From contig NZ_JONM01000008.1 of assembly GCF_000711875.1 (NCBI RefSeq), forward strand, positions 1 through 64,000: 64,000 nucleotides of DNA, in the 5' to 3' direction. Positions 1-64,000 of the stretch are shown in pieces (the stretch's first letter is position 1; each line of letters begins with the position of its first letter). A program made the position numbers and the translations under genes. This stretch comes from Andreprevotia chitinilytica DSM 18519. GTDB lineage: Bacteria; Pseudomonadota; Gammaproteobacteria; Burkholderiales; Chitinibacteraceae. The notes under the pieces are model-generated. The model was not told the DNA's origin, made no database searches, and saw only the letters and a program-made list of their open reading frames with translations.

Positions 1-164
1 AGGGGTCGGCGGGAGCGATCCTGCAACCCGGCGGCGCCGTGTTCAGCGAAGCGGGCCAGCCATTTGTAGCCGGTCTTGGGGCTGATGTTGAAGGCGTGGC
101 ACAGCGCACGGACATTGGCGCCGGGGGCTTGGGCCAGCAAGACGAATTCGTGGCGTGAGGACAT
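1..164 (-). CDS. IS481-family transposase, N-terminal fragment (partial)
   Basis: The first 54 codons of a transposase are visible; the rest runs off the left edge. The residues form a helix-turn-helix segment ('ALCHAFNISPKTGYKWLARF' at about 22-41) followed by an 'HGAAGLQDRSRRP' stretch, the pattern of the DNA-binding leader domain of IS481-type DDE transposases. The ATG at 164 is preceded by a strong GGAAGGAG ribosome binding site. The DDE catalytic domain cannot be seen, so family assignment rests on the leader and the element end. Confidence 0.65.
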   Translation of the reverse strand, partial: MSSRHEFVLLAQAPGANVRALCHAFNISPKTGYKWLARFAEHGAAGLQDRSRRP

Positions 165-277
165 GGTGGAATACTCCTTCCAAGGCATCGCCTGCTCCTG
201 TGAATGGTAAGGCGATGATCATAAAAGGTGTTACCCATGTCTCCCGACAAGTGTTACCTATGTCTCCCGGCTGAACA
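1..277 (-). mobile_element. Truncated IS481-type insertion sequence, 5' end only
   Basis: The interval holds the start of a transposase gene reading out of the window and, upstream of it, a probable element terminus. On the minus strand the terminus reads TGTTCAGCCGGGAGACATAG from 277 inward. It contains two near-identical direct repeats, GTGTTACC(C/T)ATGTCTCCCG on the plus strand at about 229-247 and 251-269, 22 bp apart. Repeated ends of this kind are usual transposase-binding sites in IS481-like elements. The distal end and any target duplication lie outside the window. The 277 boundary is inferred from the repeat pattern alone. Confidence 0.65.
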
Positions 278-390
278 CTGCGCTCAACCCAACCTACCGA
301 TGGCGATGGGTTTTCATGGCGGCAGGTAGAGCGACAGGCAAGTGAGATAACACCACCGGTATGACAAGAGGTTTCGGCTAGAATGGTCGA

Positions 391-1836
391 ATGCGTCTGA
401 CATCAATCAGAACTACCTTATTTTTCATGGGTTTGGGGCTGGCCACCGTGCCGGCCTCTTCCGTCTGGGCCGCCCGGCATGCCAAGGCCAAAGTGGCCAA
501 GGCGGCGCACAAGCCCGTGGCAGCTGCCGAAAATCCACAGCCGGATGCTGCACCAGCGAGCGAACTCGGTGATGCACCCTTCGACCCAGCCAAGCCGCCT
601 GCGCGTCTACGGGTGCTGGTGGCGCAGGGCGCATCAACCTATTTCATCGCCAAGGGCAAGCCGCACGGTGTCGAATACGCCATGCTGCTGGAGCTGGAAA
701 AATTCCTGAACAAGCAAAAAGCCAAGGGCGCGCAGGCGGTCAAGCTGCAGCTGATTCCGGTCGACTCCGGCGAGTTGATCCCGATGCTGAAGAATGGCGA
801 AGGTGATATCGCAGCCGGCCTGATGCCGGTGAACGACGCCGCCAAAACCCTCGTCGCCTTCACCCAACCGTATCTGACCGACCGCTGGTGCGTGGCGCAG
901 AACCGTAATGCGCCAGCGACGGATGAACCCTTCGACAAGTTGCTGCTGCCCGGTGCCAGCTACGGCAAGCGGGTGCTGGAAGACAGCGGCAAGTCGTATG
1001 AGGAAGCCCCGCTCGGCAGCAGCAGCGAAAAGCTGCTCGGCGGCCTGAACAAGCCGGGCGCGGACGGCAAAGCCACACTGGCAAGCCGCTACGTGCTCGA
1101 TCTGTGGAGCAAGCGCTTTCCCAATGTGAAGGTCGGCAACTGTATCGATCAGCCGGGCTCGGTGGCTTGGGCGGTTTCGAAAGACCAACCGGTGCTGAAA
1201 GACACGCTGGACCGCTTCATCACCCAGCAAGGCCCGAAACTGGCCGAAACAGCGGCGAAGGTCACCCAGCGTTACCTCTCTGACGATGGCGCGGTGCCGA
1301 CGCCGACCCAGATCGACCCGATCGACAAACTCGGCTTCTTCGCCCCGGCTTTTCAGTTGGTTGCCAGTGCCAATAACCTTGATTGGCTATTGCTCGCCGC
1401 CATCGGCCAGCGCGAAACCAAGCTCACGCCGATGGTGCGCAAGAACGGCGGCCCCACCGGAGTGATGCAGGTCAATCCACAAACGGCGCGCAAGATGGGC
1501 GTGACCGATCCGCACGGCAATGAAGGCAATATCACTGCCGCCGGGCGTTACCTTGCCTATCTGCGGCGGCTGTTCGACAACGCCGGCGTGTCAGACGATG
1601 ACCAGCTGTATTTCATGATTGCCGCCTACAACGCCGGCGAAGGCCGCATCCAGCAACTACGCCGCCAAGCCGCCAAACAAGGATTGGACCCGAACCGCTG
1701 GCAGGGCAACGTCGAAACCGTCGCCCGCAAGAGCGTCGGCCCGCGCTTGCTGGATTACGTGAATACGGTCAGCCGCTATTACCTGGCGTATCAAAAGGCG
1801 GGCAAGGGCGCGGCGAGCGACGTAGCGGCGAAGTGA
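391..1836 (+). CDS. mltF: MltF-like membrane-bound lytic transglycosylase
   Basis: This 481-residue exported enzyme would cleave peptidoglycan glycan strands in the periplasm. It has an N-terminal signal sequence (about residues 1-28, ending VWA), a family 3 solute-binding-like domain (about 50-300) and a C-terminal SLT lysozyme-like domain (about 315-470). The SLT domain shows the expected motifs: 'IGQRETKL' with candidate catalytic Glu342, 'GPTGVMQVNP', and 'AAYNAGEGRI'. The two-domain order is that of MltF. No good Shine-Dalgarno precedes the ATG, but no better in-frame start exists. It converges on the pigment operon, with a GC-rich palindromic element between them. Confidence 0.85.
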   Translation: MRLTSIRTTLFFMGLGLATVPASSVWAARHAKAKVAKAAHKPVAAAENPQPDAAPASELGDAPFDPAKPPARLRVLVAQGASTYFIAKGKPHGVEYAMLLELEKFLNKQKAKGAQAVKLQLIPVDSGELIPMLKNGEGDIAAGLMPVNDAAKTLVAFTQPYLTDRWCVAQNRNAPATDEPFDKLLLPGASYGKRVLEDSGKSYEEAPLGSSSEKLLGGLNKPGADGKATLASRYVLDLWSKRFPNVKVGNCIDQPGSVAWAVSKDQPVLKDTLDRFITQQGPKLAETAAKVTQRYLSDDGAVPTPTQIDPIDKLGFFAPAFQLVASANNLDWLLLAAIGQRETKLTPMVRKNGGPTGVMQVNPQTARKMGVTDPHGNEGNITAAGRYLAYLRRLFDNAGVSDDDQLYFMIAAYNAGEGRIQQLRRQAAKQGLDPNRWQGNVETVARKSVGPRLLDYVNTVSRYYLAYQKAGKGAASDVAAK

Positions 1837-1859
1837 TCGCGCAATCTTCCGCACGAGCC

Positions 1860-2020
1860 GTAGCCCGGACGGCATTGCCGGCCGGGGCCGCTATGTGAAT
1901 GCCCCCGGGCCCGGGGGCGCTATGTAACCAACTTCCGGCCGGGGCCGCTGTGTGAGCAACCTCCGGCGGGGGGGCCTTAGCCAGCATCACATCCCCGGCC
2001 GGCAAAGCCGTCCGGGCTAC
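1860..2020. repeat. GC-rich repeat element with 28-bp terminal inverted repeats
   Basis: Between two convergent genes lie 28-bp inverted arms at 1860-1887 and 1993-2020, which pair with one mismatch. Inside them is a degenerate tandem array with a 28-29 bp period; the motif CT(A/G)TGTGA-like recurs at 1891, 1920 and 1948, each followed by a C/G-rich block. The right arm overlaps the last codon region of the phosphopantetheinyl transferase gene. The structure could form a long hairpin and might act as a bidirectional terminator or be a non-autonomous mobile repeat. Confidence 0.7.
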
Positions 2021-2664
2021 GGTGGGACGCCAATATCCAGCAGCGCCAACTCGCATGGCTGCGGCCCGACAACCGTAATGCGATACGAGCCATGCATCGC
2101 GCTGGCCCAGCCCCATGCCGGTGAGATGTCTTCGTTGGTCAGCAGGCTGTCTCCGCCGACAACATGTTCACGCAACCCCGCTTTGAACGCTGCTTCCCGC
2201 AAAGTCCACAGCAGAAAGAAACGCCGCTTGGCCTCAATGGCATCTGCTTGGGCAATCCATTGCGCTTCATCGGCATGAAAGGCATGGGCCGAGAGCGCAA
2301 TCGCATCGCGCTTTCTGGTGCAGTTCTCGATATCCAGCCCATAGCGATCCGCATTGACCGTGGCGGCAACAAGATCGCCGCTATGCGAGATGCTGCCCTG
2401 CAATTCCGGTGCGGTGGCAAAGACGGGATAAAGCGCACCCTCAACGATATCGACTAACGGATAGTCCCGGCCCAATTGGCGGGCAGCAGCTTGTGCCAAT
2501 AACACCCGCCCGAGGATGAATTGCTTGCGGCGCACGGGGGCGTGGATTTGGGCGAGGCGGGTTTGGCTGGATTCCGACAGCTGCGCGATATCGGGTAGGT
2601 GCGCTGCACGATCCGAACGGCTATCGATCAGCAGCACAGTCAGAGCCGCAGGCAGCGTGGTCAC
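2017..2664 (-). CDS. 4'-phosphopantetheinyl transferase (Sfp/AcpT type) of the aryl polyene operon
   Basis: A 215-residue protein that would transfer phosphopantetheine from CoA to the acyl carrier protein of this cluster. It shows 'SISHS' (about 91-95), 'GLDIE' (109-113, the Mg-binding Asp) and 'WTLREAAFKA' (153-162, with Glu157), the three signatures of the superfamily. I start it at a GTG at 2664 whose GTGA overlaps the stop of the preceding ketoreductase. The longer open frame to 2850 only reads across that gene and has no family similarity. It is the last gene of the operon. Confidence 0.85.
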   Translation of the reverse strand: MTTLPAALTVLLIDSRSDRAAHLPDIAQLSESSQTRLAQIHAPVRRKQFILGRVLLAQAAARQLGRDYPLVDIVEGALYPVFATAPELQGSISHSGDLVAATVNADRYGLDIENCTRKRDAIALSAHAFHADEAQWIAQADAIEAKRRFFLLWTLREAAFKAGLREHVVGGDSLLTNEDISPAWGWASAMHGSYRITVVGPQPCELALLDIGVPP

Positions 2665-3383
2665 GCCAACCCACCGTTCACCGAAATCACCTGCCGCGTG
2701 ATGTAGCCGGCATCCGGCGACAGCAAAAAGCTCACTGCCGCCGCGACTTCCTCCGGCCGCCCGACCCGTTGTGCCGGGATCATTTTCATTGCCTGTTCCA
2801 GCACCAGCGGATCGACCATTTCGGTCTCGATCAGCCCCGGCGCGACGCAATTGACGGTGATGTTGCGCTTGGCCAGTTCCAGCGCCAGCGCCTTGGCCGC
2901 GCCGATGATGCCTGCCTTGGCGGCGCTGTAATTCACTTGGCCGCGATTACCGATCAGGCCGGAAACCGACGACAGCGCCACGATGCGGCCCGGCTTGCGG
3001 GTCTGGATCATCGGCATGGTCAGCGGGTGGAGTACGTTGTAGAAGGCGTCGAGGTTGGTGTGAATTACGCCGTCCCATTGCGCATCGGTCATGGCCGGAA
3101 ACGCGTTGTCGGCGGCGATGCCGGCATTGCAGACCACGCCATACGGTGCGCCATATTCGGCAACATCAGCCTCAAGTGCCGCGCGAGTGGCGGCCCGGTC
3201 GGCGACATCGAATTGCAGGATGCGGGCGTTACGTCCCAGCGCGACGATTTCGGCAGCGACGGCTTCGGCTTCATCGAGGCGGCTGCGGCAATGCAGGATG
3301 ACGTCGTAGCCATCACGTGCCAACCGCAAGGCGATGGCGCGGCCGATGCCACGACTGGAGCCGGTGACGAGGACGGTGCTCAA
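2661..3383 (-). CDS. 3-ketoacyl-ACP reductase, SDR family (ApeQ-like)
   Basis: A 240-residue short-chain dehydrogenase that would reduce the 3-keto group after each condensation in polyene elongation. It has the NADPH-binding 'TGSSRGIG' at 7-14, 'NAG' at 86-88, and the catalytic Ser138/139, Tyr152 and Lys156 in 'SSVSG...NYSAAK'. The C-terminus 'VISVNGGLA' is typical of FabG. ATGA and GTGA overlaps with both neighbours show tight translational coupling. Sequence alone would also fit fatty-acid FabG; the operon places it in pigment synthesis. Confidence 0.88.
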   Translation of the reverse strand: MSTVLVTGSSRGIGRAIALRLARDGYDVILHCRSRLDEAEAVAAEIVALGRNARILQFDVADRAATRAALEADVAEYGAPYGVVCNAGIAADNAFPAMTDAQWDGVIHTNLDAFYNVLHPLTMPMIQTRKPGRIVALSSVSGLIGNRGQVNYSAAKAGIIGAAKALALELAKRNITVNCVAPGLIETEMVDPLVLEQAMKMIPAQRVGRPEEVAAAVSFLLSPDAGYITRQVISVNGGLA

Positions 3384-3871
3384 GCTTGTTGCTCCTGATT
3401 GTTCTGCAGCAGGGTGTCGAAGTTGTCTGGTTGCAAGACGGAGAGCGTAGCCTCGGCGAGCAGCTTTCCATCGGCAGCGCGGATCTCACAAGCCATCATT
3501 GTCATGCCGTTGCCAGCGGCGAAGTCATGTTTGGCATGGATCGACAGCGGTTCGCCCAGCGCAAAACCGCTCACGTGACAGACGTATTTGCGGGTGCCAA
3601 GCAGCAGCCCCGGTTTCACCGGTTCGCCGCGTTCGCGTGCTTCCCACCCCGCCAGCGCCGCCATCGCTTGCGCCATGTATTCGATCCCGACCCACGCGCC
3701 GATCTGACCAGTATTGCAAAACAGCGAATCCGCCCGAGGGGTGACGCCTGCGACAATTTCGCCGGGCGCGAGGGCCAGCACCGCATCCAGCAAGCGCATC
3801 GGGCCGGAATGGGGGACGAGTTCGGCGATGGTCGGCAGATTGTTTGGTATGGGGTCTGGCACGGAGGTCAT
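3380..3871 (-). CDS. 3-hydroxyacyl-ACP dehydratase, hotdog fold (ApeP-like)
   Basis: A 163-residue single-domain protein of the FabZ-like hotdog family expected to dehydrate 3-hydroxyacyl-ACP intermediates to enoyl-ACP, leaving the double bonds that make the polyene. Visible features are 'LVPHSGPMRLLDAVLA' near the N-terminus and the central helix 'QIGAWVGIEYMAQAMAALAGW', both characteristic of ApeP-type dehydratases. It overlaps the ketosynthase stop and the reductase start by four bases each. No enoyl reductase is present in the operon, as expected if double bonds are retained. Confidence 0.82.
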   Translation of the reverse strand: MTSVPDPIPNNLPTIAELVPHSGPMRLLDAVLALAPGEIVAGVTPRADSLFCNTGQIGAWVGIEYMAQAMAALAGWEARERGEPVKPGLLLGTRKYVCHVSGFALGEPLSIHAKHDFAAGNGMTMMACEIRAADGKLLAEATLSVLQPDNFDTLLQNNQEQQA

Positions 3872-5052
3872 CGGGTCAGCACCAGCGCAATATTGTTGCC
3901 GCCAAAGGCAAACGAATTCGATAGCGCGGCGCGGATTTCGCCAGTCTGGCCAACGTTGACCAGCGGCAGTGCTGGCAGGGCCGGATCAGCGACGCCGTCC
4001 CACACATGCGGTGGTAGGCGGTGCTCGGCATCGGTCAGCGCCAGCCAGCAGAAGGCGGCTTCGATTGCACCGGCCGCACCGAGCGTATGGCCGGTTAGCG
4101 ACTTGGTTGAGCTGGCCGGCACACCCGGCAGCATGCCGGTGACGGTGAGGGCTTCCATTGCATCGTTTTGTGGTGTGGCTGTGCCGTGCAGATTGACGTA
4201 GCCGATGTCGGTCGCACTGAGATTGGCGCGGGCCAGCGCTTGGGTGATGGCCGCGATTGCCCCGGCCCCGGTCGGGTCTGGCGCGGAAATATGGTGGGCA
4301 TCGGAGGTCTCGCCCCAACCGGCCAGTTGCACTGCGCCATCGTCGGGTTCGCGGCTCATCACGAACAAGGCTGCGCCTTCACCGATGTTGATGCCGCAGC
4401 GGGTGGCGGAAAACGGCCGGCAACGCGCTGCATCGACCGCCTCCAGTGACGAAAACCCGGCGATGGTAAATCGCGCCAAGGTATCGACACCGCCCGCCAA
4501 AACAACATCGGCCAAGCCGGCTTGCAGTAGTCGTGCGCCGCTGGCCAACGCCTTGGCGCTCGATGTGCAGGCGGTAGAAACGCAATACGCTGGCCCGCGC
4601 GTACCCAACTCGTATTGCAGCAGGGCCGCCGGCCCACCCAACTCTTGTTGCGCGTAATCGAACGCTGGAGGGAACTGGCCCGTGGTGGTGTGGGCCGCTA
4701 TGGCAGCTTCGCCCTCGGCGATACCTGAGGTGCTGGTGCCAAGCACGATGGCGATGCGTTCTGGCGGTACGCCGGCACACAGCCGATCCAGTTCGGGGCG
4801 GATTTGCGCCAGCGCAGCCAGCAACACCGCGTTGTTGCGCGAGCGCAGGCCGATAGGCAGATGCGCGACGCTGGGGAGCGCTGCATCGATTAGCCCGAGC
4901 GTCAGCGTGCGACCGGGGCTGTAGGCATCCGTCTGTTGCATGCCGGGGCTGCTGCCGCTGAACAGATTGTGGCGCACGGTGGCCACGTCGTTGCCCAGCG
5001 CGCAGAGCAGGCCCAAGGCATTGAGATAAACGGGAGGGCGGGATGCGGTCAT
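3868..5052 (-). CDS. Beta-ketoacyl-ACP synthase (FabF/ApeO-like)
   Basis: A 394-residue condensing enzyme of the thiolase fold that would extend the aryl polyene chain with malonyl units. The active-site Cys162 lies in 'VSTACTSSAKAL', and the two catalytic histidines lie in 'NLHGTATPQND' and 'KSLTGHTLGAAGAIEA'. The Gly-rich C-terminus 'NSFAFGGNNIALVL' also fits. The second ketosynthase of the operon (16349-17107) is a shorter chain-length-factor type, so this is probably the catalytic partner. It starts 10 bp after the lipoprotein gene. Confidence 0.9.
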   Translation of the reverse strand: MTASRPPVYLNALGLLCALGNDVATVRHNLFSGSSPGMQQTDAYSPGRTLTLGLIDAALPSVAHLPIGLRSRNNAVLLAALAQIRPELDRLCAGVPPERIAIVLGTSTSGIAEGEAAIAAHTTTGQFPPAFDYAQQELGGPAALLQYELGTRGPAYCVSTACTSSAKALASGARLLQAGLADVVLAGGVDTLARFTIAGFSSLEAVDAARCRPFSATRCGINIGEGAALFVMSREPDDGAVQLAGWGETSDAHHISAPDPTGAGAIAAITQALARANLSATDIGYVNLHGTATPQNDAMEALTVTGMLPGVPASSTKSLTGHTLGAAGAIEAAFCWLALTDAEHRLPPHVWDGVADPALPALPLVNVGQTGEIRAALSNSFAFGGNNIALVLTR

Positions 5053-5062
5053 TCGAAGTCGC

Positions 5063-5614
5063 TCATTCGGAATCGGTCGCGGCGGAGTCGATGGTCAATA
5101 TATAGCCCGCATCGCGGTGTTCCAGCTTGATGCGGCTGGCCCACGGTGCTTGGGCGGCGGGCGGATTGCCGGATAAGTAGGTCACCACGGCGACGATCTG
5201 ACCGTTGCGCAGCAAGGTGCGCGTGTTGCCGACCGCATCGACGCTCCAGCCGCTTGGCAATGCGGCACGCAATGCATCGAGCGGGGTATAGGCCAGCAAC
5301 AGGTCGTTGATGAGCTGCTCTGGCGGCAGCTTGAACGGCACGCTGCCTTTTTCGGCCTGTAGCGTGTCGCCGTCATAATCGAGGCTTAGCGCACGCAGGC
5401 CGAGTGCCATCAACACCACGCGCAGATGGTTGCTGTCGATCTCGGTGGCGGCGTCGATGGTCCAATGCTGGCCGGCGGCATCGATGCTGATCTGCTGGGC
5501 CATCGTGCGATCCGGGCCCAGCGATGATGGTGCAACGTGCCAGAGCGCGGGCGTGGTCAGCGCTGCGCATGCGGCCAGCGCTAGCGCCGCCAGTGCCATC
5601 AATCCGGCGCGCAT
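5063..5614 (-). CDS. DUF3261-type lipoprotein of the aryl polyene cluster
   Basis: About 183 residues. The start is placed at the ATG at 5614, giving a lipoprotein signal 'MRAGLMALAALALAACAAL' with a lipobox ending at Cys16. The mature part is a compact, mostly beta-predicted domain including 'GSVPFKLPPEQLINDLLLAYTPLDALRAALP'. DUF3261 proteins accompany aryl polyene clusters, and a role in moving the pigment to the outer membrane is plausible, but the function is not established. It overlaps the end of the flavoprotein gene by 16 bases. Confidence 0.7.
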   Translation of the reverse strand: MRAGLMALAALALAACAALTTPALWHVAPSSLGPDRTMAQQISIDAAGQHWTIDAATEIDSNHLRVVLMALGLRALSLDYDGDTLQAEKGSVPFKLPPEQLINDLLLAYTPLDALRAALPSGWSVDAVGNTRTLLRNGQIVAVVTYLSGNPPAAQAPWASRIKLEHRDAGYILTIDSAATDSE

Positions 5615-6840
5615 GCTTTCACCAAGGCATTCAACCAGCGCTCCGGCTGCTGCACGCACGGGTTGGTCTGATCCCATGCATAGCCGGCCAGAATGGCGGA
5701 GATCATCCGGCGGATATCAGCGTTTTTGTCCTTGTAGAAGATCAACTGCTGGAAGCGGCCGTCGTACCACGCGTTGACGAAGGCGCGGAAGGTATCGACA
5801 CCGCGTTTGAGCGGCACGGCATATTCGCTTTGCCAATCCACCGTTTCACCGTTGAACTGGCGCGCCAGCAAGCCTGCGGCCAGATGCGCCGAGGTCATGG
5901 CGATGGTTACGCCGCTGGAAAACACCGGGTCGAGGAATTCGCCGGCGTTGCCCAGCAGCGCGTAGTGCTGGCCCCACAAGGATTTGACGTTGGCCGCATA
6001 GCCGCTGATATGCCGCGCTGGCGTGTCCCATGTTGCATTTGCCAGCAAGGTGGCGAGTGACGGGTCTTCGTTCACCAGTGCCTGCAATCGTTCGGTATCA
6101 CTGCCGGTGTAGCGATCCAGAAACGGTTGCGCGGCGACGACGCCGAGCGAGCAGCGGCCATTTGAAAACGGAATCAGCCAGTACCACACGTCCTGATGTT
6201 CAGGGTGGATGGTGACGCGGATCTTGTTGCGATCGAACGTACCCAGGGGAATGCCATCCGCAATATGGGTGAAGATCGCGCCACGCACCGGGAAGTCGGA
6301 TGGTGTTTCCAGATCGAGCAGGCGTGGCAGGGTGCGGCCGAAACCGCTGGCGTCGAGCACGAAGGCTGCTTCGATCTCGTAGTCGTTGCCATCCGCATCG
6401 CGCACTTTCAGCCACGGCGCGTCGCCTTCCACATGCGCTTCCAACACTGTATGCCGGTAGCGGATATCCGCACCTTGCCTGGCTGCGCCATCAGCCAGCA
6501 CCTTGTCGAAGGTGGCGCGCTGCACCTGATAGGTGGTGCCCCAGCCGGCAGAGAATTTGTCGCGAAAATCGAAATCGGTGTAGTCGTCACCGCAGACGAA
6601 TGCCGCACCGTTCTTGTACTGGAAGCCGGCTTCGACCACGTCTTGCAGCAAGCCGGCTTTCTCGATCCATTCCATGCATTGGGGCAGCAGACTCTCGCCA
6701 ATCGAAAAGCGCGGGAAGGTTTCCTTTTCCAGCACCACCACGTGCCGGCCTTGCCGACGCAAGAGCGCCGCGGCGACAGCACCGGCCGGGCCTGCACCGA
6801 TCACCAGCACATCGGTTTGTTCGCGGGGTTTACTGCTCAT
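5599..6840 (-). CDS. FAD-dependent oxidoreductase with flavin-halogenase-like motifs
   Basis: A 413-residue flavoprotein. The N-terminal Rossmann motif 'GAGPAG' (15-20) and 'DASGFGRTLP' (163-172) show FAD binding. It also carries 'YKNGAAF' (about 75-81, Lys76) and 'WYWLIP' (219-224), which fits the WxWxIP motif of flavin-dependent halogenases. Members of this family in aryl polyene clusters are usually annotated simply as NAD(P)/FAD-dependent oxidoreductases. Halogenation of the aryl head is possible by analogy with brominated xanthomonadins, but oxidation or hydroxylation cannot be excluded. Its start overlaps the exporter gene by 11 bases. Confidence 0.8.
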   Translation of the reverse strand: MSSKPREQTDVLVIGAGPAGAVAAALLRRQGRHVVVLEKETFPRFSIGESLLPQCMEWIEKAGLLQDVVEAGFQYKNGAAFVCGDDYTDFDFRDKFSAGWGTTYQVQRATFDKVLADGAARQGADIRYRHTVLEAHVEGDAPWLKVRDADGNDYEIEAAFVLDASGFGRTLPRLLDLETPSDFPVRGAIFTHIADGIPLGTFDRNKIRVTIHPEHQDVWYWLIPFSNGRCSLGVVAAQPFLDRYTGSDTERLQALVNEDPSLATLLANATWDTPARHISGYAANVKSLWGQHYALLGNAGEFLDPVFSSGVTIAMTSAHLAAGLLARQFNGETVDWQSEYAVPLKRGVDTFRAFVNAWYDGRFQQLIFYKDKNADIRRMISAILAGYAWDQTNPCVQQPERWLNALVKACAPD

Positions 6841-9166
6841 GGGATGGGGTCTCGGTAAATAGGGCGACGTCTGCGCCGCTGCGGCGCAAACAAGGGGCGA
6901 TCAACCAGGCAAGGCCAACGCCGGATAGCGTCGCGATGCCAAAGGTGGAGAGGGCCGGCGTGCGGCTGAATGCCAGCAGGCCGAAGGATAGGATGGTGCA
7001 GACTGCTGCGAGCGAAATGGCCAGCCGGATGCGGACCTCACCCGGATGCTCGTTGACGAAGATGCCGTAGTCGATGCCCATGCCGAGCAAGAGCAGCAAG
7101 GTCAGCACGGTGAGCAATTGCAGCGGAATGCCGATCCAGCCAAAGAGTGCCAGCGTGGCGATGCTGGCGAGGAGCGATGGCGCGAGTACGCGCCAGGTAT
7201 CGCGCCGGTAGCGTCGCCATAGGATCAATGCGGTCAGCACATAAGCGGCGATCAGGCTCAGACCGAGCCGGTCGCGATAGCGGCCCAGCAGATCGGATAC
7301 CTCTTGCGCCTTATCCACCCAGCGCACGCCGGGTAGCTGGAGCGCAGCCAAATTCTGCCGGGTCGCTGTATTCCAGAAGCCGCTCAGCATCACCATGCTG
7401 GCGTAACTGCCGTCCGGCATCTTGCCCAGCCACAGGTGACGGGCTGGCAGCGAGGCGGACGAGGCGAGCCAGTTTTCCAGCGTGAGGGGTGGTGTCGTAG
7501 TTTGTTGGCGGCGTATCCACTCGGCGGGCAAGCCGATGTCGTCGGCCAAGCTGTTGAGCAATGCCTGAGCGCGCAGGACTGCACGCTCATGCGCAATGGC
7601 GATTTGTTCAGTCAGCGGTGGCAGCCAGCGGGTGATGGCTTGGTAGCTATCGATTTCATGCCGGGCGACAAAGTCATCCAGCTGCCGCGCCAATGCCGTT
7701 TCACGCTCCAGCACTTGTTGCGGATCGTGCCCGGTGACGAAATAAAGCTGCGCGGGGCTGGCTAGTCCCAACAGCTTGCTGATTTCCATTTGCTCGGCCA
7801 TCAATTGCGGATCGATGCCGGCCAGTGCGCGGACATCATCGCGGCGTTCCAGTTTCAGCAGCCCGCCAATCAACACCGGGGCAATCAGCAGCAACAGGAT
7901 CAGCGCGGTACGGGGGCGCTGGATGCGTGGCCAATGGGCCAGTAGACGCAGAAGCTGTTCACCGAGCCAACCCGGCTCCAGCTTGGTTGGGGCAAGCCGG
8001 GGATACCACACCAGTTCGGATAGCCAAGCCGAAGCAATGCCAGTGGCAGCGAATACGGCCATTTGCGCCAGCCCGGGGAAGGGCGTGGCCATCAGCCACA
8101 AGTACGCCAGCGCGGTGAAGACGGTGGCGATCAACAGGCTGGGCAGCAAGCGCTCCAGCCGTTTGCCAGCTGGTACGGCTGCGCCGAGGCTGGTCGCGTG
8201 CAGCAACAAGCTGAAATCAACTGCTACGCCAATCAGGCTGGCGCCGAAGACCAGCGTCAGCATGTGGACCTTGGCGTAGACGGCGAACGTCACGGCGGCG
8301 GCAATGGTCGTGCCGGTGCCGATCGACAACGCCACCAGCGGCAAGGCCCGCCAGCCGCGAAACACCAGTAGCACCAGCAGCACGATGCCGATCAGTGAGC
8401 CGATACCGATGGTGGACATCTCGTGCTCGGCTTGCGCGGCAGCTTTGGCGGCGTGCAAAACGACACCGGCGCGCAACACAACGGCGTCGGGCTGTGCTGT
8501 CTTCAGGTCGGCAATGGCTTGATCCAGCCCGGCCGCCACGCGTTTTTGCACATCGAACGAAAAAGCGCTGCCCGCTACGGTGTACATCAATACCGCGTAA
8601 TGACGGCCATCAGCTTCGACCCACAATTTGCCGCCATCCGGTCGCACCCGGCTCATGTCTCCAAGGCTGGCGAGCCAGTGGCCGAACAAGCCGAACGGGT
8701 CGTCTTGCCACGCCAGGCCGCTGGTCGAGACAGTGGCATAGGCATTGGCAAGCGCCTGGTTATGCCAGTCATAGGAGGACTGCAGCAGTTTGCGGTCGGC
8801 TGGGGTGACGAGGGCATCGCGGTACTGTGCGTAGAAATCACGCAGGGTGGCGAGATCGAGGCGGTTGCTTTCGTCACTGAGCGGCAAGGGCTTGAGCTTG
8901 GCGGCGATGAGATCAGCAGCGTGCGCGGCACGGGTTTTGTCCTGCGCGCCGACCAGTACGATCAGTTGCCGCTCGGATGCCTTGGCGAGTGAAGCCAGCG
9001 CTTTTTCGGCGACGGCATCGTGTTCATTACGCGGCAACAGGGCGAAGAGATCGGTATCGAGTCGTTGACCGAGTTGGGCGTGAGTGAGCGTCAGCCACCC
9101 GCCCGCCGTGAGCAGCACCAGTAACCAGACGAGGGCGAGCGTGCGCCAGAGGCGGGTTTCGGTCAC
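6830..9166 (-). CDS. MMPL/RND-family exporter (ApeM-like)
   Basis: A 778-residue inner-membrane protein with an N-terminal anchor ('LVWLLVLLTAGGWLTL'), a large periplasmic loop (about 35-245), a helix cluster with 'IGIGSLIGIVLLVLLVF' and following segments (about 250-450), a second loop, and a C-terminal helix cluster including 'LLTVLTLLLLLGMGIDYGIF'. This duplicated 1+5 helix plan is that of RND/MMPL exporters. In aryl polyene clusters it is thought to move the lipid-linked pigment across or out of the inner membrane with the LolA-like carrier. The start is GTG. The interval upstream to the LolA gene contains a partial repeat element. Confidence 0.87.
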   Translation of the reverse strand: MTETRLWRTLALVWLLVLLTAGGWLTLTHAQLGQRLDTDLFALLPRNEHDAVAEKALASLAKASERQLIVLVGAQDKTRAAHAADLIAAKLKPLPLSDESNRLDLATLRDFYAQYRDALVTPADRKLLQSSYDWHNQALANAYATVSTSGLAWQDDPFGLFGHWLASLGDMSRVRPDGGKLWVEADGRHYAVLMYTVAGSAFSFDVQKRVAAGLDQAIADLKTAQPDAVVLRAGVVLHAAKAAAQAEHEMSTIGIGSLIGIVLLVLLVFRGWRALPLVALSIGTGTTIAAAVTFAVYAKVHMLTLVFGASLIGVAVDFSLLLHATSLGAAVPAGKRLERLLPSLLIATVFTALAYLWLMATPFPGLAQMAVFAATGIASAWLSELVWYPRLAPTKLEPGWLGEQLLRLLAHWPRIQRPRTALILLLLIAPVLIGGLLKLERRDDVRALAGIDPQLMAEQMEISKLLGLASPAQLYFVTGHDPQQVLERETALARQLDDFVARHEIDSYQAITRWLPPLTEQIAIAHERAVLRAQALLNSLADDIGLPAEWIRRQQTTTPPLTLENWLASSASLPARHLWLGKMPDGSYASMVMLSGFWNTATRQNLAALQLPGVRWVDKAQEVSDLLGRYRDRLGLSLIAAYVLTALILWRRYRRDTWRVLAPSLLASIATLALFGWIGIPLQLLTVLTLLLLLGMGIDYGIFVNEHPGEVRIRLAISLAAVCTILSFGLLAFSRTPALSTFGIATLSGVGLAWLIAPCLRRSGADVALFTETPSHEQ

Positions 9167-9181
9167 CTGGGTGCTACGCCC

Positions 9182-9219
9182 CGCTGCAGGGTTTTACTTC
9201 CCCCTTCAAAAAAGGGGGG
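9182..9219. repeat. Partial copy of the C/G-hairpin repeat (family A)
   Basis: In the 84-bp gap between the exporter and LolA-like genes is a short palindrome of the type TTCCCCCTTCAAAAAAGGGG, preceded by CGCTGCAGGGTTTTAC. The same two blocks, in inverted order, occur at about 55018-55054. This is a fragment of the dispersed repeat seen more completely at 10453-10548 and 20570-20730. Confidence 0.7.
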
Positions 9220-9250
9220 ATGGAACAGCGAAAATTGAAATGTCCGGCTC

Positions 9251-10027
9251 TTATTCAAAATCAGCAATTTCCGCAGGGAGCAAAGCATCGCCATTGCTGA
9301 CCTGACTGAAGGTGATGCGCGTGACATCGCCGCTGGCCGCATCCAGCTCGATCTGGTCGATGGCCTTGCTGCCATCGAGTTTCAGCCCGCGAATCAGTTT
9401 GGCGAGCGCCGCATCCTTGGGGGCGAGCTGCAGCTGCCAGCCTTTCACGCTGGCATCGCCAGTCACGTTGAAATAACGCTCCAGCGTGGCAAAGTCGCCG
9501 GCGAACAAGGCGAACAGCACAGTGCCGACGGTTTTTACCGCCGGCTCCTTGTCGGCCGAGAGTTGCATCAACACCTGATCGCCGCTCTTTTGCACGATCG
9601 CTTGCCGGCTGATTTTCAGCTTGCTGGCGAACGGTTTGATGGTCTGCCACACCACGCCGCGCTGCTTATCCACCACGAAATGGCCGGTGGATTTGAGCGG
9701 CTTCTTCACGCCGACCAGTTCGCGGGTTTGTGCGAAATCGCCGCGTACCACGCGGCTGTCGGTGACTTGTTTGGCGACGCGGTCGAGTAGGTCGCTGGCC
9801 TGGGCGCTTGTCATTGCGAACAAGAACAGGCATGCCCAAAGCAAGCAGCGAATTCTGCAGGAGCGAGCTTGTGCCCCACAAGCGTGCGATGGCTTGCCGT
9901 CGCTCAGCTTGGAAATACCCTTGGGGTGCTCGCGATGACGCTGCTTCGAATGACACATTGCCATCGCGAGCAAGCTCGCTCCTACAGGGGGGGCGATGCG
10001 ATTTGCTAAGTCCGTGGCATGGTTCAC
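9251..10027 (-). CDS. LolA-like outer-membrane carrier protein (ApeL-like) with repeat-derived N-terminus
   Basis: The frame encodes up to 258 residues. The conserved part begins with a signal-like stretch 'CLLWACLFLFAMTSAQAS' and continues as a LolA fold ('GDFAQTRELVGVKKPLKSTGHFVVD'). It would carry the lipidic pigment across the periplasm. The only start coupled to the upstream gene is a GTG at 10027 (GTGA overlap). From there, about 45 residues before the signal segment ('VGASLLAMAMCHSKQRH' and following) are encoded by a palindromic repeat at 9855-9987. Either the leader is used as a long N-region, or translation starts inside, for example at a TTG near 9847. Start uncertain; family assignment good. 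Confidence 0.78.
   Translation of the reverse strand: MNHATDLANRIAPPVGASLLAMAMCHSKQRHREHPKGISKLSDGKPSHACGAQARSCRIRCLLWACLFLFAMTSAQASDLLDRVAKQVTDSRVVRGDFAQTRELVGVKKPLKSTGHFVVDKQRGVVWQTIKPFASKLKISRQAIVQKSGDQVLMQLSADKEPAVKTVGTVLFALFAGDFATLERYFNVTGDASVKGWQLQLAPKDAALAKLIRGLKLDGSKAIDQIELDAASGDVTRITFSQVSNGDALLPAEIADFE
9855..9987. repeat. REP-like palindromic element (family B), in-frame in the LolA-like gene
   Basis: The ends read CTGCAGGAGCGAGCTTG and, inverted, CAAGCTCGCTCCTACAG; they enclose about 100 bp. The same arms (CTGTAGGAGCGAGCTTGCTC and AAGCTCGCTCCTGCA) occur in the intergenic copy at 53261-53333. Here the element keeps the reading frame open and supplies the N-terminal codons of the LolA-like protein. 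Confidence 0.8.
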
Positions 10028-10584
10028 GGGAGAGGTACTCCAAGCTTTTCAAACAGGATGGCTGGCGATACGAAGCACATCTCGCCGCTGGCAATGGCGA
10101 CCGCGACCTGCACGGTATGGCCCTGCGTGAGCTTCTCGTCACTGGCTGCGTCGCGGATTTCGTACTGGACCTTCAACCGGTTCTGCCATTCGACCAGCGT
10201 TGCTTCGACGATGATTTTTTGCAGGTAGCCGATCGGTTTGGCGTAACGGATGTTCAGTTCGATCACGGGCCAGCTGTAGCCGGATGCCTGCATCTGCGGT
10301 ACGTCGTAACCGATGTCTTGCAGCAGTGCCGTGCGGGCATGTTCGAAATAGCGTGGGTAGTTGCCGTGCCAGACGATGTTCAGCGGATCGAGATCGTGAA
10401 ATTGCGGCACGAGCTCGACGCGTGCGCTGCGCAGTTTCGGGGACTGCTTGCTTCCCCCTTTTTGAAGGGGGATCGAGGGGGATTTCGAGGCTGCTGCAAG
10501 TTGAGATGTCGCAGAAACCCCCCCTAACCCCCCTTCAAAAAAGGGGGGAGGTGTTGAAGATTTCGACGGTCGCGTCTTAGTCAT
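10024..10584 (-). CDS. Acyl-CoA/ACP thioesterase, 4HBT hotdog family (ApeK-like) with repeat-derived leader
   Basis: A 186-residue protein. The conserved thioesterase domain spans about residues 50-180, with 'VELVPQFHDLDPLNIVWHGNYPRYFEHAR' split around the typical HDLD...WHGNY active-site pattern, and would hydrolyse or edit acyl thioesters in pigment assembly. The ATG at 10584 overlaps the stop of the ammonia-lyase by eight bases. Residues about 11-45 ('TPPPFFEGGLGG' through 'SIPLQKGG') come from a palindromic repeat inserted in frame. No ATG or GTG between the repeat and the domain gives a complete domain, so the leader is probably translated. Confidence 0.83.
   Translation of the reverse strand: MTKTRPSKSSTPPPFFEGGLGGVSATSQLAAASKSPSIPLQKGGSKQSPKLRSARVELVPQFHDLDPLNIVWHGNYPRYFEHARTALLQDIGYDVPQMQASGYSWPVIELNIRYAKPIGYLQKIIVEATLVEWQNRLKVQYEIRDAASDEKLTQGHTVQVAVAIASGEMCFVSPAILFEKLGVPLP
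10453..10548. repeat. C/G-hairpin repeat (family A), full core copy inside a coding region
   Basis: Two short palindromes of the form CCCCCTTTTTGAAGGGGG, each followed by an A/G-rich block, flank a central segment (GAGATGTCGCAGAAA). The whole unit matches, in inverse orientation, the core at 20609-20702, with the central segment also conserved. This copy lies in the thioesterase gene and keeps the reading frame. Confidence 0.85.
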
Positions 10585-12103
10585 AAAGTGCCCAGCGGTG
10601 CGCCGCGATCGCCGCCAGCAACTCACGTAGCGTGGGCTCCAGCGCGCTGTCTTCGCTGATGAAAGGGATTTGGCCATTGAGGTCGGCGACGAACTGCGCC
10701 GCCGCCGCTTGCAACGGCAGAGCGCCGTTTTCGGTTCGCTCGCGCAAGGCGATGCCCTGGCGCACGGTGATCAGCATGGCGGCAACGACTTGCTCGGTGA
10801 GCGTGAGCACACGCAAGCAATCACGTGCCGCGATGGTGCCCATGCTGACCTTGTCCTGGTTGTGGCATTCGGTCGAGCGGCTGAATACCGAGGCGGGCAT
10901 GGTCAGCTTCAGCGCTTCCGCAGTCCAGGCCGAGGCGCTGATCTGCAATGCCTTCAAGCCGTGGTTGATGGCAGCTCGCTCGCCGGTCGCGCCGGAAAGA
11001 TTGGCGGGCAGGCCGTTGTTGTAGCGGGCATCGACCAGCAGCGCCATTTGCCGGTCCAGCAGATCGGCTACATTGGCGGCGAGGTTCTTGAGGCTATCCA
11101 TGGCGAAGGCGATGTGGCCGCCGTAGAAGTGCCCGCCATGCAGTACCCGCTCGCCTTCACCATCGATGATCGGGTTGTCGTTGGCGCTGTTGAGTTCGTT
11201 CTCGATCATGCTGCGGAAGAATGGCAGCGCGTCTTGCAGGACGCCGATCACGTGTGGCGCACAGCGGAGCGAGTAGCGATCCTGCAAGCGATGATCCTGG
11301 CTGTTGGTATCCATCAGGTCGGCGCGCAAACGGGCGGCGATCGCTTGTTGGCCGGCATGCGGCTTGACCGAGAACAAGGTGGCGTCAAAGTGATACGGGT
11401 TGCCGCCAGCGGTGACGACTGCCAGGGCGGTGATGCGGGTCGCCAGCCGGGATAGATAGTCGGCACGCTGCCATGCCAGGCAAGCCAATGCGGTCATGAC
11501 CGCCGTACCGTTCATGATCGCCAAGCCTTCCTTGGGGCGCAGCGTGAACGGTTTGCGCCCGACGGCCGCCAAGGCTTCGGCGGCCGGCACGATCTGGCCC
11601 CGGAAGCGCACGTCGCGTTCGCCGCACAGCGCGGCGGCCACGTAGGAGAGCGGGGTCAGGTCGCCGCTGGCACCGACCGAACCCTCGGCCGGGATCAGCG
11701 GCAGGATGTCGTGTTCCAGCAGCGCGGCGAGCTGTTCCAGCAAACCCCAACTCACGCCGGAAAATCCGCGCGTCAGTGATGCCAGCCGCGCGGCGAGAAT
11801 CGCCCGCGTGGCCGGTGCATCGAAATGCTCGCCCAAGCCGCAGCCGTGATAGGTGTACAGATGGTGTGGCAGTTCGGCGACCAGATGCATGGGAATGCCA
11901 ACGGTGCACGAGTCGCCATAACCGGTGGTAACGCCATAGATCACGCCTTCCTCCGCCAGCAAGCGATCCAGAAAGGCGGAGCCGGCATCGATGCGGGCGC
12001 GAAACGCTGGCGAGGAGTCGAGTACGGCGCGAGCGTTGCCGTGGGCGATGGCGACGATGTCGTCGATGGTGAGTGGTGCGGGGCCGAAGGGGATGTGTTT
12101 CAT
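10577..12103 (-). CDS. Aromatic amino-acid ammonia-lyase (HAL/TAL/PAL family) of the aryl polyene cluster
   Basis: A 508-residue enzyme that would deaminate tyrosine, phenylalanine or histidine to the trans-arylacrylate. The MIO cofactor triad Ala145-Ser146-Gly147 lies in 'GSVGASGDLTPLSY', with 'YGVTTGYGD' at 56-64. At the substrate-selectivity position the protein has 'HHL' (80-82) in 'AELPHHLYTYHG'. His-Leu here is the pattern of tyrosine ammonia-lyases, while histidine lyases usually have Ser-His. I infer a 4-coumarate starter. The start is the ATG at 12103, in an ATGA overlap with the acyltransferase. Confidence 0.87.
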   Translation of the reverse strand: MKHIPFGPAPLTIDDIVAIAHGNARAVLDSSPAFRARIDAGSAFLDRLLAEEGVIYGVTTGYGDSCTVGIPMHLVAELPHHLYTYHGCGLGEHFDAPATRAILAARLASLTRGFSGVSWGLLEQLAALLEHDILPLIPAEGSVGASGDLTPLSYVAAALCGERDVRFRGQIVPAAEALAAVGRKPFTLRPKEGLAIMNGTAVMTALACLAWQRADYLSRLATRITALAVVTAGGNPYHFDATLFSVKPHAGQQAIAARLRADLMDTNSQDHRLQDRYSLRCAPHVIGVLQDALPFFRSMIENELNSANDNPIIDGEGERVLHGGHFYGGHIAFAMDSLKNLAANVADLLDRQMALLVDARYNNGLPANLSGATGERAAINHGLKALQISASAWTAEALKLTMPASVFSRSTECHNQDKVSMGTIAARDCLRVLTLTEQVVAAMLITVRQGIALRERTENGALPLQAAAAQFVADLNGQIPFISEDSALEPTLRELLAAIAAHRWALYD

Positions 12104-13032
12104 CGGGTCCAAAACGGGAAAAAGTTGAACCACTGGAATGGTGCGGTGCTGCATTCCTTAGCCATCATAGCTGCGAACGCTTGCGCGGGTTCGGCAGCGG
12201 CGGCCCGCCGGTTCTGCCGGGGCAGCACGACGCGTTCAGCCAGGGTGGCGAGGGTGATGTGAAAGCAGTTGTTGCGGCGACAGGCGATCATGCCGATCAG
12301 CGGGCATTTGAACAGGCTGGCGAGCAGATAGGGGCCGAATGGCAGCGGTGCGGCCGCGCCGAGGAAATCGACCTCAACGATGCCGCTGGCGTGTGCGTTG
12401 CTATCCGACAACGGCACGCGATCGCCGGCAATGACGACAAATTCGCCAGCCTCAACGCGCTCGGCCAAGAGCATGGCGGTGGCGGCAGAGATATCGCTCA
12501 CCTGGATCAAATCAATCTGGCTGGCCGGGTTCAGCTCGCGCATCAGCTGGTTGAAGCGCTGGGCTTGTGGCGTATGCACCAGCACGTTCAGCCGGATGCT
12601 GCTTTTCTCGCGCGCGAGCACACGGCACAGCTCGGCATTGCCAATATGCGCCGTCACGATCACCGCGCCCTGGCCGGCGGCCATCCGGTCTCTTAAGACG
12701 CCCGGGTTTTCGATGGCGTAGATCACGCGATCGAGATCGCCGCTCCAGACCAGCAGCTTGTCGAGCATCATCTCGGCGAAGGCGGTGAAGTGCCGATAGA
12801 TATTGGCAAGCGTAGGGGGCGGCGTGTGACCGGCTGACGCACGGTGCAGCCGGGTCAGATAGTCCTTGGAGGCGTGGCGCGCGATGGCGTTGGTGAGTAC
12901 GTACCAAGCCAGTACCGGATAGAGCACCAGCCGGAATGGCCAGCGCCCGAGCCGGTGGTAGATGGCGAACATCAATTTCATGCCGGAGAGAAAGCCGGCT
13001 TCGCCAATTTTGGCCCAATGCGAAGATTGCAT
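12100..13032 (-). CDS. LpxL/HtrB-like lysophospholipid acyltransferase
   Basis: A 310-residue protein of the bacterial lipid A acyltransferase superfamily. It has an N-terminal membrane-associated segment ('WPFRLVLYPVLAWYVLTNAIA' region at about 33-53), then 'GAVIVTAHIGNAELCR' (the position of the usual HxxxxD/E motif, here H-I-G-N-A-E) and 'VVIAGDRVP'. In aryl polyene clusters such enzymes are thought to join the polyene to a glycerolipid anchor. It follows the glycosyltransferase by six bases and overlaps the ammonia-lyase start. Confidence 0.82.
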   Translation of the reverse strand: MQSSHWAKIGEAGFLSGMKLMFAIYHRLGRWPFRLVLYPVLAWYVLTNAIARHASKDYLTRLHRASAGHTPPPTLANIYRHFTAFAEMMLDKLLVWSGDLDRVIYAIENPGVLRDRMAAGQGAVIVTAHIGNAELCRVLAREKSSIRLNVLVHTPQAQRFNQLMRELNPASQIDLIQVSDISAATAMLLAERVEAGEFVVIAGDRVPLSDSNAHASGIVEVDFLGAAAPLPFGPYLLASLFKCPLIGMIACRRNNCFHITLATLAERVVLPRQNRRAAAAEPAQAFAAMMAKECSTAPFQWFNFFPFWTR

Positions 13033-13038
13033 GCGGGG

Positions 13039-13809
13039 CTAAGCGGTTCGTTCGCCAGCGCGGCCGGTGACGACGCGCCACAGCAACATCGGCAAACGCG
13101 GCAGCATGCCGATCAGGAGCCGGACGCCTTGCCAGACCATCAGCAGGTTGTCACACCACAGGCGGTAATGCGAAACGCCATCCTGCGGATAATGCACGCG
13201 GGTGGGTACGGTGAGGATGGGTACGCCGGCCCAATCCAGCCGCACGATGATGCTGGAGTCGAAATCCATGTGCCGGCCGATGGGCGCATGCTGGATGACG
13301 TGCATGGACTCGGCGAGCGGGTACAGCCGGAAACCGCACATCGAATCGCGAATGCGCAGGCTAAGCGTGACGATCCACACGAATACATGAGTCAGGTAGC
13401 GGCCGTACAGGCGTTCTTTGGGGACGGTTTCGTCAAAGATCGGTACGCCGCAGATGATGCTGTCGGGGTGGGTGGCGGAGAGCCGCAGGAATTTGGGGAC
13501 GTCGGCCACGTCGTGCTGACCATCCGCATCAAGTTGCAGGGCATGGGTATAGCCGCGCTCGAATGCATGGCGCAGCCCGTACAGCACTGCGGCTCCCTTG
13601 CCCTGATTGTGCGAGTGACGCAGCAGTTCGATATCGTCGCCGCTTGCCAGTGCATCGAGCACCTGCGCACAGGCCGCGCTGCTGCCGTCGTCGACCAGAA
13701 TCACCGGCAAGCCCGCCGCACGCAATGCGGCCACCACCCGGCCAACTGCATGTTCATGGTTGTAGACCGGCACGATGGCGCATGGTCTATGCATTGCCAC
13801 CTCAGTCAT
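13039..13809 (-). CDS. Family 2 glycosyltransferase
   Basis: About 256 residues from the ATG at 13809, which has a GAAGGAG ribosome site and an eight-base overlap with the AMP ligase. The GT-A fold is shown by 'CAIVPVYNHEHAVGRVVAALRAAG', 'ILVDDGSS', and 'ALQLDADGQHDVADVPKFL', which contains the DxD motif (DAD). A C-terminal hydrophobic stretch ('LLMVWQGVRLLIGMLPRLPMLLW') suggests membrane association. It may glycosylate the pigment or its lipid anchor; the acceptor cannot be read from sequence. The open frame extends upstream to 13890 but that part only overlaps the ligase. Confidence 0.85.
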   Translation of the reverse strand: MTEVAMHRPCAIVPVYNHEHAVGRVVAALRAAGLPVILVDDGSSAACAQVLDALASGDDIELLRHSHNQGKGAAVLYGLRHAFERGYTHALQLDADGQHDVADVPKFLRLSATHPDSIICGVPIFDETVPKERLYGRYLTHVFVWIVTLSLRIRDSMCGFRLYPLAESMHVIQHAPIGRHMDFDSSIIVRLDWAGVPILTVPTRVHYPQDGVSHYRLWCDNLLMVWQGVRLLIGMLPRLPMLLWRVVTGRAGERTA

Positions 13810-15514
13810 TGCCGGCTTCTCCTTCTGCTCGGTCTTCGTTGAATCGCAATTTACCGCTGGCACACACGTACTGGCCCTTCTGATAAACAAACTGTAATTG
13901 TCCCCGCTCCGGCTTGCATTCCAGCGTGAGCGTCACCACAGCGCCGGGCAGGATGGCGTGCTGGAACTTGATCGCATCCATGCCGGCAAAATGCGGCGGC
14001 AGTGTAAGCAGCTTACGGGCAAAATGCACGGCCCATTCGATCTGCACCACGCCAGCCAGCACCGGCGAGCCGGCAAAGTGCCCGTCGAACCAGGCCAGCT
14101 CCCGCCCGATTGCCAATTCAAGCGTAGCGGTGTTGCCGGTGGTTTGTTCGGTGATCACCTGCGGCCAGCGCTGCGGGGCGAATAGTGCTGCGATATCGTG
14201 AGCGGCGATCTTGCCCATTGCGTTCTGCGGCAGGGTGGTGACAAAGCGCCAGCGGCGCGGCAGGCCGATCCGCTCGATGCTTTGCGCGAGCAGGGTGCGC
14301 AAGGTGCGGGTGAAGGCGGGTTCGCCCTGGGTGGCTAGCTCATTGCGGCCGGTGGCATTGAGCACCACGGCCGCGCCAACCTCTGCACGTGCGCCTTCCA
14401 GCACCGTGACCCGTGCATCGTCGATCCAGCCGCTTGCGCGCAAGGCGTCTTCGATGCGGGTGAGCGAGATGCGTTTTTCTTCGATCTTGGCGATGCGGTC
14501 GGCGCGGCCGAGCAGCCGGAAACCGCTGGTGGTCAGCTCGGCACGGTCGGCACAGGCGAACCAGTCCTGGTCGGGCAGGAAGGGCGAGCGGGCATACAGC
14601 GCACCTTCTTCATCCACCTTGACCGCGACGCCGGGCAAGGCCGCCCAATCTGCCGTTGGGTCGTTCCGCCAGGCAATGCCGCCGGTTTCCGAACTGCCAT
14701 AGATTTCATGCACCGATACGCCCAGCCGTCGCGTCGCGTCGCGACTGGCCTCTGCTGGCAACGGCCCGCCAGAGGAAACGATGGCACAGAAATGCCTAGC
14801 CAATTCCGGCCACGCCAGATGATCCGGCAGCCGTTTGAGAAAGGCCGGGCTGCTGATCAGCATGGCTGGCCGTTCGGCGGCCTGCCACAAGCCTTCCGGG
14901 TAGGCGATGGTGTCGCCGACGAGTACGCCGCCACTACTCAGTGGCCAAAGTACGCGAAAGAGCAGCCCGTACAGATGTTGCGGAGAAACGGTGCCGACGA
15001 CCGGGGTACCGGGTGGGCAGCGCTGGCCGAACAGCTGCTGCTGCGCAGCCATTTCCGCGTCGAGCTGATGCAGCGCCTTGGCAATGCGTAGCGGCGCGCC
15101 GGTAGAGCCGGATGTGAAGACCTCGACCGCCACATGGTTGGCTGGAATCGGCGCGAGCGAAAGCGGGGCTGGATCGCACCGCCAGTCGGTCAGGCTGCCG
15201 TTGCCCAGATCGCCAATGTAAAGGTTGGCGTGCTCGCGCAAGGCGGCACAGCTTGTCACCGTGTTGTCACCCGGCAGGATGACCGTGCGGCGGTCGTGCC
15301 AACCGGCTAATAGCCAGACGGTAAAGCGGTAGACGTCCGGCTCGAACAAGGCGATCGGGCCGGCGGCTGATGCGGCGGCGAGGGTGGCGATGGCTTGCGT
15401 GACGTCATGGCGCAGGGTTGCCCGTGTGAGCAATTCGCCACCGTGCAGCGCAACCGGCAAGTCATCCGAACCGGCTAGCGCGCCGAGCGTTAAGGAATAG
15501 CGCGGCTCAAGCAT
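13802..15514 (-). CDS. AMP-dependent acyl ligase fused to a C-terminal dehydratase (ApeH-ApeI-like)
   Basis: A 570-residue two-domain protein. Residues about 1-450 form an adenylating enzyme: 'EVFTSGSTGAP' (P-loop-like motif), 'EIYGSSETGGIAWR', and a C-terminal 'NAMGKI' segment. This part would activate the aryl starter and load it on the ACP. Residues about 460-560 form a hotdog domain with 'AWFDGHFAGSPVLAGVVQIEW', carrying the FabA/FabZ-like H-F-x-G-x-P-V-x-G-V-x-Q pattern. In E. coli-type clusters these functions are separate (ApeH, ApeI). The start overlaps the membrane protein gene by eight bases. Confidence 0.86.
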   Translation of the reverse strand: MLEPRYSLTLGALAGSDDLPVALHGGELLTRATLRHDVTQAIATLAAASAAGPIALFEPDVYRFTVWLLAGWHDRRTVILPGDNTVTSCAALREHANLYIGDLGNGSLTDWRCDPAPLSLAPIPANHVAVEVFTSGSTGAPLRIAKALHQLDAEMAAQQQLFGQRCPPGTPVVGTVSPQHLYGLLFRVLWPLSSGGVLVGDTIAYPEGLWQAAERPAMLISSPAFLKRLPDHLAWPELARHFCAIVSSGGPLPAEASRDATRRLGVSVHEIYGSSETGGIAWRNDPTADWAALPGVAVKVDEEGALYARSPFLPDQDWFACADRAELTTSGFRLLGRADRIAKIEEKRISLTRIEDALRASGWIDDARVTVLEGARAEVGAAVVLNATGRNELATQGEPAFTRTLRTLLAQSIERIGLPRRWRFVTTLPQNAMGKIAAHDIAALFAPQRWPQVITEQTTGNTATLELAIGRELAWFDGHFAGSPVLAGVVQIEWAVHFARKLLTLPPHFAGMDAIKFQHAILPGAVVTLTLECKPERGQLQFVYQKGQYVCASGKLRFNEDRAEGEAGND

Positions 15515-16031
15515 GTTGACGTACCCGGCGGCGAATCAGCCATTCAATGCCAAACATCGTTCCGATCAGCAGGTAGGCAATCAGGCCGTTGTACAGCGCC
15601 CAGATTTTGGGCGGGGCAAAGACGGTGGCGAGCGCGATCAGGCCGTTGGCGGTGAAGAACACGCACCAGGCTTGGGTGACTTTGCGGGTGTAACGCACGC
15701 CGGATTCCGGCAAATCCGGCTCGCGCAGGCGCGCCAACCGTTCGATCACGGTTTGTGGCGCATGCAGGCTGGCAGCAAAGACGGCAAGCAAGCCGGCATT
15801 GACCAGCACCGGGTAAAGCTTGACCGGCAAATCCGAGCGCGCGATCAGGGCGGCTGCGCCGAGCAGTAGCGCAATCGGCCCGATCCAGCCGGCGCCGGGC
15901 AGCGCATGGCGTTTGTGCCAGGCAAGCGGCAGCAAGGCGAGTCCGGCTAGCCAGAATGGCCAGCCAAGCCAGTGGAACAACCAGAACAACAGCGGAAAAA
16001 CGAGCCCGATCAGGCCGGAAAGCCAAGACAT
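15507..16031 (-). CDS. Small membrane protein of the aryl polyene cluster (COG4648/ApeG-like)
   Basis: A 174-residue integral membrane protein with about five hydrophobic segments ('LIGLVFPLLFWLFHWLGWPF', 'IGPIALLLGAAALIA', 'LYPVLVNAGLLAVFAASL', 'WCVFFTANGLIALATVF', 'LIAYLLIGTMFGIEWLI'). Between them is the soluble loop 'TVIERLARLREPDLPESGVRYTRKVTQAWC', typical of this conserved family. Its role is unknown; position between the ACP and ligase suggests a membrane platform for assembly. It starts 18 bases after the ACP stop. Confidence 0.75.
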   Translation of the reverse strand: MSWLSGLIGLVFPLLFWLFHWLGWPFWLAGLALLPLAWHKRHALPGAGWIGPIALLLGAAALIARSDLPVKLYPVLVNAGLLAVFAASLHAPQTVIERLARLREPDLPESGVRYTRKVTQAWCVFFTANGLIALATVFAPPKIWALYNGLIAYLLIGTMFGIEWLIRRRVRQHA

Positions 16032-16049
16032 GCGTGTACAGATGGCCTG

Positions 16050-16322
16050 TTATTTGGTGCGATTGGCGCTGACGAAGGCGACCAGCGTCGCCACCGAGGC
16101 GAAGTGTTGTCGTGTTTCGGCTGAATCGGCAGACAGGCTCAGCCCGTAGCGTTTCTGTAGTGCCACGCCAAGTTCCAGCGCGTCGATGGAGTCCAGGCCC
16201 AGACCCTCAACAAACAACGGTGCATCGGTCTCAATATCTGCCGGTGTAACGTGCTCAAGATTCAGGCTATCGATGATCAGGGTCTTGATTTCATCGACCA
16301 AGGGATTGAGCGGGGGTGTCAT
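16050..16322 (-). CDS. Acyl carrier protein of the aryl polyene cluster
   Basis: A 90-residue ACP. The phosphopantetheine attachment serine is Ser45 in 'GLGLDSIDALELGVALQKRY', and the acidic helices flanking it fit the family. It would carry the aryl starter and the growing polyene. A GGAAG ribosome site precedes the ATG. Related clusters usually encode two ACPs; only this one is found here. Confidence 0.92.
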   Translation of the reverse strand: MTPPLNPLVDEIKTLIIDSLNLEHVTPADIETDAPLFVEGLGLDSIDALELGVALQKRYGLSLSADSAETRQHFASVATLVAFVSANRTK

Positions 16323-16348
16323 GCGTCTTGCTTCCTTGCCTGAGTGTT

Positions 16349-17107
16349 CTAATTGCCAGCGTAAACGGCGGGGTGGATGAATGGGGTGGATTCATTGCGT
16401 ACGAGCTGCCAGCCGTCGCTTAATGCCTGCGTTGTGGCGGTGCCGAGCATGAAACGCAGCAGTGCCAGCCCAGGTTCATTGTTGTCGAGGTGCACGCCTG
16501 CCTGGGTTTGCAGCGAGAAGTCGTCGCCACGCATCAACGCCAGTACGCATGAATAGGGTGCGGCATCGGCGCTGGAATTGGCGGCGGCAAAGTCGGCGTA
16601 AATCTCGGGTAGCGGGGCATCGCACAGTATTAACCGGACACTATTCGCACCATCTGCCAGCAGCCCGAGCGCTTCGACGATGCCCGCCAAGGCGCTGTCG
16701 CGACCGGCAGCAATCGCGGTGACGTTGACGACTTGTTTGCTGGCAATGGTGAACAAGCCGGCTGTCGCGTTGTGGACTGCCATGCTGAACGATTGCGGCG
16801 ATACCTCGCCACTGCTGGCCAGCGACTGCAGCAGTTCGACCGAACGCGGCACTTCGCCATGCCGGGAAGCAAACACGATCGGGCTGGTGTCGTCGGGGAG
16901 TGCGTACAGCGATTCAAGCGCGATGCGGCCGAACCGCTGCGCGCGCCGCCGCAGCATGGGGGGCATGGCTGCTACGGCAGGTTCGCCGTCGACACCAATC
17001 TGCCGCTCGCCGCGTGCCCACGCCAGCCAGCTTTCGGCATCCGGCAATCCCGGAGCCCAAGCCGCCCAGTTTTTCAGGCGAAAACAATGCGCGGTGGAGG
17101 AGGTCAT
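16349..17107 (-). CDS. Ketosynthase-like chain length factor (ketoacyl-synt_2, ApeC-like)
   Basis: About 252 residues from the ATG at 17107 (an upstream TTG at 17143 is also open). It matches the short ketosynthase N-terminal-like family with 'WAAWAPGLPDAESWLAWARG', 'IVFASRHGEVPRSVELLQSLA', 'SPQSFSMAVHNATAGLFTIA'. The cysteine nucleophile of a true ketosynthase is absent, as expected of a chain-length factor that pairs with the full ketosynthase at 3868-5052. First gene of the operon. Confidence 0.82.
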   Translation of the reverse strand: MTSSTAHCFRLKNWAAWAPGLPDAESWLAWARGERQIGVDGEPAVAAMPPMLRRRAQRFGRIALESLYALPDDTSPIVFASRHGEVPRSVELLQSLASSGEVSPQSFSMAVHNATAGLFTIASKQVVNVTAIAAGRDSALAGIVEALGLLADGANSVRLILCDAPLPEIYADFAAANSSADAAPYSCVLALMRGDDFSLQTQAGVHLDNNEPGLALLRFMLGTATTQALSDGWQLVRNESTPFIHPAVYAGN

Positions 17108-17217
17108 CTCGGCAAATCTTGGTAATGGCGTGCAACGGCGCAAGGTGATGCGCTGTTGCGGCAGCCGAAAAAAATAGCCGGAAATGATGCCGGAGCAGGG
17201 GAACTATTTCAATGCAG

Positions 17218-17247
17218 TGATAACCCTTGGTAGGCGATGGGTGTCAA
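17218..17247 (-). promoter_or_regulatory. Candidate promoter of the aryl polyene operon
   Basis: On the minus strand TTGACA (17247-17242) and TTATCA (17223-17218) are separated by 18 bases, about 110 bases before the first gene. The -35 is perfect and the -10 moderate. The site lies downstream of the def stop, where a new transcript is needed. Confidence 0.4.
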
Positions 17248-17270
17248 TAGGTCAATGCCGGGTACTGCAT

Positions 17271-17807
17271 TCAATCGTCACCACGATCCTGCAAGTCTGG
17301 AAACAGCACCTCGTTGTACCCAAAGCGGGTCAGATCGCGAATCCGCCTGGGGTAGAGAACGCCCCACAGGTGATCGCATTCGTGTTGCACCACGCGGGCG
17401 TGAAAGCCGGATACCGTCCGGTCGATCACGTTGCCGTGGGCGTCGAAGCCTTGGTAGCGCAACTGGGTATGGCGCGGCACTTCGCCCCGCAGGCCGGGCA
17501 CGGACAGGCAGCCTTCCCAGCCCAGTTCTTCCTCATCAGTCAACGCGGTAAGCACCGGGTTGATCAGCACCGTTTCCGGCACGGCCTCGGCAGCCGGGTA
17601 ACGCGGGTTCTGCTGGAAGCCGAAGATCACCACCTGCAGGCTCACACCGATCTGCGGTGCGGCAATGCCGACACCGTTGTAGGCGTGCATGGTCTCGAAC
17701 AGATCGGCGACCAGTTCATGCAGCTCTGGCGTATCGAACGCGGCGACCGGTTCAGCCTGCAGCAGCAGGATCGGATCGCCCATTTTCAGTACGGTGCGGA
17801 CAGTCAT
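17271..17807 (-). CDS. def: Peptide deformylase
   Basis: A 178-residue metalloenzyme that removes the N-formyl group from new proteins. All three family motifs are present: '[10 protein letters not shown]' (about 45-54), 'EGCLSVPG' with the metal-binding Cys, and 'HECDHLWG' with the two metal-binding His and the catalytic Glu-like position. In many bacteria a def copy sits beside fmt; here it stands alone, so it may be a second copy such as a stress or secondary deformylase. Confidence 0.9.
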
Positions 17808-18010
17808 TGCGGCTCTTTGATGGATGAATGGTGGGGAGTGCCGGGAAGTATATCGTCAGCAGAATGCTGCTTTCATAACCGTTTTTTGCGGTCATAGATC
17901 AGGTGGACGGGTAGGGCGGGTTGTAGTGAACGATATCGGCAACTCCCGCAATGTCGCCGCGCTATGGTTAAATTCGCCATCCAACGCTGGACCCGGTCCG
18001 AGAAACGATC

Positions 18011-18886
18011 ATGCAAAGCTTGTTCAAGACGATTGCGCTGGTGGCCCGCCACAATTCGCCTGCCATCGGCGAACCGTTGAAGCAACTGGCCGCCGCGCTG
18101 GAAGGCTGCGGCATCAAGGTGTTGATAGAAGCGTCGGCAGCGGCCGAACACGGTATCGAAAACCACACCACCGTCGCCCGTGAGTTGATCGGCAATCAAG
18201 CCGATCTGGCGATCGTGATGGGCGGCGATGGCACGATGCTGGGGGTGGCGCGGATGCTGGCGCCGCACCAGATTCCGCTGATCGGTATCAATCAGGGCCG
18301 GCTCGGCTTCATGACCGATATCTCGCTGGATGACATGGAGCGCGTGGTCAAGGAAATGCTCTGCGGTGCATTCGTGCCAGAAGAACGCATCTTGCTTGAA
18401 ACGGTGATCCGGCGCGGCGAAGAGGAATACGGCCCGGCGCTGGCGTTCAACGATGTGGTATTCAGCCGCGGCTCGGCCGGCTCGATGATCGAGTTCGAAA
18501 TCTTCATCGACGGCCAATTCGTTTACAGCCAACGCTCGGACGGTCTGATCGTCTCCACGCCCACCGGCTCGACCGCTTATTCGCTGGCATCTGGCGGCCC
18601 GATCTTGCATCCAAGTTTGCCGGCTTTGGCGCTGGTGCCAATTTGCCCGCAATCGCTGTCGAACCGGCCAATTGTGGTCAACGATACGTCTGAAGTTGAA
18701 TTTCTGTTGACCCGTTCCAGCGATTCGCGTGTTTATTTCGACAATCAATCCGATTACGAATTGAAGGAAATGGATCGGGTATTGATTCGCCGTTATCGCA
18801 ATACGCTGCGGATTCTGCATCCGGTTGGATATAACTATTACGACATGCTCCGGGCGAAGTTGCATTGGGGGCAGAAACTGCTTTGA
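18011..18886 (+). CDS. nadK: NAD kinase
   Basis: A 291-residue enzyme that makes NADP from NAD and ATP. Motif 'GGDGTMLG' (71-78) is the nucleotide-binding loop; 'GINQGRLGFMTDI' and 'TPTGSTAYSLASGGPI' are the conserved NAD-binding segments. The next gene, recN, starts ten bases after the stop, a common nadK-recN arrangement. Confidence 0.95.
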   Translation: MQSLFKTIALVARHNSPAIGEPLKQLAAALEGCGIKVLIEASAAAEHGIENHTTVARELIGNQADLAIVMGGDGTMLGVARMLAPHQIPLIGINQGRLGFMTDISLDDMERVVKEMLCGAFVPEERILLETVIRRGEEEYGPALAFNDVVFSRGSAGSMIEFEIFIDGQFVYSQRSDGLIVSTPTGSTAYSLASGGPILHPSLPALALVPICPQSLSNRPIVVNDTSEVEFLLTRSSDSRVYFDNQSDYELKEMDRVLIRRYRNTLRILHPVGYNYYDMLRAKLHWGQKLL

Positions 18887-18896
18887 AGATCAGCCT

Positions 18897-20552
18897 ATGT
18901 TGATTTCCCTCCGCTTAAAAAATTTCGTCATCGTCGATGAACTCGAACTTGATTTCACCTCCGGTTTGACCGTGCTTACCGGCGAGACCGGTGCCGGTAA
19001 ATCCATCGTGCTGGATGCGCTCGGTCTGTTGCTGGGTGACCGGGCCGATGCCGGCATGCTCCGGCATGGTACGGATCGGGCTGAGCTGGCGGCAGGGTTT
19101 GATCTGGATGGAACCCCAGCCGCTGGTGAGTGGCTGGCTGAAAACGACATGACCGGCGACGAGGCGGATCGCTTATTGCTGCGTCGTACGCTCGATAGCG
19201 CGGGTAAGACCAAGGCGTTCATCAATGGCGCGCCAGCGACCTTGGCGCAGTTGAAAACATTGGGCGAGATGCTGGTTGATATCCACGGCCAGCATGCGCA
19301 TCAATTGCTGCTGCGGCCGGATACGCAACGCGAGGTGCTGGATGGCTATGCCGCAGCCGGGCAACTCGCTGGCGATGTGGCGGCAGCCTTCCGCCACTGG
19401 CATCAACTCGCCGAGCAACTGGACGACTCCCGCCGTAACGCCGCTGCGTTCGATGCCGAGCGCGAGCGCCTGCAGTGGCAAATCGACGAGGTCGCGGCAC
19501 TGAGTCTGGCCGAATCCGAGTGGGAAGAACTGCAGGCTGAGCACAAGCGCCTGCATCACGCTGCCAGCCTGATCGAGGGCGTGCAGATGGCGATCGGCGT
19601 GCTCGCGGACGGAGACGAGAACTGCCAGGGCTGGTTGTCGCAAGCGCAGCATCGCGTGGGTGAATTGGCCGGCTACGATGTGGCGCTGGATGAGTCGCTC
19701 GAACTGTTGGCGGGGGTCGATGCGCAGTTGACCGAAGCGGTGAATGCCTTGCGCCGCTATGCCGATCATTTGGAGCTGGACCCGGCCCGTTTGCAGGATG
19801 TCGAGACGCGGATGGATGCCGTGTGGCGCATTGCCCGCAAGTATCGGGTCGAGCCGGAGCAGCTGGTCGCTGAATTGACCGCATGGCAATTCCGGCTGGC
19901 CGAACTGGGTGGCAGCGAAGGGCTGCGCAAGCTGGAGCAGGCTGTGGTTGCCGCCGAAGCCAGTTATCGCAAACAGGCCGGAGCGCTGTCCAAAGCCCGC
20001 CGCCGCGCCGCGCCCGAGCTGGCTGCGGCGGTGACGCGAGAAATGAAGCCGCTGGCCTTGGCCGATTCGAAGCTGGAGATCGTGCTGGAAGCGTGTGAGC
20101 CGTCTGCGCATGGATTGGAAGGCGTCGATTTCCGCGTGGCACATGGCGAGGCACCGGCGCGCGCCTTGGGCAAAATTGTGTCGGGTGGTGAGTTGTCCCG
20201 GATCAGTCTGGCGCTGCAGGTGATCGTCTCCAGCCGTGCAGGTGTTGCGACGCTGGTGTTCGATGAAGTGGATGTCGGCATCGGGGGCCGCGTGGCGGAG
20301 ATCGTCGGCCGTCTGCTGGCGCAGTTGGGTGATGCTCGCCAAGTGCTGTGCATTACCCACTTGCCACAAGTGGCGGCGCAAGGTCGCCAGCATCTGCAGG
20401 TGAGCAAGGCCAAGACCGGCTCCGGCATCATCAGCGCAGTGCGCAGCCTGAGCATCGAAGAGCGCATTGATGAGATTGCCCGCATGCTGGGCGGGGTCGA
20501 TATCACCGAAACGACCCGCAAGCATGCGGCGGAGTTGCTTGGGTATGTTTGA
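18897..20552 (+). CDS. recN: DNA repair protein RecN
   Basis: A 551-residue SMC-like ATPase for double-strand break repair. The Walker A motif 'GETGAGKS' lies near residues 29-36, the middle (about 150-360) is a long coiled coil, and the C-terminus carries the ABC signature 'VSGGELSRISLALQ' and Walker B 'LVFDEVDVGIGG'. I start it at the ATG at 18897 (protein 'MLISLRLKNFVIVDELEL'), the usual RecN N-terminus; the longer frame from 18825 overlaps nadK. It is probably translated from the nadK transcript. Confidence 0.95.
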   Translation: MLISLRLKNFVIVDELELDFTSGLTVLTGETGAGKSIVLDALGLLLGDRADAGMLRHGTDRAELAAGFDLDGTPAAGEWLAENDMTGDEADRLLLRRTLDSAGKTKAFINGAPATLAQLKTLGEMLVDIHGQHAHQLLLRPDTQREVLDGYAAAGQLAGDVAAAFRHWHQLAEQLDDSRRNAAAFDAERERLQWQIDEVAALSLAESEWEELQAEHKRLHHAASLIEGVQMAIGVLADGDENCQGWLSQAQHRVGELAGYDVALDESLELLAGVDAQLTEAVNALRRYADHLELDPARLQDVETRMDAVWRIARKYRVEPEQLVAELTAWQFRLAELGGSEGLRKLEQAVVAAEASYRKQAGALSKARRRAAPELAAAVTREMKPLALADSKLEIVLEACEPSAHGLEGVDFRVAHGEAPARALGKIVSGGELSRISLALQVIVSSRAGVATLVFDEVDVGIGGRVAEIVGRLLAQLGDARQVLCITHLPQVAAQGRQHLQVSKAKTGSGIISAVRSLSIEERIDEIARMLGGVDITETTRKHAAELLGYV

Positions 20553-20569
20553 GCAAAGGCATTTTGACT

Positions 20570-20730
20570 CTGCTCAAAGTCTATCCCGGCAACGTATTGG
20601 TTGCCGTTCCCCCCTTTTTGAAGGGGGGCCAGGGGGGATTTCTGCGGCATCTCAACTCGCAATGACGTCGAAATCCCCCTCCATCCCCCTTCATAAAGGG
20701 GGAGGCCAAAGGCTGCCGCGCTTTGAACAG
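20570..20730. repeat. Composite palindromic repeat (family A) with terminal inverted repeats
   Basis: The outer ends are CTGCTCAAAG (20570-20579) and CTTTGAACAG (20721-20730), inverted with one mismatch. Inside the left end is a small hairpin GGCAACG...GTTGCC, then the core (20609-20702) made of two C-tract/G-tract palindromes around a conserved centre. The unit at 54978-55087 has the same outer ends, the same small hairpin and one of the palindromes. It fills the recN-tadA gap and reaches to within 32 bases of the tadA start. Confidence 0.8.
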
Positions 20731-20749
20731 GTGATTAGCGAGATTTTAA

Positions 20750-21271
<522 letters not shown>

Positions 21272-21298
21272 TTTTCCTCACACTCCGTAGGGCGGTGC

Positions 21299-21350
21299 TT
21301 GGCGTATGCCAATGAAGTAGTACACTAGCCGCGCGAGGCACTTATAAGTG
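21299..21350 (+). promoter_or_regulatory. Candidate chitinase promoter with two perfect palindromes
   Basis: TTGGCG (21299-21304) and TACACT (21321-21326) are spaced 16 bases apart and could be -35 and -10 elements. The -35 lies inside the perfect palindrome TTGGCGTATGCCAA (21299-21312). A second perfect palindrome, CACTTATAAGTG (21339-21350), follows just downstream of the expected transcription start. Both could be repressor sites; neither is matched here to a known regulator. Confidence 0.42.
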
Positions 21351-21379
21351 TTTTCACCTAGGGATAAGGAGAACAAGCA

Positions 21380-23161
21380 ATGAGGAAGCTGCTGTTGCCG
21401 CTGATGTTGGTCGCGGCCGGGTTTACGGCTGGCGCACGCGCTGAAAGCGTTGTGTTCCAGGACAATTTCGATAAAGACCTTGGCTCGTGGGTGGGGCAAG
21501 GCGGCGATGGCTCAGTGCCGATGCACGTCAGCATCGTCGACGACCCGCTCGTTCCAGGTACAAAGGCGGCGCGGTTCGATCAGCCGGTGAATAGCGGCGA
21601 TATCTTCACCAAACAGACTTTCCCGGCCGGCAAATACAAGATTGCATTCGATTACCTCGGTACGTGTTCATTCAATTGCGGCGGTACGCTGGGGATTCAT
21701 ATTGGCTATCCCGGCAATAAAGAATACTGGATTGCCGGTACGGCTAATTCCGGTTTCCCGAATCGACTGTCCGACAATGGCAAGTGGAATCACTATGAAT
21801 TCGAATTCACCGGCAAATTCGATTTCCATGTGACGTGGGAACAATGGGATAGCGCCAAGGGCAAGGGCAAGGACGTTTACCTCAAGAATCTGGTCCTGAC
21901 CAGTTTGGGTGGTAGCGCACCGGCTGCAGCAGCTGCGAAGGTCACCCCGGTGACTGGCGGTGCTCCTGCGCCGCAAACCCCGCAATCGGTGATGTATTTC
22001 ACCGCTTGGGGCAAGGGCCATGGCTTCTGGGTGAAGAATCTCGACACCAGCGGTGCCGCCAAGAAAATCACCGTGCTTGAATACGCATTCGGCAATGTAG
22101 ATGGCAAGAAATGCGTCGTCGGCGTGGATAAGGCCGGCGTAGGCGCAGCAGCGGACGACTATTGGGACCCGATCCCGACCGCCAATACGCTCGATGGTCA
22201 GGCAGACAAGGGCGATAACGGTCTATATGGCCATTGGAACCAGCTCAAGCAGCTGAAGAAGAAATACCCGAACCTCAAGGTCGTGATCAGCCTGGGTGGT
22301 TGGACCTGGTCCAAGTATTTCTCTGATGCTGCTTTGCCGGCCAATCGCGAAGCCTTCGTCAAATCGTGCGTCGAGGCCTACATCAAGGGCAATGTGCCGA
22401 ACAAAAATGGCAAGGTCATCGATGGCTTGGCCGCTGGCGTGTTCGACGGCTTCGATATCGACTGGGAATACCCGGCCGCACCGGGTAACGACGGCAATAT
22501 CGTCCGCCCGGAAGATACCCAGAACTACACCGCGCTACTGGCCGAGTTCCGCAAACAGCTCGATGCCGTCAAGCCGGGTTACCTGCTGACCATCGCTGCA
22601 CCGGCCCCGTCGTCCAAGACGGATCTGATCGAGCTGGACAAGATTCCCTTGTCGCTCAACTGGATCAACCTGATGACGTACGACTTCTCCGGCCCGTGGG
22701 ACAAGTTGGCTGCGCCGCACTCCACGCTGTACGGTGGCCCGAAAGACCGCGTTTCCATCGATGCATCGGTGAAGGAATACCTGAGCCGTGGCGTGCCATC
22801 GCAGAAGATCGTGCTGGGCGTGCCGTTCTACGGCTATGGCTGGATTTTGAACAGCACCGACGGCAACGGCCTGTATCAGACCGCCAAGTCGTCCGCCAAG
22901 GGCACTTATGAAACGGGCACCGCCAGCTACGCCGATGTGAAGGCCAAGCCGGGCAAGGTGTTCCGCGATGAGAAAACCCGCGCCGTGTGGAAGCTCGATG
23001 GCAATGAAATCTGGGTTTACGACGACGTACAGCTGATCAAGGACAAGATCGATTTCGTGAAGAAGCAGAAACTGGGCGGCATCATGGCCTGGGAATTGTC
23101 GGGCGATACGCCGGATAGCGAACTGGTTTCCACGATTTACGACAACCTGATCAAGCAGTAA
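21380..23161 (+). CDS. Secreted GH18 chitinase
   Basis: A 593-residue exported enzyme. The signal peptide is residues 1-22 (ending 'ARA'). Residues about 25-175 form a beta-rich carbohydrate-binding-like domain ('VVFQDNFDKDLGSWVGQGGDG'-type start split by short linkers), then an Ala/Pro-rich linker at about 178-203. The GH18 catalytic domain follows, with 'VVISLGGWTWS' and 'DGFDIDWEYP' (catalytic Glu363), and 'MTYDFSGPWD'. It would hydrolyse chitin outside the cell. A strong ribosome site (AAGGAGAA) precedes the ATG. A terminator follows. Confidence 0.93.
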   Translation: MRKLLLPLMLVAAGFTAGARAESVVFQDNFDKDLGSWVGQGGDGSVPMHVSIVDDPLVPGTKAARFDQPVNSGDIFTKQTFPAGKYKIAFDYLGTCSFNCGGTLGIHIGYPGNKEYWIAGTANSGFPNRLSDNGKWNHYEFEFTGKFDFHVTWEQWDSAKGKGKDVYLKNLVLTSLGGSAPAAAAAKVTPVTGGAPAPQTPQSVMYFTAWGKGHGFWVKNLDTSGAAKKITVLEYAFGNVDGKKCVVGVDKAGVGAAADDYWDPIPTANTLDGQADKGDNGLYGHWNQLKQLKKKYPNLKVVISLGGWTWSKYFSDAALPANREAFVKSCVEAYIKGNVPNKNGKVIDGLAAGVFDGFDIDWEYPAAPGNDGNIVRPEDTQNYTALLAEFRKQLDAVKPGYLLTIAAPAPSSKTDLIELDKIPLSLNWINLMTYDFSGPWDKLAAPHSTLYGGPKDRVSIDASVKEYLSRGVPSQKIVLGVPFYGYGWILNSTDGNGLYQTAKSSAKGTYETGTASYADVKAKPGKVFRDEKTRAVWKLDGNEIWVYDDVQLIKDKIDFVKKQKLGGIMAWELSGDTPDSELVSTIYDNLIKQ

Positions 23162-23191
23162 TGATCACGCGGTAAACAGCCGTAGCAGTAG

Positions 23192-23222
23192 ACAAAACGG
23201 GGCGCTGGTCGCCCCGTTTTGT
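23192..23222 (+). terminator. Rho-independent terminator after the chitinase gene
   Basis: The hairpin has stem ACAAAACGGGGCG and its complement CGCCCCGTTTTGT with a five-base loop, followed by a T-rich tract, 30 bases after the chitinase stop. It lies just ahead of the L,D-transpeptidase gene. Confidence 0.9.
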
Positions 23223-23279
23223 TTGGCCGCGCCGAAGCGCTGGTTTGAAACGGCAGGGCCGGAATGGCAAGATAAAACG

Positions 23280-24200
23280 ATGAAATCTTCCCGCAATCGC
23301 ATCGAAGTCGATATTCCTCAGCAACGCCTGCGCCTGTTCAATGCGGCGGGCGAACTGCAGCGCGAATACACGGTATCCACTGCCAGGAATGGCGTTGGCG
23401 AATTGTCCGGCAGCTACCAGACGCCCCGTGGCCGGCATGTGATCCGCGCCAAGATCGGGGCCGGCATGCCGCTCAACGCGGTATTTCGTGGCCGCCGGCC
23501 GACCGGTGAAGTGCATACGCCCGAGCTGGCTGCCGCCAACCCGGATCGAGACTGGATTCTCACCCGTATTCTGTGGCTGAGCGGCATGCAGCCAGGGTTC
23601 AACCGGCTGGGCGGCGTGGATTCGATGCATCGCTATATCTACATCCACGGCACACCCGATTCGGAACCAATGGGCGAGCCGGCCTCGCATGGCTGCATCC
23701 GCATGCGCAACGCCGATGTGGCGGCGTTGTTCGAGCTGGTCGATGCCGGGACCGAGGTGCGGATTCTTGCTCCGACAACGAACGCGGTGTGCTACCCGGT
23801 CGGGACGAAGGTAGCCGATGCGCTGGCGGCAAGGCTGCAGCCACCGACTGGCGTTACACCCCATAGTCCGGTGCCTTGCATCGCTCCCCCGGCCTTGGCG
23901 ATGTTCGATCATGCGGGTGAGGTGCTAGCACTGGGGCGACTGGTTCCGGGCGGGAATGCTGAACTGCATGGGCGGCCGAACAACGGGTTGCCGGTGCCGC
24001 TATTGCGCGCCTTGCAGCAGCAGGCGGGCGCTTTGGGGTGGTACAACCTGCGCGCGTTGGTCCCTGATTCGTGGCTCCAAGCTTGTCTGGATGCAGGCGG
24101 CGAGGTGGTGTCCGAACCGTTGCCATCTGGTGAATGGATGGGCGAGCGGGCGGTCCGCTGGCCATCCTTTGCACAAAAAACCATTGTCACGCCTGACTGA
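23280..24200 (+). CDS. L,D-transpeptidase (YkuD domain) with a C-terminal extension
   Basis: A 306-residue protein from the ATG at 23280. The YkuD domain fills about residues 5-160, with 'YIYIHGTPD' and 'ASHGCIRMRNADV' holding catalytic His and Cys139. Such enzymes make 3-3 cross-links or attach proteins to peptidoglycan. No signal peptide is evident, which is unusual for a periplasmic enzyme, and the start may be misjudged. Residues about 190-306 form an extension I do not recognise ('LGRLVPGGNAELHGRPNNGL'). Confidence 0.8.
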   Translation: MKSSRNRIEVDIPQQRLRLFNAAGELQREYTVSTARNGVGELSGSYQTPRGRHVIRAKIGAGMPLNAVFRGRRPTGEVHTPELAAANPDRDWILTRILWLSGMQPGFNRLGGVDSMHRYIYIHGTPDSEPMGEPASHGCIRMRNADVAALFELVDAGTEVRILAPTTNAVCYPVGTKVADALAARLQPPTGVTPHSPVPCIAPPALAMFDHAGEVLALGRLVPGGNAELHGRPNNGLPVPLLRALQQQAGALGWYNLRALVPDSWLQACLDAGGEVVSEPLPSGEWMGERAVRWPSFAQKTIVTPD

Positions 24201-24232
24201 TAGAACGCGTCGACCTGAAGCCGTTCGCGATC

Positions 24233-24247
24233 GATCCGGTACAATCC
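24233..24247 (+). promoter_or_regulatory. TACAAT-type promoter-like 15-mer, copy 1
   Basis: GATCCGGTACAATCC contains a good -10 hexamer (TACAAT). The identical 15-mer recurs at 25267-25281. Here it lies about 200 bases upstream of the solute-binding protein gene, in a 249-base interval (24201-24449) in which I see no gene. Confidence 0.35.
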
Positions 24248-24449
24248 GCCGCGCTTTTCGGCGTGCTTACCGCGTGCTGTCGTTGATTGCCGGCACCCAA
24301 ACCGTTCGTGCCGGTAGGCCGGCTGCTCCAGCTAATCTCTCCGCCATACCGCGCTTAAAAGCGCTATGAAACAAACATGCGCTGAGCATTTCGATGGTTG
24401 CGCATGGCCAGAGACAGTCAGCAGAGACGATGCAAATGAAGGATGAAGA

Positions 24450-25214
24450 ATGCGATATATCACCGTGCTGATCCTGCTATTGACCGGCATTGTCCGCGCG
24501 GAGCCGACCATTACGCTCACCTTGCAGGAATATCCGCCCTTCATGGGTGAGTCGCTGCCCGACAAGGGCTTGATGACTAGCGCGGTGGTGGCGGTGTTCC
24601 ACCACGCCGGCTACCTCGTGGTGTTGCAACCCACGCCGAACAACCGCGCCATCGAAGCGCCACGCCGGGGTCTGGTCGATGGCAGTTTTGGCTGGGCGAA
24701 AACGTCAGAGCGGGAACGAGACCTTTACTTCACCGAGCCGGTGATGGCGCTGCGCATGGTGTTCTGCCAACAAAAGGGGCTGAATCACCCGTGGCAAACG
24801 CTGACGGACGTCGCCCACTACCGGGTTGGCACCACGCTCGGCAATTTCTATTCGGATGAATTCGATGCGTTGGTGCATGCCGGCACGCTGAAACCGGACG
24901 TCGCCCAGAGCGATGAGGCCAATCTGCATAAGCTTGCCCTCGGCCGGATCGACCTGTTTCCCATCGATGCCGAAGTCGGCCCCTATCTGATGAGCCATAC
25001 GCTGACGCCGGAAGAGCGCAGCAAGCTGACCTGCCCGGATCAGGCCTACTGGAGTGCACCGCTGCACGTGGTGATCTCGAAGAAACTGGCCGATGGGGCC
25101 GCCATTGCAGCTGCGTTCGACAAGTCGCTGAATAGCATGCGCAAGACCGGCGAGCTGCAGCGGGTCATCGATACCACGCGGCAAAAAATCCTGAGCGAGG
25201 CGGCGCATAAGTAG
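24450..25214 (+). CDS. Periplasmic family 3 solute-binding protein
   Basis: A 254-residue protein with a short signal peptide (to 'IVRA', about residue 17) and a type II periplasmic-binding fold: 'LTLQEYPPFMGESLPDKGL', 'GSFGWAKTSERERDLYFTEPV', 'KLALGRIDLFPID'. These proteins bind amino acids or related small solutes. No ABC permease or ATPase gene is adjacent, so the protein may be an orphan or serve a signalling or enzymatic role. Confidence 0.78.
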   Translation: MRYITVLILLLTGIVRAEPTITLTLQEYPPFMGESLPDKGLMTSAVVAVFHHAGYLVVLQPTPNNRAIEAPRRGLVDGSFGWAKTSERERDLYFTEPVMALRMVFCQQKGLNHPWQTLTDVAHYRVGTTLGNFYSDEFDALVHAGTLKPDVAQSDEANLHKLALGRIDLFPIDAEVGPYLMSHTLTPEERSKLTCPDQAYWSAPLHVVISKKLADGAAIAAAFDKSLNSMRKTGELQRVIDTTRQKILSEAAHK

Positions 25215-25266
25215 GGCGCGGCGCGGGGCCTGACCACCTCGCGCACAAATGCTCGTCATTTCCGCC

Positions 25267-25281
25267 GATCCGGTACAATCC
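25267..25281 (+). promoter_or_regulatory. TACAAT-type promoter-like 15-mer, copy 2
   Basis: GATCCGGTACAATCC is identical to the sequence at 24233-24247. Its TACAAT lies 55 bases before the ATG of the Asd-like gene and is a good candidate -10 for that gene and tex. No strong -35 is evident. Confidence 0.4.
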
Positions 25282-25335
25282 CTCATCCTTTCAGGGCGCC
25301 CGCCGCGCCCTGTTTTCATTTTTGGAGTTATCGCC

Positions 25336-26289
25336 ATGGCCCATCTCTCGCTCGCCTTATTGGGCGCTTCATCCTCGCTTGGCCAGGCACTGCTGGACGT
25401 GATTTCCGACAGCACTTTGCGTTTGTCCGCCTTGTTTCCACTGACCACTGCCGAAGAAGAAGGCCTGATTGAATTCCGTGGCGAAGACGTGCCTGAGTTT
25501 GCCGTCGTCGGCTTCGATTGGTCGCAGACCCGCGTGTTGGTGAACTGCCAGCCCGACGTTGCAGCGGTGTTGAACGAAGCGGCCGATGCCGGCCTGATCG
25601 TGATCGATCTCACCGGCCTGACTTCTCCGGGTGGCAAGTTGGCGCATGGTCATGTGCTGTCGCTGCCTGATCCGTTTGCGCAACAACTCGCCACGCTGGT
25701 TTCCCCGCTGGCCGAACTGGGCACGGTGACGCAGGTCACGGCCACTGGTTTGCTCTCGGTCTCGACCGAAGGCCAGGCCGGCATCGACGTGCTATCCGGC
25801 CAGACGCGTTCCTTGTTCGCGCAAACCGAACATGAAACCGCCGTTTACCCGAAGCGGATTGCCTACAACATCCTCGGCGGCTTCGGCCCGCTGGATGATG
25901 CCGGCATCACCGCCGAGGAAACCGCCGCCATCGCCTTGCTGCAAAAGCAGCTGCCATCCGATTGCACCATCGACGTCACCTGCACTCGCACCCCGCATTT
26001 CTTTGGCCACGGCGCCAGCCTGACCGTGCGCTTTGCCCAGCCGGTGGACCGTGATGCGGTATTGGCAGCCCTCAAAGCGGCCGAGCGCGTATTCGTGCTA
26101 CAGGCTTCCGGTGAATCCGGCATCGCCGCCAGCCAGGATGCCGTCGGTGGCGACAAAGTCTGGGTGAGCCGTCTGCGCCAGTCAGCCGATGGCCGCAGCA
26201 TCACCCTGTGGAGCGTGGCTGACAACACCCGCTTGCCGGCGCTGGCCGTGTTGCAATTGCTGACCTTCATCGCCGCGAAAGAACAGTAA
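25336..26289 (+). CDS. Aspartate-semialdehyde-dehydrogenase-like protein (USG-1 type), probably non-catalytic
   Basis: A 317-residue protein of the ASADH fold: N-terminal '[15 protein letters not shown]' nucleotide-binding segment, and a dimerisation-type domain with '[16 protein letters not shown]' and '[17 protein letters not shown]'. At the place of the catalytic Cys (NPxC in true enzymes) it has 'LPDPFAQQ', with Phe114. This fits the USG-1 class of Asd paralogues with unknown function. The start is the ATG at 25336 with a GGAG ribosome site. tex follows by 14 bases. Confidence 0.8.
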
Positions 26290-26303
26290 AACGGAACAAC
26301 ACC

Positions 26304-28613
26304 ATGCTGCCCCCGATCTCCCAACGCATTGCCACCGAAATCAACTGCCGCGCCGCCCAGGTCGATGCGGCCATCCAGCTGCTGGATGAAGGCGCCACCG
26401 TTCCCTTCATCTCCCGCTATCGCAAGGAAGTCACCGGTGGGCTGGACGACACGCAATTGCGCAATCTGGAAGAGCGTCTGCGTTATCTGCGCGAGCTGGA
26501 AGAGCGCCGCACGGCGGTGATCGCCAGCGTGCAGGAACAAGGCAAGCTCACGCCGGATTTGCAGGCCGCCTTGCTCGATGCCGATAACAAACAGCGGCTC
26601 GAAGACCTTTATTTGCCGTACAAGCAAAAGCGCCGCACCCGTGCCCAGATCGCCCGCGAAGCTGGCCTGCAACCGTTGGCGGACATGCTGCTGGCCGATC
26701 CGACGCTCAACCCGGAAGCGCAAGCCGGTGGCTATCTGAATGAGCAGGTGGCAGATACCAAGGCCGCGCTCGACGGTGCCCGCGCCATCCTGATGGAACA
26801 GTTCGGTGAAGATGCCGAGCTGCTGGGCAACCTGCGTGAATACCTCGCCAAGAACGCCAGCGTGAAAACCGGCGTGGTCGAGGGCAAGGCGGAAGAGGGC
26901 GCCAAGTTCAGCGACTATTTCGAATATCACGAGCCGCTGGCGGCGATGCCGTCGCACCGGATTCTGGCAGTGCTGCGTGGCCGCAACGAGGGCGTGCTGA
27001 CCTTCACGCTGGCGCTGCCGGAAGATCTGGAGGCCGATGCCAAGTCGACCGGCCCGAATGTCTGCGAAATGAAGATCGCCAAGCGTTTCGGCATCGAGCA
27101 CCAAGGCCGTGCCGCCGACAAATGGCTGGCCGATACCGTGCGCCTGACCTGGCGCGCCAAAATCTTCCTGAGCCTGGAAACCGAACTGGTGAGCCAGTTG
27201 CGCGAAAAAGCCGAACTGGATGCGATCAAGGTGTTTGCCAGCAACCTCAAAGACCTGCTGCTGGCGGCACCGGCCGGCCCGAAGGCAACGATGGGACTCG
27301 ATCCCGGCCTGCGCACCGGCGTGAAGGTGGCGGTGGTCGATGCCACCGGCAAACTGGTCGATACCGCGACGATCTATCCGCATGCCCCGCGTGACGATTG
27401 GGATCGCTCGATTGCCATCCTGGCGGCATTGGCGGCCAAGCATAAGGTCGAATTGATCGCCATCGGCAACGGCACTGCCAGTCGCGAGACGGACAAGCTG
27501 GCTGCCGAACTGATGAAGAAATATGCCGAGCTGAAACTGACCAAACTGGTTGTCTCTGAAGCCGGGGCATCGGTGTATTCGGCATCCGAACTTGCTGCCC
27601 GCGAATTCCCCGATCTGGATGTGAGCATCCGTGGCGCGGTGTCGATTGCCCGTCGCCTGCAAGACCCACTGGCTGAGCTAGTGAAGATCGATCCGAAATC
27701 GATTGGCGTCGGCCAGTATCAACACGATGTGAATCAGGGTGAACTGGCGCGTTCGCTCGATGCGGTGGTCGAGGACTGCGTGAACGCGGTCGGCGTGGAT
27801 GTGAACACCGCATCCGCTGCGTTGCTGGCGCGGGTGTCTGGCCTGACCAGCACGCTGGCCAGCAATATCGTGCAATTCCGCGATGCCAACGGCGCATTTG
27901 CCGACCGTGCCGCCTTACTCAAGGTGCCACGCCTGGGCGACAAGACCTATGAGTTGGCCGCGGGCTTTTTGCGTGTGATGAATGGCCGCAATCCGCTCGA
28001 TGCTTCGGCCGTGCACCCGGAAGCGTACCCGGTGGTCGAGAAGATTATCGCCAAGGTGCAGAAGGACGTGAAAGCGCTGATTGGCGATGCCGGTTTCCTG
28101 AAAAAGTTGAACCCGGCTGAATTCACCGATGAGAAATTCGGCGTGCCCACCGTGAAAGACATCCTCGCCGAACTGGAAAAACCCGGTCGCGATCCCCGCC
28201 CGGAATTCAAGACCGCCAGCTTTGCCGACGGGGTGGAAGACCTCAAAGACCTGCAACTGGACATGGTGCTGGAAGGCGTGGTGACCAACGTGACCAACTT
28301 CGGCGCGTTCGTCGATATTGGCGTGCATCAGGATGGCCTCGTGCATATCTCGGCCTTGTCGAACCGCTTCGTCAAAGACCCGCGTGAAGTGGTGAAGGCC
28401 GGCGACGTGGTGAAGGTGAAAGTGCTTGAAGTGGACATCAAGCGCAAACGGATCGCGCTGACCATGCGTCTGACCGATTCAGCACGGGATAACGCCGGTG
28501 CGGATACGGGCAGCAAGGCACCAGCCAGCCGTAATCAACAACGCGCAGTGCAGAAGCAGCCAGAGCCGCAAGGCGCGATGGCCGCCGCACTGGCCGGCTT
28601 GCTCAAGCGCTGA
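26304..28613 (+). CDS. tex: Tex-type transcription accessory / RNA-binding protein
   Basis: A 769-residue protein. N-terminal Tex segment with '[24 protein letters not shown]' in two parts near 32-55; YqgF/RNase H-like domain with '[17 protein letters not shown]' (about 331-347); helix-hairpin-helix region ('[19 protein letters not shown]' then '[17 protein letters not shown]'); and an S1 domain at about 650-720 ('[21 protein letters not shown]'). The C-terminal tail is Ala/Gln-rich. It likely binds RNA during transcription or translation. Confidence 0.95.
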
Positions 28614-28614
28614 T

Positions 28615-30090
28615 ATGGATTGGCACGGCCAAGGGATCGCTGCTGCTCGAGCCGGACGGCTGGACGAAGCGGTGGCGCTGCTGCGCCATGCCGTCAAGGC
28701 TGCGCCGAAAGATGCCGGCGTCCATGCCGATCTCGGCCTGACGCTGGCGCGCCAGTCCGATTGGCCGGCGGCACAAGCGGCGTTGTCGCGGTCGCTTGAG
28801 CTGGCACCGCGCCATTCGGCGGCACGGCTCAATCTGGCGAATGTGCTGCGCAAAATGGGCAACGACGACGCGGCCCGCGATCAGCTGGAGCAACTGCTGC
28901 GGCGCGACCCTCACCATGCGCCGGCTCGCTTCAATCTTGGGAATCTGCTGAAAGACCATCAGGATTGGTCGGCCGCCGAAGCGCAGTATCGCCAAGCGTT
29001 ATTGGCGAATCCAGACCACCAGGAGGCTGCGCACGGACTGGGCAATATGCTGCTGCAGCAAAACCGGCTGGAAGAGGCGGTGGCGACTTTACAAAAGACC
29101 GCCAAAGCATCACCACGGCCAGCCGCCTGGCATGATTTGGGCAATGTCTATCGCGCCGCCGGACAGTGGGCGGATGCCAGAGCGGCATATTGCCAAGCGT
29201 TGAATCTGAAGCCGGATTTTGCCTTGTCGCGCTATGTGCTCGGAACGCTGGATTTGCAGGAAGGCAATTGGCACGAGGGCTGGCAGGGCTACGAAATGCG
29301 CTTCGAGGCGCTGGGCCGCCCATTGCCGAAGAGCAGACTGCTGCGCTGGCGTGGCGAAGTCGTTCACCGCTCGGCGGCCTTGCTGGTGTACCCGGAGCAA
29401 GGCTTGGGTGATCTGATCCAGTTCGCACGCTTTCTGCCGCAGCTGCGTGAGCGTTTTGGTCGGGTTGCGATGGTGTGCCCGTCGTCGCTGCTGCGCTTGT
29501 TTCAGGCCAGTTTTCCAGATATCGCGTTTTTGGCACGGGCCGAGGATGAGACGGGATTCAGCCACTTCATCCCGATGATGTCGCTCGGTGCGTTGTTGGG
29601 TATCACGGAAGCATCGTTGGACGGTCGTCCTTATCTGCTAGCGGGTGAGTCATCTGCGTTGTCGGTCAACGGTTTGAAGGTCGGCTTGGCTTGGACAGGC
29701 AGCCCGGCTCAGGCGGATAACCGCTGGCGCAGCATTCCGTTTGATGAGCTGGCCCCGTTTTGGCATACGCCCGGTGTTGCCTGGTTCAGTCTGCAATATG
29801 GTGTCGAGGCTGATGCGCCCTTGCGCAAACTGCCTGATGGCGATTTTGCCGATACGGCGGCGCTGATTTCACAGCTCGATCTGGTACTGACCGTCTGCAC
29901 ATCCATTGCGCATCTTGCTGGCGGACTCGGCAGGCCAGTGTGGCTGATGAGCCGGTTTGATGCGGATTGGCGTTGGCAGAACGAGCGGGTGGATTCGCCT
30001 TGGTATGGTAGTTTGCGGATTTATCGGCAATCCCAGCGGGCGCAATGGGGTGGATTGATTGCCGACGTTCAGCGTGGCCTTGGCACCTAG
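28615..30090 (+). CDS. TPR protein with a C-terminal glycosyltransferase-like domain
   Basis: A 491-residue protein starting at the ATG at 28615, two bases after the tex stop; the longer open frame to 28498 lies in tex. Residues about 5-240 hold six or so tetratricopeptide repeats ('AVKAAPKDAGVHADLGLTLA', 'LELAPRHSAARLNLANVLRK', 'ALNLKPDFALSRYVLGTLD'). The rest (about 290-480) resembles the glycosyltransferase family 9-like domain common in TPR proteins: 'VYPEQGLGDLIQFARFLPQL', 'GLAWTGSPAQADNRWRSIP', 'LTVCTSIAHLAGGLGRPVW'. Donor and acceptor are unknown. Confidence 0.78.
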   Translation: MDWHGQGIAAARAGRLDEAVALLRHAVKAAPKDAGVHADLGLTLARQSDWPAAQAALSRSLELAPRHSAARLNLANVLRKMGNDDAARDQLEQLLRRDPHHAPARFNLGNLLKDHQDWSAAEAQYRQALLANPDHQEAAHGLGNMLLQQNRLEEAVATLQKTAKASPRPAAWHDLGNVYRAAGQWADARAAYCQALNLKPDFALSRYVLGTLDLQEGNWHEGWQGYEMRFEALGRPLPKSRLLRWRGEVVHRSAALLVYPEQGLGDLIQFARFLPQLRERFGRVAMVCPSSLLRLFQASFPDIAFLARAEDETGFSHFIPMMSLGALLGITEASLDGRPYLLAGESSALSVNGLKVGLAWTGSPAQADNRWRSIPFDELAPFWHTPGVAWFSLQYGVEADAPLRKLPDGDFADTAALISQLDLVLTVCTSIAHLAGGLGRPVWLMSRFDADWRWQNERVDSPWYGSLRIYRQSQRAQWGGLIADVQRGLGT

Positions 30091-30164
30091 GAAAGGGGCT
30101 GATGCCACGGAGGCGGCAGGGCGCTCTTGCGAAGGGTGGATCGATCATGGATTTTCCACCAAAG

Positions 30165-30192
30165 AAAAAACCGGGCATTAGCCCGGTTTTTT
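30165..30192. terminator. Bidirectional Rho-independent terminator
   Basis: AAAAAACCGGGC and GCCCGGTTTTTT form a strong hairpin with A- and T-tracts on both sides. It sits between the convergent TPR-glycosyltransferase and porin genes and can stop transcription from either. Confidence 0.93.
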
Positions 30193-30210
30193 CCTTTCTG
30201 CAACAGCCGA

Positions 30211-31332
30211 TTAGAAATCGGTGCGCATGCCAACCGAGAACTGGTTGGATGTTTCGCCCGGCAGAGCAACCAGGGAACCCGAGTTGTTCTGGAACGAAGC
30301 ACCGCCCTTGGCGGCATCGTTCTTCAGGTGAACGAGGTAGGTGTACAGGCGGGTTTGCTTGGTGGTGAAGTACACCAGACCCAAGGTGCCTTGTTGACCG
30401 TTCTGACCATCCACACCCAGGTATTTACGGCTGTAGCCGTACAGACCTTGTGCTTGCAGTTTCGGGCTGAAGTTATAGTTGCCGGTTACCACATAGTTGT
30501 TCCATGTGAAGGTGCCGGTTGGGCGTTTGTCGCTAATGTGTTCCCAGCCTGCGCCGATCTGGGCAACGTCGAATTTGTAGCCCACTGCGACTTCGGTGCC
30601 ATTGACCGAGGCGCCCGAAGTGACGTTGGTGCCGACATTGTTGGTTGCATCGGTGATGCCTGCGACGTTGGAGAACGTACGATTGCGGGCATATTGATCA
30701 GTCAAACCCAAGACCAGGCCGCCGTTCGTATAAAGGCCGGATACCCCCACAATTGGCGCACCCTTGCCAATCGTTGTCGCAGTATCCTGGCCATACGTTG
30801 TGCGTACCTGGAAGCCGCTAAATACCGGCGAGTCATAGCTGAAGCTGGAGTTCAGGCGAGCGTTCAGCTGGGCAAAGACAGCCTTGTTGCCCTTGAAGTC
30901 GCCATCATCTGCAAAGTTATCGAAAATGGACGACAGATTGCTGGAGGTCAGCAGCGTTTTGTACGCGCTGTCATAGTTACCTACACGTAGCGTGCCGTAG
31001 TTATTGCTTTGTACACCGATGAAGTTGTTCCGCGTGCCCCAGTTTGTGCCGCCCAAGGACTTGTTGCCGTTTGCGTCTTTGGCGCCTTGAGCGCTTTCAA
31101 CTTGCCAAATGGTAGCGAAGCTGGAGTCATCCCACTTGTCGACGCCCTTGAAGCCGATGCGGGAGCTTTGATCCCAACCCGTTGCCTTGTTATTCGGTGT
31201 GGCGCCATACGGGTTGTTGCCGTAGTTGTTGTAATCGAGGGAGTAGCGGATGGAACCGTAGATGGTCACATCGGCAAAAGCCACCGGTGCAACAAAGGCG
31301 GCGCTAATCGCGGCAGCGATCAGTTTTTTCAT
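30211..31332 (-). CDS. Gram-negative porin (OmpC/betaproteobacterial type)
   Basis: A 373-residue outer-membrane beta-barrel. The signal peptide is residues 1-20 ('MKKLIAAAISAAFVAPVAFA'), the mature protein starts 'DVTIYGSIRYSLDYN', and alternating amphipathic strands end in a terminal Phe ('VGMRTDF'), as porins do. The ATG has a strong AGGAGAA site. The protein probably forms a general diffusion or anion-selective trimer. Confidence 0.93.
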   Translation of the reverse strand: MKKLIAAAISAAFVAPVAFADVTIYGSIRYSLDYNNYGNNPYGATPNNKATGWDQSSRIGFKGVDKWDDSSFATIWQVESAQGAKDANGNKSLGGTNWGTRNNFIGVQSNNYGTLRVGNYDSAYKTLLTSSNLSSIFDNFADDGDFKGNKAVFAQLNARLNSSFSYDSPVFSGFQVRTTYGQDTATTIGKGAPIVGVSGLYTNGGLVLGLTDQYARNRTFSNVAGITDATNNVGTNVTSGASVNGTEVAVGYKFDVAQIGAGWEHISDKRPTGTFTWNNYVVTGNYNFSPKLQAQGLYGYSRKYLGVDGQNGQQGTLGLVYFTTKQTRLYTYLVHLKNDAAKGGASFQNNSGSLVALPGETSNQFSVGMRTDF

Positions 31333-31512
31333 TTGAATTTCTCCTAAGCGTCAAAAGCAGTCATGGTCAGGCTCACTGACCACGAATCTGGAAACCAATG
31401 GTCTATGCCATCAGGGTTATCATTCCGGGTTGACCGGGTTGATAACAAGCGGTCGTTTGCCACAACTTGACATGGCAATCGCCCTCCTTGTATGCCGACC
31501 CAAAGTGTAAGC

Positions 31513-31523
31513 ACACAATGTGT
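31513..31523 (-). promoter_or_regulatory. ACACAATGTGT palindrome in the porin upstream region
   Basis: The 261-base interval 31333-31593 between the porin start and the trpC end contains the perfect palindrome ACACAATGTGT. On the minus strand it is followed closely by TGCTTACACT, an extended -10-like sequence. The rest of the interval shows no gene. The palindrome is a candidate operator or part of the porin promoter. Confidence 0.35.
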
Positions 31524-31593
31524 ATGGAATATTACAATTGGATTTACAAGGACGCTTAGGACTAAGAGGGTATTTTTTTAGAGTAAATAGTGA

Positions 31594-32400
31594 TTAGAAG
31601 TTGGTGTAAACAGAAGAAAACAGCGTTTTTAGTGCGGTTCCGGGTGATAACTGTCGCATAAATGCCTCACCCACCAGGTAAGAGTGAATGTTGTTTTGTT
31701 GCATTAATGCGACATCCTCGCTCGCGAGGATCCCGCTCTCGGTGACAACGATCCGATCAGCAGGGATCCGGGGCAGCAGACCCAGCGTGGTATCAAGGGT
31801 GACTTCGAAGGTACGCAGGTTACGGTTGTTGATGCCCACCAGCGGGGTTTTCAGTTCCAGCGCAGTATCGAGTTCCTCGCCGTTATGCACTTCCACCAAC
31901 ACGGCCATCCCCAGCGCATCGGCGATGGCTTCGAAGTCTTTCATTTCAGCGAGCGAGAGTTCTGCCGCGATCAGCAGAATGCAGTCCGCCCCCCAGGCGC
32001 GAGCCTCGAACAGCTGATATTCATCGACCATGAAATCCTTGCGCAGTACCGGCAGGGCGCAAGCGGCACGTGCGGCTTTCAGGTAGGACTCGTGACCTTG
32101 AAAGTACTGCACATCGGTCAGCACAGACAAGCAAGCCGCGCCGTTCGCCGCGTAGTCGGCAGCGTGCTCGGCGGGCTGGAAGTCGGCGCGGATCACGCCC
32201 TTGGACGGGCTAGCTTTCTTGATCTCGGCAATGATGCCCGGTAGCCCTTGGGCGTGCTTGGCGCGGATGGCGCCGACAAAATCGCGATGGTCAGCGTTGG
32301 CTTCGGCTTGGGCGCGGATTTCGGCTAATGGAATAACTTTGCAGGCGGCGGCCACTTCTTCGCGCTTGGTCGCCCAGATCTTTTTCAGGATGTCGGACAT
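31594..32400 (-). CDS. trpC: Indole-3-glycerol phosphate synthase
   Basis: A 268-residue TIM-barrel enzyme that closes the indole ring in tryptophan synthesis. Diagnostic segments: '[19 protein letters not shown]', '[27 protein letters not shown]' (in two parts), '[13 protein letters not shown]', and '[15 protein letters not shown]'. Last gene of trpEGDC; it begins four bases after the trpD stop. Confidence 0.96.
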
Positions 32401-32404
32401 ATAT

Positions 32405-33433
32405 TCATTTCCCGAATGATTGGGTGAGATTGATCAGCGCATCGAGCTTGGCGCGTGCCGCGCCGCTGGTCAGTGCTTCGTGGGCGGCATTGATGCCATC
32501 CTCAAAACTCACCGCCTTGTTGGCGGCGTAGATGGCCGCGCCGGCGTTGAGCAGCACGATATCGCGACAGGGACCAGTTTCGCCGGCAAGGATGCGATCG
32601 ATGATTGCCTTTGACTGTGACACGTCGGCCGCATGCAGCGCCTTCACGTCACAGAATTCGAAACCGAAATCACGCGGGTCGATCTCGTACTCGTTGATCT
32701 GGCCGTCTTTCAGTTCTGCCACCAGCGTTTTATCCATCAGGCTGATCTCGTCCAGACCATCCTTGCCGTGCACGACCATGACGTGTTTGCTGCCCAGTTG
32801 CCGCAACACGCGCGCCTGGATGCCGACGAGGTCCGGATGGAATACGCCCATCAACTGATTTTCTGCACCGGCCGGATTTGTCAGCGGGCCGAGGATATTG
32901 AAAATGGTGCGTACGCCCAATTCACGGCGGATCGGGGCGACGTATTTCATCGCCGGGTGATGGTTCGGCGCGAACATGAAACCCAAGCCGAGTTCGTCGA
33001 TACATTGGCCTACTTGCTCCGGGGTCAGGTTCAGATTGATGCCGAGCGCTTCGATCACGTCGGCCGAGCCGCTCGAGGACGATACCGAACGCCCACCGTG
33101 CTTGGCGACGCTCACGCCGGCCGCGGCGGCCACGAAGGTTGAACAGGTCGAGATATTGAAGGTGTGGGCGTTGTCGCCGCCGGTGCCGACGATATCAACC
33201 AGGTTGGTGCGATCCTTGACCTCGACCTTGGTGGCGAACTCGCGCATCACGGCGGCGGCGGCGGCGATTTCCGACACGCTTTCGACCTTTGTGCGCAGGC
33301 CCATCAGCAGGGCGGAGATTTGTACCGGCGTGAGTTCGCCGGACATGATTTGCCGCATCAGATGCAACATCTCGTCGTAAAACAGCTCGTTGCTGTCGAT
33401 CAGCCGGTTGAGGGCTGCTTGAATGGTGATCAT
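32405..33433 (-). CDS. trpD: Anthranilate phosphoribosyltransferase
   Basis: A 342-residue enzyme that joins anthranilate to phosphoribosyl pyrophosphate. Key motifs are '[17 protein letters not shown]' (PRPP binding), '[21 protein letters not shown]', and '[19 protein letters not shown]'. It is 68 bases downstream of trpG and is followed by trpC. Confidence 0.96.
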
Positions 33434-33501
33434 GGCTTTGCTCCTGGCATGCTCGCCGCATGGGGCCGGGTTGCCGACGCCGATGCGGGATCAGGCCGCT
33501 A

Positions 33502-34071
33502 TCAGGCGAATTCTTTGAGGAAGTTATCGAGCATCTGGTGGCCGTGCTCGGTCAGGATCGATTCCGGGTGGAATTGCACACCCTCGATGGGCAGGGTCTT
33601 GTGCCGCACACCCATGATTTCGCCGTCGGCAGTCCAGGCGGTCACTTCGAGGCAATCCGGGCACGTGGCACGCTCGATCGCGAGCGAGTGATAGCGTGTC
33701 ACGGTGAAGGGCGAGGGCAGATCCTTGAACACGCCTTTGCCGGTGTGCTCGATCGGCGAAACCTTGCCGTGCATCAGCGTTTGCGCGTGAATGATCTTGC
33801 CGCCGAACGCTTGGCCGATGGATTGGTGGCCGAGGCAGACACCCAGAATCGGCAGCTTGCCGGCGAAATGCTTGATGGCTGGCACCGAAATGCCTGCTTC
33901 GGTCGGCGAGCATGGGCCGGGGGAAACCACGAGGTACTTGGGTTTCAGCGCCTCGATTTCTTCCAGCGTGATTTCGTCGTTGCGATACACGTGCACGTCC
34001 TGGCCAAGTTCGCCGAAGTATTGGACGAGGTTATAAGTAAACGAATCAAAGTTATCGATCATCAGCAGCAT
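33502..34071 (-). CDS. trpG: Anthranilate synthase component II (glutamine amidotransferase)
   Basis: A 189-residue class I amidotransferase supplying ammonia to TrpE. It starts '[19 protein letters not shown]', has the nucleophile in '[15 protein letters not shown]' and the His-Glu pair in '[11 protein letters not shown]'. In many betaproteobacteria the same subunit also serves p-aminobenzoate synthesis. It lies 42 bases downstream of trpE. Confidence 0.96.
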
Positions 34072-34113
34072 GGCAGTATTCCTTGTATCCAGTCAGGGGC
34101 GGAGCCGGTCAGC

Positions 34114-35583
34114 TCAAGCATCCAGTCCGTGTTGAACCAGCTCGGCGGCGCGCAGCACGGCGCGGGCCTTGTTCAACGTTTCCTGCCATTCGCTTTCGGG
34201 GACAGAGTCAGCAACGATGCCGGCGCCTGCTTGCATATACAGGGTGTTGTTCTTGACGACGGCGGTGCGCAAGGCAATCGCCACATCCATGTCGCCATTG
34301 AAGCCGAGATAGCCAACCGCACCCGCGTAGACGCCGCGCTTGGTGGGTTCTAGCTCGTTGATGATTTCCATTGCCCGGACTTTGGGCGCGCCGGAGACAG
34401 TGCCGGCCGGGAAAGTCGCCTTGAGGACATCAATGGCGCTTTGGCCTTGTTTCAGCTGCCCTTCGACGCTGGAAACGATGTGCATCACGTGCGAGTAACG
34501 CTCGATGACCATCTTGTCCACGAGCTTCACCGAGCCAGTCTGTGCCACACGGCCGGCATCGTTGCGGCCGAGATCGATCAGCATGACGTGTTCGGCGATC
34601 TCCTTGGCATCGGCCAGTAGTTCTTCGGCCAATGCTTCATCCTGCTCGCGGGTTTTGCCACGCGGACGGGTGCCGGCGATCGGGCGTACGGTGACGGTTT
34701 CGCCTTCGAGCCGGACCAGGATTTCCGGTGAAGCCCCCACGATGTGCATGTCGCCGAAATGATAGAAGAACATGTACGGCGACGGGTTGATGCTGCGCAG
34801 CGAGCGATAGAGCGACAGCGGCGATTCGGCAAATGGCACGGTCATCCGTTGCGACAGCACCACCTGCATTACATCGCCATCGCGGATGTAGTCCTTGATC
34901 TTCAGTACACCATCCTTGAATGGCTGTTCGCCGAATTCCGAGACGGCAGTGCCAACTTCCTTGGCCGGGCCCTGCAGCGGGAGGCGCGCGGGTTCACGCA
35001 GCTTCAAGCGCAGTTCGAATAGGCGCTCTTCCGCCGTGTTGTATGCATTCGGCGTGTTCGGGTCGGCGTAGACCACGAGGTAGAGCTTGCCGGAGAGGTT
35101 GTCGACAACGACGATTTCTTCGGACAGCAGCAGCTGGATATCCGGTGCACCGATCGGATCGGGCTTGTTGCTGTGGGCGAGTTTTTTCTCGATATAACCA
35201 ATGGTTTCGTAGCCGAAGTAACCAACCAGTCCACCGAGAAAGCGCGGCAGGCCGGTGTTGGGCGGGGCTTTGAAACGGGACTGGAAGGCTGCGATGAAGT
35301 CGAGCGGATTGGCGTCGCTGCGTTCGATGACTTGATCGTCTTGAATGACTTCGGTGTGTTGGCCGACCACCTTGAGGCGGGTACGTGCCGGCAGGCCGAT
35401 GAAGGAGTAGCGCCCGAAGCGCTCACCGCCAACAACGGATTCCAACAAATAGGAATACGGTTGATTGGCGAGCTTCAGGTAAACGGAAAGAGGGGTATCG
35501 AGGTCGGCAAACAGCTCAAGGATCAGCGGAATGCGGTTATAGCCCTGTTGTGCCAGAGCGGCGAATTCGTCGCGCGAGATCAT
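34114..35583 (-). CDS. trpE: Anthranilate synthase component I
   Basis: A 489-residue chorismate-using enzyme. The N-terminus carries the feedback-binding '[19 protein letters not shown]' segment with the ESV/ExxxxGRYS pattern; the C-terminal domain has '[12 protein letters not shown]', '[20 protein letters not shown]', '[14 protein letters not shown]' and '[15 protein letters not shown]'. It is first in trpEGDC. Its expression is likely controlled through the Trp-rich leader at 35635-35688. Confidence 0.96.
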
Positions 35584-35634
35584 GGTGACTCCAATGAAAC
35601 GTGGTCAAAGCGGAAAGGGGGTCTGCTGGAAGGG

Positions 35635-35688
35635 TTACCAGCGACGCCATCGCCATTCGAGCCAGATTTCGTTGGAGTGAAATGCCAT
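35635..35688 (-). CDS. trpL: Trp-rich leader peptide upstream of trpE
   Basis: A 17-codon ORF encodes MAFHSNEIWLEWRWRRW and a TAA stop. Four of the last nine codons are Trp (positions 9, 12, 14, 17). It begins about 35 bases downstream of a promoter-like sequence and ends 51 bases before trpE. Such leaders sense charged tRNA-Trp by ribosome stalling. The ribosome site is weak, and I see only a short hairpin (GCTGG...CCAGC) overlapping the last Trp codon, with no U-tract terminator before trpE. The mechanism is therefore inferred. Confidence 0.72.
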   Translation of the reverse strand: MAFHSNEIWLEWRWRRW

Positions 35689-35724
35689 GATTGCGGAAAA
35701 TTCGTGTCGGTGAAATGTGGGCCT

Positions 35725-35754
35725 ATTCTTGCCGAATTGGCGAAGATCGGTCAA
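35725..35754 (-). promoter_or_regulatory. Candidate trp operon promoter
   Basis: On the minus strand TTGACC (35754-35749) and AAGAAT (35730-35725) are 18 bases apart. The expected start site lies about 30 bases before the leader-peptide ATG, which fits a leader transcript. Confidence 0.5.
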
Positions 35755-35806
35755 CCGCGCCCCAGCAAATAAGTGCGTGCGGCTGAGGAAATCCGACAAT
35801 TCGCCC

Positions 35807-36958
35807 CTAGAGCGCGGGTAGCGCTTCACCTTTTGGCCACAGCAGCCACAGTTTTCCGCGTTGTTTCATCTTGCCTGCGAGTGCGCCGGCGGCGTCGCCT
35901 TTGCCAAAGAAGAAGTCGGCACGGACTTGGCCGGTGATGGCATCACCTGTGTCTTGCGCTGCAGCAACGCGTGTCAACGCCGCGCCATCCGGTGTGGTGG
36001 TCGCGATGAGTAGCGGGCTGCCCGGTGGCACATGTTTCACATCCACTGCCAAGCTGTAGCCGGGGGTCAGCGGTACACCGAGCGAGCCGGGCGGGCCGTC
36101 GTTACTGGCGGGCAAGGGGCGGAAAAACACGTAACTTGGGTTGCTGGCGAGCAATTCTGGCGTGCGTTGCGGGTGCGCCACCGCCCAGGCGCGAATGCTC
36201 TGCATGCTGACGTCTTCAGCCTTCAGCTCGCCTTGTGCGATCAGCCATTTGCCGATGGCGCTGTAGGGGTGGCCGTTCTGGTCGGCATAGCCCAAGCGAA
36301 TCTCTCGGCCATCGTCCAGTTTTACCCGGCCAGAGCCCTGGACTTGCAGGAACTGCAGGTCCATCGGGTCTTCCAGCCAGGCCAGCACTGGCGCGCTTAA
36401 GCCGCTCTCGGCGATATCGTTGGCGGCGGGATAGGGAACGAGTTTCTTGCCTTCCAGTTTGCCGCGGATACGCTTGCCTTTGAGTTCCGGGTAGAGGCTA
36501 TCCAGCTGTACGGTGATCAGGTCGGCAGGTACGCCATAGGCAGGAACATTTGCTTTGGCGGTGCGGGTGAGTGAGCCGGGGTAGACCGGTTCGTAATAGC
36601 CAGTAATCAGTCCCTGGTCGCCACCATCTGGATTGCGCAAGGAGATGGGCGTGAGCCGGCTTTGCATGAAGGCGCGAACCTTGGCGGCATCTTGCGGCAA
36701 GGCTTTGGCATCGGTGCAAACTGCGCTCCAGCGGGTTTGCTTTGCAAGTACGCCGCAGCCGTTTTTCCAGGCGTTGAAGCCGGCGAGCCAATCGGCATTG
36801 CTGATCGTCGGCAGTTCGTTCCAGCCCACCGTGACGTACTTGGGTTCGGCTGATTGCGAATACGGCGTGGTGCTTGGTGGCGTAGCGCAGCCGGCGGGAA
36901 ACGCGAAGCCCAAGGCTGGTAGGACATGGCTGAAAAAGCTGAAAAAACGGCGAATCAA
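35807..36958 (-). CDS. mltA: Membrane-bound lytic transglycosylase A (MltA, 3D domain)
   Basis: About 383 residues if started at TTG 36958, two bases past the stop of the preceding gene. This gives a signal-like N-terminus ending 'FAFPAGC', a possible lipobox with Cys24. The frame remains open upstream to 37021 but would there overlap the neighbour. The MltA barrel shows 'GLITGYYEPVYPGS' and 'LQFLQVQGSGRVKLDDG'; the C-terminal 3D domain has 'LAVDVKHVPPGSPLLI' and 'AAQDTGDAITGQVRADFF', with the catalytic Asp. It cleaves murein to anhydro products. Confidence 0.88.
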   Translation of the reverse strand: MIRRFFSFFSHVLPALGFAFPAGCATPPSTTPYSQSAEPKYVTVGWNELPTISNADWLAGFNAWKNGCGVLAKQTRWSAVCTDAKALPQDAAKVRAFMQSRLTPISLRNPDGGDQGLITGYYEPVYPGSLTRTAKANVPAYGVPADLITVQLDSLYPELKGKRIRGKLEGKKLVPYPAANDIAESGLSAPVLAWLEDPMDLQFLQVQGSGRVKLDDGREIRLGYADQNGHPYSAIGKWLIAQGELKAEDVSMQSIRAWAVAHPQRTPELLASNPSYVFFRPLPASNDGPPGSLGVPLTPGYSLAVDVKHVPPGSPLLIATTTPDGAALTRVAAAQDTGDAITGQVRADFFFGKGDAAGALAGKMKQRGKLWLLWPKGEALPAL

Positions 36959-36959
36959 A

Positions 36960-37220
36960 TCAGGCGTCTCCGCTCGGATGCTTGGGTTCCAGACCTTGTT
37001 TGAAGGCCGCGAGCCCAGCACGCTGCAGCTCCAGCGTTTGCACTGTCATTTGCAACATGCCGACTTGCATTTGCAGCCATTGCTCGATGGTTTTCAGTTC
37101 TACGATCTTGCGCTCGATTTCTTCTTCAGTGAGCGGCGGCATGAAGGGGTTGGGCGCGCCAGTGCCGGCTTTCATGAACTGGCTGAAAAAAGCGAACGGA
37201 TCATTTGGGGTGTCGGCCAT
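36960..37220 (-). CDS. PhaM-like polyhydroxyalkanoate granule-associated protein
   Basis: An 86-residue protein starting 'MADTPNDPFAFFSQFMKAG' and continuing with a predicted coiled coil ('EEEIERKIVELKTIEQWLQM', then 'QMTVQTLELQR'). This is the pattern of the PhaM family, which in Ralstonia activates PHA synthase and links granules to the nucleoid. It is shorter than Ralstonia PhaM and lacks its lysine/alanine-rich DNA-binding tail, so DNA binding is doubtful. It is probably co-transcribed with mltA. Confidence 0.75.
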   Translation of the reverse strand: MADTPNDPFAFFSQFMKAGTGAPNPFMPPLTEEEIERKIVELKTIEQWLQMQVGMLQMTVQTLELQRAGLAAFKQGLEPKHPSGDA

Positions 37221-37280
37221 GGCAAAGCTCCTTTGACGGTTGGCTAGTGTAGTGCTTCGCGATGTACTACCGCTAAAACA

Positions 37281-37306
37281 AGAAAGCGGGCAATCGCCCG
37301 CTTTCT
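37281..37306 (-). terminator. Rho-independent terminator after maeB
   Basis: AGAAAGCGGGC and GCCCGCTTTCT form a hairpin with a short loop, and on the minus strand it is followed by TTGTTTTAG. It lies 16 bases downstream of the maeB stop. Confidence 0.87.
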
Positions 37307-37321
37307 GTCTAGCTCACGTGC

Positions 37322-39589
37322 TTAGTCCTTCAGTGTAGCGGCTTCAACCGATGCCAAGGCCGACATGTTGACGATACGGCGTACCGATGCCGTTGGCGTC
37401 AGGATGTGGGCCGGTGCGGTAATGCCCAGCAGGATCGGGCCAATGGTCACGCCATCGCCAGCGGTCATCTTCAGCAGATTGAACGAGATGTTGGCGGCGT
37501 CCAGATTCGGCATGATCAGCAGATTGGCTTCGCCTTTTAGTGTCGATTCCGGCAAGACCTGTTGGCGCAACGATTCCGAAAGCGCGGCATCGCCATGCAT
37601 TTCGCCGTCGACTTCCAGATCCGGCGCGGCTTTGCGCACCAGTTCCAGCGTGGCCTGCATTTTGCGGGCGGACGGACTGTCCACGCTGCCGAAGCTGGAG
37701 TGGCTCAGCAACGCCACCTTGGGCTGGATGCCGAACTTGCGCACGGTCTCGGCGGCCATCAAGGTGATTTCGGCCAGCTGTTCCGGGCACGGGTCCTGAT
37801 TCACGTAGGTGTCGGTGATGAAGATGTTGCCGGTCGGCAGCAGCAGCGCATTCATTGCCGCAGTGGTCTTGCCGGGCTGACCGAGCACGTTCTGGATATA
37901 CCAATGGTGGCGGTGATACTGGCCGTGTGTGCCGCAAATCAGCGCATCGGCTTCGCCACGCTGGACCATGATCGCGCCGATCAGCGTGGTCTTGGTGCGG
38001 ATCTCGGCACGCGCCAGTTCTTCAGAGACACCACGACGCATCATCAACTGATAGTAGTGCGTCCAGTATTCGCGGTAGCGCGGGTCGTTTTCCGGGTTGC
38101 AGACCTCGATATCCACGCCTTCCTTGATGCGCAGGCCGAGTTTCTCGATCCGGCTCTGGATAACGGCCGGGCGGCCGATCAGGATCGGTTTGCACAGGCC
38201 CATGTCGACCACTTCCTGCACGGCATGCAGCACGCGGAATTCTTCGCCTTCACAGTAGACGACGCGCTTCTTGGCCTTGCGCGCAGCAGAGAACACCGGA
38301 CGCATGAACAGGTTGGATTTGTAGACGAACTGAGTCAGGTCTTCGATGTAGGCGCCGAAGTCTTCGATCGGACGTGTTGCCACGCCAGCATCCATCGCTG
38401 CCTTGGCCACAGCCGGGGCGATCTTGACGATCAGGCGCGGGTCGAACGGTTTCGGAATCAGGTAGTCCGGGCCGAAGGTCAGATTCTGGCCGACGTAGGT
38501 ATCGGCAACGACATCCGATTGTTCGGCGTGAGCCAGCTCGGCGATGGCATCGACCGCAGCGATCTTCATGCTCTCGGTGATCGCGGTGGCGCCGACATCG
38601 AGCGCACCGCGGAACATGAACGGGAAGCACAAGACGTTGTTGACTTGATTCGGGTAGTCAGAACGGCCGGTGCAAACGATGGCATCGGCGCGGGCGGCGC
38701 GAGCATCCGGCGGAGTGATTTCCGGGTCCGGGTTGGCCAGCGCAAGAATCAGCGGGTTCGCTTGCATCTTCTGGACCATCTCGCCGGTGACGAGACCTGC
38801 ACCAGAGAGGCCGAGGAAGATATCCGCGCCGACCAACGCTTCCTGCACGGTGCGGTGCGGGGTATTGCGTGCGTAGCGCTGCTTGGTTTCATCCAGGCCG
38901 GTGCGCTCGGTGTGGATCACGCCCTTGGAGTCACAGACCAGGATGTTTTCCGGGTTGACGCCCAGCGAGACGAGCAGATCAAGGCAGGCAATCGCTGCTG
39001 CGCCGGCACCACTGGCGACCAGTTTGACTTGGCCGATATCTTTGCCGACGTAACGCAGACCGTTTTTCACGGCGGCGCCGACGATGATGGCGGTGCCGTG
39101 CTGATCGTCATGGAAAACGGGGATTTTCATCCGCTCGCGCAGCTTCTTCTCGATGTAGAAGCACTCGGGCGCTTTGATGTCTTCGAGGTTGATGCCGCCG
39201 AAGGTGGGTTCCATCGCTGCGATGGCTTCGATCAGCTTGTCCGGGTCTTTTTGTTCCAGCTCGATGTCGAACACATCGATGCCGGCGAATTTCTTGAACA
39301 GGACGCCTTTGCCTTCCATGACCGGCTTGCCGGCGAGCGGGCCGATGTCGCCCAGGCCCAGCACGGCGGTGCCGTTGGTAATCACGGCAACGAGGTTGCC
39401 ACGGGCGGTCAGGTTGCGGGCTTCGGCGGGGTCTTCGACGATGGCGGTGCACGCATAAGCGACACCAGGAGAGTAAGCAAGGGCCAGTTCACGCTGGCTG
39501 GAAAGCCCTTTGGTCGGGGAGACCTGAATCTTGCCGGGGCGGGGGTAGCGGTGATATTCGAGGGCTTTCTTTTTGAGTTCTTCATCCAT
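37322..39589 (-). CDS. maeB: NADP-dependent malic enzyme (MaeB type, malic enzyme-phosphotransacetylase fusion)
   Basis: A 755-residue protein. The N-terminal malic enzyme half (about 1-425) has '[16 protein letters not shown]', '[17 protein letters not shown]' and '[16 protein letters not shown]', the metal and NADP sites. The C-terminal half (about 430-755) resembles phosphotransacetylase ('[21 protein letters not shown]') and is thought to be regulatory. It oxidatively decarboxylates malate to pyruvate, making NADPH. Confidence 0.95.
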
Positions 39590-39722
39590 GGTGGAGCTCT
39601 ATGCAGTGGTCGATGTAGTCGATGAATGCTGGACTTCAGTCAGCAAGCAAGCAAGTCAGGGATTTGCCGGATGAGACAAATGCCTATGGAAAATATCCAT
39701 AGGCCAGCCCTTTCAGCCTAGT

Positions 39723-42700
39723 TCAGAATCGGACGGATACCGCCTGATCTCCCAGCCAGCCGCGCAATTCCGCGATCATTTCCTCGCGCAGCGTTACCCG
39801 CCAGTCGATCCCCAATTGCACCAGACACCGTGCACCACCACCTTGGTAATCGATCTCGACCGGGCATACGCCGCCCGCATTATTCGCGATGGTGGCTTTC
39901 AACTTGCCTACATCGGCGTTGCCATTGATCTGCAAGGTGAGGGCGCGGGCGAACTGGCTGCGCGCTTCGGCCACATCCATCACCGCATCGGCAACGATGC
40001 GCACCCCGCCGTTGAAGCGGTCCTCGGAAACTTTGCCGGCAATGATCAGCAGAGCGTCGTCCTTGAGCTTGGCGCGATTTTCTTCGAGCACTTCGGAGAA
40101 CAACGACACCTCGATCTTGCCGCGGCCATCGTCGATCTGCACAAACGCCATGCGGCCACGATCGTTCACTTTGATGCGAATTGCCGTCACGATGCCGGCC
40201 AGATACTGCATTTCCTTGCGCGGCTGCAATTGGTCGAGGCGGGTCTTGATGAAGCCGCGAATACCCTTGGCGTGGGCGTCGAACGGGTGGCCGGACAGGT
40301 AGAAACCGACAGCGGTTTTTTCCTCGGCCAGCGTGATCTTGTCGTCCCAACGCGGTACTTCGATTTCCGCCACGCTCGGCACGGATGCGGCATCGAACAC
40401 ATCAAACAGCGAGCCTTGGTTGACGTTGGCCGCTTCGGTTTCCGCCAACTGCATGGCTTGTTCGACATTAGCGAGCAACTGGGCGCGGTGATTGGTAATC
40501 GCGTCGAACGCGCCTGCGCGGATCAATGCTTCAATCACGCGTTTGTTGACTTCCTTCTTGTCGGTACGGCGGCAGAAGTCGAACAGGTCCTTGAACGGGC
40601 CATTCTCGGTGCGCTCGCGCACGATCATCTCGACCGCGCCTTCGCCCACGCCCTTGACCGCGCCAAGCGCGTAGCGAATCTCGCGTTTGCCGACCGGTAC
40701 GAAGCGATAGAAGCTTTCGTTCACGTCCGGCGCGAGGATTTTCAGTTTGTTGATGTCGACGCAATCGTCGTAGAACACCTTGAGCTGATCGGTGTTGTCC
40801 AGTTCGGACGACATGGTGGCGGCCATGAAGGCAGCCGGAAAGTGGGCCTTGAGCCACGCGGTATGGTAGGAGACGACCGCGTAGGCGGCGGTGTGCGACT
40901 TGTTGAAGCCGTACTCGGCGAACTTCGCCATCAAGTCGAACAGCATTTCCGCGAGCTTGGGGTCGTAGCCTTTTTCGGCCGCACCTTGCGCGATCTTGCC
41001 GCGATGCTCCGCCATTTCCTCGGCTTTCTTCTTACCCATGGCGCGGCGCAACATATCCGCGCCACCGAGCGTATAGCCGCCGATGATCTGCGAAATCTGC
41101 ATCACCTGTTCCTGGTACACGATGACGCCGTAGGTCGGCTCCAGGCATCGCTCCAGATCGGGGTGGAAGTAGTCGGGCTGCTCGATGCCCTTTTTACGGT
41201 TGATGAAGGAATCCACCATGCCTGAGCCAAGCGGGCCTGGTCGGTAGAGCGCCAGCACAGCGATGATGTCTTCGAAACGGTCGGGCTGCAGTTTTTCCAG
41301 CAGCCGCTTCATGCCGTCCGACTCGACCTGGAAGACGGCGGTGGTGTTGGCGTCGCGGAAGACTTGATAGGCGGCTTGGTCCTCGAAGCCCAAGCTCATC
41401 AGGTCGAGTTTCTGACCGGTCTGCTTTTCGATGTACTGCAGCGCGAGTTCGATAATCGTCAGGTTGCGCAGACCCAAGAAGTCGAACTTCACCAGACCGA
41501 TCTGTTCGACGTCGTCCTTATCCAGCATCGAGACCGGCGATGATTCCGCGCCGCTGGCTTGATAAACCGGGCAGAAGTCGGTGATCTGGCCGGGCGCGAT
41601 CAAGACGCCACCAGCGTGCATGCCGATATTCCGTGTGAGGCCTTCGAGTTTCTTGGCCAGCCCCCACAGCTCGTTCAGTTCGTCTTCTTTCTCCAGTCGC
41701 TCGGCCAGTTCCGGCACCATTTCCACTGCATCGTCGAGCGAGTATTGCTTGCCCGGCGCGGCGGGGATTAGCTTGGAGATGCCATCACAGAACATATAAG
41801 GCAGATCGAGCACGCGACCGACGTCGCGCACAACGGCCTTGGCGGCCATGGTGCCGAAGGTAGCGATCTGGCTGACGGCCTCGGCACCATATTTCTCGCG
41901 CACGTATTCGATCACGCGCCAACGGTTGTCTTGGCAGAAGTCGATATCGAAGTCAGGCATCGATACCCGTTCCGGGTTCAGGAAGCGCTCGAACAGCAAG
42001 GCGTAGGCGGTCGGATCGATATCGGTAATGCCGAGCGAGTAGGCGACGAGTGAACCTGCGCCGGAACCCCGGCCCGGGCCGACCGGGCAGCCGTTGTGCT
42101 TCGCCCAGACGATAAAGTCCGCCACGATCAGGAAGTAGCCGGGGAAGCCCATCTGAATGATGGTATCGGTCTCGAACTTGAGCCGCTCCAGATAGCGTGG
42201 GCGCTCGGCATCGCGCTTTGCTTCGTCGGGATAGAGCAGCGCCAACCGTTGTTCCAGGCCTTCCTTGGCCAGATGAACGAGGTAATCGTCCAGCGTCATG
42301 CCATCGGGTGTCGGGAAGTCCGGCAGGTAGTTCTTGCCGAGCGTGACGCTGACGTTGCAGCGCTCTGCGATATGCACGCTGTTTTCGAGCGCGGTCGGCA
42401 CGTCGGCGAAGAGGGCGGCCATTTCATCTGGCGTCTTGAAATACTGTTCTTCGGTGAATGTGCGTGGGCGGCGTTTATCGCCGACGACATAGCCTTCGGC
42501 AATGCAAACACGCGCTTCATGGGCTTTGAAGTCGTCCGCATCCATGAACTGGATCGGGTGGGTGGCGACGACGGGTAGATCAAGATCTGAGGCAAGATCG
42601 AGATGACCTTGTACCGAAGTCTCGTGCTCGTTCTTGCCGGCGCGTTGTAGTTCCAGATAGAAGCTGCCAGGGAAGAGGGCGGACCACCAGCGCGTCGCAG

Positions 42701-43160
42701 CCAGGGCAGCATCGTAATTGCCGTTGATCAATGCCTGGCCGATTTCGCCCAGATGCGCGCCCGAAAGGCAGATCAGTCCGGCGTTATTGCCGTTGCTGAG
42801 CCATTCTTTTTTCAGCTCGGCGCGTTCGCGGTACTGGTTGGTACGAAAGGCGCTGGTCAGGAGTTCACAGAGCCGGCCATAACCATCGCGGTTTTTGGCC
42901 AGCAGCAGAATGCGTTGCGGTTTGTCGCGGTCTTCCTCGTTTTCGACCCAGGCGTCGACGCCAATGATCGGTTTGAGGCCGTTGCTGCGGCAGACCTTGT
43001 AAAGCTTGACCATGCCGAACAGGTTCATCAGGTCGGTGGTCGGCACGGCGGGAAGGCCGAGGGTCTTGGCGCGTTTGACCGCATCATCGATACGGACGAT
43101 GCCATCGGTTACGGAAAATTCGGAGTGCAGGCGGAGATGTACAAAGGCGGGCTGTTTCAT
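39723..43160 (-). CDS. dnaE: DNA polymerase III alpha subunit
   Basis: A 1145-residue replicative polymerase. N-terminal PHP domain ('FVHLRLHSEFSVTDGIVRID'), palm domain with the catalytic 'PDFDIDFCQDNRW', and 'GRGSGAGSLVAYSLGITDID' upstream of it; 'GYNFNKSH'-like segment here 'EYGFNKSHTAAYA'; C-terminal OB-fold ('LAGIVTAIRIKVNDRGRMAF'). Length and order are those of DnaE1. The 133-base gap to maeB holds no gene. Confidence 0.97.
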   Translation of the reverse strand: MKQPAFVHLRLHSEFSVTDGIVRIDDAVKRAKTLGLPAVPTTDLMNLFGMVKLYKVCRSNGLKPIIGVDAWVENEEDRDKPQRILLLAKNRDGYGRLCELLTSAFRTNQYRERAELKKEWLSNGNNAGLICLSGAHLGEIGQALINGNYDAALAATRWWSALFPGSFYLELQRAGKNEHETSVQGHLDLASDLDLPVVATHPIQFMDADDFKAHEARVCIAEGYVVGDKRRPRTFTEEQYFKTPDEMAALFADVPTALENSVHIAERCNVSVTLGKNYLPDFPTPDGMTLDDYLVHLAKEGLEQRLALLYPDEAKRDAERPRYLERLKFETDTIIQMGFPGYFLIVADFIVWAKHNGCPVGPGRGSGAGSLVAYSLGITDIDPTAYALLFERFLNPERVSMPDFDIDFCQDNRWRVIEYVREKYGAEAVSQIATFGTMAAKAVVRDVGRVLDLPYMFCDGISKLIPAAPGKQYSLDDAVEMVPELAERLEKEDELNELWGLAKKLEGLTRNIGMHAGGVLIAPGQITDFCPVYQASGAESSPVSMLDKDDVEQIGLVKFDFLGLRNLTIIELALQYIEKQTGQKLDLMSLGFEDQAAYQVFRDANTTAVFQVESDGMKRLLEKLQPDRFEDIIAVLALYRPGPLGSGMVDSFINRKKGIEQPDYFHPDLERCLEPTYGVIVYQEQVMQISQIIGGYTLGGADMLRRAMGKKKAEEMAEHRGKIAQGAAEKGYDPKLAEMLFDLMAKFAEYGFNKSHTAAYAVVSYHTAWLKAHFPAAFMAATMSSELDNTDQLKVFYDDCVDINKLKILAPDVNESFYRFVPVGKREIRYALGAVKGVGEGAVEMIVRERTENGPFKDLFDFCRRTDKKEVNKRVIEALIRAGAFDAITNHRAQLLANVEQAMQLAETEAANVNQGSLFDVFDAASVPSVAEIEVPRWDDKITLAEEKTAVGFYLSGHPFDAHAKGIRGFIKTRLDQLQPRKEMQYLAGIVTAIRIKVNDRGRMAFVQIDDGRGKIEVSLFSEVLEENRAKLKDDALLIIAGKVSEDRFNGGVRIVADAVMDVAEARSQFARALTLQINGNADVGKLKATIANNAGGVCPVEIDYQGGGARCLVQLGIDWRVTLREEMIAELRGWLGDQAVSVRF

Positions 43161-43263
43161 CCACGCATTTTACCATCCGCGTTTCGGTGCTGCCCGTGTG
43201 TCGGCGCCCACTTGTTTGATGAATTTCCGACGCGTAAGCTGCAGTCGTACTTCGGAGGTACTT

Positions 43264-43458
43264 ATGGACTCAGTTAGTTCGCTCGTCAACGCAGCCAGCA
43301 GTGCTACGGGCGTGCAGGCCGCTGCCGGCACCCAGGTGTTGCGCAAGGCGTTGGATCTGCAGGCGCAGACCGCTGCAACCCTGTTGCAATCGGTGCCGCC
43401 GCCGGCGCAATACAATAATCCTTCCAATCTTGGCCAGAGTATTGATGTAAAGGCTTGA
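43264..43458 (+). CDS. YjfB-like putative motility protein
   Basis: A 64-residue protein, 'MDSVSSLVNAASSATGVQAA' at the start and 'PPPAQYNNPSNLGQSIDVKA' at the end. The N-terminal Ala/Ser-rich helix and the C-terminal N-P-x-N-L-G-Q-x-I-D/N motif match the YjfB family, often annotated as putative motility protein; the role is unknown. A GGAGG ribosome site precedes the ATG, and a terminator follows. It is a single-gene unit divergent from dnaE. Confidence 0.8.
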   Translation: MDSVSSLVNAASSATGVQAAAGTQVLRKALDLQAQTAATLLQSVPPPAQYNNPSNLGQSIDVKA

Positions 43459-43485
43459 TCGTTCAGCTGTTTCACACAGTTATTC

Positions 43486-43510
43486 AAGGCGACCCCCGGT
43501 CGCCTTTGTT
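43486..43510 (+). terminator. Rho-independent terminator after the YjfB-like gene
   Basis: AAGGCGACC and GGTCGCCTT pair around a three-base loop and are followed by TTGTTGTTTC, 28 bases after the stop. Confidence 0.82.
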
Positions 43511-43545
43511 GTTTCTGATGCATGGGTTTGGGAGAGATCGTGGTG

Positions 43546-43599
43546 TTTTGTGCGGCGCACAAAAAAATGCTTGACACACTTGCTTCGGGTGTCAACAAT
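43546..43599 (+). promoter_or_regulatory. Phasin promoter with two palindromes
   Basis: TTGACA (43571-43576) and AACAAT (43594-43599) are 17 bases apart. Upstream lies the perfect palindrome TTTTGTGC-GGC-GCACAAAA (43546-43564). The -35 is inside the inverted repeat TTGACAC (43571-43577) / GTGTCAA (43589-43595). A GCACAAAGG follows near 43616. Control by a PHA-responsive repressor of the PhaR type would make sense, but no site match is claimed. Confidence 0.5.
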
Positions 43600-43634
43600 G
43601 CGTCTTATGTTGCAACGCACAAAGGAGATCTACC

Positions 43635-44177
43635 ATGTCGTTCATTAACCAGTTCACCGAAATTCAGCAATCCAACCTCGAAAAATCGCTGCGCCTGAGC
43701 AATATTGCGCTGGCCGGTGTCGAGCGTCTGATCAACCTGCAACTCGGCATCGCCCGCGATCTGATCGCTGAGAATGCTGAAACCGCCAAGGCGCTGTCTG
43801 AAGTCAAGGACGTGAATGGCCTGGTTGCTTTCCAACGTCAACTGGCCCAACCGGCTGTTGAAAAGAGCCTGACCGTTGCTCGCAACGTGTTTGAAACCGC
43901 CAGCGCGACTCAGCATGAGCTGAACTCCCTGGTGGAAGAGCAAGTTCTGGCGTTCAACAAGAACCTGGTTTCGTCGCTGGACAAGGCCATTGAATCCGCT
44001 CCGGCTGGTGCTGGCGCTGCGGTTAGCGTGCTGCGCAATGCGGTTGAATCGGCTGCCAACGCCTACGACACCGCCAGCAAGACCACCAAGAAAATCGTGA
44101 CCGAGCTGACCGATGCTGCTGTTAGCGGCGCCGAGAAGACCGCCAAGGCTGCATCCCGCGGTGGTAAGGCTGCTTAA
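43635..44177 (+). CDS. Phasin family protein
   Basis: A 180-residue helical protein starting 'MSFINQFTEIQQSNLEKSLR', with heptad-rich segments through 'QLGIARDLIAENAETAKALSEV' in parts, and an Ala/Lys-rich C-terminus ('KTAKAASRGGKAA'). It matches the phasins that coat polyhydroxyalkanoate granules. The ribosome site AAAGGAGA is strong and codon use is highly biased, suggesting high expression. With the PhaM-like gene it indicates PHA storage. Confidence 0.9.
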   Translation: MSFINQFTEIQQSNLEKSLRLSNIALAGVERLINLQLGIARDLIAENAETAKALSEVKDVNGLVAFQRQLAQPAVEKSLTVARNVFETASATQHELNSLVEEQVLAFNKNLVSSLDKAIESAPAGAGAAVSVLRNAVESAANAYDTASKTTKKIVTELTDAAVSGAEKTAKAASRGGKAA

Positions 44178-44205
44178 TTAGCTGCGCTTACGCTCTTGCA
44201 TCATA

Positions 44206-44235
44206 AAAAACGGCCTCTTCGGAGGCCGTTTTTTA
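44206..44235. terminator. Bidirectional terminator with a UUCG loop
   Basis: AAAAAACGGCCTC-TTCG-GAGGCCGTTTTTT forms a very stable hairpin between the convergent phasin and 44233-44967 genes. It covers the last codon of the latter. Confidence 0.94.
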
Positions 44236-44967
44236 TTGCGCGCCTGACGTGGGCAAAGGCTGCATGGGTAAAGGCTGAATTTGCAGCAGTAACTGAGCCA
44301 ATAAACTGGCGGGCTCTACTGGTACGGCGCTGCTGCTGATGCCGGGAAGACCTGTCTGCCAATCTGGAGTCGGGTGGCAAGGGACGAAGGGTCGTTCATC
44401 GGCCCAATCCAGATAGCATTGCGCGTCATCCTGAATCGAGATGAGCTGTTCCTGCGCCAGTTGCTGCCACGAGGCCGGATCAAATTGGGTCATGGCTTTG
44501 CCGGGGATTTTGTGTTCGCCATCGGTCGATAGCCAATCCAGCACGGCGGTTTGCTGATTCACATAGCGCTGATAGAGCGATGCCAGAAACGCGCCTGCAC
44601 CACCGCCACCTGCGTGTAGCCATGCGTGAGGAAGTTGCGGGGCCAGGGCATCGATCAGCGGCGTGAGCATTTGCAGGTTCGCTAATGTTCCCCCCGCTGC
44701 AATCATCCAACCGAATTGCGCTGCCAAAGCGGGTTCGCCGGCGAGCATCACATCAACGCCATCTACCCCTGCGGCATCCCACAAGAAAAAATCATCCAGC
44801 GTCAGGTTGACCCACAAATGTATCGATTCATGCTCGGCCTCGTTCGCCGGTGTACCGGCGTTTTGCCAGCGCAACGCGAACGTGCTGAAGCCAGCCAATC
44901 GTTGCTGCATGGCCGGGATCAGCGCGTCTGGCGCCACGATCACGACGGGAGTCGGTCCCGGCATCAT
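44233..44967 (-). CDS. Uncharacterised protein downstream of fnr
   Basis: A 244-residue soluble protein starting three bases after the fnr stop, so probably co-expressed. The N-terminus 'PTPVVIVAPDALIPAMQQRL' looks like a Rossmann beta-alpha unit. The stretch 'LAGEPALAAQFGWMIAAGGT...ALAPQLPHAWLHAGGGGAGAFL' (two pieces) recalls the segment of 6-phosphogluconate/3-hydroxyisobutyrate dehydrogenases before their C-terminal helical domain. No intact nucleotide-binding GxGxxG is seen. It may be a degenerate or divergent relative; I do not assign a function. Confidence 0.55.
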   Translation of the reverse strand: MMPGPTPVVIVAPDALIPAMQQRLAGFSTFALRWQNAGTPANEAEHESIHLWVNLTLDDFFLWDAAGVDGVDVMLAGEPALAAQFGWMIAAGGTLANLQMLTPLIDALAPQLPHAWLHAGGGGAGAFLASLYQRYVNQQTAVLDWLSTDGEHKIPGKAMTQFDPASWQQLAQEQLISIQDDAQCYLDWADERPFVPCHPTPDWQTGLPGISSSAVPVEPASLLAQLLLQIQPLPMQPLPTSGAQ

Positions 44968-44970
44968 CTT

Positions 44971-45717
44971 CTAATGGCCTTCACATTGGTTGAGTAGCTG
45001 TTTCATGGCGGTGAGATCGAGTAACTCGATCAGCCGGTTCTGCACCTTGATCAGCCCTTGGTCTTGGAAGCGGGACAGCGTGCGGCTAACCGTTTCCAGT
45101 TTCAACCCGAGATAACTGCCGATTTCCTCGCGCGTCATGCGCAGATGGAAACTGCTGCTGGCGTATTGGCGTTGGGCAAACCGATGCGACAGATTGAGCA
45201 GGAAGGCGGCGACGCGCTCATCCGCAGTCATGTTGCCCAACAACAGCATCACGTCCTGATCGCGGACGATTTCGCGACTCATCACTTTGTAGAAGTGACG
45301 TTGCAGCGCCGGGATCTGGCGCGACAGGCTTTCCATTTCGGTGAAGGGCAGTTCGCAGACTTCGCTGTCTTCCAGCGCGATGGCATCGCACATGTAATGG
45401 TCGGCGCTGATGGCATCAAAGCCCATGAGATCACCGCTCATTTGGAAACCGGTGATCTGCTCGCGGCCGTCTTCCGAGACCACGCTGGTCTTGAAGAAGC
45501 CCACCCGGACTGCAAACAGCGCCTTGAACGGCTCGCCAGCCCGGTACAGCGCCTCACCCCGTTTGATCGGCTTGCCTTGGGTCACCAGCTGTTCCACCGC
45601 CTGCATGTCTTCGACCGAGAGCCCCGTTGGCAGGCACAGCTCGCGCAAACTGCAAGTCGAGCATGCATGGCGCAAGTGAGGGAAGCTGATGTCGTGTACG
45701 TGGATTGGAGAAAGCAT
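44971..45717 (-). CDS. fnr: FNR/ANR-type oxygen-sensing transcription regulator
   Basis: A 248-residue Crp/Fnr regulator. The N-terminus has Cys19, Cys22 and Cys28 ('HACSTCSLRELCLP'), and a fourth Cys is in 'YMCDAIALEDSEVCELPF'; these fit the four ligands of a [4Fe-4S] cluster. A cyclic-nucleotide-like barrel follows, then a long dimer helix and a helix-turn-helix, 'MTREEIGSYLGLKLETVSRTLSRF'-type (in two parts), with the FNR recognition E..SR. It would activate or repress genes under low oxygen. Confidence 0.92.
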   Translation of the reverse strand: MLSPIHVHDISFPHLRHACSTCSLRELCLPTGLSVEDMQAVEQLVTQGKPIKRGEALYRAGEPFKALFAVRVGFFKTSVVSEDGREQITGFQMSGDLMGFDAISADHYMCDAIALEDSEVCELPFTEMESLSRQIPALQRHFYKVMSREIVRDQDVMLLLGNMTADERVAAFLLNLSHRFAQRQYASSSFHLRMTREEIGSYLGLKLETVSRTLSRFQDQGLIKVQNRLIELLDLTAMKQLLNQCEGH

Positions 45718-46120
45718 GGGAGGGCCGCGACTCTGTTGCTTGATGGAAACGACACGTCAGCCAAACTGGCGACGTGCGCTGGCAGGTATCAGTAGCCATC
45801 ATACAGCGCTGTTTCGGCGATGAATAATCAAGCGGCGTGTGTTTTGGGGCCAAGCTTCGGCGGCGGATGGTCGTTTTCCCGGATGAAGGGTATTTCGCGT
45901 GCGTAACTGAGACGGAAATCACGCATATACACAGATCATTTATATGCTTTCGTGTTTTGCAAAGAAATGGCCGGTTTTGATTAATTGAAATGCTTGAGGG
46001 TGAGTAAGTCATTTTGCATGTTATTGCGGCGGATGGATTTGCTATCTCAATAATTTAATTCAGGGATATGTGCACGTAAGCGATTGCTGGTGATTGTTGT
46101 TGATGGGTTTCATGTTTAAT
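45718..46120. other. Gene-free, AT-rich interval upstream of fnr
   Basis: About 400 bases between the fnr start and the terminator of the Ser/Thr repeat gene. It is clearly more A+T-rich than its neighbours. I find no credible ORF and no RNA gene. Part of it must hold the fnr promoter. A TTGATTAATTGAA stretch near 45976 resembles half an FNR box but does not complete it. Confidence 0.5.
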
Positions 46121-46150
46121 AAAAAACGCCCGACGAATCGGGCGTTTTTT
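46121..46150 (-). terminator. Rho-independent terminator after the Ser/Thr repeat gene
   Basis: AAAAAACGCCCGA and TCGGGCGTTTTTT form a hairpin, about 40 bases downstream of the minus-strand gene's stop. Confidence 0.92.
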
Positions 46151-46190
46151 ATTGGCTAAATGAAAGTGAGTGTTTTATAGGGCCGTCGCA

Positions 46191-47051
46191 TTATTTCCGG
46201 CCGGATGATTTACCGGTTTGCGCGGCGGTGGAATTGCTGGTCGATTTCGCAGAGGTGCTCGAAGTCGAAGAGGTCGAAGAAGTTGTGGTGCTTGTCGCAG
46301 TGCTTGAGGGCGACTCGGTATGCGTGGTCGAAGTGCTGGTTTTGCCAGTCGTAGACGACGGAGCGGTGCTCGAAGGCGATTCGGTGTGTGTGGTCGTGGT
46401 GCTGGTTTTGCTGGTGAAGTAGGCCGAGGGTGCTGTGCTCGAAGGAGATTCGGTATGCGTAGTCGATGTGCTGGTCTTGCTGGTGCTGGTCGATGGCACC
46501 GTGCTCGAAGGCGACTCGGTATGCGTAGTCGATGTGCTGGTCTTGCTGGTACTGGTCGATGGCACAGTGCTCGACGGCGATTCGGTGTGCGTAGTCGAAG
46601 TACTGGTTTTGCTGGTGCTGGTCGACGGCGCGGTGCTCGAAGGCGACTCGGTATGTGTAGTCGACGTGCTGGTTTTGCTGGTGCTGGTCGACGGCGCAGT
46701 GCTCGAAGGCGACTCGGTATGTGTAGTCGACGTGCTGGTTTTGCTGGTGCTGGTCGACGGTGCAGTGCTCGAAGGCGATTCGGTATGCGTGGTCGAAGTG
46801 CTGGTTTTGCTGGTGCTGGTCGATGGCGCAGTGTTCGAGGGCGATTCGGTGTGCGTAGTCGAAGTGCTGGTTTTGCTGGTGGAATACGACGGCGCAGTGC
46901 TCTTGCTTGTGTTCGATGTAGATGTCGAGGTCGATGTCTTGCTGGTCGACTTCGTCGTCGTGTACGAAGACTCGACGGCATAGGCGGTAGAATAGGCCAT
47001 TGCACTGCAAAGCAGGGTGGCAAGCAAGGTGGTTTGAGTGTGGTTCTTCAT
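46191..47051 (-). CDS. Secreted Ser/Thr-rich mucin-like repeat protein
   Basis: A 286-residue protein from the ATG at 47051 (GGAG ribosome site). The signal peptide is 'MKNHTQTTLLATLLCSAMAY' plus about eight residues to 'AYA'. The mature chain is nearly all Ser, Thr, Pro, Lys and Glu, with nine copies of a 22-residue repeat containing THTESPSSTAP and SKTSTST. It has no predicted fold and ends 'AAQTGKSSGRK'. Dense Ser/Thr suggests O-glycosylation or a stalk or matrix role; no cell-wall anchor is seen. A cyclic-di-GMP riboswitch precedes it. Confidence 0.8.
   Translation of the reverse strand: MKNHTQTTLLATLLCSAMAYSTAYAVESSYTTTKSTSKTSTSTSTSNTSKSTAPSYSTSKTSTSTTHTESPSNTAPSTSTSKTSTSTTHTESPSSTAPSTSTSKTSTSTTHTESPSSTAPSTSTSKTSTSTTHTESPSSTAPSTSTSKTSTSTTHTESPSSTVPSTSTSKTSTSTTHTESPSSTVPSTSTSKTSTSTTHTESPSSTAPSAYFTSKTSTTTTHTESPSSTAPSSTTGKTSTSTTHTESPSSTATSTTTSSTSSTSSTSAKSTSNSTAAQTGKSSGRK
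46300..46893. repeat. Nine-copy 66-bp tandem repeat within the Ser/Thr-rich gene
   Basis: A block such as GA(C/T)TCGGT(A/G)TG(C/T)GT recurs every 66 bases nine times (for example near 46313, 46513, 46645, 46778). Most units differ at silent or conservative sites. Two near the low-coordinate end are altered (one lengthened by a codon). Unit number is likely to vary between strains. Confidence 0.9.
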
Positions 47052-47114
47052 TTCGTTCTCCAATCAAAAAGTCGATGGCAGAACAAAACCCGAAAAGGGA
47101 GGATCGCATTGAAT

Positions 47115-47192
47115 CAGGCGGCCCCGCTGCCATATCCCGATGGGACTTAGGTCGGAAGCTTTGCGTCCCCAGCTTTCACTGGTTTTGCCTCT
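47115..47192 (-). promoter_or_regulatory. Cyclic-di-GMP-I (GEMM-I) riboswitch upstream of the Ser/Thr repeat gene
   Basis: Read on the minus strand, the aptamer runs GGCAAAACC, a GAAA tetraloop-type segment, GGGACGCAAAGC, then CCGACCTAAG, and after a variable loop GGCAGCGGGGCCGCC. These are the conserved blocks of the GEMM-I motif in the right order and spacing, including the G-A-C-G-C-A-A-A-G-C core and the AGCGGGG receptor strand. It ends about 65 bases before the start codon. A weak CCC-TTTTC-GGGTTTT hairpin between the two might be the expression platform. The ligand-on direction cannot be told. Confidence 0.92.
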
Positions 47193-47205
47193 ACTGGAGT
47201 TGAGT

Positions 47206-47245
47206 CCAATTGGGGTTCGAATTGATTCGAATGGTTTCCAATTGG
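47206..47245. promoter_or_regulatory. Paired CCAATTGG palindromes upstream of the riboswitch
   Basis: CCAATTGG occurs at 47206-47213 and 47238-47245, 32 bases apart (about three helical turns). Between them TTCGAA occurs twice (47216-47221, 47226-47231). The block lies just upstream of the riboswitch on the minus-strand transcript, where its promoter should be, and may be an operator. Confidence 0.35.
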
Positions 47246-47380
47246 CTTCAACTTGGTTTGCAGTGTAATTGGGGTTTTCTGAATCGAATGTGATGTTTCC
47301 TACACTCAGGCGCTCGAACGGGATTAACGGCAGCGTGAAAAGGATCGGCGGTAAAGATTGCAGTTTTTGAAATGATTGTT

Positions 47381-47396
47381 TGTGATGGTGATCACA
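47381..47396. promoter_or_regulatory. Perfect CRP-type palindrome
   Basis: TGTGATGGTGATCACA matches the TGTGA-N6-TCACA consensus exactly. It also reads as GTGAT-N4-ATCAC, one base per half-site from an FNR box. It lies 141 bases before the TauE/SafE-type gene and 330 bases from the divergent Ser/Thr repeat gene, so either could be the target. Confidence 0.6.
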
Positions 47397-47536
47397 TTCA
47401 ATTCTTGTCTACAGGATTGCCCCATGGCGCAAACGGCGCAGAAATTGATATCCCCGGCAATGCGCCGACAGCAGGGCGCGTTATCGCGCAGCGATTCCAT
47501 GCCCTGTTGGCATCCACATCACATTGATGCTTCTGC

Positions 47537-48196
47537 ATGTTCGAACTTGATCTAGGCGCCTTGTTTCTGGCCGGCTTGCTGGGTGGCGGGCATTGCCTTG
47601 GCATGTGCGGTGGCGTGGTGACTGCATTCAGCCTGCAGCTGCCACCTGGCCCGCGCTGGCGCTATCACCTCGGCTTCAATCTCGGCCGCTTGCTGGGCTA
47701 CGCGCTGATCGGTGCGATTGTCGGCGGGCTGGGTTCGCTGACCACGTTGCTGTCGCTGCAAGCCGTCAAGACGGTGCTGTTCGCATTGGCGCAAGCCTTG
47801 CTGATCCTGATGGGCTTGTATCTGGCCGGATGGTCTGGCTGGCTGCGCCGGGTCGAGAAACTGGGCGTGCCGGTGTGGCAGCGCATCCAGCCCGTTTTGC
47901 GGCGACTGTTGCCAATTCGCAACTGGCCGCAAAGTGTCGCCGTCGGCATGTTGTGGGGCTGGTTGCCGTGTGGATTGGTCTATACCGCTAGCCTTTCTGC
48001 CTTGGCGAGTGCCTCACCCGTCAAGGGGGCCGCAATCCTTTTTCTTTTTGGAATCGGCACCTTACCGAATTTGTTGCTGATCGGCGCTGCATCTGGCTCG
48101 CTCCTTGCCTGGATGCGGGCGCAGTGGGTGCGAAAAACCAGCGGCGTGTTACTGATTGCAATCGGGGTGTTCCGGCTCTGCCAGATGGCGCTATAA
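47537..48196 (+). CDS. Sulfite exporter TauE/SafE-type membrane protein
   Basis: A 219-residue membrane protein starting 'MFELDLGALFLAGLLGGGHC' and continuing 'LGMCGGVVTAFSLQLPPGP', the signature of the family often encoded near fnr and cbb3 oxidase genes. About six hydrophobic segments are seen, e.g. 'LLGYALIGAIVGGLGSLTTLL' (two parts) and 'LWGWLPCGLVYTASLSAL'. The conserved Cys in GHCLGMCGG and LPCG suggest metal or redox transport; a role in copper delivery to oxidases is an inference. Confidence 0.78.
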   Translation: MFELDLGALFLAGLLGGGHCLGMCGGVVTAFSLQLPPGPRWRYHLGFNLGRLLGYALIGAIVGGLGSLTTLLSLQAVKTVLFALAQALLILMGLYLAGWSGWLRRVEKLGVPVWQRIQPVLRRLLPIRNWPQSVAVGMLWGWLPCGLVYTASLSALASASPVKGAAILFLFGIGTLPNLLLIGAASGSLLAWMRAQWVRKTSGVLLIAIGVFRLCQMAL

Positions 48197-48267
48197 CGTG
48201 ATTGGGCGGTCGAACTTTTAGTGTTGACCTTGCCTAACCGACAAGCAGCGTTCAGGGGAGACCGGTC

Positions 48268-50190
48268 ATGGATATCTTCGACACCTTCGCTTCGCGGTAC
48301 GAGCGGAACCGGGAGGAGGAGCTTACGCTCAAGGAATACCTTGAGCTGTGCAAGGCGGACCGAGCGGCATACGCCACAGCGCCAGAGCGGATGCTGATGG
48401 CGATCGGCGAGCCAGAGTCGATCGACACTCGGCTCGATTCGAGGCTCTCGCGCATATTCCAGAACAAGATCATGCGGCTTTATCCTGCCTTCAGAGAGTT
48501 TTACGGCATGGAGGAGGTGATCGAACAAGTGGTCGCTTACTTCCGGCACGCCGCGCAAGGGCTGGAAGAAAAGAAACAAATCCTCTATCTCCTGGGGCCG
48601 GTGGGCGGCGGTAAGTCGTCGATCGCCGAAAAGCTCAAGGAGCTGATGGAGAAAGTGCCGTTTTATTGCCTCAAAGGCAGCCCGGTACATGAATCGCCGC
48701 TTGGCCTGTTCCACGAATCCGAAGACGGCCCGATTCTGGAAGAGGAATACGGCATCCCCCGCCGTTATCTCAAGAACATCCCCAGCCCGTGGGCGGTGAA
48801 GCGGCTGCATGAATTCAATGGCGACGTGAACCAGTTCCGCGTGGTGAAGCGCTACCCGTCGGTGCTGCGGCAGATCGCGATTGCCAAGACCGAGCCGGGT
48901 GACGAAAACAATCAGGATATTTCATCGCTGGTCGGCAAGGTCGATATCCGCAAGCTCGAGAAATACGCACAGGACGACCCGGATGCCTACAGCTATTCCG
49001 GCGGTCTGTGCCTGGCGAACCAGGGGCTGCTGGAATTCGTCGAAATGTTCAAGGCACCGATCAAGGTGTTGCACCCGTTGCTGACGGCTACGCAGGAAGG
49101 CAACTTCAAGGGCACGGAAGGCTTCGGCGCGATTCCGTTCGAGGGCATCATCCTTGCCCACAGCAATGAATCGGAATGGAAGCAGTTCAAGAACAACAAG
49201 AACAACGAGGCTTTCCTCGACCGGATTTACATCGTCAAGGTGCCGTACTGCCTGCGCGTGAATGAAGAAACGCGTATCTACGACAAGCTGCTGCGCAATT
49301 CCTCGCTGTCCAAAGCGCCGTGCGCACCCGGCACGCTGAAGATGATGGCGCAATTCGCCGTGTTGTCGCGGCTGAAAGACCCGGAGAACTCCAGCCTGTA
49401 TTCCAAGATGCAGGTCTACGACGGCGAGAACCTGAAAGATGTCGACCCGAAAGCCAAGTCGATGCAGGAGTACCGCGACTTTGCCGGGGTCGATGAAGGC
49501 ATGGCCGGGCTGTCGACGCGCTTTGCGTTCAAGATTCTCTCCAAGGTGTTCAACTTCGATCATCAGGAAGTGGCCGCCAATCCGGTGCACTTGCTGTATG
49601 TGCTGGAGCAACAGGTCGAGCGCGAGCAGTTCCCGCCGGAAGCCGAGCAGCGCTACATCGCCTATGTGAAGGAATTCCTCGCGCCGAAGTACGTCGAGTT
49701 CATCGGCAAGGAAATCCAGACGGCTTATTTGGAAAGCTACTCGGAATACGGCCAGAACATCTTTGATCGCTATGTGACCTTCGCCGACTACTGGATTCAG
49801 GATCAGGAATACCGCGATCCGGATACCGGCGAGAGCTTCGATCGCAACTCGCTCAACAACGAGCTGGAAAAGATCGAGAAACCGGCCGGGATTTCCAACC
49901 CGAAGGACTTCCGCAACGAGATCGTCAACTTCGTGCTGCGGGCGCGGGCCAGCAACAACGGCAAGAACCCGGCATGGACGAGTTACGAGAAGCTGCGGAT
50001 GGTGATCGAGAAGAAGATGTTCTCGAATACCGAAGAGCTGCTGCCGGTGATCTCCTTCAATGCCAAGGCCAGTGCCGACGAGCTGAAGAAACACGAAGAC
50101 TTTGTGAACCGCATGGTGACCAAGGGCTACACGCCCAAGCAGGTGCGCTTGCTGTGCGAATGGTATCTGCGGGTTCGCAAGTCGTCTTGA
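48268..50190 (+). CDS. prkA: PrkA serine protein kinase
   Basis: A 640-residue AAA-type protein with 'LYLLGPVGGGKSSIAEKLKEL' (Walker A, in two parts) near residues 109-125 and a C-terminal PrkA kinase-like domain ('GGLCLANQGLLEFVEMFKAP' in the middle). It begins a prkA-yeaH-spoVR group conserved in many proteobacteria, linked in E. coli to nitrogen starvation and stress. The GGGGAG ribosome site is good. Confidence 0.95.
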   Translation: MDIFDTFASRYERNREEELTLKEYLELCKADRAAYATAPERMLMAIGEPESIDTRLDSRLSRIFQNKIMRLYPAFREFYGMEEVIEQVVAYFRHAAQGLEEKKQILYLLGPVGGGKSSIAEKLKELMEKVPFYCLKGSPVHESPLGLFHESEDGPILEEEYGIPRRYLKNIPSPWAVKRLHEFNGDVNQFRVVKRYPSVLRQIAIAKTEPGDENNQDISSLVGKVDIRKLEKYAQDDPDAYSYSGGLCLANQGLLEFVEMFKAPIKVLHPLLTATQEGNFKGTEGFGAIPFEGIILAHSNESEWKQFKNNKNNEAFLDRIYIVKVPYCLRVNEETRIYDKLLRNSSLSKAPCAPGTLKMMAQFAVLSRLKDPENSSLYSKMQVYDGENLKDVDPKAKSMQEYRDFAGVDEGMAGLSTRFAFKILSKVFNFDHQEVAANPVHLLYVLEQQVEREQFPPEAEQRYIAYVKEFLAPKYVEFIGKEIQTAYLESYSEYGQNIFDRYVTFADYWIQDQEYRDPDTGESFDRNSLNNELEKIEKPAGISNPKDFRNEIVNFVLRARASNNGKNPAWTSYEKLRMVIEKKMFSNTEELLPVISFNAKASADELKKHEDFVNRMVTKGYTPKQVRLLCEWYLRVRKSS

Positions 50191-50272
50191 CGTGTGAGGC
50201 GTGAGGTTTTGAAGGGAACGGCATTGGCGCCTTATCCCCCAACCCTCGCGCTTCACCCCTCGCGGGGTTGCT

Positions 50273-51544
50273 ATGTTTCATCTGATCGACCGGCGTTTGA
50301 ACGGCAAGAACAAGTCCGCGGTGAACCGCGAGCGCTTCTTGCGTCGTTTCAAGACACAGATCAAGGAAGCGGTGGCACGAGCGGTCAAGGATCGTTCGAT
50401 CACCGATATCGAGAAAGGCGAAAAGGTCTCGATCCCGGTCAAGGACGTGAGCGAGCCGACGCTAGGGCATGCGCAGGGTGGCGTGACCGAACGTGTATTT
50501 CCCGGCAATCGCGAATATCTGCGCGGTGACGAGATTGACCGGCCGGAGGGCGGGGGCGGTGCCGGCGGGAGTGGCGGCGCGGGCAATGACGGTGGTGGCG
50601 AGGACGACTTCGTCTTCGAACTCTCGCGCGAGGAATTTCTCGATTTCTTCTTCGACGATCTCGAACTGCCGCATCTGATCAAGACGCAGATGCAGCAGAC
50701 GGTGACGATGAAGTCGATCCGCGCCGGGTTTACCAGCGATGGCACGCCGACCAATATCCATGTGCTGCGCAGCCTGCGTTCTGCCATGGGACGGAGAATC
50801 GCGCTGTCTGCCGAGCCGACCGAAGAACTCGATACCTTGCAGGAACAACTCGACGAGCTGCTGGAAAGCTGCAACGAGCACTCGCCGGAAGTCGCCATGC
50901 TGCAAGCCGAAATCCGCCGGGTAAAAGGGCGGCTGTCGAGCATTCCCTACCTTGATCCGTTCGACCTCAAATACACCAATCGCGTCCGCATTCCGATGCC
51001 GACCACGCAAGCGGTGATGTTCTGCGTGATGGACGTCTCGGGGTCGATGGATGAGCAGAAGAAGGACATCGCCAAGCGCTTCTTCATCCTGCTCTATCTG
51101 TTTCTCACCCGCGCTTACGACAAGATCGAACTGGTGTTCATTCGCCACCACACGCAGGCCTTCGAGGTGAACGAAGACGAGTTCTTCCACGCCCGCGATA
51201 CTGGCGGCACGGTGGTCTCCAGTGCGCTCAAGCTGGTGAAGCAAGTCATCCACGAGCGCTATGCCAGCAGCGACTGGAACATCTATGTGGCGCAGGCGAG
51301 TGATGGCGATAACTGGGATTCGGATTCCCCGATCTGCCGTGATTTGCTGGCTACCGACTTGTTGCCGCTGCTGCAGTACTACGCCTATGTCGAGATCACA
51401 CAAGGGGACCCGCAAAACCTGTGGTACGAGTACGAAGCCGTCGCCTCGCAGCACAAGCACTTTGCCATGCGGCGAATCAAGGAGGCCGGTGAGATCTGGC
51501 CGGTGTTCCGAGATCTGTTCAAGAAGGAAAAAGTGGGAGCCTGA
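50273..51544 (+). CDS. yeaH: YeaH/YhbH family protein (DUF444)
   Basis: A 423-residue protein. N-terminus 'MFHLIDRRLNGKNKSAVNRE', a Gly-rich linker ('GGGGAGGSGGAGNDGGGE' at about 94-111), and a VWA-like domain with 'VMFCVMDVSGSMDEQKKDIA' (MIDAS-like DxSxS). It ends 'FKKEKVGA'. The stop TGA is also the first three bases of a palindromic repeat (51542-51659). Function unknown; it works with PrkA and SpoVR-type proteins. Confidence 0.93.
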   Translation: MFHLIDRRLNGKNKSAVNRERFLRRFKTQIKEAVARAVKDRSITDIEKGEKVSIPVKDVSEPTLGHAQGGVTERVFPGNREYLRGDEIDRPEGGGGAGGSGGAGNDGGGEDDFVFELSREEFLDFFFDDLELPHLIKTQMQQTVTMKSIRAGFTSDGTPTNIHVLRSLRSAMGRRIALSAEPTEELDTLQEQLDELLESCNEHSPEVAMLQAEIRRVKGRLSSIPYLDPFDLKYTNRVRIPMPTTQAVMFCVMDVSGSMDEQKKDIAKRFFILLYLFLTRAYDKIELVFIRHHTQAFEVNEDEFFHARDTGGTVVSSALKLVKQVIHERYASSDWNIYVAQASDGDNWDSDSPICRDLLATDLLPLLQYYAYVEITQGDPQNLWYEYEAVASQHKHFAMRRIKEAGEIWPVFRDLFKKEKVGA

Positions 51545-51659
51545 GCCGCCAATAAAACCCTGCTGGCGGCGTTGTGCTCGCTTGCCGTACGCGTTGTACT
51601 GTCTGCGTTTCGCACGCCTTGCCAGCACTGCTGCGCTGGGTTTTCTTAGCGGCTCAATA
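51542..51659. repeat. Stop-codon-abutting palindromic repeat (family C), copy 1
   Basis: A 118-base element with ends TGAGCCGCCAA and TTAGCGGCTCA, and inner inverted blocks AAAACCCTGC / GCGCTGGGTTTT. It is the same unit as at 57122-57238 in the opposite orientation. The first TGA of the element is the yeaH stop codon. It fills most of the 145-base gap to spoVR. Confidence 0.85.
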
Positions 51660-51689
51660 GCCCCTTACTGACCCAAAGGGAGCCCTTGA

Positions 51690-53240
51690 ATGACCACCAC
51701 ATCGAAGGCACGCCGCAAGAGCGCGCCAACCCGCACCCCGCTTTCCACCGGCTCGGAATGGACCTTTGAGCTGATCGAACGTTATTACGACGAAATCGCC
51801 CGCATCGCTGGCGATTTCGGCCTGGACACCTACCCGAACCAGCTTGAAGTCATCTCTGCTGAACAAATGATGGATGCCTATGCCTCGGTCGGCATGCCGG
51901 TGATGTACAACCACTGGAGCTACGGCAAGCATTTCCTCGCCACGCAAAAGAACTACCAGCGCGGCGCCATGGGCCTCGCCTATGAAATCGTCATCAACTC
52001 CAACCCTTGCATCGCCTATCTGATGGAAGAGAACACGATGACGATGCAGGCGCTCGTCATCGCGCACGCGGCGTTCGGGCATAACAGCTTCTTCAAGGGC
52101 AATTACCTGTTCCGCACCTGGACCGAGGCTGATGCGATCATCGATTACCTCGTGTTCGCCCGCGGTTACATTGCCGAATGCGAAGCGCGTTATGGCGAAG
52201 ATCGCGTCGAAGAATTGCTCGACTCGTGCCACGCGCTGATGAATTACGGTGTGGATCGCTACAAGCGACCGCAAAAGCTCTCGCTGGACAAGGAACTGGC
52301 CAAGCAGGCCGAGCGCGAGTCCTATCTGCAAAGCCAGGTCAATACGCTCTGGCGCACCATCCCCAAATTGATGGAGGAGCGGGAAGCCGAATCGGAGGCA
52401 CGGCGTTTTCCGGCTGAGCCGCAGGAAAACCTACTCTATTTCATCGAGAAATTCGCGCCGCTGCTGGAGCCGTGGCAGCGCGAGATCGTGCGCATCATCC
52501 GCAAGGTGGCGCAGTACTTCTATCCGCAGCGGCAAACGCAGGTGATGAACGAAGGCTGGGCGACGTTCTGGCATTACACGATCATGAATCAGCTGTATGA
52601 CGAAGGCCTGATTACCGATGCGGCGGTGATGGAATTCCTGCATAGCCACACCAACGTGGTATTCCAGCCGGGCATCGATAGCCCGTACTTCAACGGCATC
52701 AACCCGTATGCGCTGGGTTTTGCGATGTACCGCGATATCCAGCGCATCTGCCGCGAGCCGACCAAGGAGGACGAAATCTGGTTCCCGGAGCTGGCCGGCC
52801 AGGATTGGCGTCAGTCGCTCGATTTCGCCATGCGTAACTTCAAGGACGAGAGCTTTATCAGCCAGTACCTCTCGCCGAAACTGATCCGCGATTTCCGCTT
52901 CTTCGCCATCAAGGACGATGATTACCAGCCGCGGCTGCAGGTGTCGGCGATCCACGATGATGCCGGTTATCGCGAGATCCGGCAGATGTTGGCCGCGCAG
53001 TACGATCTGACCAATCGCGAACCCAATATCCAGATCTACGACGTGAATACCCGTGGCGACCGTATGCTCACGCTGCGCCATTACCAGCACAATCGCCGCC
53101 CGCTGGCCAACAGCGTGCACGAAGTGCTCAAGCACATCGCACGGCTGTGGGGGTTCTCGGTGAAGCTGGAAAGTGTCGATGCCGAGGGCAAGACCATCCT
53201 CAGTTACGAGTGCCGGCTGGAAAAGCGCCACGGGCAGTGA
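51690..53240 (+). CDS. spoVR: SpoVR family protein (YcgB-like)
   Basis: A 516-residue protein: 'STGSEWTFELIERYYDEIAR', 'VMYNHWSYGKHFLATQKNYQ', 'EGWATFWHYTIMNQLYDEG', 'GINPYALGFAMYRDIQRICR'. These are hallmarks of the SpoVR/YcgB family, named for a Bacillus cortex protein but widespread in non-sporulating proteobacteria. It is the third gene of the prkA group. Confidence 0.94.
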   Translation: MTTTSKARRKSAPTRTPLSTGSEWTFELIERYYDEIARIAGDFGLDTYPNQLEVISAEQMMDAYASVGMPVMYNHWSYGKHFLATQKNYQRGAMGLAYEIVINSNPCIAYLMEENTMTMQALVIAHAAFGHNSFFKGNYLFRTWTEADAIIDYLVFARGYIAECEARYGEDRVEELLDSCHALMNYGVDRYKRPQKLSLDKELAKQAERESYLQSQVNTLWRTIPKLMEEREAESEARRFPAEPQENLLYFIEKFAPLLEPWQREIVRIIRKVAQYFYPQRQTQVMNEGWATFWHYTIMNQLYDEGLITDAAVMEFLHSHTNVVFQPGIDSPYFNGINPYALGFAMYRDIQRICREPTKEDEIWFPELAGQDWRQSLDFAMRNFKDESFISQYLSPKLIRDFRFFAIKDDDYQPRLQVSAIHDDAGYREIRQMLAAQYDLTNREPNIQIYDVNTRGDRMLTLRHYQHNRRPLANSVHEVLKHIARLWGFSVKLESVDAEGKTILSYECRLEKRHGQ

Positions 53241-53260
53241 ACTGAACCAAGCAGAATCAT

Positions 53261-53333
53261 CTGTAGGAGCGAGCTTGCTCGCGGTGACGCCGGTTCATTC
53301 GGCGGGGCAATCGCGGGTAAGCTCGCTCCTGCA
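53261..53333. repeat. REP-like palindromic element (family B), intergenic copy
   Basis: CTGTAGGAGCGAGCTTGCTC and the inverted AAGCTCGCTCCTGCA flank a short centre with a CCGGTTCATTCGG segment. The arms match those of the element at 9855-9987. It lies between spoVR and the propeller gene and could form a stable stem that ends transcription. Confidence 0.85.
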
Positions 53334-53388
53334 ATATTTTCAAACCGGGCGATAAACTACCCGGATCGTTTGCCCGTTGGAGTCATCC

Positions 53389-54588
53389 ATGCGTTTCCTG
53401 CTCGCCCTTGCCAGCTTGGTCACTGCCACCGCCTTTGCCGGTGAGGCTTACCAAGCACAAGGCGAATGCAACGGTTTGCCCAAGTTGCCGATGACGGTCG
53501 CCAGCGGCTTTTGCGTCGGGTTGGCTGCCGCCGATCTGGGCATGCCACGCGGAGTATTGCCGCTCAAGGACGGCAGCGTGCTCGTGACCGATATGGGGGG
53601 GTGGGGACGCGGCAAGGGGCGATTGTTGCAGCTCAAGCGCGATGGTAATCGCTACGTGCCCACCGTGTTGCTGACCGAATTGAACCGCCCGCACGCGCTG
53701 CAGTTCGGGGCGGATGGCATGGTTTATCTGGGCGAGGACGACCGGATTGTCCGCTTCGATCCGGCGCAGCAGCCCGTCAAGCCGGAGGTCGTGATCAACG
53801 ATCATCCGCCCGTTGGTCGCCATCCACTCTCGACGTTCGCTTTCGGCAAGCAAGGTGAGCTGTATGTGAATGTCGGTTCGGCGTCCGATAATTGCGAAGA
53901 ACACATCGATACGGCCGCACCGGTTCTGAAATCCTGCACCGAGGCGGAAGGTATCCAAGGCCCGATGCGCGGTGTGATCCGCAAATACGTGCAGAAAAAT
54001 GGCAAATGGACTTGGACACTCTTCGCGCGTGGCCTGCGCAATTCGATGGCGTTGGCGGTTAACCCGGTGAATGGCGTGCTCTGGCAAGGCGAAAATGCCC
54101 GCGATTACATCAACCGCAAAATGCCCGAGCTGAAGGATGACGAAAACCTGCCGCACGAAGAGCTCAACAAGGTGGTGCAGGGCGGGCATTACGGCTGGCC
54201 GTATTGCTACGACGATAACGTCGCCGCGCCGGAATTTCCGAACGCCGACTGCAAGGCGATGACTGCACCGGTACGCCTCTGGCCCGGCCACGCCGCACCG
54301 CTGGGCATGACGTGGTACAGCACCCCCAAGGCGCCGGCCACATGGCGCGACGGATTCATCGTGACCTTCCACGGCTATCGCAATAATGGCCATCGCCTTG
54401 TGTTCCAGCCATTCAACAAGAAAGGCGAGCCGGAAGGGGACTACAAGGAACTGATCGGCGGTTGGGAGAACATCGCCGGCAAGCAGCCGATGGGCGCACC
54501 GACTGACGTGAAAATGGATGCAAATGGTGTGTTATGGGTGACGGAAGATCGCAACGGTACGCTGCTTGCCGTCGTACCGGGCCAATAA
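53389..54588 (+). CDS. PQQ-type sugar dehydrogenase-like beta-propeller protein
   Basis: About 399 residues from the ATG at 53389 (GGAG site). Signal peptide to 'TAFA' (about residue 17). The rest is a six-bladed propeller of the glucose/sorbosone dehydrogenase family: 'GRLLQLKRDGNRYVPTVLL', 'LNRPHALQFGADGMVYLGED', 'GLRNSMALAVNPVNGVLWQGE', 'VVQGGHYGWPYCYDDN', 'WVTEDRNGTLLAVV'. It probably oxidises a sugar or aldose in the periplasm using PQQ; no PQQ synthesis genes are in this window. Confidence 0.8.
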   Translation: MRFLLALASLVTATAFAGEAYQAQGECNGLPKLPMTVASGFCVGLAAADLGMPRGVLPLKDGSVLVTDMGGWGRGKGRLLQLKRDGNRYVPTVLLTELNRPHALQFGADGMVYLGEDDRIVRFDPAQQPVKPEVVINDHPPVGRHPLSTFAFGKQGELYVNVGSASDNCEEHIDTAAPVLKSCTEAEGIQGPMRGVIRKYVQKNGKWTWTLFARGLRNSMALAVNPVNGVLWQGENARDYINRKMPELKDDENLPHEELNKVVQGGHYGWPYCYDDNVAAPEFPNADCKAMTAPVRLWPGHAAPLGMTWYSTPKAPATWRDGFIVTFHGYRNNGHRLVFQPFNKKGEPEGDYKELIGGWENIAGKQPMGAPTDVKMDANGVLWVTEDRNGTLLAVVPGQ

Positions 54589-54715
54589 CTTACGCAATAA
54601 AAAAGACGGATGCATGACAAGTGCCGTCCATCGTATGGATGGAGAAAGCGCTCGTATGTCACACCTGCTGTTCTAGCATGAGGGCTCGACCGATCAAGTT
54701 GCGAAGGGGCGAGTC

Positions 54716-54919
54716 ATGAAAGCACCGGTATTTGGCTGCGTATCACATGAATGGCTGCGCGAGTTGTCGTCGGCAGACCTGGAGCTGCTTGATAAAGGCT
54801 TGTGCGAACTACTGCGGAAACGCCCAGGTGCGTTCTCGTTGTTTACCGCCAAGGCGATACGCGATTCGATCCAGTGCATCTTGTTCGATCGCTACCTAGC
54901 CCGGGGCCGGGTAGCGTAA
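54716..54919 (+). CDS. Small uncharacterised protein
   Basis: A 67-residue basic protein, 'MKAPVFGCVSHEWLRELSSA' onward to 'CILFDRYLARGRVA'. It looks helical with no signal peptide. I do not recognise it. A moderate purine-rich site precedes the ATG and a strong terminator begins at its stop, which supports it being a real short gene. Confidence 0.5.
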   Translation: MKAPVFGCVSHEWLRELSSADLELLDKGLCELLRKRPGAFSLFTAKAIRDSIQCILFDRYLARGRVA

Positions 54920-54952
54920 AAAAAAGCCGCTCAAGGTTGAGCGGCTTTTTTT
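54918..54952 (+). terminator. Rho-independent terminator after the small ORF
   Basis: A run of As, the stem GCCGCTCAA with its complement TTGAGCGGC around a two-base GG turn, and TTTTTTT follow the ORF stop directly. Confidence 0.92.
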
Positions 54953-54977
54953 GTATTGCGTGGGCGAGCCTTAGAGG

Positions 54978-55087
54978 CTGTTCAAAGTCTTTTTCGGCAA
55001 CGGCTTACGTTGCCACTCCCCCCTTCACAAAGGGGGAAGTAAAACCCTGCAGCGCTTCTAGTTGGCGGGTTGCGAGACTTTGAACAG
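54978..55087. repeat. Family A repeat with 13-bp perfect terminal inverted repeats
   Basis: CTGTTCAAAGTCT (54978-54990) and AGACTTTGAACAG (55075-55087) are perfect inverted repeats. Inside are GGCAACG...CGTTGCC and a C-tract/G-tract palindrome followed by GTAAAACCCTGCAGCG. The outer ends match those of the unit at 20570-20730, and the inner blocks match 9182-9219. The element ends four bases before the metalloprotease stop. Confidence 0.85.
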
Positions 55088-55091
55088 GTTC

Positions 55092-56981
55092 TTAACGGCT
55101 GAGCAATACGGTCGGCGATGCAGGCAAGCCCAACCACACCATCGGGGTATTCAGCAGTTCGATCTTGCTGATGGCCTTGCTACCCGGCACGTTGATTACC
55201 CAGCTCTTGAAGCTGCCGCCGTTCAGCGGATCTGACGCCGTTGCCGGAATAGCGGCGGTTGGCGCGAACCAGCTGCGGAAGCCGCCTTGCAGTACGCGGT
55301 AGATTTGCGAGTTATCCGCGTAGGTCACGCGCACCGTGTAGTCGCAGCCACTGCCTTTGCAATACCAGTAGTACTTGCCGGTATCGATCTTGAAGTCGCT
55401 CAGGTCTTGCGCGCTGCTGGGGTCGAAGTTCTGCAGCAGATTGCCGGTGTATTGCAGCGGCGGGTAAATCTGCGAAACGCCAGCAGTACCGGCATAGCTA
55501 TAAGTGATCGCAATGCTGTAGACCGGCACGCCGGTTTGCACCGGCAAGCCCTGATTGAGCCCCCATATACCGCCACTGGTCGTCGCCACCTGCACCGGCA
55601 CGCGTTGGCGCGAGAGCGTATCCCAGCGCGAATAGCCGGTGGCTGATTTCGCGTCGACATACATCACGCCGCCGCTATAGCTATGCACACCGTTGGTGTC
55701 GGTGGTGGTGTTGCCCTCGAACCATTCCTGCATCTTGCCAGCGTTGAAGTCGGCAAAAGTGGCGAATTTGTAGCCGGGGCTTTGGTCGCCGGCGCCGCCC
55801 TGCATCGGGTCTTGCTTGTAGCAATTGCCGCTGGCATTCAGCTGATGGCCGGATTTGCAGCTGTTGTAGCTGGACGCGGTACTCGGCACCAAGGGGCTGA
55901 GAAATTCCTTGCGATTGACGTCGTAACCCCAGGCAGAGCCGTTCAAGCTGCCGCCAACGTAGGGGAATTTGCCGACCGCGTAGGCTTCCCCTGCATGCGG
56001 CAAGCCATAGGCGTGGCCTTGCTCGTGAATGAAGATGCCGGAATAGCGATAGTCACCCACGCCAGCGTTTCCGCCACCCAAACCGCCACCCGGATCGTGG
56101 TATTTGCCAGAGGCGGTATCGATAGCAAGGATCGGCGCGTAGTACTGGTTATCGGTGCCGCCGTCACCATTGGCCGCACGGATGGACTGGATCAGTGACA
56201 GCACGGCGCTCATCACGCCAAAGCCGTCTTTTTGCTGATCCATCGACGTCACGGCATAAGCTGGTTGGTTCACGCTGTTGCTATCAGCGCGGGGGCCGAC
56301 GACCAGACTGGGCCAATTGACCCGCCCGATGGCATGCGTTTGCACATTCAGCGAGGCTGCTGGCCATTTGGCGAACATCTCCAGTTGCGTGGCCGCATCT
56401 GGCGCTTTGGTCGTCGCGTAGGGCTGGGTGTTGCTGTCATTCGCGCCAAACAGATAGAACGGCAGCACGTAGAGATTCATGGTCGAATCCGCGCCCACGT
56501 TCAAGGCATGCGCCACGCTGGTGGTGTAATTGCTGGATGAAACCTTGATGCTCACACCGGGCGCCAACCATGCGCCGGGGACGACTGCGCTCCAGCGATC
56601 AGTGGCATAAGCGGGGCCGGCTGATTCGGATGGGGGTAGGGCCGATGGCGGATTGAGCGCGATGCTGCCGACTTTGGTGCTGCCTTGCCAGGCTTCCAGT
56701 GTCGGCTTTTGCACGTCCGCCTGGGCAATGGCGATCAAGGCCAGCGCATCGCGATTGCCGATCAGGTTGAGCCGGCCGGTGGTGTTCGGCAGCGTCCAGC
56801 TCAGCCCGTTTTCCGGTACGACGTGGGTTTGCGCGAATTCGACTTTGCTCAGCGAGACTGTGCTGCTGGTGCTGCCGCCGCTGTCACTTCCGTTTCCTCC
56901 CCCGCCGCCACCGCAGCCGGCGATCAGACTGAGCGAGCATAACAAGGCGGATAAAGCATGGCGGGGACGGCTGTAACGCAT
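55092..56981 (-). CDS. M66/StcE-like zinc metalloprotease lipoprotein
   Basis: A 629-residue protein with a lipoprotein signal (lipobox LIAGC, Cys23) and a Gly/Ser-rich linker (about 24-40). Residues 319-329 are [11 protein letters not shown], the metzincin HExxHxxGxxH zinc site, in '[20 protein letters not shown]'. Around it, '[13 protein letters not shown]' and '[16 protein letters not shown]' resemble M66 peptidases such as StcE and TagA, some of which cut mucin-type glycoproteins. It is probably held in the outer membrane or secreted. Substrate is unknown. Confidence 0.82.
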
Positions 56982-57003
56982 AGCGGATTCCGAGAGAAGG
57001 GCT

Positions 57004-57080
57004 GTAAGGTCAGTGACGCAGCAGCCTTTATACCTTACATCAGCGATTGATGATGCTTGGGGTGTAAGGTCTAGACCTTA
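57004..57080 (-). promoter_or_regulatory. GTAAGGT inverted repeats upstream of the metalloprotease
   Basis: A perfect 16-base palindrome TAAGGTCTAGACCTTA lies at 57065-57080. Closer to the gene, GTAAGGT (57004-57010) and ACCTTAC (57032-57038) form a second inverted pair. All share the same half-site. This is a good candidate operator for a dimeric regulator. Confidence 0.5.
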
Positions 57081-57121
57081 TCTCGGAAAACTGTTGTTTA
57101 AATGCAAATGAGGGATTGCAT

Positions 57122-57238
57122 TGAGCCGCCAACAAACCCCAGCGTAGCGGTGCTGGCAAGCCGTGCGAAACGCAGGCAGTACTCAACGTACGACAAGTGA
57201 GCACAACGCCGCCAGCAGGGTTTTGCTGGTGGCTTTCA
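57122..57238. repeat. Stop-codon-abutting palindromic repeat (family C), copy 2
   Basis: About 117 bases matching 51542-51659 in inverse orientation, with ends TGAGCCGCCAA and a degraded GTGGCTTTCA. Shared inner blocks include GTGCTGGCAAG, CGTGCGAAACGCAG and GCACAACGCCGCCAGCAGGG. As in copy 1, one end (TGA on the minus strand, 57238-57236) is the stop codon of the upstream gene, here the DUF2863-type gene. Confidence 0.85.
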
Positions 57239-58414
57239 GTGCAGCATGGTGGGTTGCGCGCCCGGCTCTTCTTCCGCCATTTCGGCATGCAACAACTCGC
57301 CCTCCAGATTCGGGTAAAGCGGTGTGCCGCAGTCGTCGCAATAGTCGAGCGGGAAATCGTGCTCGTGCACGTGGATCGCGGTGATGCCGATTTCCTTGAG
57401 GATGGCTTCGATTTCGCTGATGCAGTCGGTGTGCTCGTCTTCGCCATCCAGCAGCGGCCAGACCACGCCGTGCAACACCTTGTCGTCGCCACGCCGGGTG
57501 AAGCCGACTCGGTACTCCTCCAGCTGCTGACTGTGGAAGGGCCCGATCACCGCCTGCAATTGGCGCGGCTCGATATTGAGCGTCATCAGCAGATAGGCCA
57601 CGGTAGCTTGCAATGAATAGCCGCGTGACAGCCGATCCGCCTCGCGCCAGGCGTTGTGATACGACCCCGGCATCGAGAGCGAGAAGGTGGAGCCCGCGAG
57701 CAGCTTTTGCATGATCCCGGCACCTTGCTTTTGCCATTGCGCCAATATTTCTTCGCGGTCGCCGTCGTCTTCCTGCCAGCGGAACAGCGCCGCGCCGGCA
57801 GGGGCAAGCACCACGCCAAGCAGGTAGCGCGTATCGGCAAGGAAAGTCTTGGTTTCGGGCAGCTCGCGCGCATCGAGTTTGAGGTTTTTCCCATCGCGTG
57901 CGGCTTGTGCCAAGGCTTGGGTCAGTTCGGCGGTTGGGACGAAACCGTGCGGCAGCTGATCCGGGCTGAACAGAAAATCGGCCAATGCCAGCTTGGTGCC
58001 TTTCGCCAGCACGTGCGCTCCGAGCTGCACTTTCAGGTTTTGCAACGTGTCCGGCGAAATACTGCCGCCACCGATCTGCCAGCGCGACCACGCCAGCGCC
58101 GGCGCGGTGATCAATACGGCATCCCATTGCGCGCCGTTGACCTCGATACGGGTGGCTTCGCAAATGCTTTCGATCATGTCCGCCAAGGCTTCATAGGCGC
58201 GGCCATCAGCTTGGTTGGCGGCGTCGAGCGCGCTGTTGAGCGTGTCTTCTTCGCGCTCGCTGATCAGCCGGGTGATGCGTTGTGTGAGCCGGCTTTCCCA
58301 AAACGCATCCTCGATGCGCCCGGACGAATCCGACAGCCCCTCCGCCAGGCGCAACAGCTCGGTTTCATCGGCGGTGCTGCGGCCGCGACGGGCAGGGCGG
58401 TTGCGTTTCAACAT
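57236..58414 (-). CDS. DUF2863-type betaproteobacterial protein
   Basis: A 392-residue soluble protein starting 'MLKRNRPARRGRSTADETEL' and ending 'MLH'. Segments such as 'LLRLAEGLSDSSGRIEDAFW', 'SMPGSYHNAWREADRLSRGY', 'DYCDDCGTPLYPNLEGELLHAEM' (in two parts) match, from memory, the DUF2863 family of betaproteobacteria. CDDCG could bind a metal. Function unknown. The stop codon is the end of a family C repeat. Confidence 0.62.
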   Translation of the reverse strand: MLKRNRPARRGRSTADETELLRLAEGLSDSSGRIEDAFWESRLTQRITRLISEREEDTLNSALDAANQADGRAYEALADMIESICEATRIEVNGAQWDAVLITAPALAWSRWQIGGGSISPDTLQNLKVQLGAHVLAKGTKLALADFLFSPDQLPHGFVPTAELTQALAQAARDGKNLKLDARELPETKTFLADTRYLLGVVLAPAGAALFRWQEDDGDREEILAQWQKQGAGIMQKLLAGSTFSLSMPGSYHNAWREADRLSRGYSLQATVAYLLMTLNIEPRQLQAVIGPFHSQQLEEYRVGFTRRGDDKVLHGVVWPLLDGEDEHTDCISEIEAILKEIGITAIHVHEHDFPLDYCDDCGTPLYPNLEGELLHAEMAEEEPGAQPTMLH

Positions 58415-58461
58415 GGCGGTGTCTCGGAGAGTGAATCCGCTATTTTAGCGCGTATGGGCGC

Positions 58462-58956
58462 TTAGACGCGCTGCATCAACGCGGCATCCGGCCCGTAAGC
58501 AGGAGCAGCGCTCAGACTGACAAATCCCCAGCGCTGCCAGAACGGCACGGAGCCTTGCACTGCAACAAGTAGCGTGCGGCCATAGCCTTGTATTTCGCCC
58601 CAAGACAGGGCGGTTTGAATGAGCGCTTGCGCAACACCACGACCCCGCGCTGACGGAATCAGCGATAGATCGTGGAGGAAATGACAATCTGGTTTGGGCG
58701 GCAGGGCCGCGATCTCTTGATCCAATTCGGGTGGGGTGTTGCCGGCCCAAGGATGGGTGAAGAAGTAGCCGACCGGTTCGCCATCGATCTTTGCCAGCCA
58801 GTGCGAGTCGGGCGATAGCATGAGTTTCCGGGCGAATACCGCGCGAGCTTCGAGGAATCCGGCTGGGTAGCACGCGGCCTGGATCGCGCAGACGGCGTCC
58901 AGATCATGGCTGGTGATCGGGCTGATCTGGATGGAATGGTTTGATGAATCAGTCAT
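58462..58956 (-). CDS. GNAT-family N-acetyltransferase
   Basis: A 164-residue protein with the acetyl-CoA binding motif 'LSLIPSARGRGVAQALIQTAL' (R/QxxGxG/A, in two parts) near 103-122 and a C-terminal 'FWQRWGFVSLS' typical of GNAT enzymes. The substrate is not known. It sits 47 bases upstream of the DUF2863-type gene on the same strand. Confidence 0.82.
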   Translation of the reverse strand: MTDSSNHSIQISPITSHDLDAVCAIQAACYPAGFLEARAVFARKLMLSPDSHWLAKIDGEPVGYFFTHPWAGNTPPELDQEIAALPPKPDCHFLHDLSLIPSARGRGVAQALIQTALSWGEIQGYGRTLLVAVQGSVPFWQRWGFVSLSAAPAYGPDAALMQRV

Positions 58957-59055
58957 TTAGCATCAAGTGCGGGATGAGGCGGCGAGGATAAAGGCGGCAA
59001 CGCCTCGCGGCAAGCCGGTAAAATGCCGTCCTTTCCTGTTTGTTAGTCGATTGCC

Positions 59056-59391
59056 ATGAATGTCTGCCAATCCTGCGGTGCCTGTTGCGCGGCCTACCGT
59101 GTGAGTTTCGATGAATCCGAGCTGCAATCGGAGGGCGGTAGCGTGCCCGATGCCTTGGCCGACCCGGAAACCGGTCGTACCTGGCGTCTGCGCGGTACGG
59201 ATTACGCTCGGCCGCGGTGCATCGCGTTGCAAGGTGAAATCGGCAAAAGCGTATCTTGCGGTATCTACCGCGAACGCCCGAACCCTTGTCGCGAATTCGC
59301 ACCGTTGGCTGAGATTGGCGTGTTTTCCGAGGCGTGTAACCGGGCGAGGGCGCGGCATGGGTTGCCGCCACTGATTGCTGCGATCGAGTGA
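59056..59391 (+). CDS. YkgJ family cysteine cluster protein
   Basis: A 111-residue protein with Cys at 'MNVCQSCGACCAAYRVSF' (4, 7, 10, 11), 'RPRCIALQG' and 'CGIYRERPNPCREFAP'. This is the zinc- or iron-chelating YkgJ family. Function unknown. The next gene begins 35 bases later. Confidence 0.88.
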   Translation: MNVCQSCGACCAAYRVSFDESELQSEGGSVPDALADPETGRTWRLRGTDYARPRCIALQGEIGKSVSCGIYRERPNPCREFAPLAEIGVFSEACNRARARHGLPPLIAAIE

Positions 59392-59426
59392 AACGATCGG
59401 CGTTTGATGAAGAAAGAGAGGTTGAG

Positions 59427-60194
59427 ATGAAGCAGGTATTCCTAGGAATGGCGCTGTTATGGGCGACCGCGGTTCATGCTGAAGGGGCATCATCCCGGCT
59501 GGATGAGGTGCTCAAGAGTGGCACATTGCGCGTCTGCACCACGGGCGATTACCGGCCGTATAGCTTGCTGCGGGCGGATGGCAGTTTCGAAGGCATTGAT
59601 ATCGATCTGGCGCAGTCGTTGGCGAAATCGCTGAATGTGAAGCTGGAGCTGGTCAAAGCCACGTGGCCCACCTTGATGGCGGACTTTACGGCGGGCAAAT
59701 GCGAAGTCGCGGTGGGCGGGGTTTCGGTGACGCTGGAGCGGCAGAAGCGCGCATTCTTTAGCGATGTGCTCGAAGTGGATGGCAAGACGCCGATTACGCG
59801 TTGCGATAACGCGCAGCGCTTTCAGCATATCGTCGATATCGACCGGCCAGATGTGCGCGTGATCGTGAACCCTGGCGGCACCAACGAGAAGTTCGCTCGC
59901 CAGTATCTGCCGCATGCCAACTTGATCGTCTACCCAGACAACGTGACCATTTTCAAGCAGATTGCCGAGGGCAAGGCGGACGTGATGGTGACCGATGCTT
60001 CCGAAACGCGCTTGCAGCAAAAGCTCAATCCCGGCTTGTGTGCGGTGAATCCGGATAAGCCATTGCAGTACGGCGAAAAAGCTTTCTTGTTGCCGCGTGG
60101 CGATGGCGTGTTCAAAGCCTATGTCGATCAGTGGTTACATCTGGCCAAGGCAAACGGTGAATACCGGGCGACGGTGGATAAGTGGTTGAAGTAG
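59427..60194 (+). CDS. pheC: Periplasmic cyclohexadienyl dehydratase-like protein (PheC type)
   Basis: About 255 residues from the ATG at 59427. Signal peptide to 'AVHA' (about residue 18). The type II periplasmic-binding fold shows 'LRVCTTGDYRPYSL', 'GIDIDLAQSLAKSLNVK', 'TWPTLMADFTAGKCEVAVGG', 'VIVNPGGTNEKFARQYLP', 'VTDASETRLQQK'. These conserved stretches match PheC-type cyclohexadienyl/prephenate dehydratases, which evolved from amino-acid binding proteins and make phenylpyruvate. It could instead bind an amino acid; the conserved Glu of the catalytic site would need checking. Confidence 0.75.
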   Translation: MKQVFLGMALLWATAVHAEGASSRLDEVLKSGTLRVCTTGDYRPYSLLRADGSFEGIDIDLAQSLAKSLNVKLELVKATWPTLMADFTAGKCEVAVGGVSVTLERQKRAFFSDVLEVDGKTPITRCDNAQRFQHIVDIDRPDVRVIVNPGGTNEKFARQYLPHANLIVYPDNVTIFKQIAEGKADVMVTDASETRLQQKLNPGLCAVNPDKPLQYGEKAFLLPRGDGVFKAYVDQWLHLAKANGEYRATVDKWLK

Positions 60195-60236
60195 CAACGT
60201 TGGCTTTAGAGCTAGCATTGAGTGACGCTGAAAACG

Positions 60237-60267
60237 AAAAAACGCCCGGTTGAACCGGGCGTTTTCT
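60237..60267. terminator. Rho-independent terminator between pheC and the helicase gene
   Basis: AAAAAACGCCCGGTT and AACCGGGCGTTTT form a hairpin between the two convergent genes. It can stop transcription in both directions, though the T-tract is better for the plus strand. Confidence 0.88.
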
Positions 60268-60307
60268 ATTTAGAGCAACTCGAGAGCAACTCGGCTGCGC
60301 TTACCGC

Positions 60308-62245
60308 TTAGCGGAACTTGCGGGCCGGCTTGTCGCCACCGAAGGTGCGCGGACGATCACCGCCGAAGCCGCTTTCGCGACGATCACCACCGCCGAAGCT
60401 GCGTTCACGGTTGCCGCCTTCACGGCCGCCGCCAAAGCTGCGGTTGCCGTTGTCGCGGGATTGGCCTTCAGCCGGGGCGCGATTGCCGCGATCGGCGAAA
60501 GAACGATCGCCTTGCGGACGGTCGCCACGCGGAGCACCGCTGAAGCTGCGTTCGCCACCGAAGCTACGCTCGCCTTGCGGGCGATCACCGAACTTGCGTT
60601 CGCCGCCGTAGCTGCGATCGCCTTGTGGACGGTCGCCACGTGGCGCGCCGCTGTAACCGCGTTGTTCGCCGCCGAAGGAGCGTTCGCCACGGTCACCACC
60701 GTACGGCTTGCGTTCTTCACGCGGCTTGTAGCCGCCAGCATCACGGTTGAAATCGCGCTGGCCTTCCGGGCGAGCACCTTCCGGACGCGCGCCTTGGTAG
60801 CCACCTTCCGAACGGCCACCTGCGTAGCCGCCACGACTTTGACCATCGCGATTGCCGCGATAACCGCCGCTGCCGCCTTCGCGATTGCCACGATAACCAC
60901 CGCCGCCACCGCCATTACCACGGTAGCCGCCACCGCCGCCTTCACGCGGAGCGCGATCGGCCGGGTTGAAACGGGCTTCCAGACCTTCCAGCGCCAGGGT
61001 AGCCGGAGCGATGTTGTAACGACGACGAATCTTGGTCAGCAGATGGAAATCGTTCTTGCCGACCAGCGACACGGCGCGGCCTTCGCGACCGGCACGGCCG
61101 GTACGACCGATACGGTGCACGTAGTCTTCAGCGAACTTCGGCAGATCGAAGTTGATGACCAGGCCAATGCCGGCCACGTCGATACCGCGAGCAGCAACGT
61201 CAGTCGCCACGATCACGTCGATTTCGCTGTGACGCAGACGGTTCAGCACCTTGGTGCGAACGCGCTGTTGCAAGTCGCCGTGCAGCGCATCAGCACGCAC
61301 GCTTTGCATGCGCAGCCAGTCAGCGACGGAATCGGCATCGATCTTGGTGGCGGTGAAAACGATGGCCTGGGTGCCCGGAGCCGCCTTGATCAGCGCTTCG
61401 GTCAGCTTTTGCTTGTGTTCGTAGCCATCGGCGAAGTGAATGGATTGTTCAACGCTGTCGGTCGGGTTGCCGGTGGCAGCCAGTTCGACCTTGCGCGGGT
61501 TCTTCATCATCGGCAGCGCGAAGCGTTGGATGGTTTCGGACAGCGTGGCGGAGAAGAGGGCGGTTTGGCGCTCAACCGGCAGTTCGGCAACGATGGTCTG
61601 GATATCGTCGATGAAGCCCATGTCGAGCATGCGGTCGGCTTCGTCCAGCACCAGCAGTTCCAGGCGACGGAAGTCGATCCGGCCGCCGCGCATCAGATCC
61701 ATCAGGCGACCCGGGGTGGCGACCAGCACTTCGAACGGTTGCGCCAGTTGCTTGTGTTGCACCGGGTACGGCACGCCACCAACCACGCTCACCACTTTGC
61801 AACGCGGAATGCGGCGGGTGAATTGCGTAGCGACCTTGGCAACCTGGTCGGCCAGTTCACGGGTCGGGGTCAGTACCAGAACACGCGGGCCGCGGCTGTG
61901 GTGGGTGGCCGGCTTGGCCAGCTTGTGAATGGCAGGCAGCAGGAAAGCCGCAGTCTTGCCAGTACCGGTCTGGGCGGAAGCCAGCAGATCGTGACCTTCA
62001 AGAATGACGGGAATGGCTTGCGCCTGAATCGGGGTCGGGGTGCTGATGCCTTGCTTGGCAACGTCTTGCGCCAGTTCTTCGGACAGGCCGAGGGTCACAA
62101 AGGCGTTGATGGCATCACCAGCACGAGCTGCAGCAGGAGCGCGCTCGGCGGATTCGTGCTCAGCGGTTTCAATCACGCTGGCGACGATTGCGTCGAGGGA
62201 GTGAGCGGTGGTGTTTTCGTTGGTGTTGATTTCGGACTGGGACAT
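60308..62245 (-). CDS. rhlE: DEAD-box RNA helicase, RhlE type, with a long Gly/Arg-rich tail
   Basis: About 645 residues from the ATG at 62245 (AAGGAA site); the open frame continues upstream to 62308. The core (about 50-400) has the Q motif 'TPTPIQAQAIP', 'ASAQTGTGKTAAFLLP' (Walker A), 'VLDEADRMLDMG', 'SATLS' and 'HRIGRTGRAGREG'. The last 230 or so residues are rich in Gly, Arg, Tyr and Ser ('GGGYRGNGGGGGGYRGNREG'), an RGG-like RNA-binding tail that is unusually long. It probably remodels ribosomal or messenger RNA, perhaps in the cold. Confidence 0.9.
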   Translation of the reverse strand: MSQSEINTNENTTAHSLDAIVASVIETAEHESAERAPAAARAGDAINAFVTLGLSEELAQDVAKQGISTPTPIQAQAIPVILEGHDLLASAQTGTGKTAAFLLPAIHKLAKPATHHSRGPRVLVLTPTRELADQVAKVATQFTRRIPRCKVVSVVGGVPYPVQHKQLAQPFEVLVATPGRLMDLMRGGRIDFRRLELLVLDEADRMLDMGFIDDIQTIVAELPVERQTALFSATLSETIQRFALPMMKNPRKVELAATGNPTDSVEQSIHFADGYEHKQKLTEALIKAAPGTQAIVFTATKIDADSVADWLRMQSVRADALHGDLQQRVRTKVLNRLRHSEIDVIVATDVAARGIDVAGIGLVINFDLPKFAEDYVHRIGRTGRAGREGRAVSLVGKNDFHLLTKIRRRYNIAPATLALEGLEARFNPADRAPREGGGGGYRGNGGGGGGYRGNREGGSGGYRGNRDGQSRGGYAGGRSEGGYQGARPEGARPEGQRDFNRDAGGYKPREERKPYGGDRGERSFGGEQRGYSGAPRGDRPQGDRSYGGERKFGDRPQGERSFGGERSFSGAPRGDRPQGDRSFADRGNRAPAEGQSRDNGNRSFGGGREGGNRERSFGGGDRRESGFGGDRPRTFGGDKPARKFR

Positions 62246-62552
62246 CTTGGTTCCTTGCAAGTGAAGCCGCAAGCGAAGCCGAAATATGTCATGCGTATCA
62301 AAGGTCAATACGCAACCAATGGCTGCTGTAAAAACAGGCCGTGGTTTTAATAGGGCGAAGTACGAATGAATGGCTGGAGCTTCGGAGCTTTTTCAAGCTT
62401 GGGCAGCAGCGCTGGTCGCAATCCAATCCCGCAACATTTCGGCGGAGCAATTCCGCGGCAGGACATCGACGCTAACCAGCAAGAACCGCGCACATCCCGG
62501 CGTTCAAAAGCGCCAAGTGAAGCTGTACCGGAGAGAAGGTCAGGTATCGATG
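62246..62552. other. Gene-free interval upstream of the helicase gene
   Basis: About 300 bases between the helicase start and the mscS terminator. It should hold the helicase promoter and leader. I find no convincing ORF, RNA gene or known motif. Cold-induced helicases often have long leaders, but none is demonstrated here. Confidence 0.4.
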
Positions 62553-62589
62553 CAAAAACAAACCCGCGCAATCCTGATCGGCGCGGGTT
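62553..62589 (-). terminator. Rho-independent terminator after mscS
   Basis: AACCCGCGC and GCGCGGGTT pair, and on the minus strand the hairpin is followed by TGTTTTTGC. It is about 64 bases beyond the mscS stop. Confidence 0.85.
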
Positions 62590-62652
62590 GATGCGCTGCA
62601 TTATGCCCGTGTTGTGGCGGGCGTGCAACAAGTTGATGATTTTACTTGAAAA

Positions 62653-63537
62653 CTAGTTGGGAACTTGTTCCGAAATGCCATTGGCATCGCCCATGCCACG
62701 CAGAAAATCGCGCAGCAGCCGTTGTTCGATCCGGGCTCTTTGCCCCAGCGGCACCGGGAGTTGCAGGTGCAGCGCGATTTCTTCGCAGTCTTCCAGATTG
62801 AGCCGCAGCCTGGGTTCCAGCGTGGGTGTTTCGAGCGCGTAGCCGCGGGATAGCTCACGGGCGTGGCGGGCAAGATCGTCCGCGTATTCGCTGACAATGG
62901 CTGCGGCCGCGTCGAGCAGCACGGTTTCGGCCTTCTGCCAATCATCGCCACGCTCGATAACGATATGCACGGTCTGCACCACGTAACTGCCCAGCATCGT
63001 TTCGTTGAACACTGGGTTGGACAGCAGAAGGCTGTTCGGCAGGGTAATGCCACGGCCGACCGTGCCTTTATGTGCTTGTGCGTGGCTGGATTCGGCAATG
63101 GTGAACGACAGCAGGTTGGTATCGATTACCTGTCCCTTGATGTTGGCGACCTCGATCCGGTCACCCACCGAAAACACGTTGGTGCTGGTGCGGTAGATCG
63201 ACCCCATCATGCACAGGATCATTTCCTTGGTCGCGAGGACGATGGCGGCAGCGATGGCGACTAGCGAGACAGCCAGCGTCTGCAACTCGTGCCCCCAGAT
63301 GGAGACCAGCCCAAAGACGGAGATGCCCAGTGCGATATTGCGCAACGTGACCAGCCAGCGGCGTTTGACCTCGGCGCTCAGATCACGGCGACGCAGGATG
63401 GAGCGGCGCACCAGGCTGCGCGCAATCAGTAGTGTCACCATGAAAACCACGGTGGTGATGAGATCGCGTGGGAAGGTCTTGTCCGCCAGCGACGGCAACA
63501 GGGAATCGATGATGGAGGTGGGGGTAAAAGGCAGCAT
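62653..63537 (-). CDS. MscS-family mechanosensitive ion channel
   Basis: A 294-residue inner-membrane protein with three or so helices at the N-terminus ('LITTVVFMVTLLIARSLV', 'NIALGISVFGLVSIWG', 'TLAVSLVAIAAAIVLATKEM') followed by the MscS beta domain ('MGSIYRTSTNVFSVGDRIEV', 'KGQVIDTNLLSFTI', 'LPNSLLLSNPVFN') and an alpha/beta C-terminus. The A-rich pore helix resembles TM3 of MscS. It would release solutes on hypo-osmotic shock. Confidence 0.87.
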   Translation of the reverse strand: MLPFTPTSIIDSLLPSLADKTFPRDLITTVVFMVTLLIARSLVRRSILRRRDLSAEVKRRWLVTLRNIALGISVFGLVSIWGHELQTLAVSLVAIAAAIVLATKEMILCMMGSIYRTSTNVFSVGDRIEVANIKGQVIDTNLLSFTIAESSHAQAHKGTVGRGITLPNSLLLSNPVFNETMLGSYVVQTVHIVIERGDDWQKAETVLLDAAAAIVSEYADDLARHARELSRGYALETPTLEPRLRLNLEDCEEIALHLQLPVPLGQRARIEQRLLRDFLRGMGDANGISEQVPN

Positions 63538-63632
63538 GGGCGGTATTTTAACTGGCTTCGATCTTGCGGGAAGTCTTGCAGGGCGCTACGGTGCCAGATT
63601 CATCGAGTTATTGATATGACATGGGGCATGAC

Positions 63633-64000
63633 ATGACGACGCCAGTTCTGAAGCAATTGACCCGCGACGACCTCGCTCGCTTGGGGGACGCTGCCCGTCA
63701 ATCGCCGCGTTTACGCGCCAACCAGAACTTCCATCCCGTGCTGGAAGACCCGATCCAGCGTCTGGCCATCGCCATGCAGCCACGCACCTACGTGCGCCCG
63801 CATCGGCACCCGCATACGTTCGAATTGCTGTTTCCGCTCGTGGGGCGTTTTGTCGTGTTGCACTTTGACGCTGCAGGTGTGGTCACGCGCCGCACTGTGC
63901 TGGGGGAGGGCTCGGCCATTCTGGAAACCCCGGCTGGTGAATGGCACGCAGTATTGTCGCTGGATGATGGCGGCGTGATCTTTGAAGTCAAACACGGCCC
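63633..64000 (+). CDS. WbuC family cupin-fold metalloprotein (partial)
   Basis: The first 122 codons are in the window; the end lies beyond 64000. The sequence 'NFHPVLEDPIQRLAIAMQ', 'YVRPHRHPHTFELLFPLVG', 'ETPAGEWHAVLSLDDG' is the WbuC-type cupin with metal-binding His residues. An ATG at 63621 is in frame too; neither has a strong ribosome site. Related genes sit in O-antigen loci in enterobacteria, but no such locus is seen here. Confidence 0.75.
   Translation, partial: MTTPVLKQLTRDDLARLGDAARQSPRLRANQNFHPVLEDPIQRLAIAMQPRTYVRPHRHPHTFELLFPLVGRFVVLHFDAAGVVTRRTVLGEGSAILETPAGEWHAVLSLDDGGVIFEVKHG

Follow-up and report, generated by a model that had tools for sequence, protein, structure and literature searches.

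Organization of the locus

The locus lies in the window, a stretch of 64,000 nucleotides of Andreprevotia chitinilytica DSM 18519 (contig NZ_JONM01000008.1). It comprises a GEMM-I (c-di-GMP-I) aptamer and, on the same strand, a gene for a Ser/Thr-repeat protein whose ATG at 47051 is 62 nt from the end of the aptamer (Table 1). The stop codon is at 46193-46191, and an inverted repeat with a T run lies 37 bp past it. The locus is flanked on one side by the gene of an FNR-type regulator (44971-45717, minus strand; 251.9 bits for Fnr with a cut-off of 228) and on the other side by a divergent gene for a DsbD_2-type membrane protein (47537-48196, plus strand).

Table 1. Features of the riboswitch-gene unit, numbered from the first nucleotide of the window
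Feature	Position	Strand	Basis
c-di-GMP-I aptamer with GAAA tetraloop and GGGACGCAAAGC core	47114-47199	minus	Rfam RF01051, full model
Expression platform, 62 nt	47052-47113	minus	Folding, shuffles, terminator scan
Putative Shine-Dalgarno sequence (SD) GGAG, six bases before the ATG	47058-47061	minus	Sequence
Gene for the 286-aa Ser/Thr-rich repeat protein	46191-47051	minus	Translation, repeat units, codon-position test
Tandem array, 66-bp unit (22 aa), 9.2 copies	46296-46902	minus	Tandem Repeats Finder
Perfect inverted repeat, 16-nt arms, 4-nt loop, T run; likely terminator	46118-46153	minus	Inverted-repeat search

Upstream of the aptamer, two further elements can be appreciated. The direct repeat AGTCCAATTGGGGTT (47203-47217) and AGTGTAATTGGGGTT (47262-47276), alike in 13 of 15 positions, is located just before the aptamer and possibly represents promoter elements; a sigma-70 promoter scan of 46000-47560 found none. 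The perfect CRP-type palindrome TGTGATGGTGATCACA (TGTGA-N6-TCACA) is located at 47381-47396, in the interval that separates the riboswitch from the membrane-protein gene, 181 bp before the aptamer. The pattern is rare in the window, with 0.04 sites expected. The whole genome, however, contains two such sites compared with one of the reversed pattern—hence no enrichment—and the palindrome is probably a product of chance. In addition, the genome has two Crp-family proteins apart from FNR, and the one scanned reaches 100.8 bits for CRP, below the cut-off of 266. CRP-type control was set aside on these two grounds.

The Ser/Thr-repeat protein

The N-terminus of the protein resembles, as judged by eye, a Sec signal peptide (MKNHTQTTLLATLLCSAMAYSTAYA-VE). 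The composition is 33.6% Thr and 32.5% Ser, together 66%, rising to approximately 70% from residue 29 on, with 6.3% Pro and 5.9% Ala. Ten units of the type SKTSTSTTHTESPSSTAPSTST are readable, each of 22 residues and spaced by 22 residues, once by 23; the first unit differs from the others in 8 to 11 residues. The tail after the repeats is short, and no anchor could be seen by eye. The initial annotation had described the product as a signal-peptide protein made almost wholly of Ser/Thr repeats, a description that these features bear out, with the signal peptide being a reading by eye.

With a unit length divisible by three, stop codons are likewise absent from four more frames across six of the repeat copies (residues 59-190). 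The differences among these copies are mainly synonymous: 14 nucleotide columns vary, of which none, two, and 12 fall on codon positions 1, 2, and 3, respectively. Of the 22 residue columns, the Ser/Thr frame varies in two; the remaining sense frames vary in 13 and 12, and the antisense frames in 13, 4, and 12. Since the Ser/Thr frame shows the least variation and most changes are located at third positions, it is most likely the frame under selection, rather than the other stop-free frames. The protein has no match in Pfam or NCBIfam at E 0.001, and a comparison with the PDB by sequence yielded no solved relative.

The protein carries the features expected of a mucin-like protein—long Ser/Thr-rich, Pro-containing repeats behind a signal peptide-like start—and the genome encodes a candidate general O-oligosaccharyltransferase. 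The latter is a protein of 575 residues, encoded elsewhere in the genome, with scores of 31.9 bits for PglL_A, 64.4 bits for Wzy_C, and 84.1 bits for Wzy_C_2, all above the Pfam cut-off, and with no NCBIfam match. Such domains are described as co-occurring in PglL/PglS O-oligosaccharyltransferases, and a preference of PglL for serines in disordered, alanine-rich regions is described in the same source (PMC12645811). Because of this preference and the presence of a candidate enzyme, O-glycosylation of the repeat protein by the PglL-type candidate is plausible and may possibly occur. The fit to the preference is imperfect, as half of the hydroxyl residues are Thr and Ala amounts to the 5.9% given above.

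The aptamer and its probable ligand

The aptamer matches RF01051 at 67 bits (E 6e-11), above the gathering score of 35 bits. The alignment is not truncated, spanning positions 1-87 of the 87 of the model, and contains the blocks GGCAAAACC, GAAA, GGGACGCAAAGC, and AGCGGGG in that order. RF01051 is the sole RNA family at or above its gathering score in the entire window, and a search of the genome (5.15 Mb) at E 0.001 found no second GEMM-I. When the pairs of the model are imposed on the sequence, three of them are non-standard, and the flank pairing of P1 is short (CAG/CUG, by eye). The initial annotation had placed a GEMM-I riboswitch on the minus strand at 47115-47192, which falls inside the match; the four conserved blocks it listed in order are all present in the alignment, and the covariance-model run it proposed returns a significant score. 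The observation is, hence, confirmed, and the aptamer is of an ordinary, known kind.

At the position taken to be equivalent to G20 of Vc2, the aptamer has a G. The 116 aptamer rows surveyed, which count three loci twice, feature at this position G in 105 cases, A in four, and C in two, while five do not match the pattern. This position is described as a selectivity factor, not as a hard filter (PMC9262584). The genome holds 47 GGDEF matches above the cut-off among the 48 listed, two matches being the halves of one open frame of 416 aa. We infer c-di-GMP as the ligand because a G, not an A, occupies the selectivity position, and the 47 GGDEF matches make this ligand plausible. GEMM-I members with 3',3'-cGAMP as the ligand are reported from Geobacter (PMC8835794), and a GEMM-Ib type at this locus would bind that messenger instead of c-di-GMP; such an assignment is very improbable for an aptamer that carries the same G as 105 of the 116 surveyed rows.

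Leader folding and probable mode of control

No rho-independent terminator was detected on the minus strand between the aptamer and the ATG, neither by the scan nor by eye, the scan being a weak negative since it also overlooked the obvious inverted repeat after the gene. Across 46000-47560, it returned two sites where 2.1 were expected, and both of them fall within the repeats on the plus strand. In the unforced fold of 170 nt, the leader segment GGGUUUUGUUCUGCC pairs with the 5' core of the aptamer; once the aptamer is forced, it pairs with the ribosome-binding site, and the two helices are mutually exclusive. The unforced fold of 199 nt, however, already contains the SD hairpin.

In comparison with shuffled sequences, the 170-nt leader does not stand out from chance (z −0.01), and 69 of 1000 shuffles equal the 62-nt platform taken by itself. 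For the pairing of the conserved core with this platform, 152 of 2000 shuffles do as well. Among 2000 shuffled leaders, 71 equal or exceed the pairing of the anti-SD with the SD, and 12 equal or exceed that of the leader with the 35 nt at the start of the aptamer. All 24 transcript-end combinations have a mostly paired SD, whether the aptamer is forced or not: its mean unpaired fraction is 0.07-0.19 in the free state and 0.07 with the aptamer forced, and forcing costs 3.3 to 6.2 kcal/mol over the same combinations.

Because no terminator is seen in the leader and GGGUUUUGUUCUGCC has alternative pairings in the modeled folds, control at the level of translation appears likelier than control of transcription. 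An OFF switch is slightly favored, as GGGUUUUGUUCUGCC pairs with the ribosome-binding site when the aptamer is formed. This is a weak case, since the free and the aptamer-forced models alike have the SD mostly paired. For class I switches, both directions are reported, and the direction is described as not extrapolable from one species to another (PMC6366702). A biofilm-linked ON direction thus finds no backing in a folding pattern that is ambiguous, with either direction on record for the class.

The coding repeats contain eight copies of GCAAAACCAGC or a near variant (46401-46885), which resembles GGCAAAACCAGT of the aptamer (47178-47197). Because of this resemblance, the coding region might be a further pairing partner of GGGUUUUGUUCUGCC in the leader.

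Distribution in the family and in the wider order

The neighboring genes are conserved in both congeners examined. The DsbD_2-type protein is 80% identical in Andreprevotia lacus DSM 23236 and 82% identical in Andreprevotia sp. IGB-42, and the FNR-type and DsbD_2-type genes are adjacent in both (G001, G002). The gap between them measures 202 and 398 bp, compared with 1819 bp in the window, and aligns to the window at the gene ends only. At this locus of the two congeners, no tblastn match to the 286-aa protein was found, and no GEMM-I was found in either genome. In all 12 other regions of the family that were read (L064-L075), the same gap holds an open reading frame of 465-514 residues, which we presume to be HemN-like, and the 286-aa protein has no tblastn match in these regions. 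The pairing was, hence, not found at this place in either congener, and the unit may have been gained in this genome or lost elsewhere.

Among the Chitinibacteraceae, two of 43 genomes have a GEMM-I detectable at E 0.001 with search filters that miss some weak matches: the genome of the window and one other (G006), in which the aptamer precedes a different gene, for a protein of 799 aa that matches neither Pfam nor NCBIfam. In the wider order, GEMM-I occurs in at least 148 of 399 genomes. The 286-aa protein, searched in 61 genomes, matched itself only. A public genome collection, from which the record of the window itself is possibly absent, gave 152 pattern matches and no relative of the protein, whose low complexity makes distant relatives difficult to detect. 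The DNA of the riboswitch and the gene matched no plasmid record and no phage record.

The genes that follow GEMM-I were surveyed at 116 loci taken from among the matches listed. Of these, 115 were scored, L187 being excluded because its contig stops 7 nt after the aptamer; three are duplicates (L203 of L082, L204 of L085, and L235 of L092), so that 112 distinct scored loci remain, the window included. Two rules were applied: the longest open reading frame of at least 60 aa starting within 600 nt, and any open reading frame of at least 60 aa with more than 28% Ser and Thr. In the window, the former picks a shadow frame of 307 aa, and the Ser/Thr gene came in by the latter. None of the other 111 distinct loci has a comparable Ser/Thr gene: the frames picked by length have a Ser and Thr fraction of at most 0.22, and those picked by composition are at most 177 aa long with a fraction of at most 0.45 and are shadow frames as judged by eye.

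A single cluster accounts for the next gene at 45 of the 112 distinct scored loci (L002, L004, and 43 more). The two members scanned match DUF1631 (PF07793), a domain of unknown function, which looks like a common target of c-di-GMP riboswitches in the order; in the open-licence literature, DUF1631 was not found together with such a riboswitch. The remaining next genes fall into a cluster of 12 protease-like ones, a label assigned here, and smaller groups. In both G184 and G390, three GEMM-I matches lie on one strand over approximately 1.9 kb, possibly tandem riboswitches, and the third of these precedes a gene of the DUF1631-matching cluster (L204, 5038 bp; L203, 2817 bp).

Comparison with known systems

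The switch Bc2 precedes cbpA/cap in the Bacillus cereus group and is reported as a transcriptional ON switch (PMC7423583, PMC6366702). It resembles the arrangement proposed for the window, with a class I c-di-GMP riboswitch in the mRNA leader and a repeat-bearing surface protein encoded behind it. CbpA, however, is described as a large protein that binds collagen, has an LPXTG anchor, and contains 17 Cna_B repeats (PMC7423583), whereas the protein of the window is small and matches no family, and no terminator is seen in its leader.

The switch Vc1 precedes gbpA in Vibrio cholerae. Shared with the window are a class I switch, a protein that is secreted (probably so in the window), a chitin-dwelling bacterium, and a leader with no apparent terminator. 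In addition, gbpA is subject to CRP control besides the riboswitch, and the window likewise has a CRP-type palindrome upstream of its riboswitch. In contrast, GbpA is reported to bind GlcNAc-containing surfaces and Vc1 to act positively (PMC4744006, PMC4545359), and the palindrome of the window is not enriched in its genome.

The switch Vc2, also of Vibrio cholerae, is referred to as a translational OFF switch by way of a cited title on masking of the ribosome-binding site (via PMC9262584); its mechanism was still called unknown in 2016 (PMC4744006). The aptamer-forced fold of the window has the same layout. However, the gene is another one, and the SD of the window is mostly paired in both modeled states.

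Serine-rich repeat glycoproteins of the Fap1 type are long and come with dedicated secretion and glycosylation genes; SRRP adhesins carry recognized family domains, with accessory secretion and glycosylation genes alongside. The 286-aa protein features none of the SRRP family domains (Pfam and NCBIfam, E 0.001), and the two genes flanking its own, being FNR-type and DsbD_2-type, are not of the secretion or glycosylation kinds. Ser-rich repeats and plausible glycosylation are common to the Fap1-type proteins and the protein of the window, but the former are Gram-positive (PMC5207161).

GEMM-I before secreted adhesins is, hence, already known from CbpA and GbpA (PMC7423583, PMC4744006). The statement of the initial annotation that the pairing had not been described holds for the exact pairing only: GEMM-I together with a Ser/Thr-repeat protein was not found in the open-licence literature, and the combination with this gene is new as far as these searches go.

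Proposed mechanism and alternative explanations

We consider it fairly probable that the GEMM-I in the 5' leader controls a secreted, probably disordered Ser/Thr-repeat protein and does so via translation. Since the aptamer directly precedes the gene on the same strand, it is natural to infer that c-di-GMP controls this gene. The mRNA would probably be a single-gene transcript with the GEMM-I in its 5' leader, and the aptamer is predicted, from the G at the selectivity position, to bind c-di-GMP. In the ligand-free state, GGGUUUUGUUCUGCC would pair with the 5' core of the aptamer; with the aptamer formed, GGGUUUUGUUCUGCC would pair with the ribosome-binding site, and translation would be regulated in this way. 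The secreted protein may act as a surface coat, a spacer, or part of the matrix, and the PglL-type enzyme possibly O-glycosylates it.

A chance and recent juxtaposition of an intact aptamer with a fast-evolving orphan gene, with regulation weak or absent, is unlikely, even though several observations would suit it. The congeners lack both aptamer and gene between the same neighbors (202 and 398 bp compared with 1819 bp), GEMM-I was detected in two of the 43 family genomes and before different genes, no relative of the 286-aa protein was found, and folding gives no clear switch. An aptamer out of use would be expected to decay, however, and this one is located close before the gene and still fits the consensus at 67 bits, three of the model pairs being non-standard.

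As for the role of the protein, a coat at the surface, a spacer, or part of the matrix is our best guess, made from its composition. A tentative alternative, with a real share of the probability, is that the protein is neither a matrix nor a surface component but, for example, a disordered spacer of the periplasm or a non-functional repeat expansion. No family, homologue, or solved relative of it was found, and the tail after the repeats is short, with no anchor apparent by eye, all of which is consistent with this alternative; the mostly synonymous changes among the repeat copies, the signal peptide-like start, and the likely terminator of its own argue against it. A species-specific bacterial 'mucin', glycosylated by PglL and made when c-di-GMP falls, as under an OFF switch, is quite improbable. 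The initial annotation had proposed a matrix or surface glycoprotein switched by c-di-GMP: the riboswitch class and the nature of the gene stand, control by c-di-GMP is the natural reading, and the glycoprotein label is a guess for a protein with no family, anchor, or homologue found. This guess is backed by the composition, the signal peptide-like N-terminus, and the PglL-type enzyme encoded elsewhere in the genome.

Significance

The locus adds an unusual target to GEMM-I, as a protein that is two-thirds Ser/Thr and built of repeats joins the genes placed under this riboswitch class. The riboswitch-gene unit is seen in one genome, whereas neither of the two congeners shows it. Should the protein prove to be a glycosylated coat, its leader would be a direct handle on when this coat is made. 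If the reading as an OFF-switched 'mucin' were true, the protein would coat cells or release them from chitin, rather than bind them to it.
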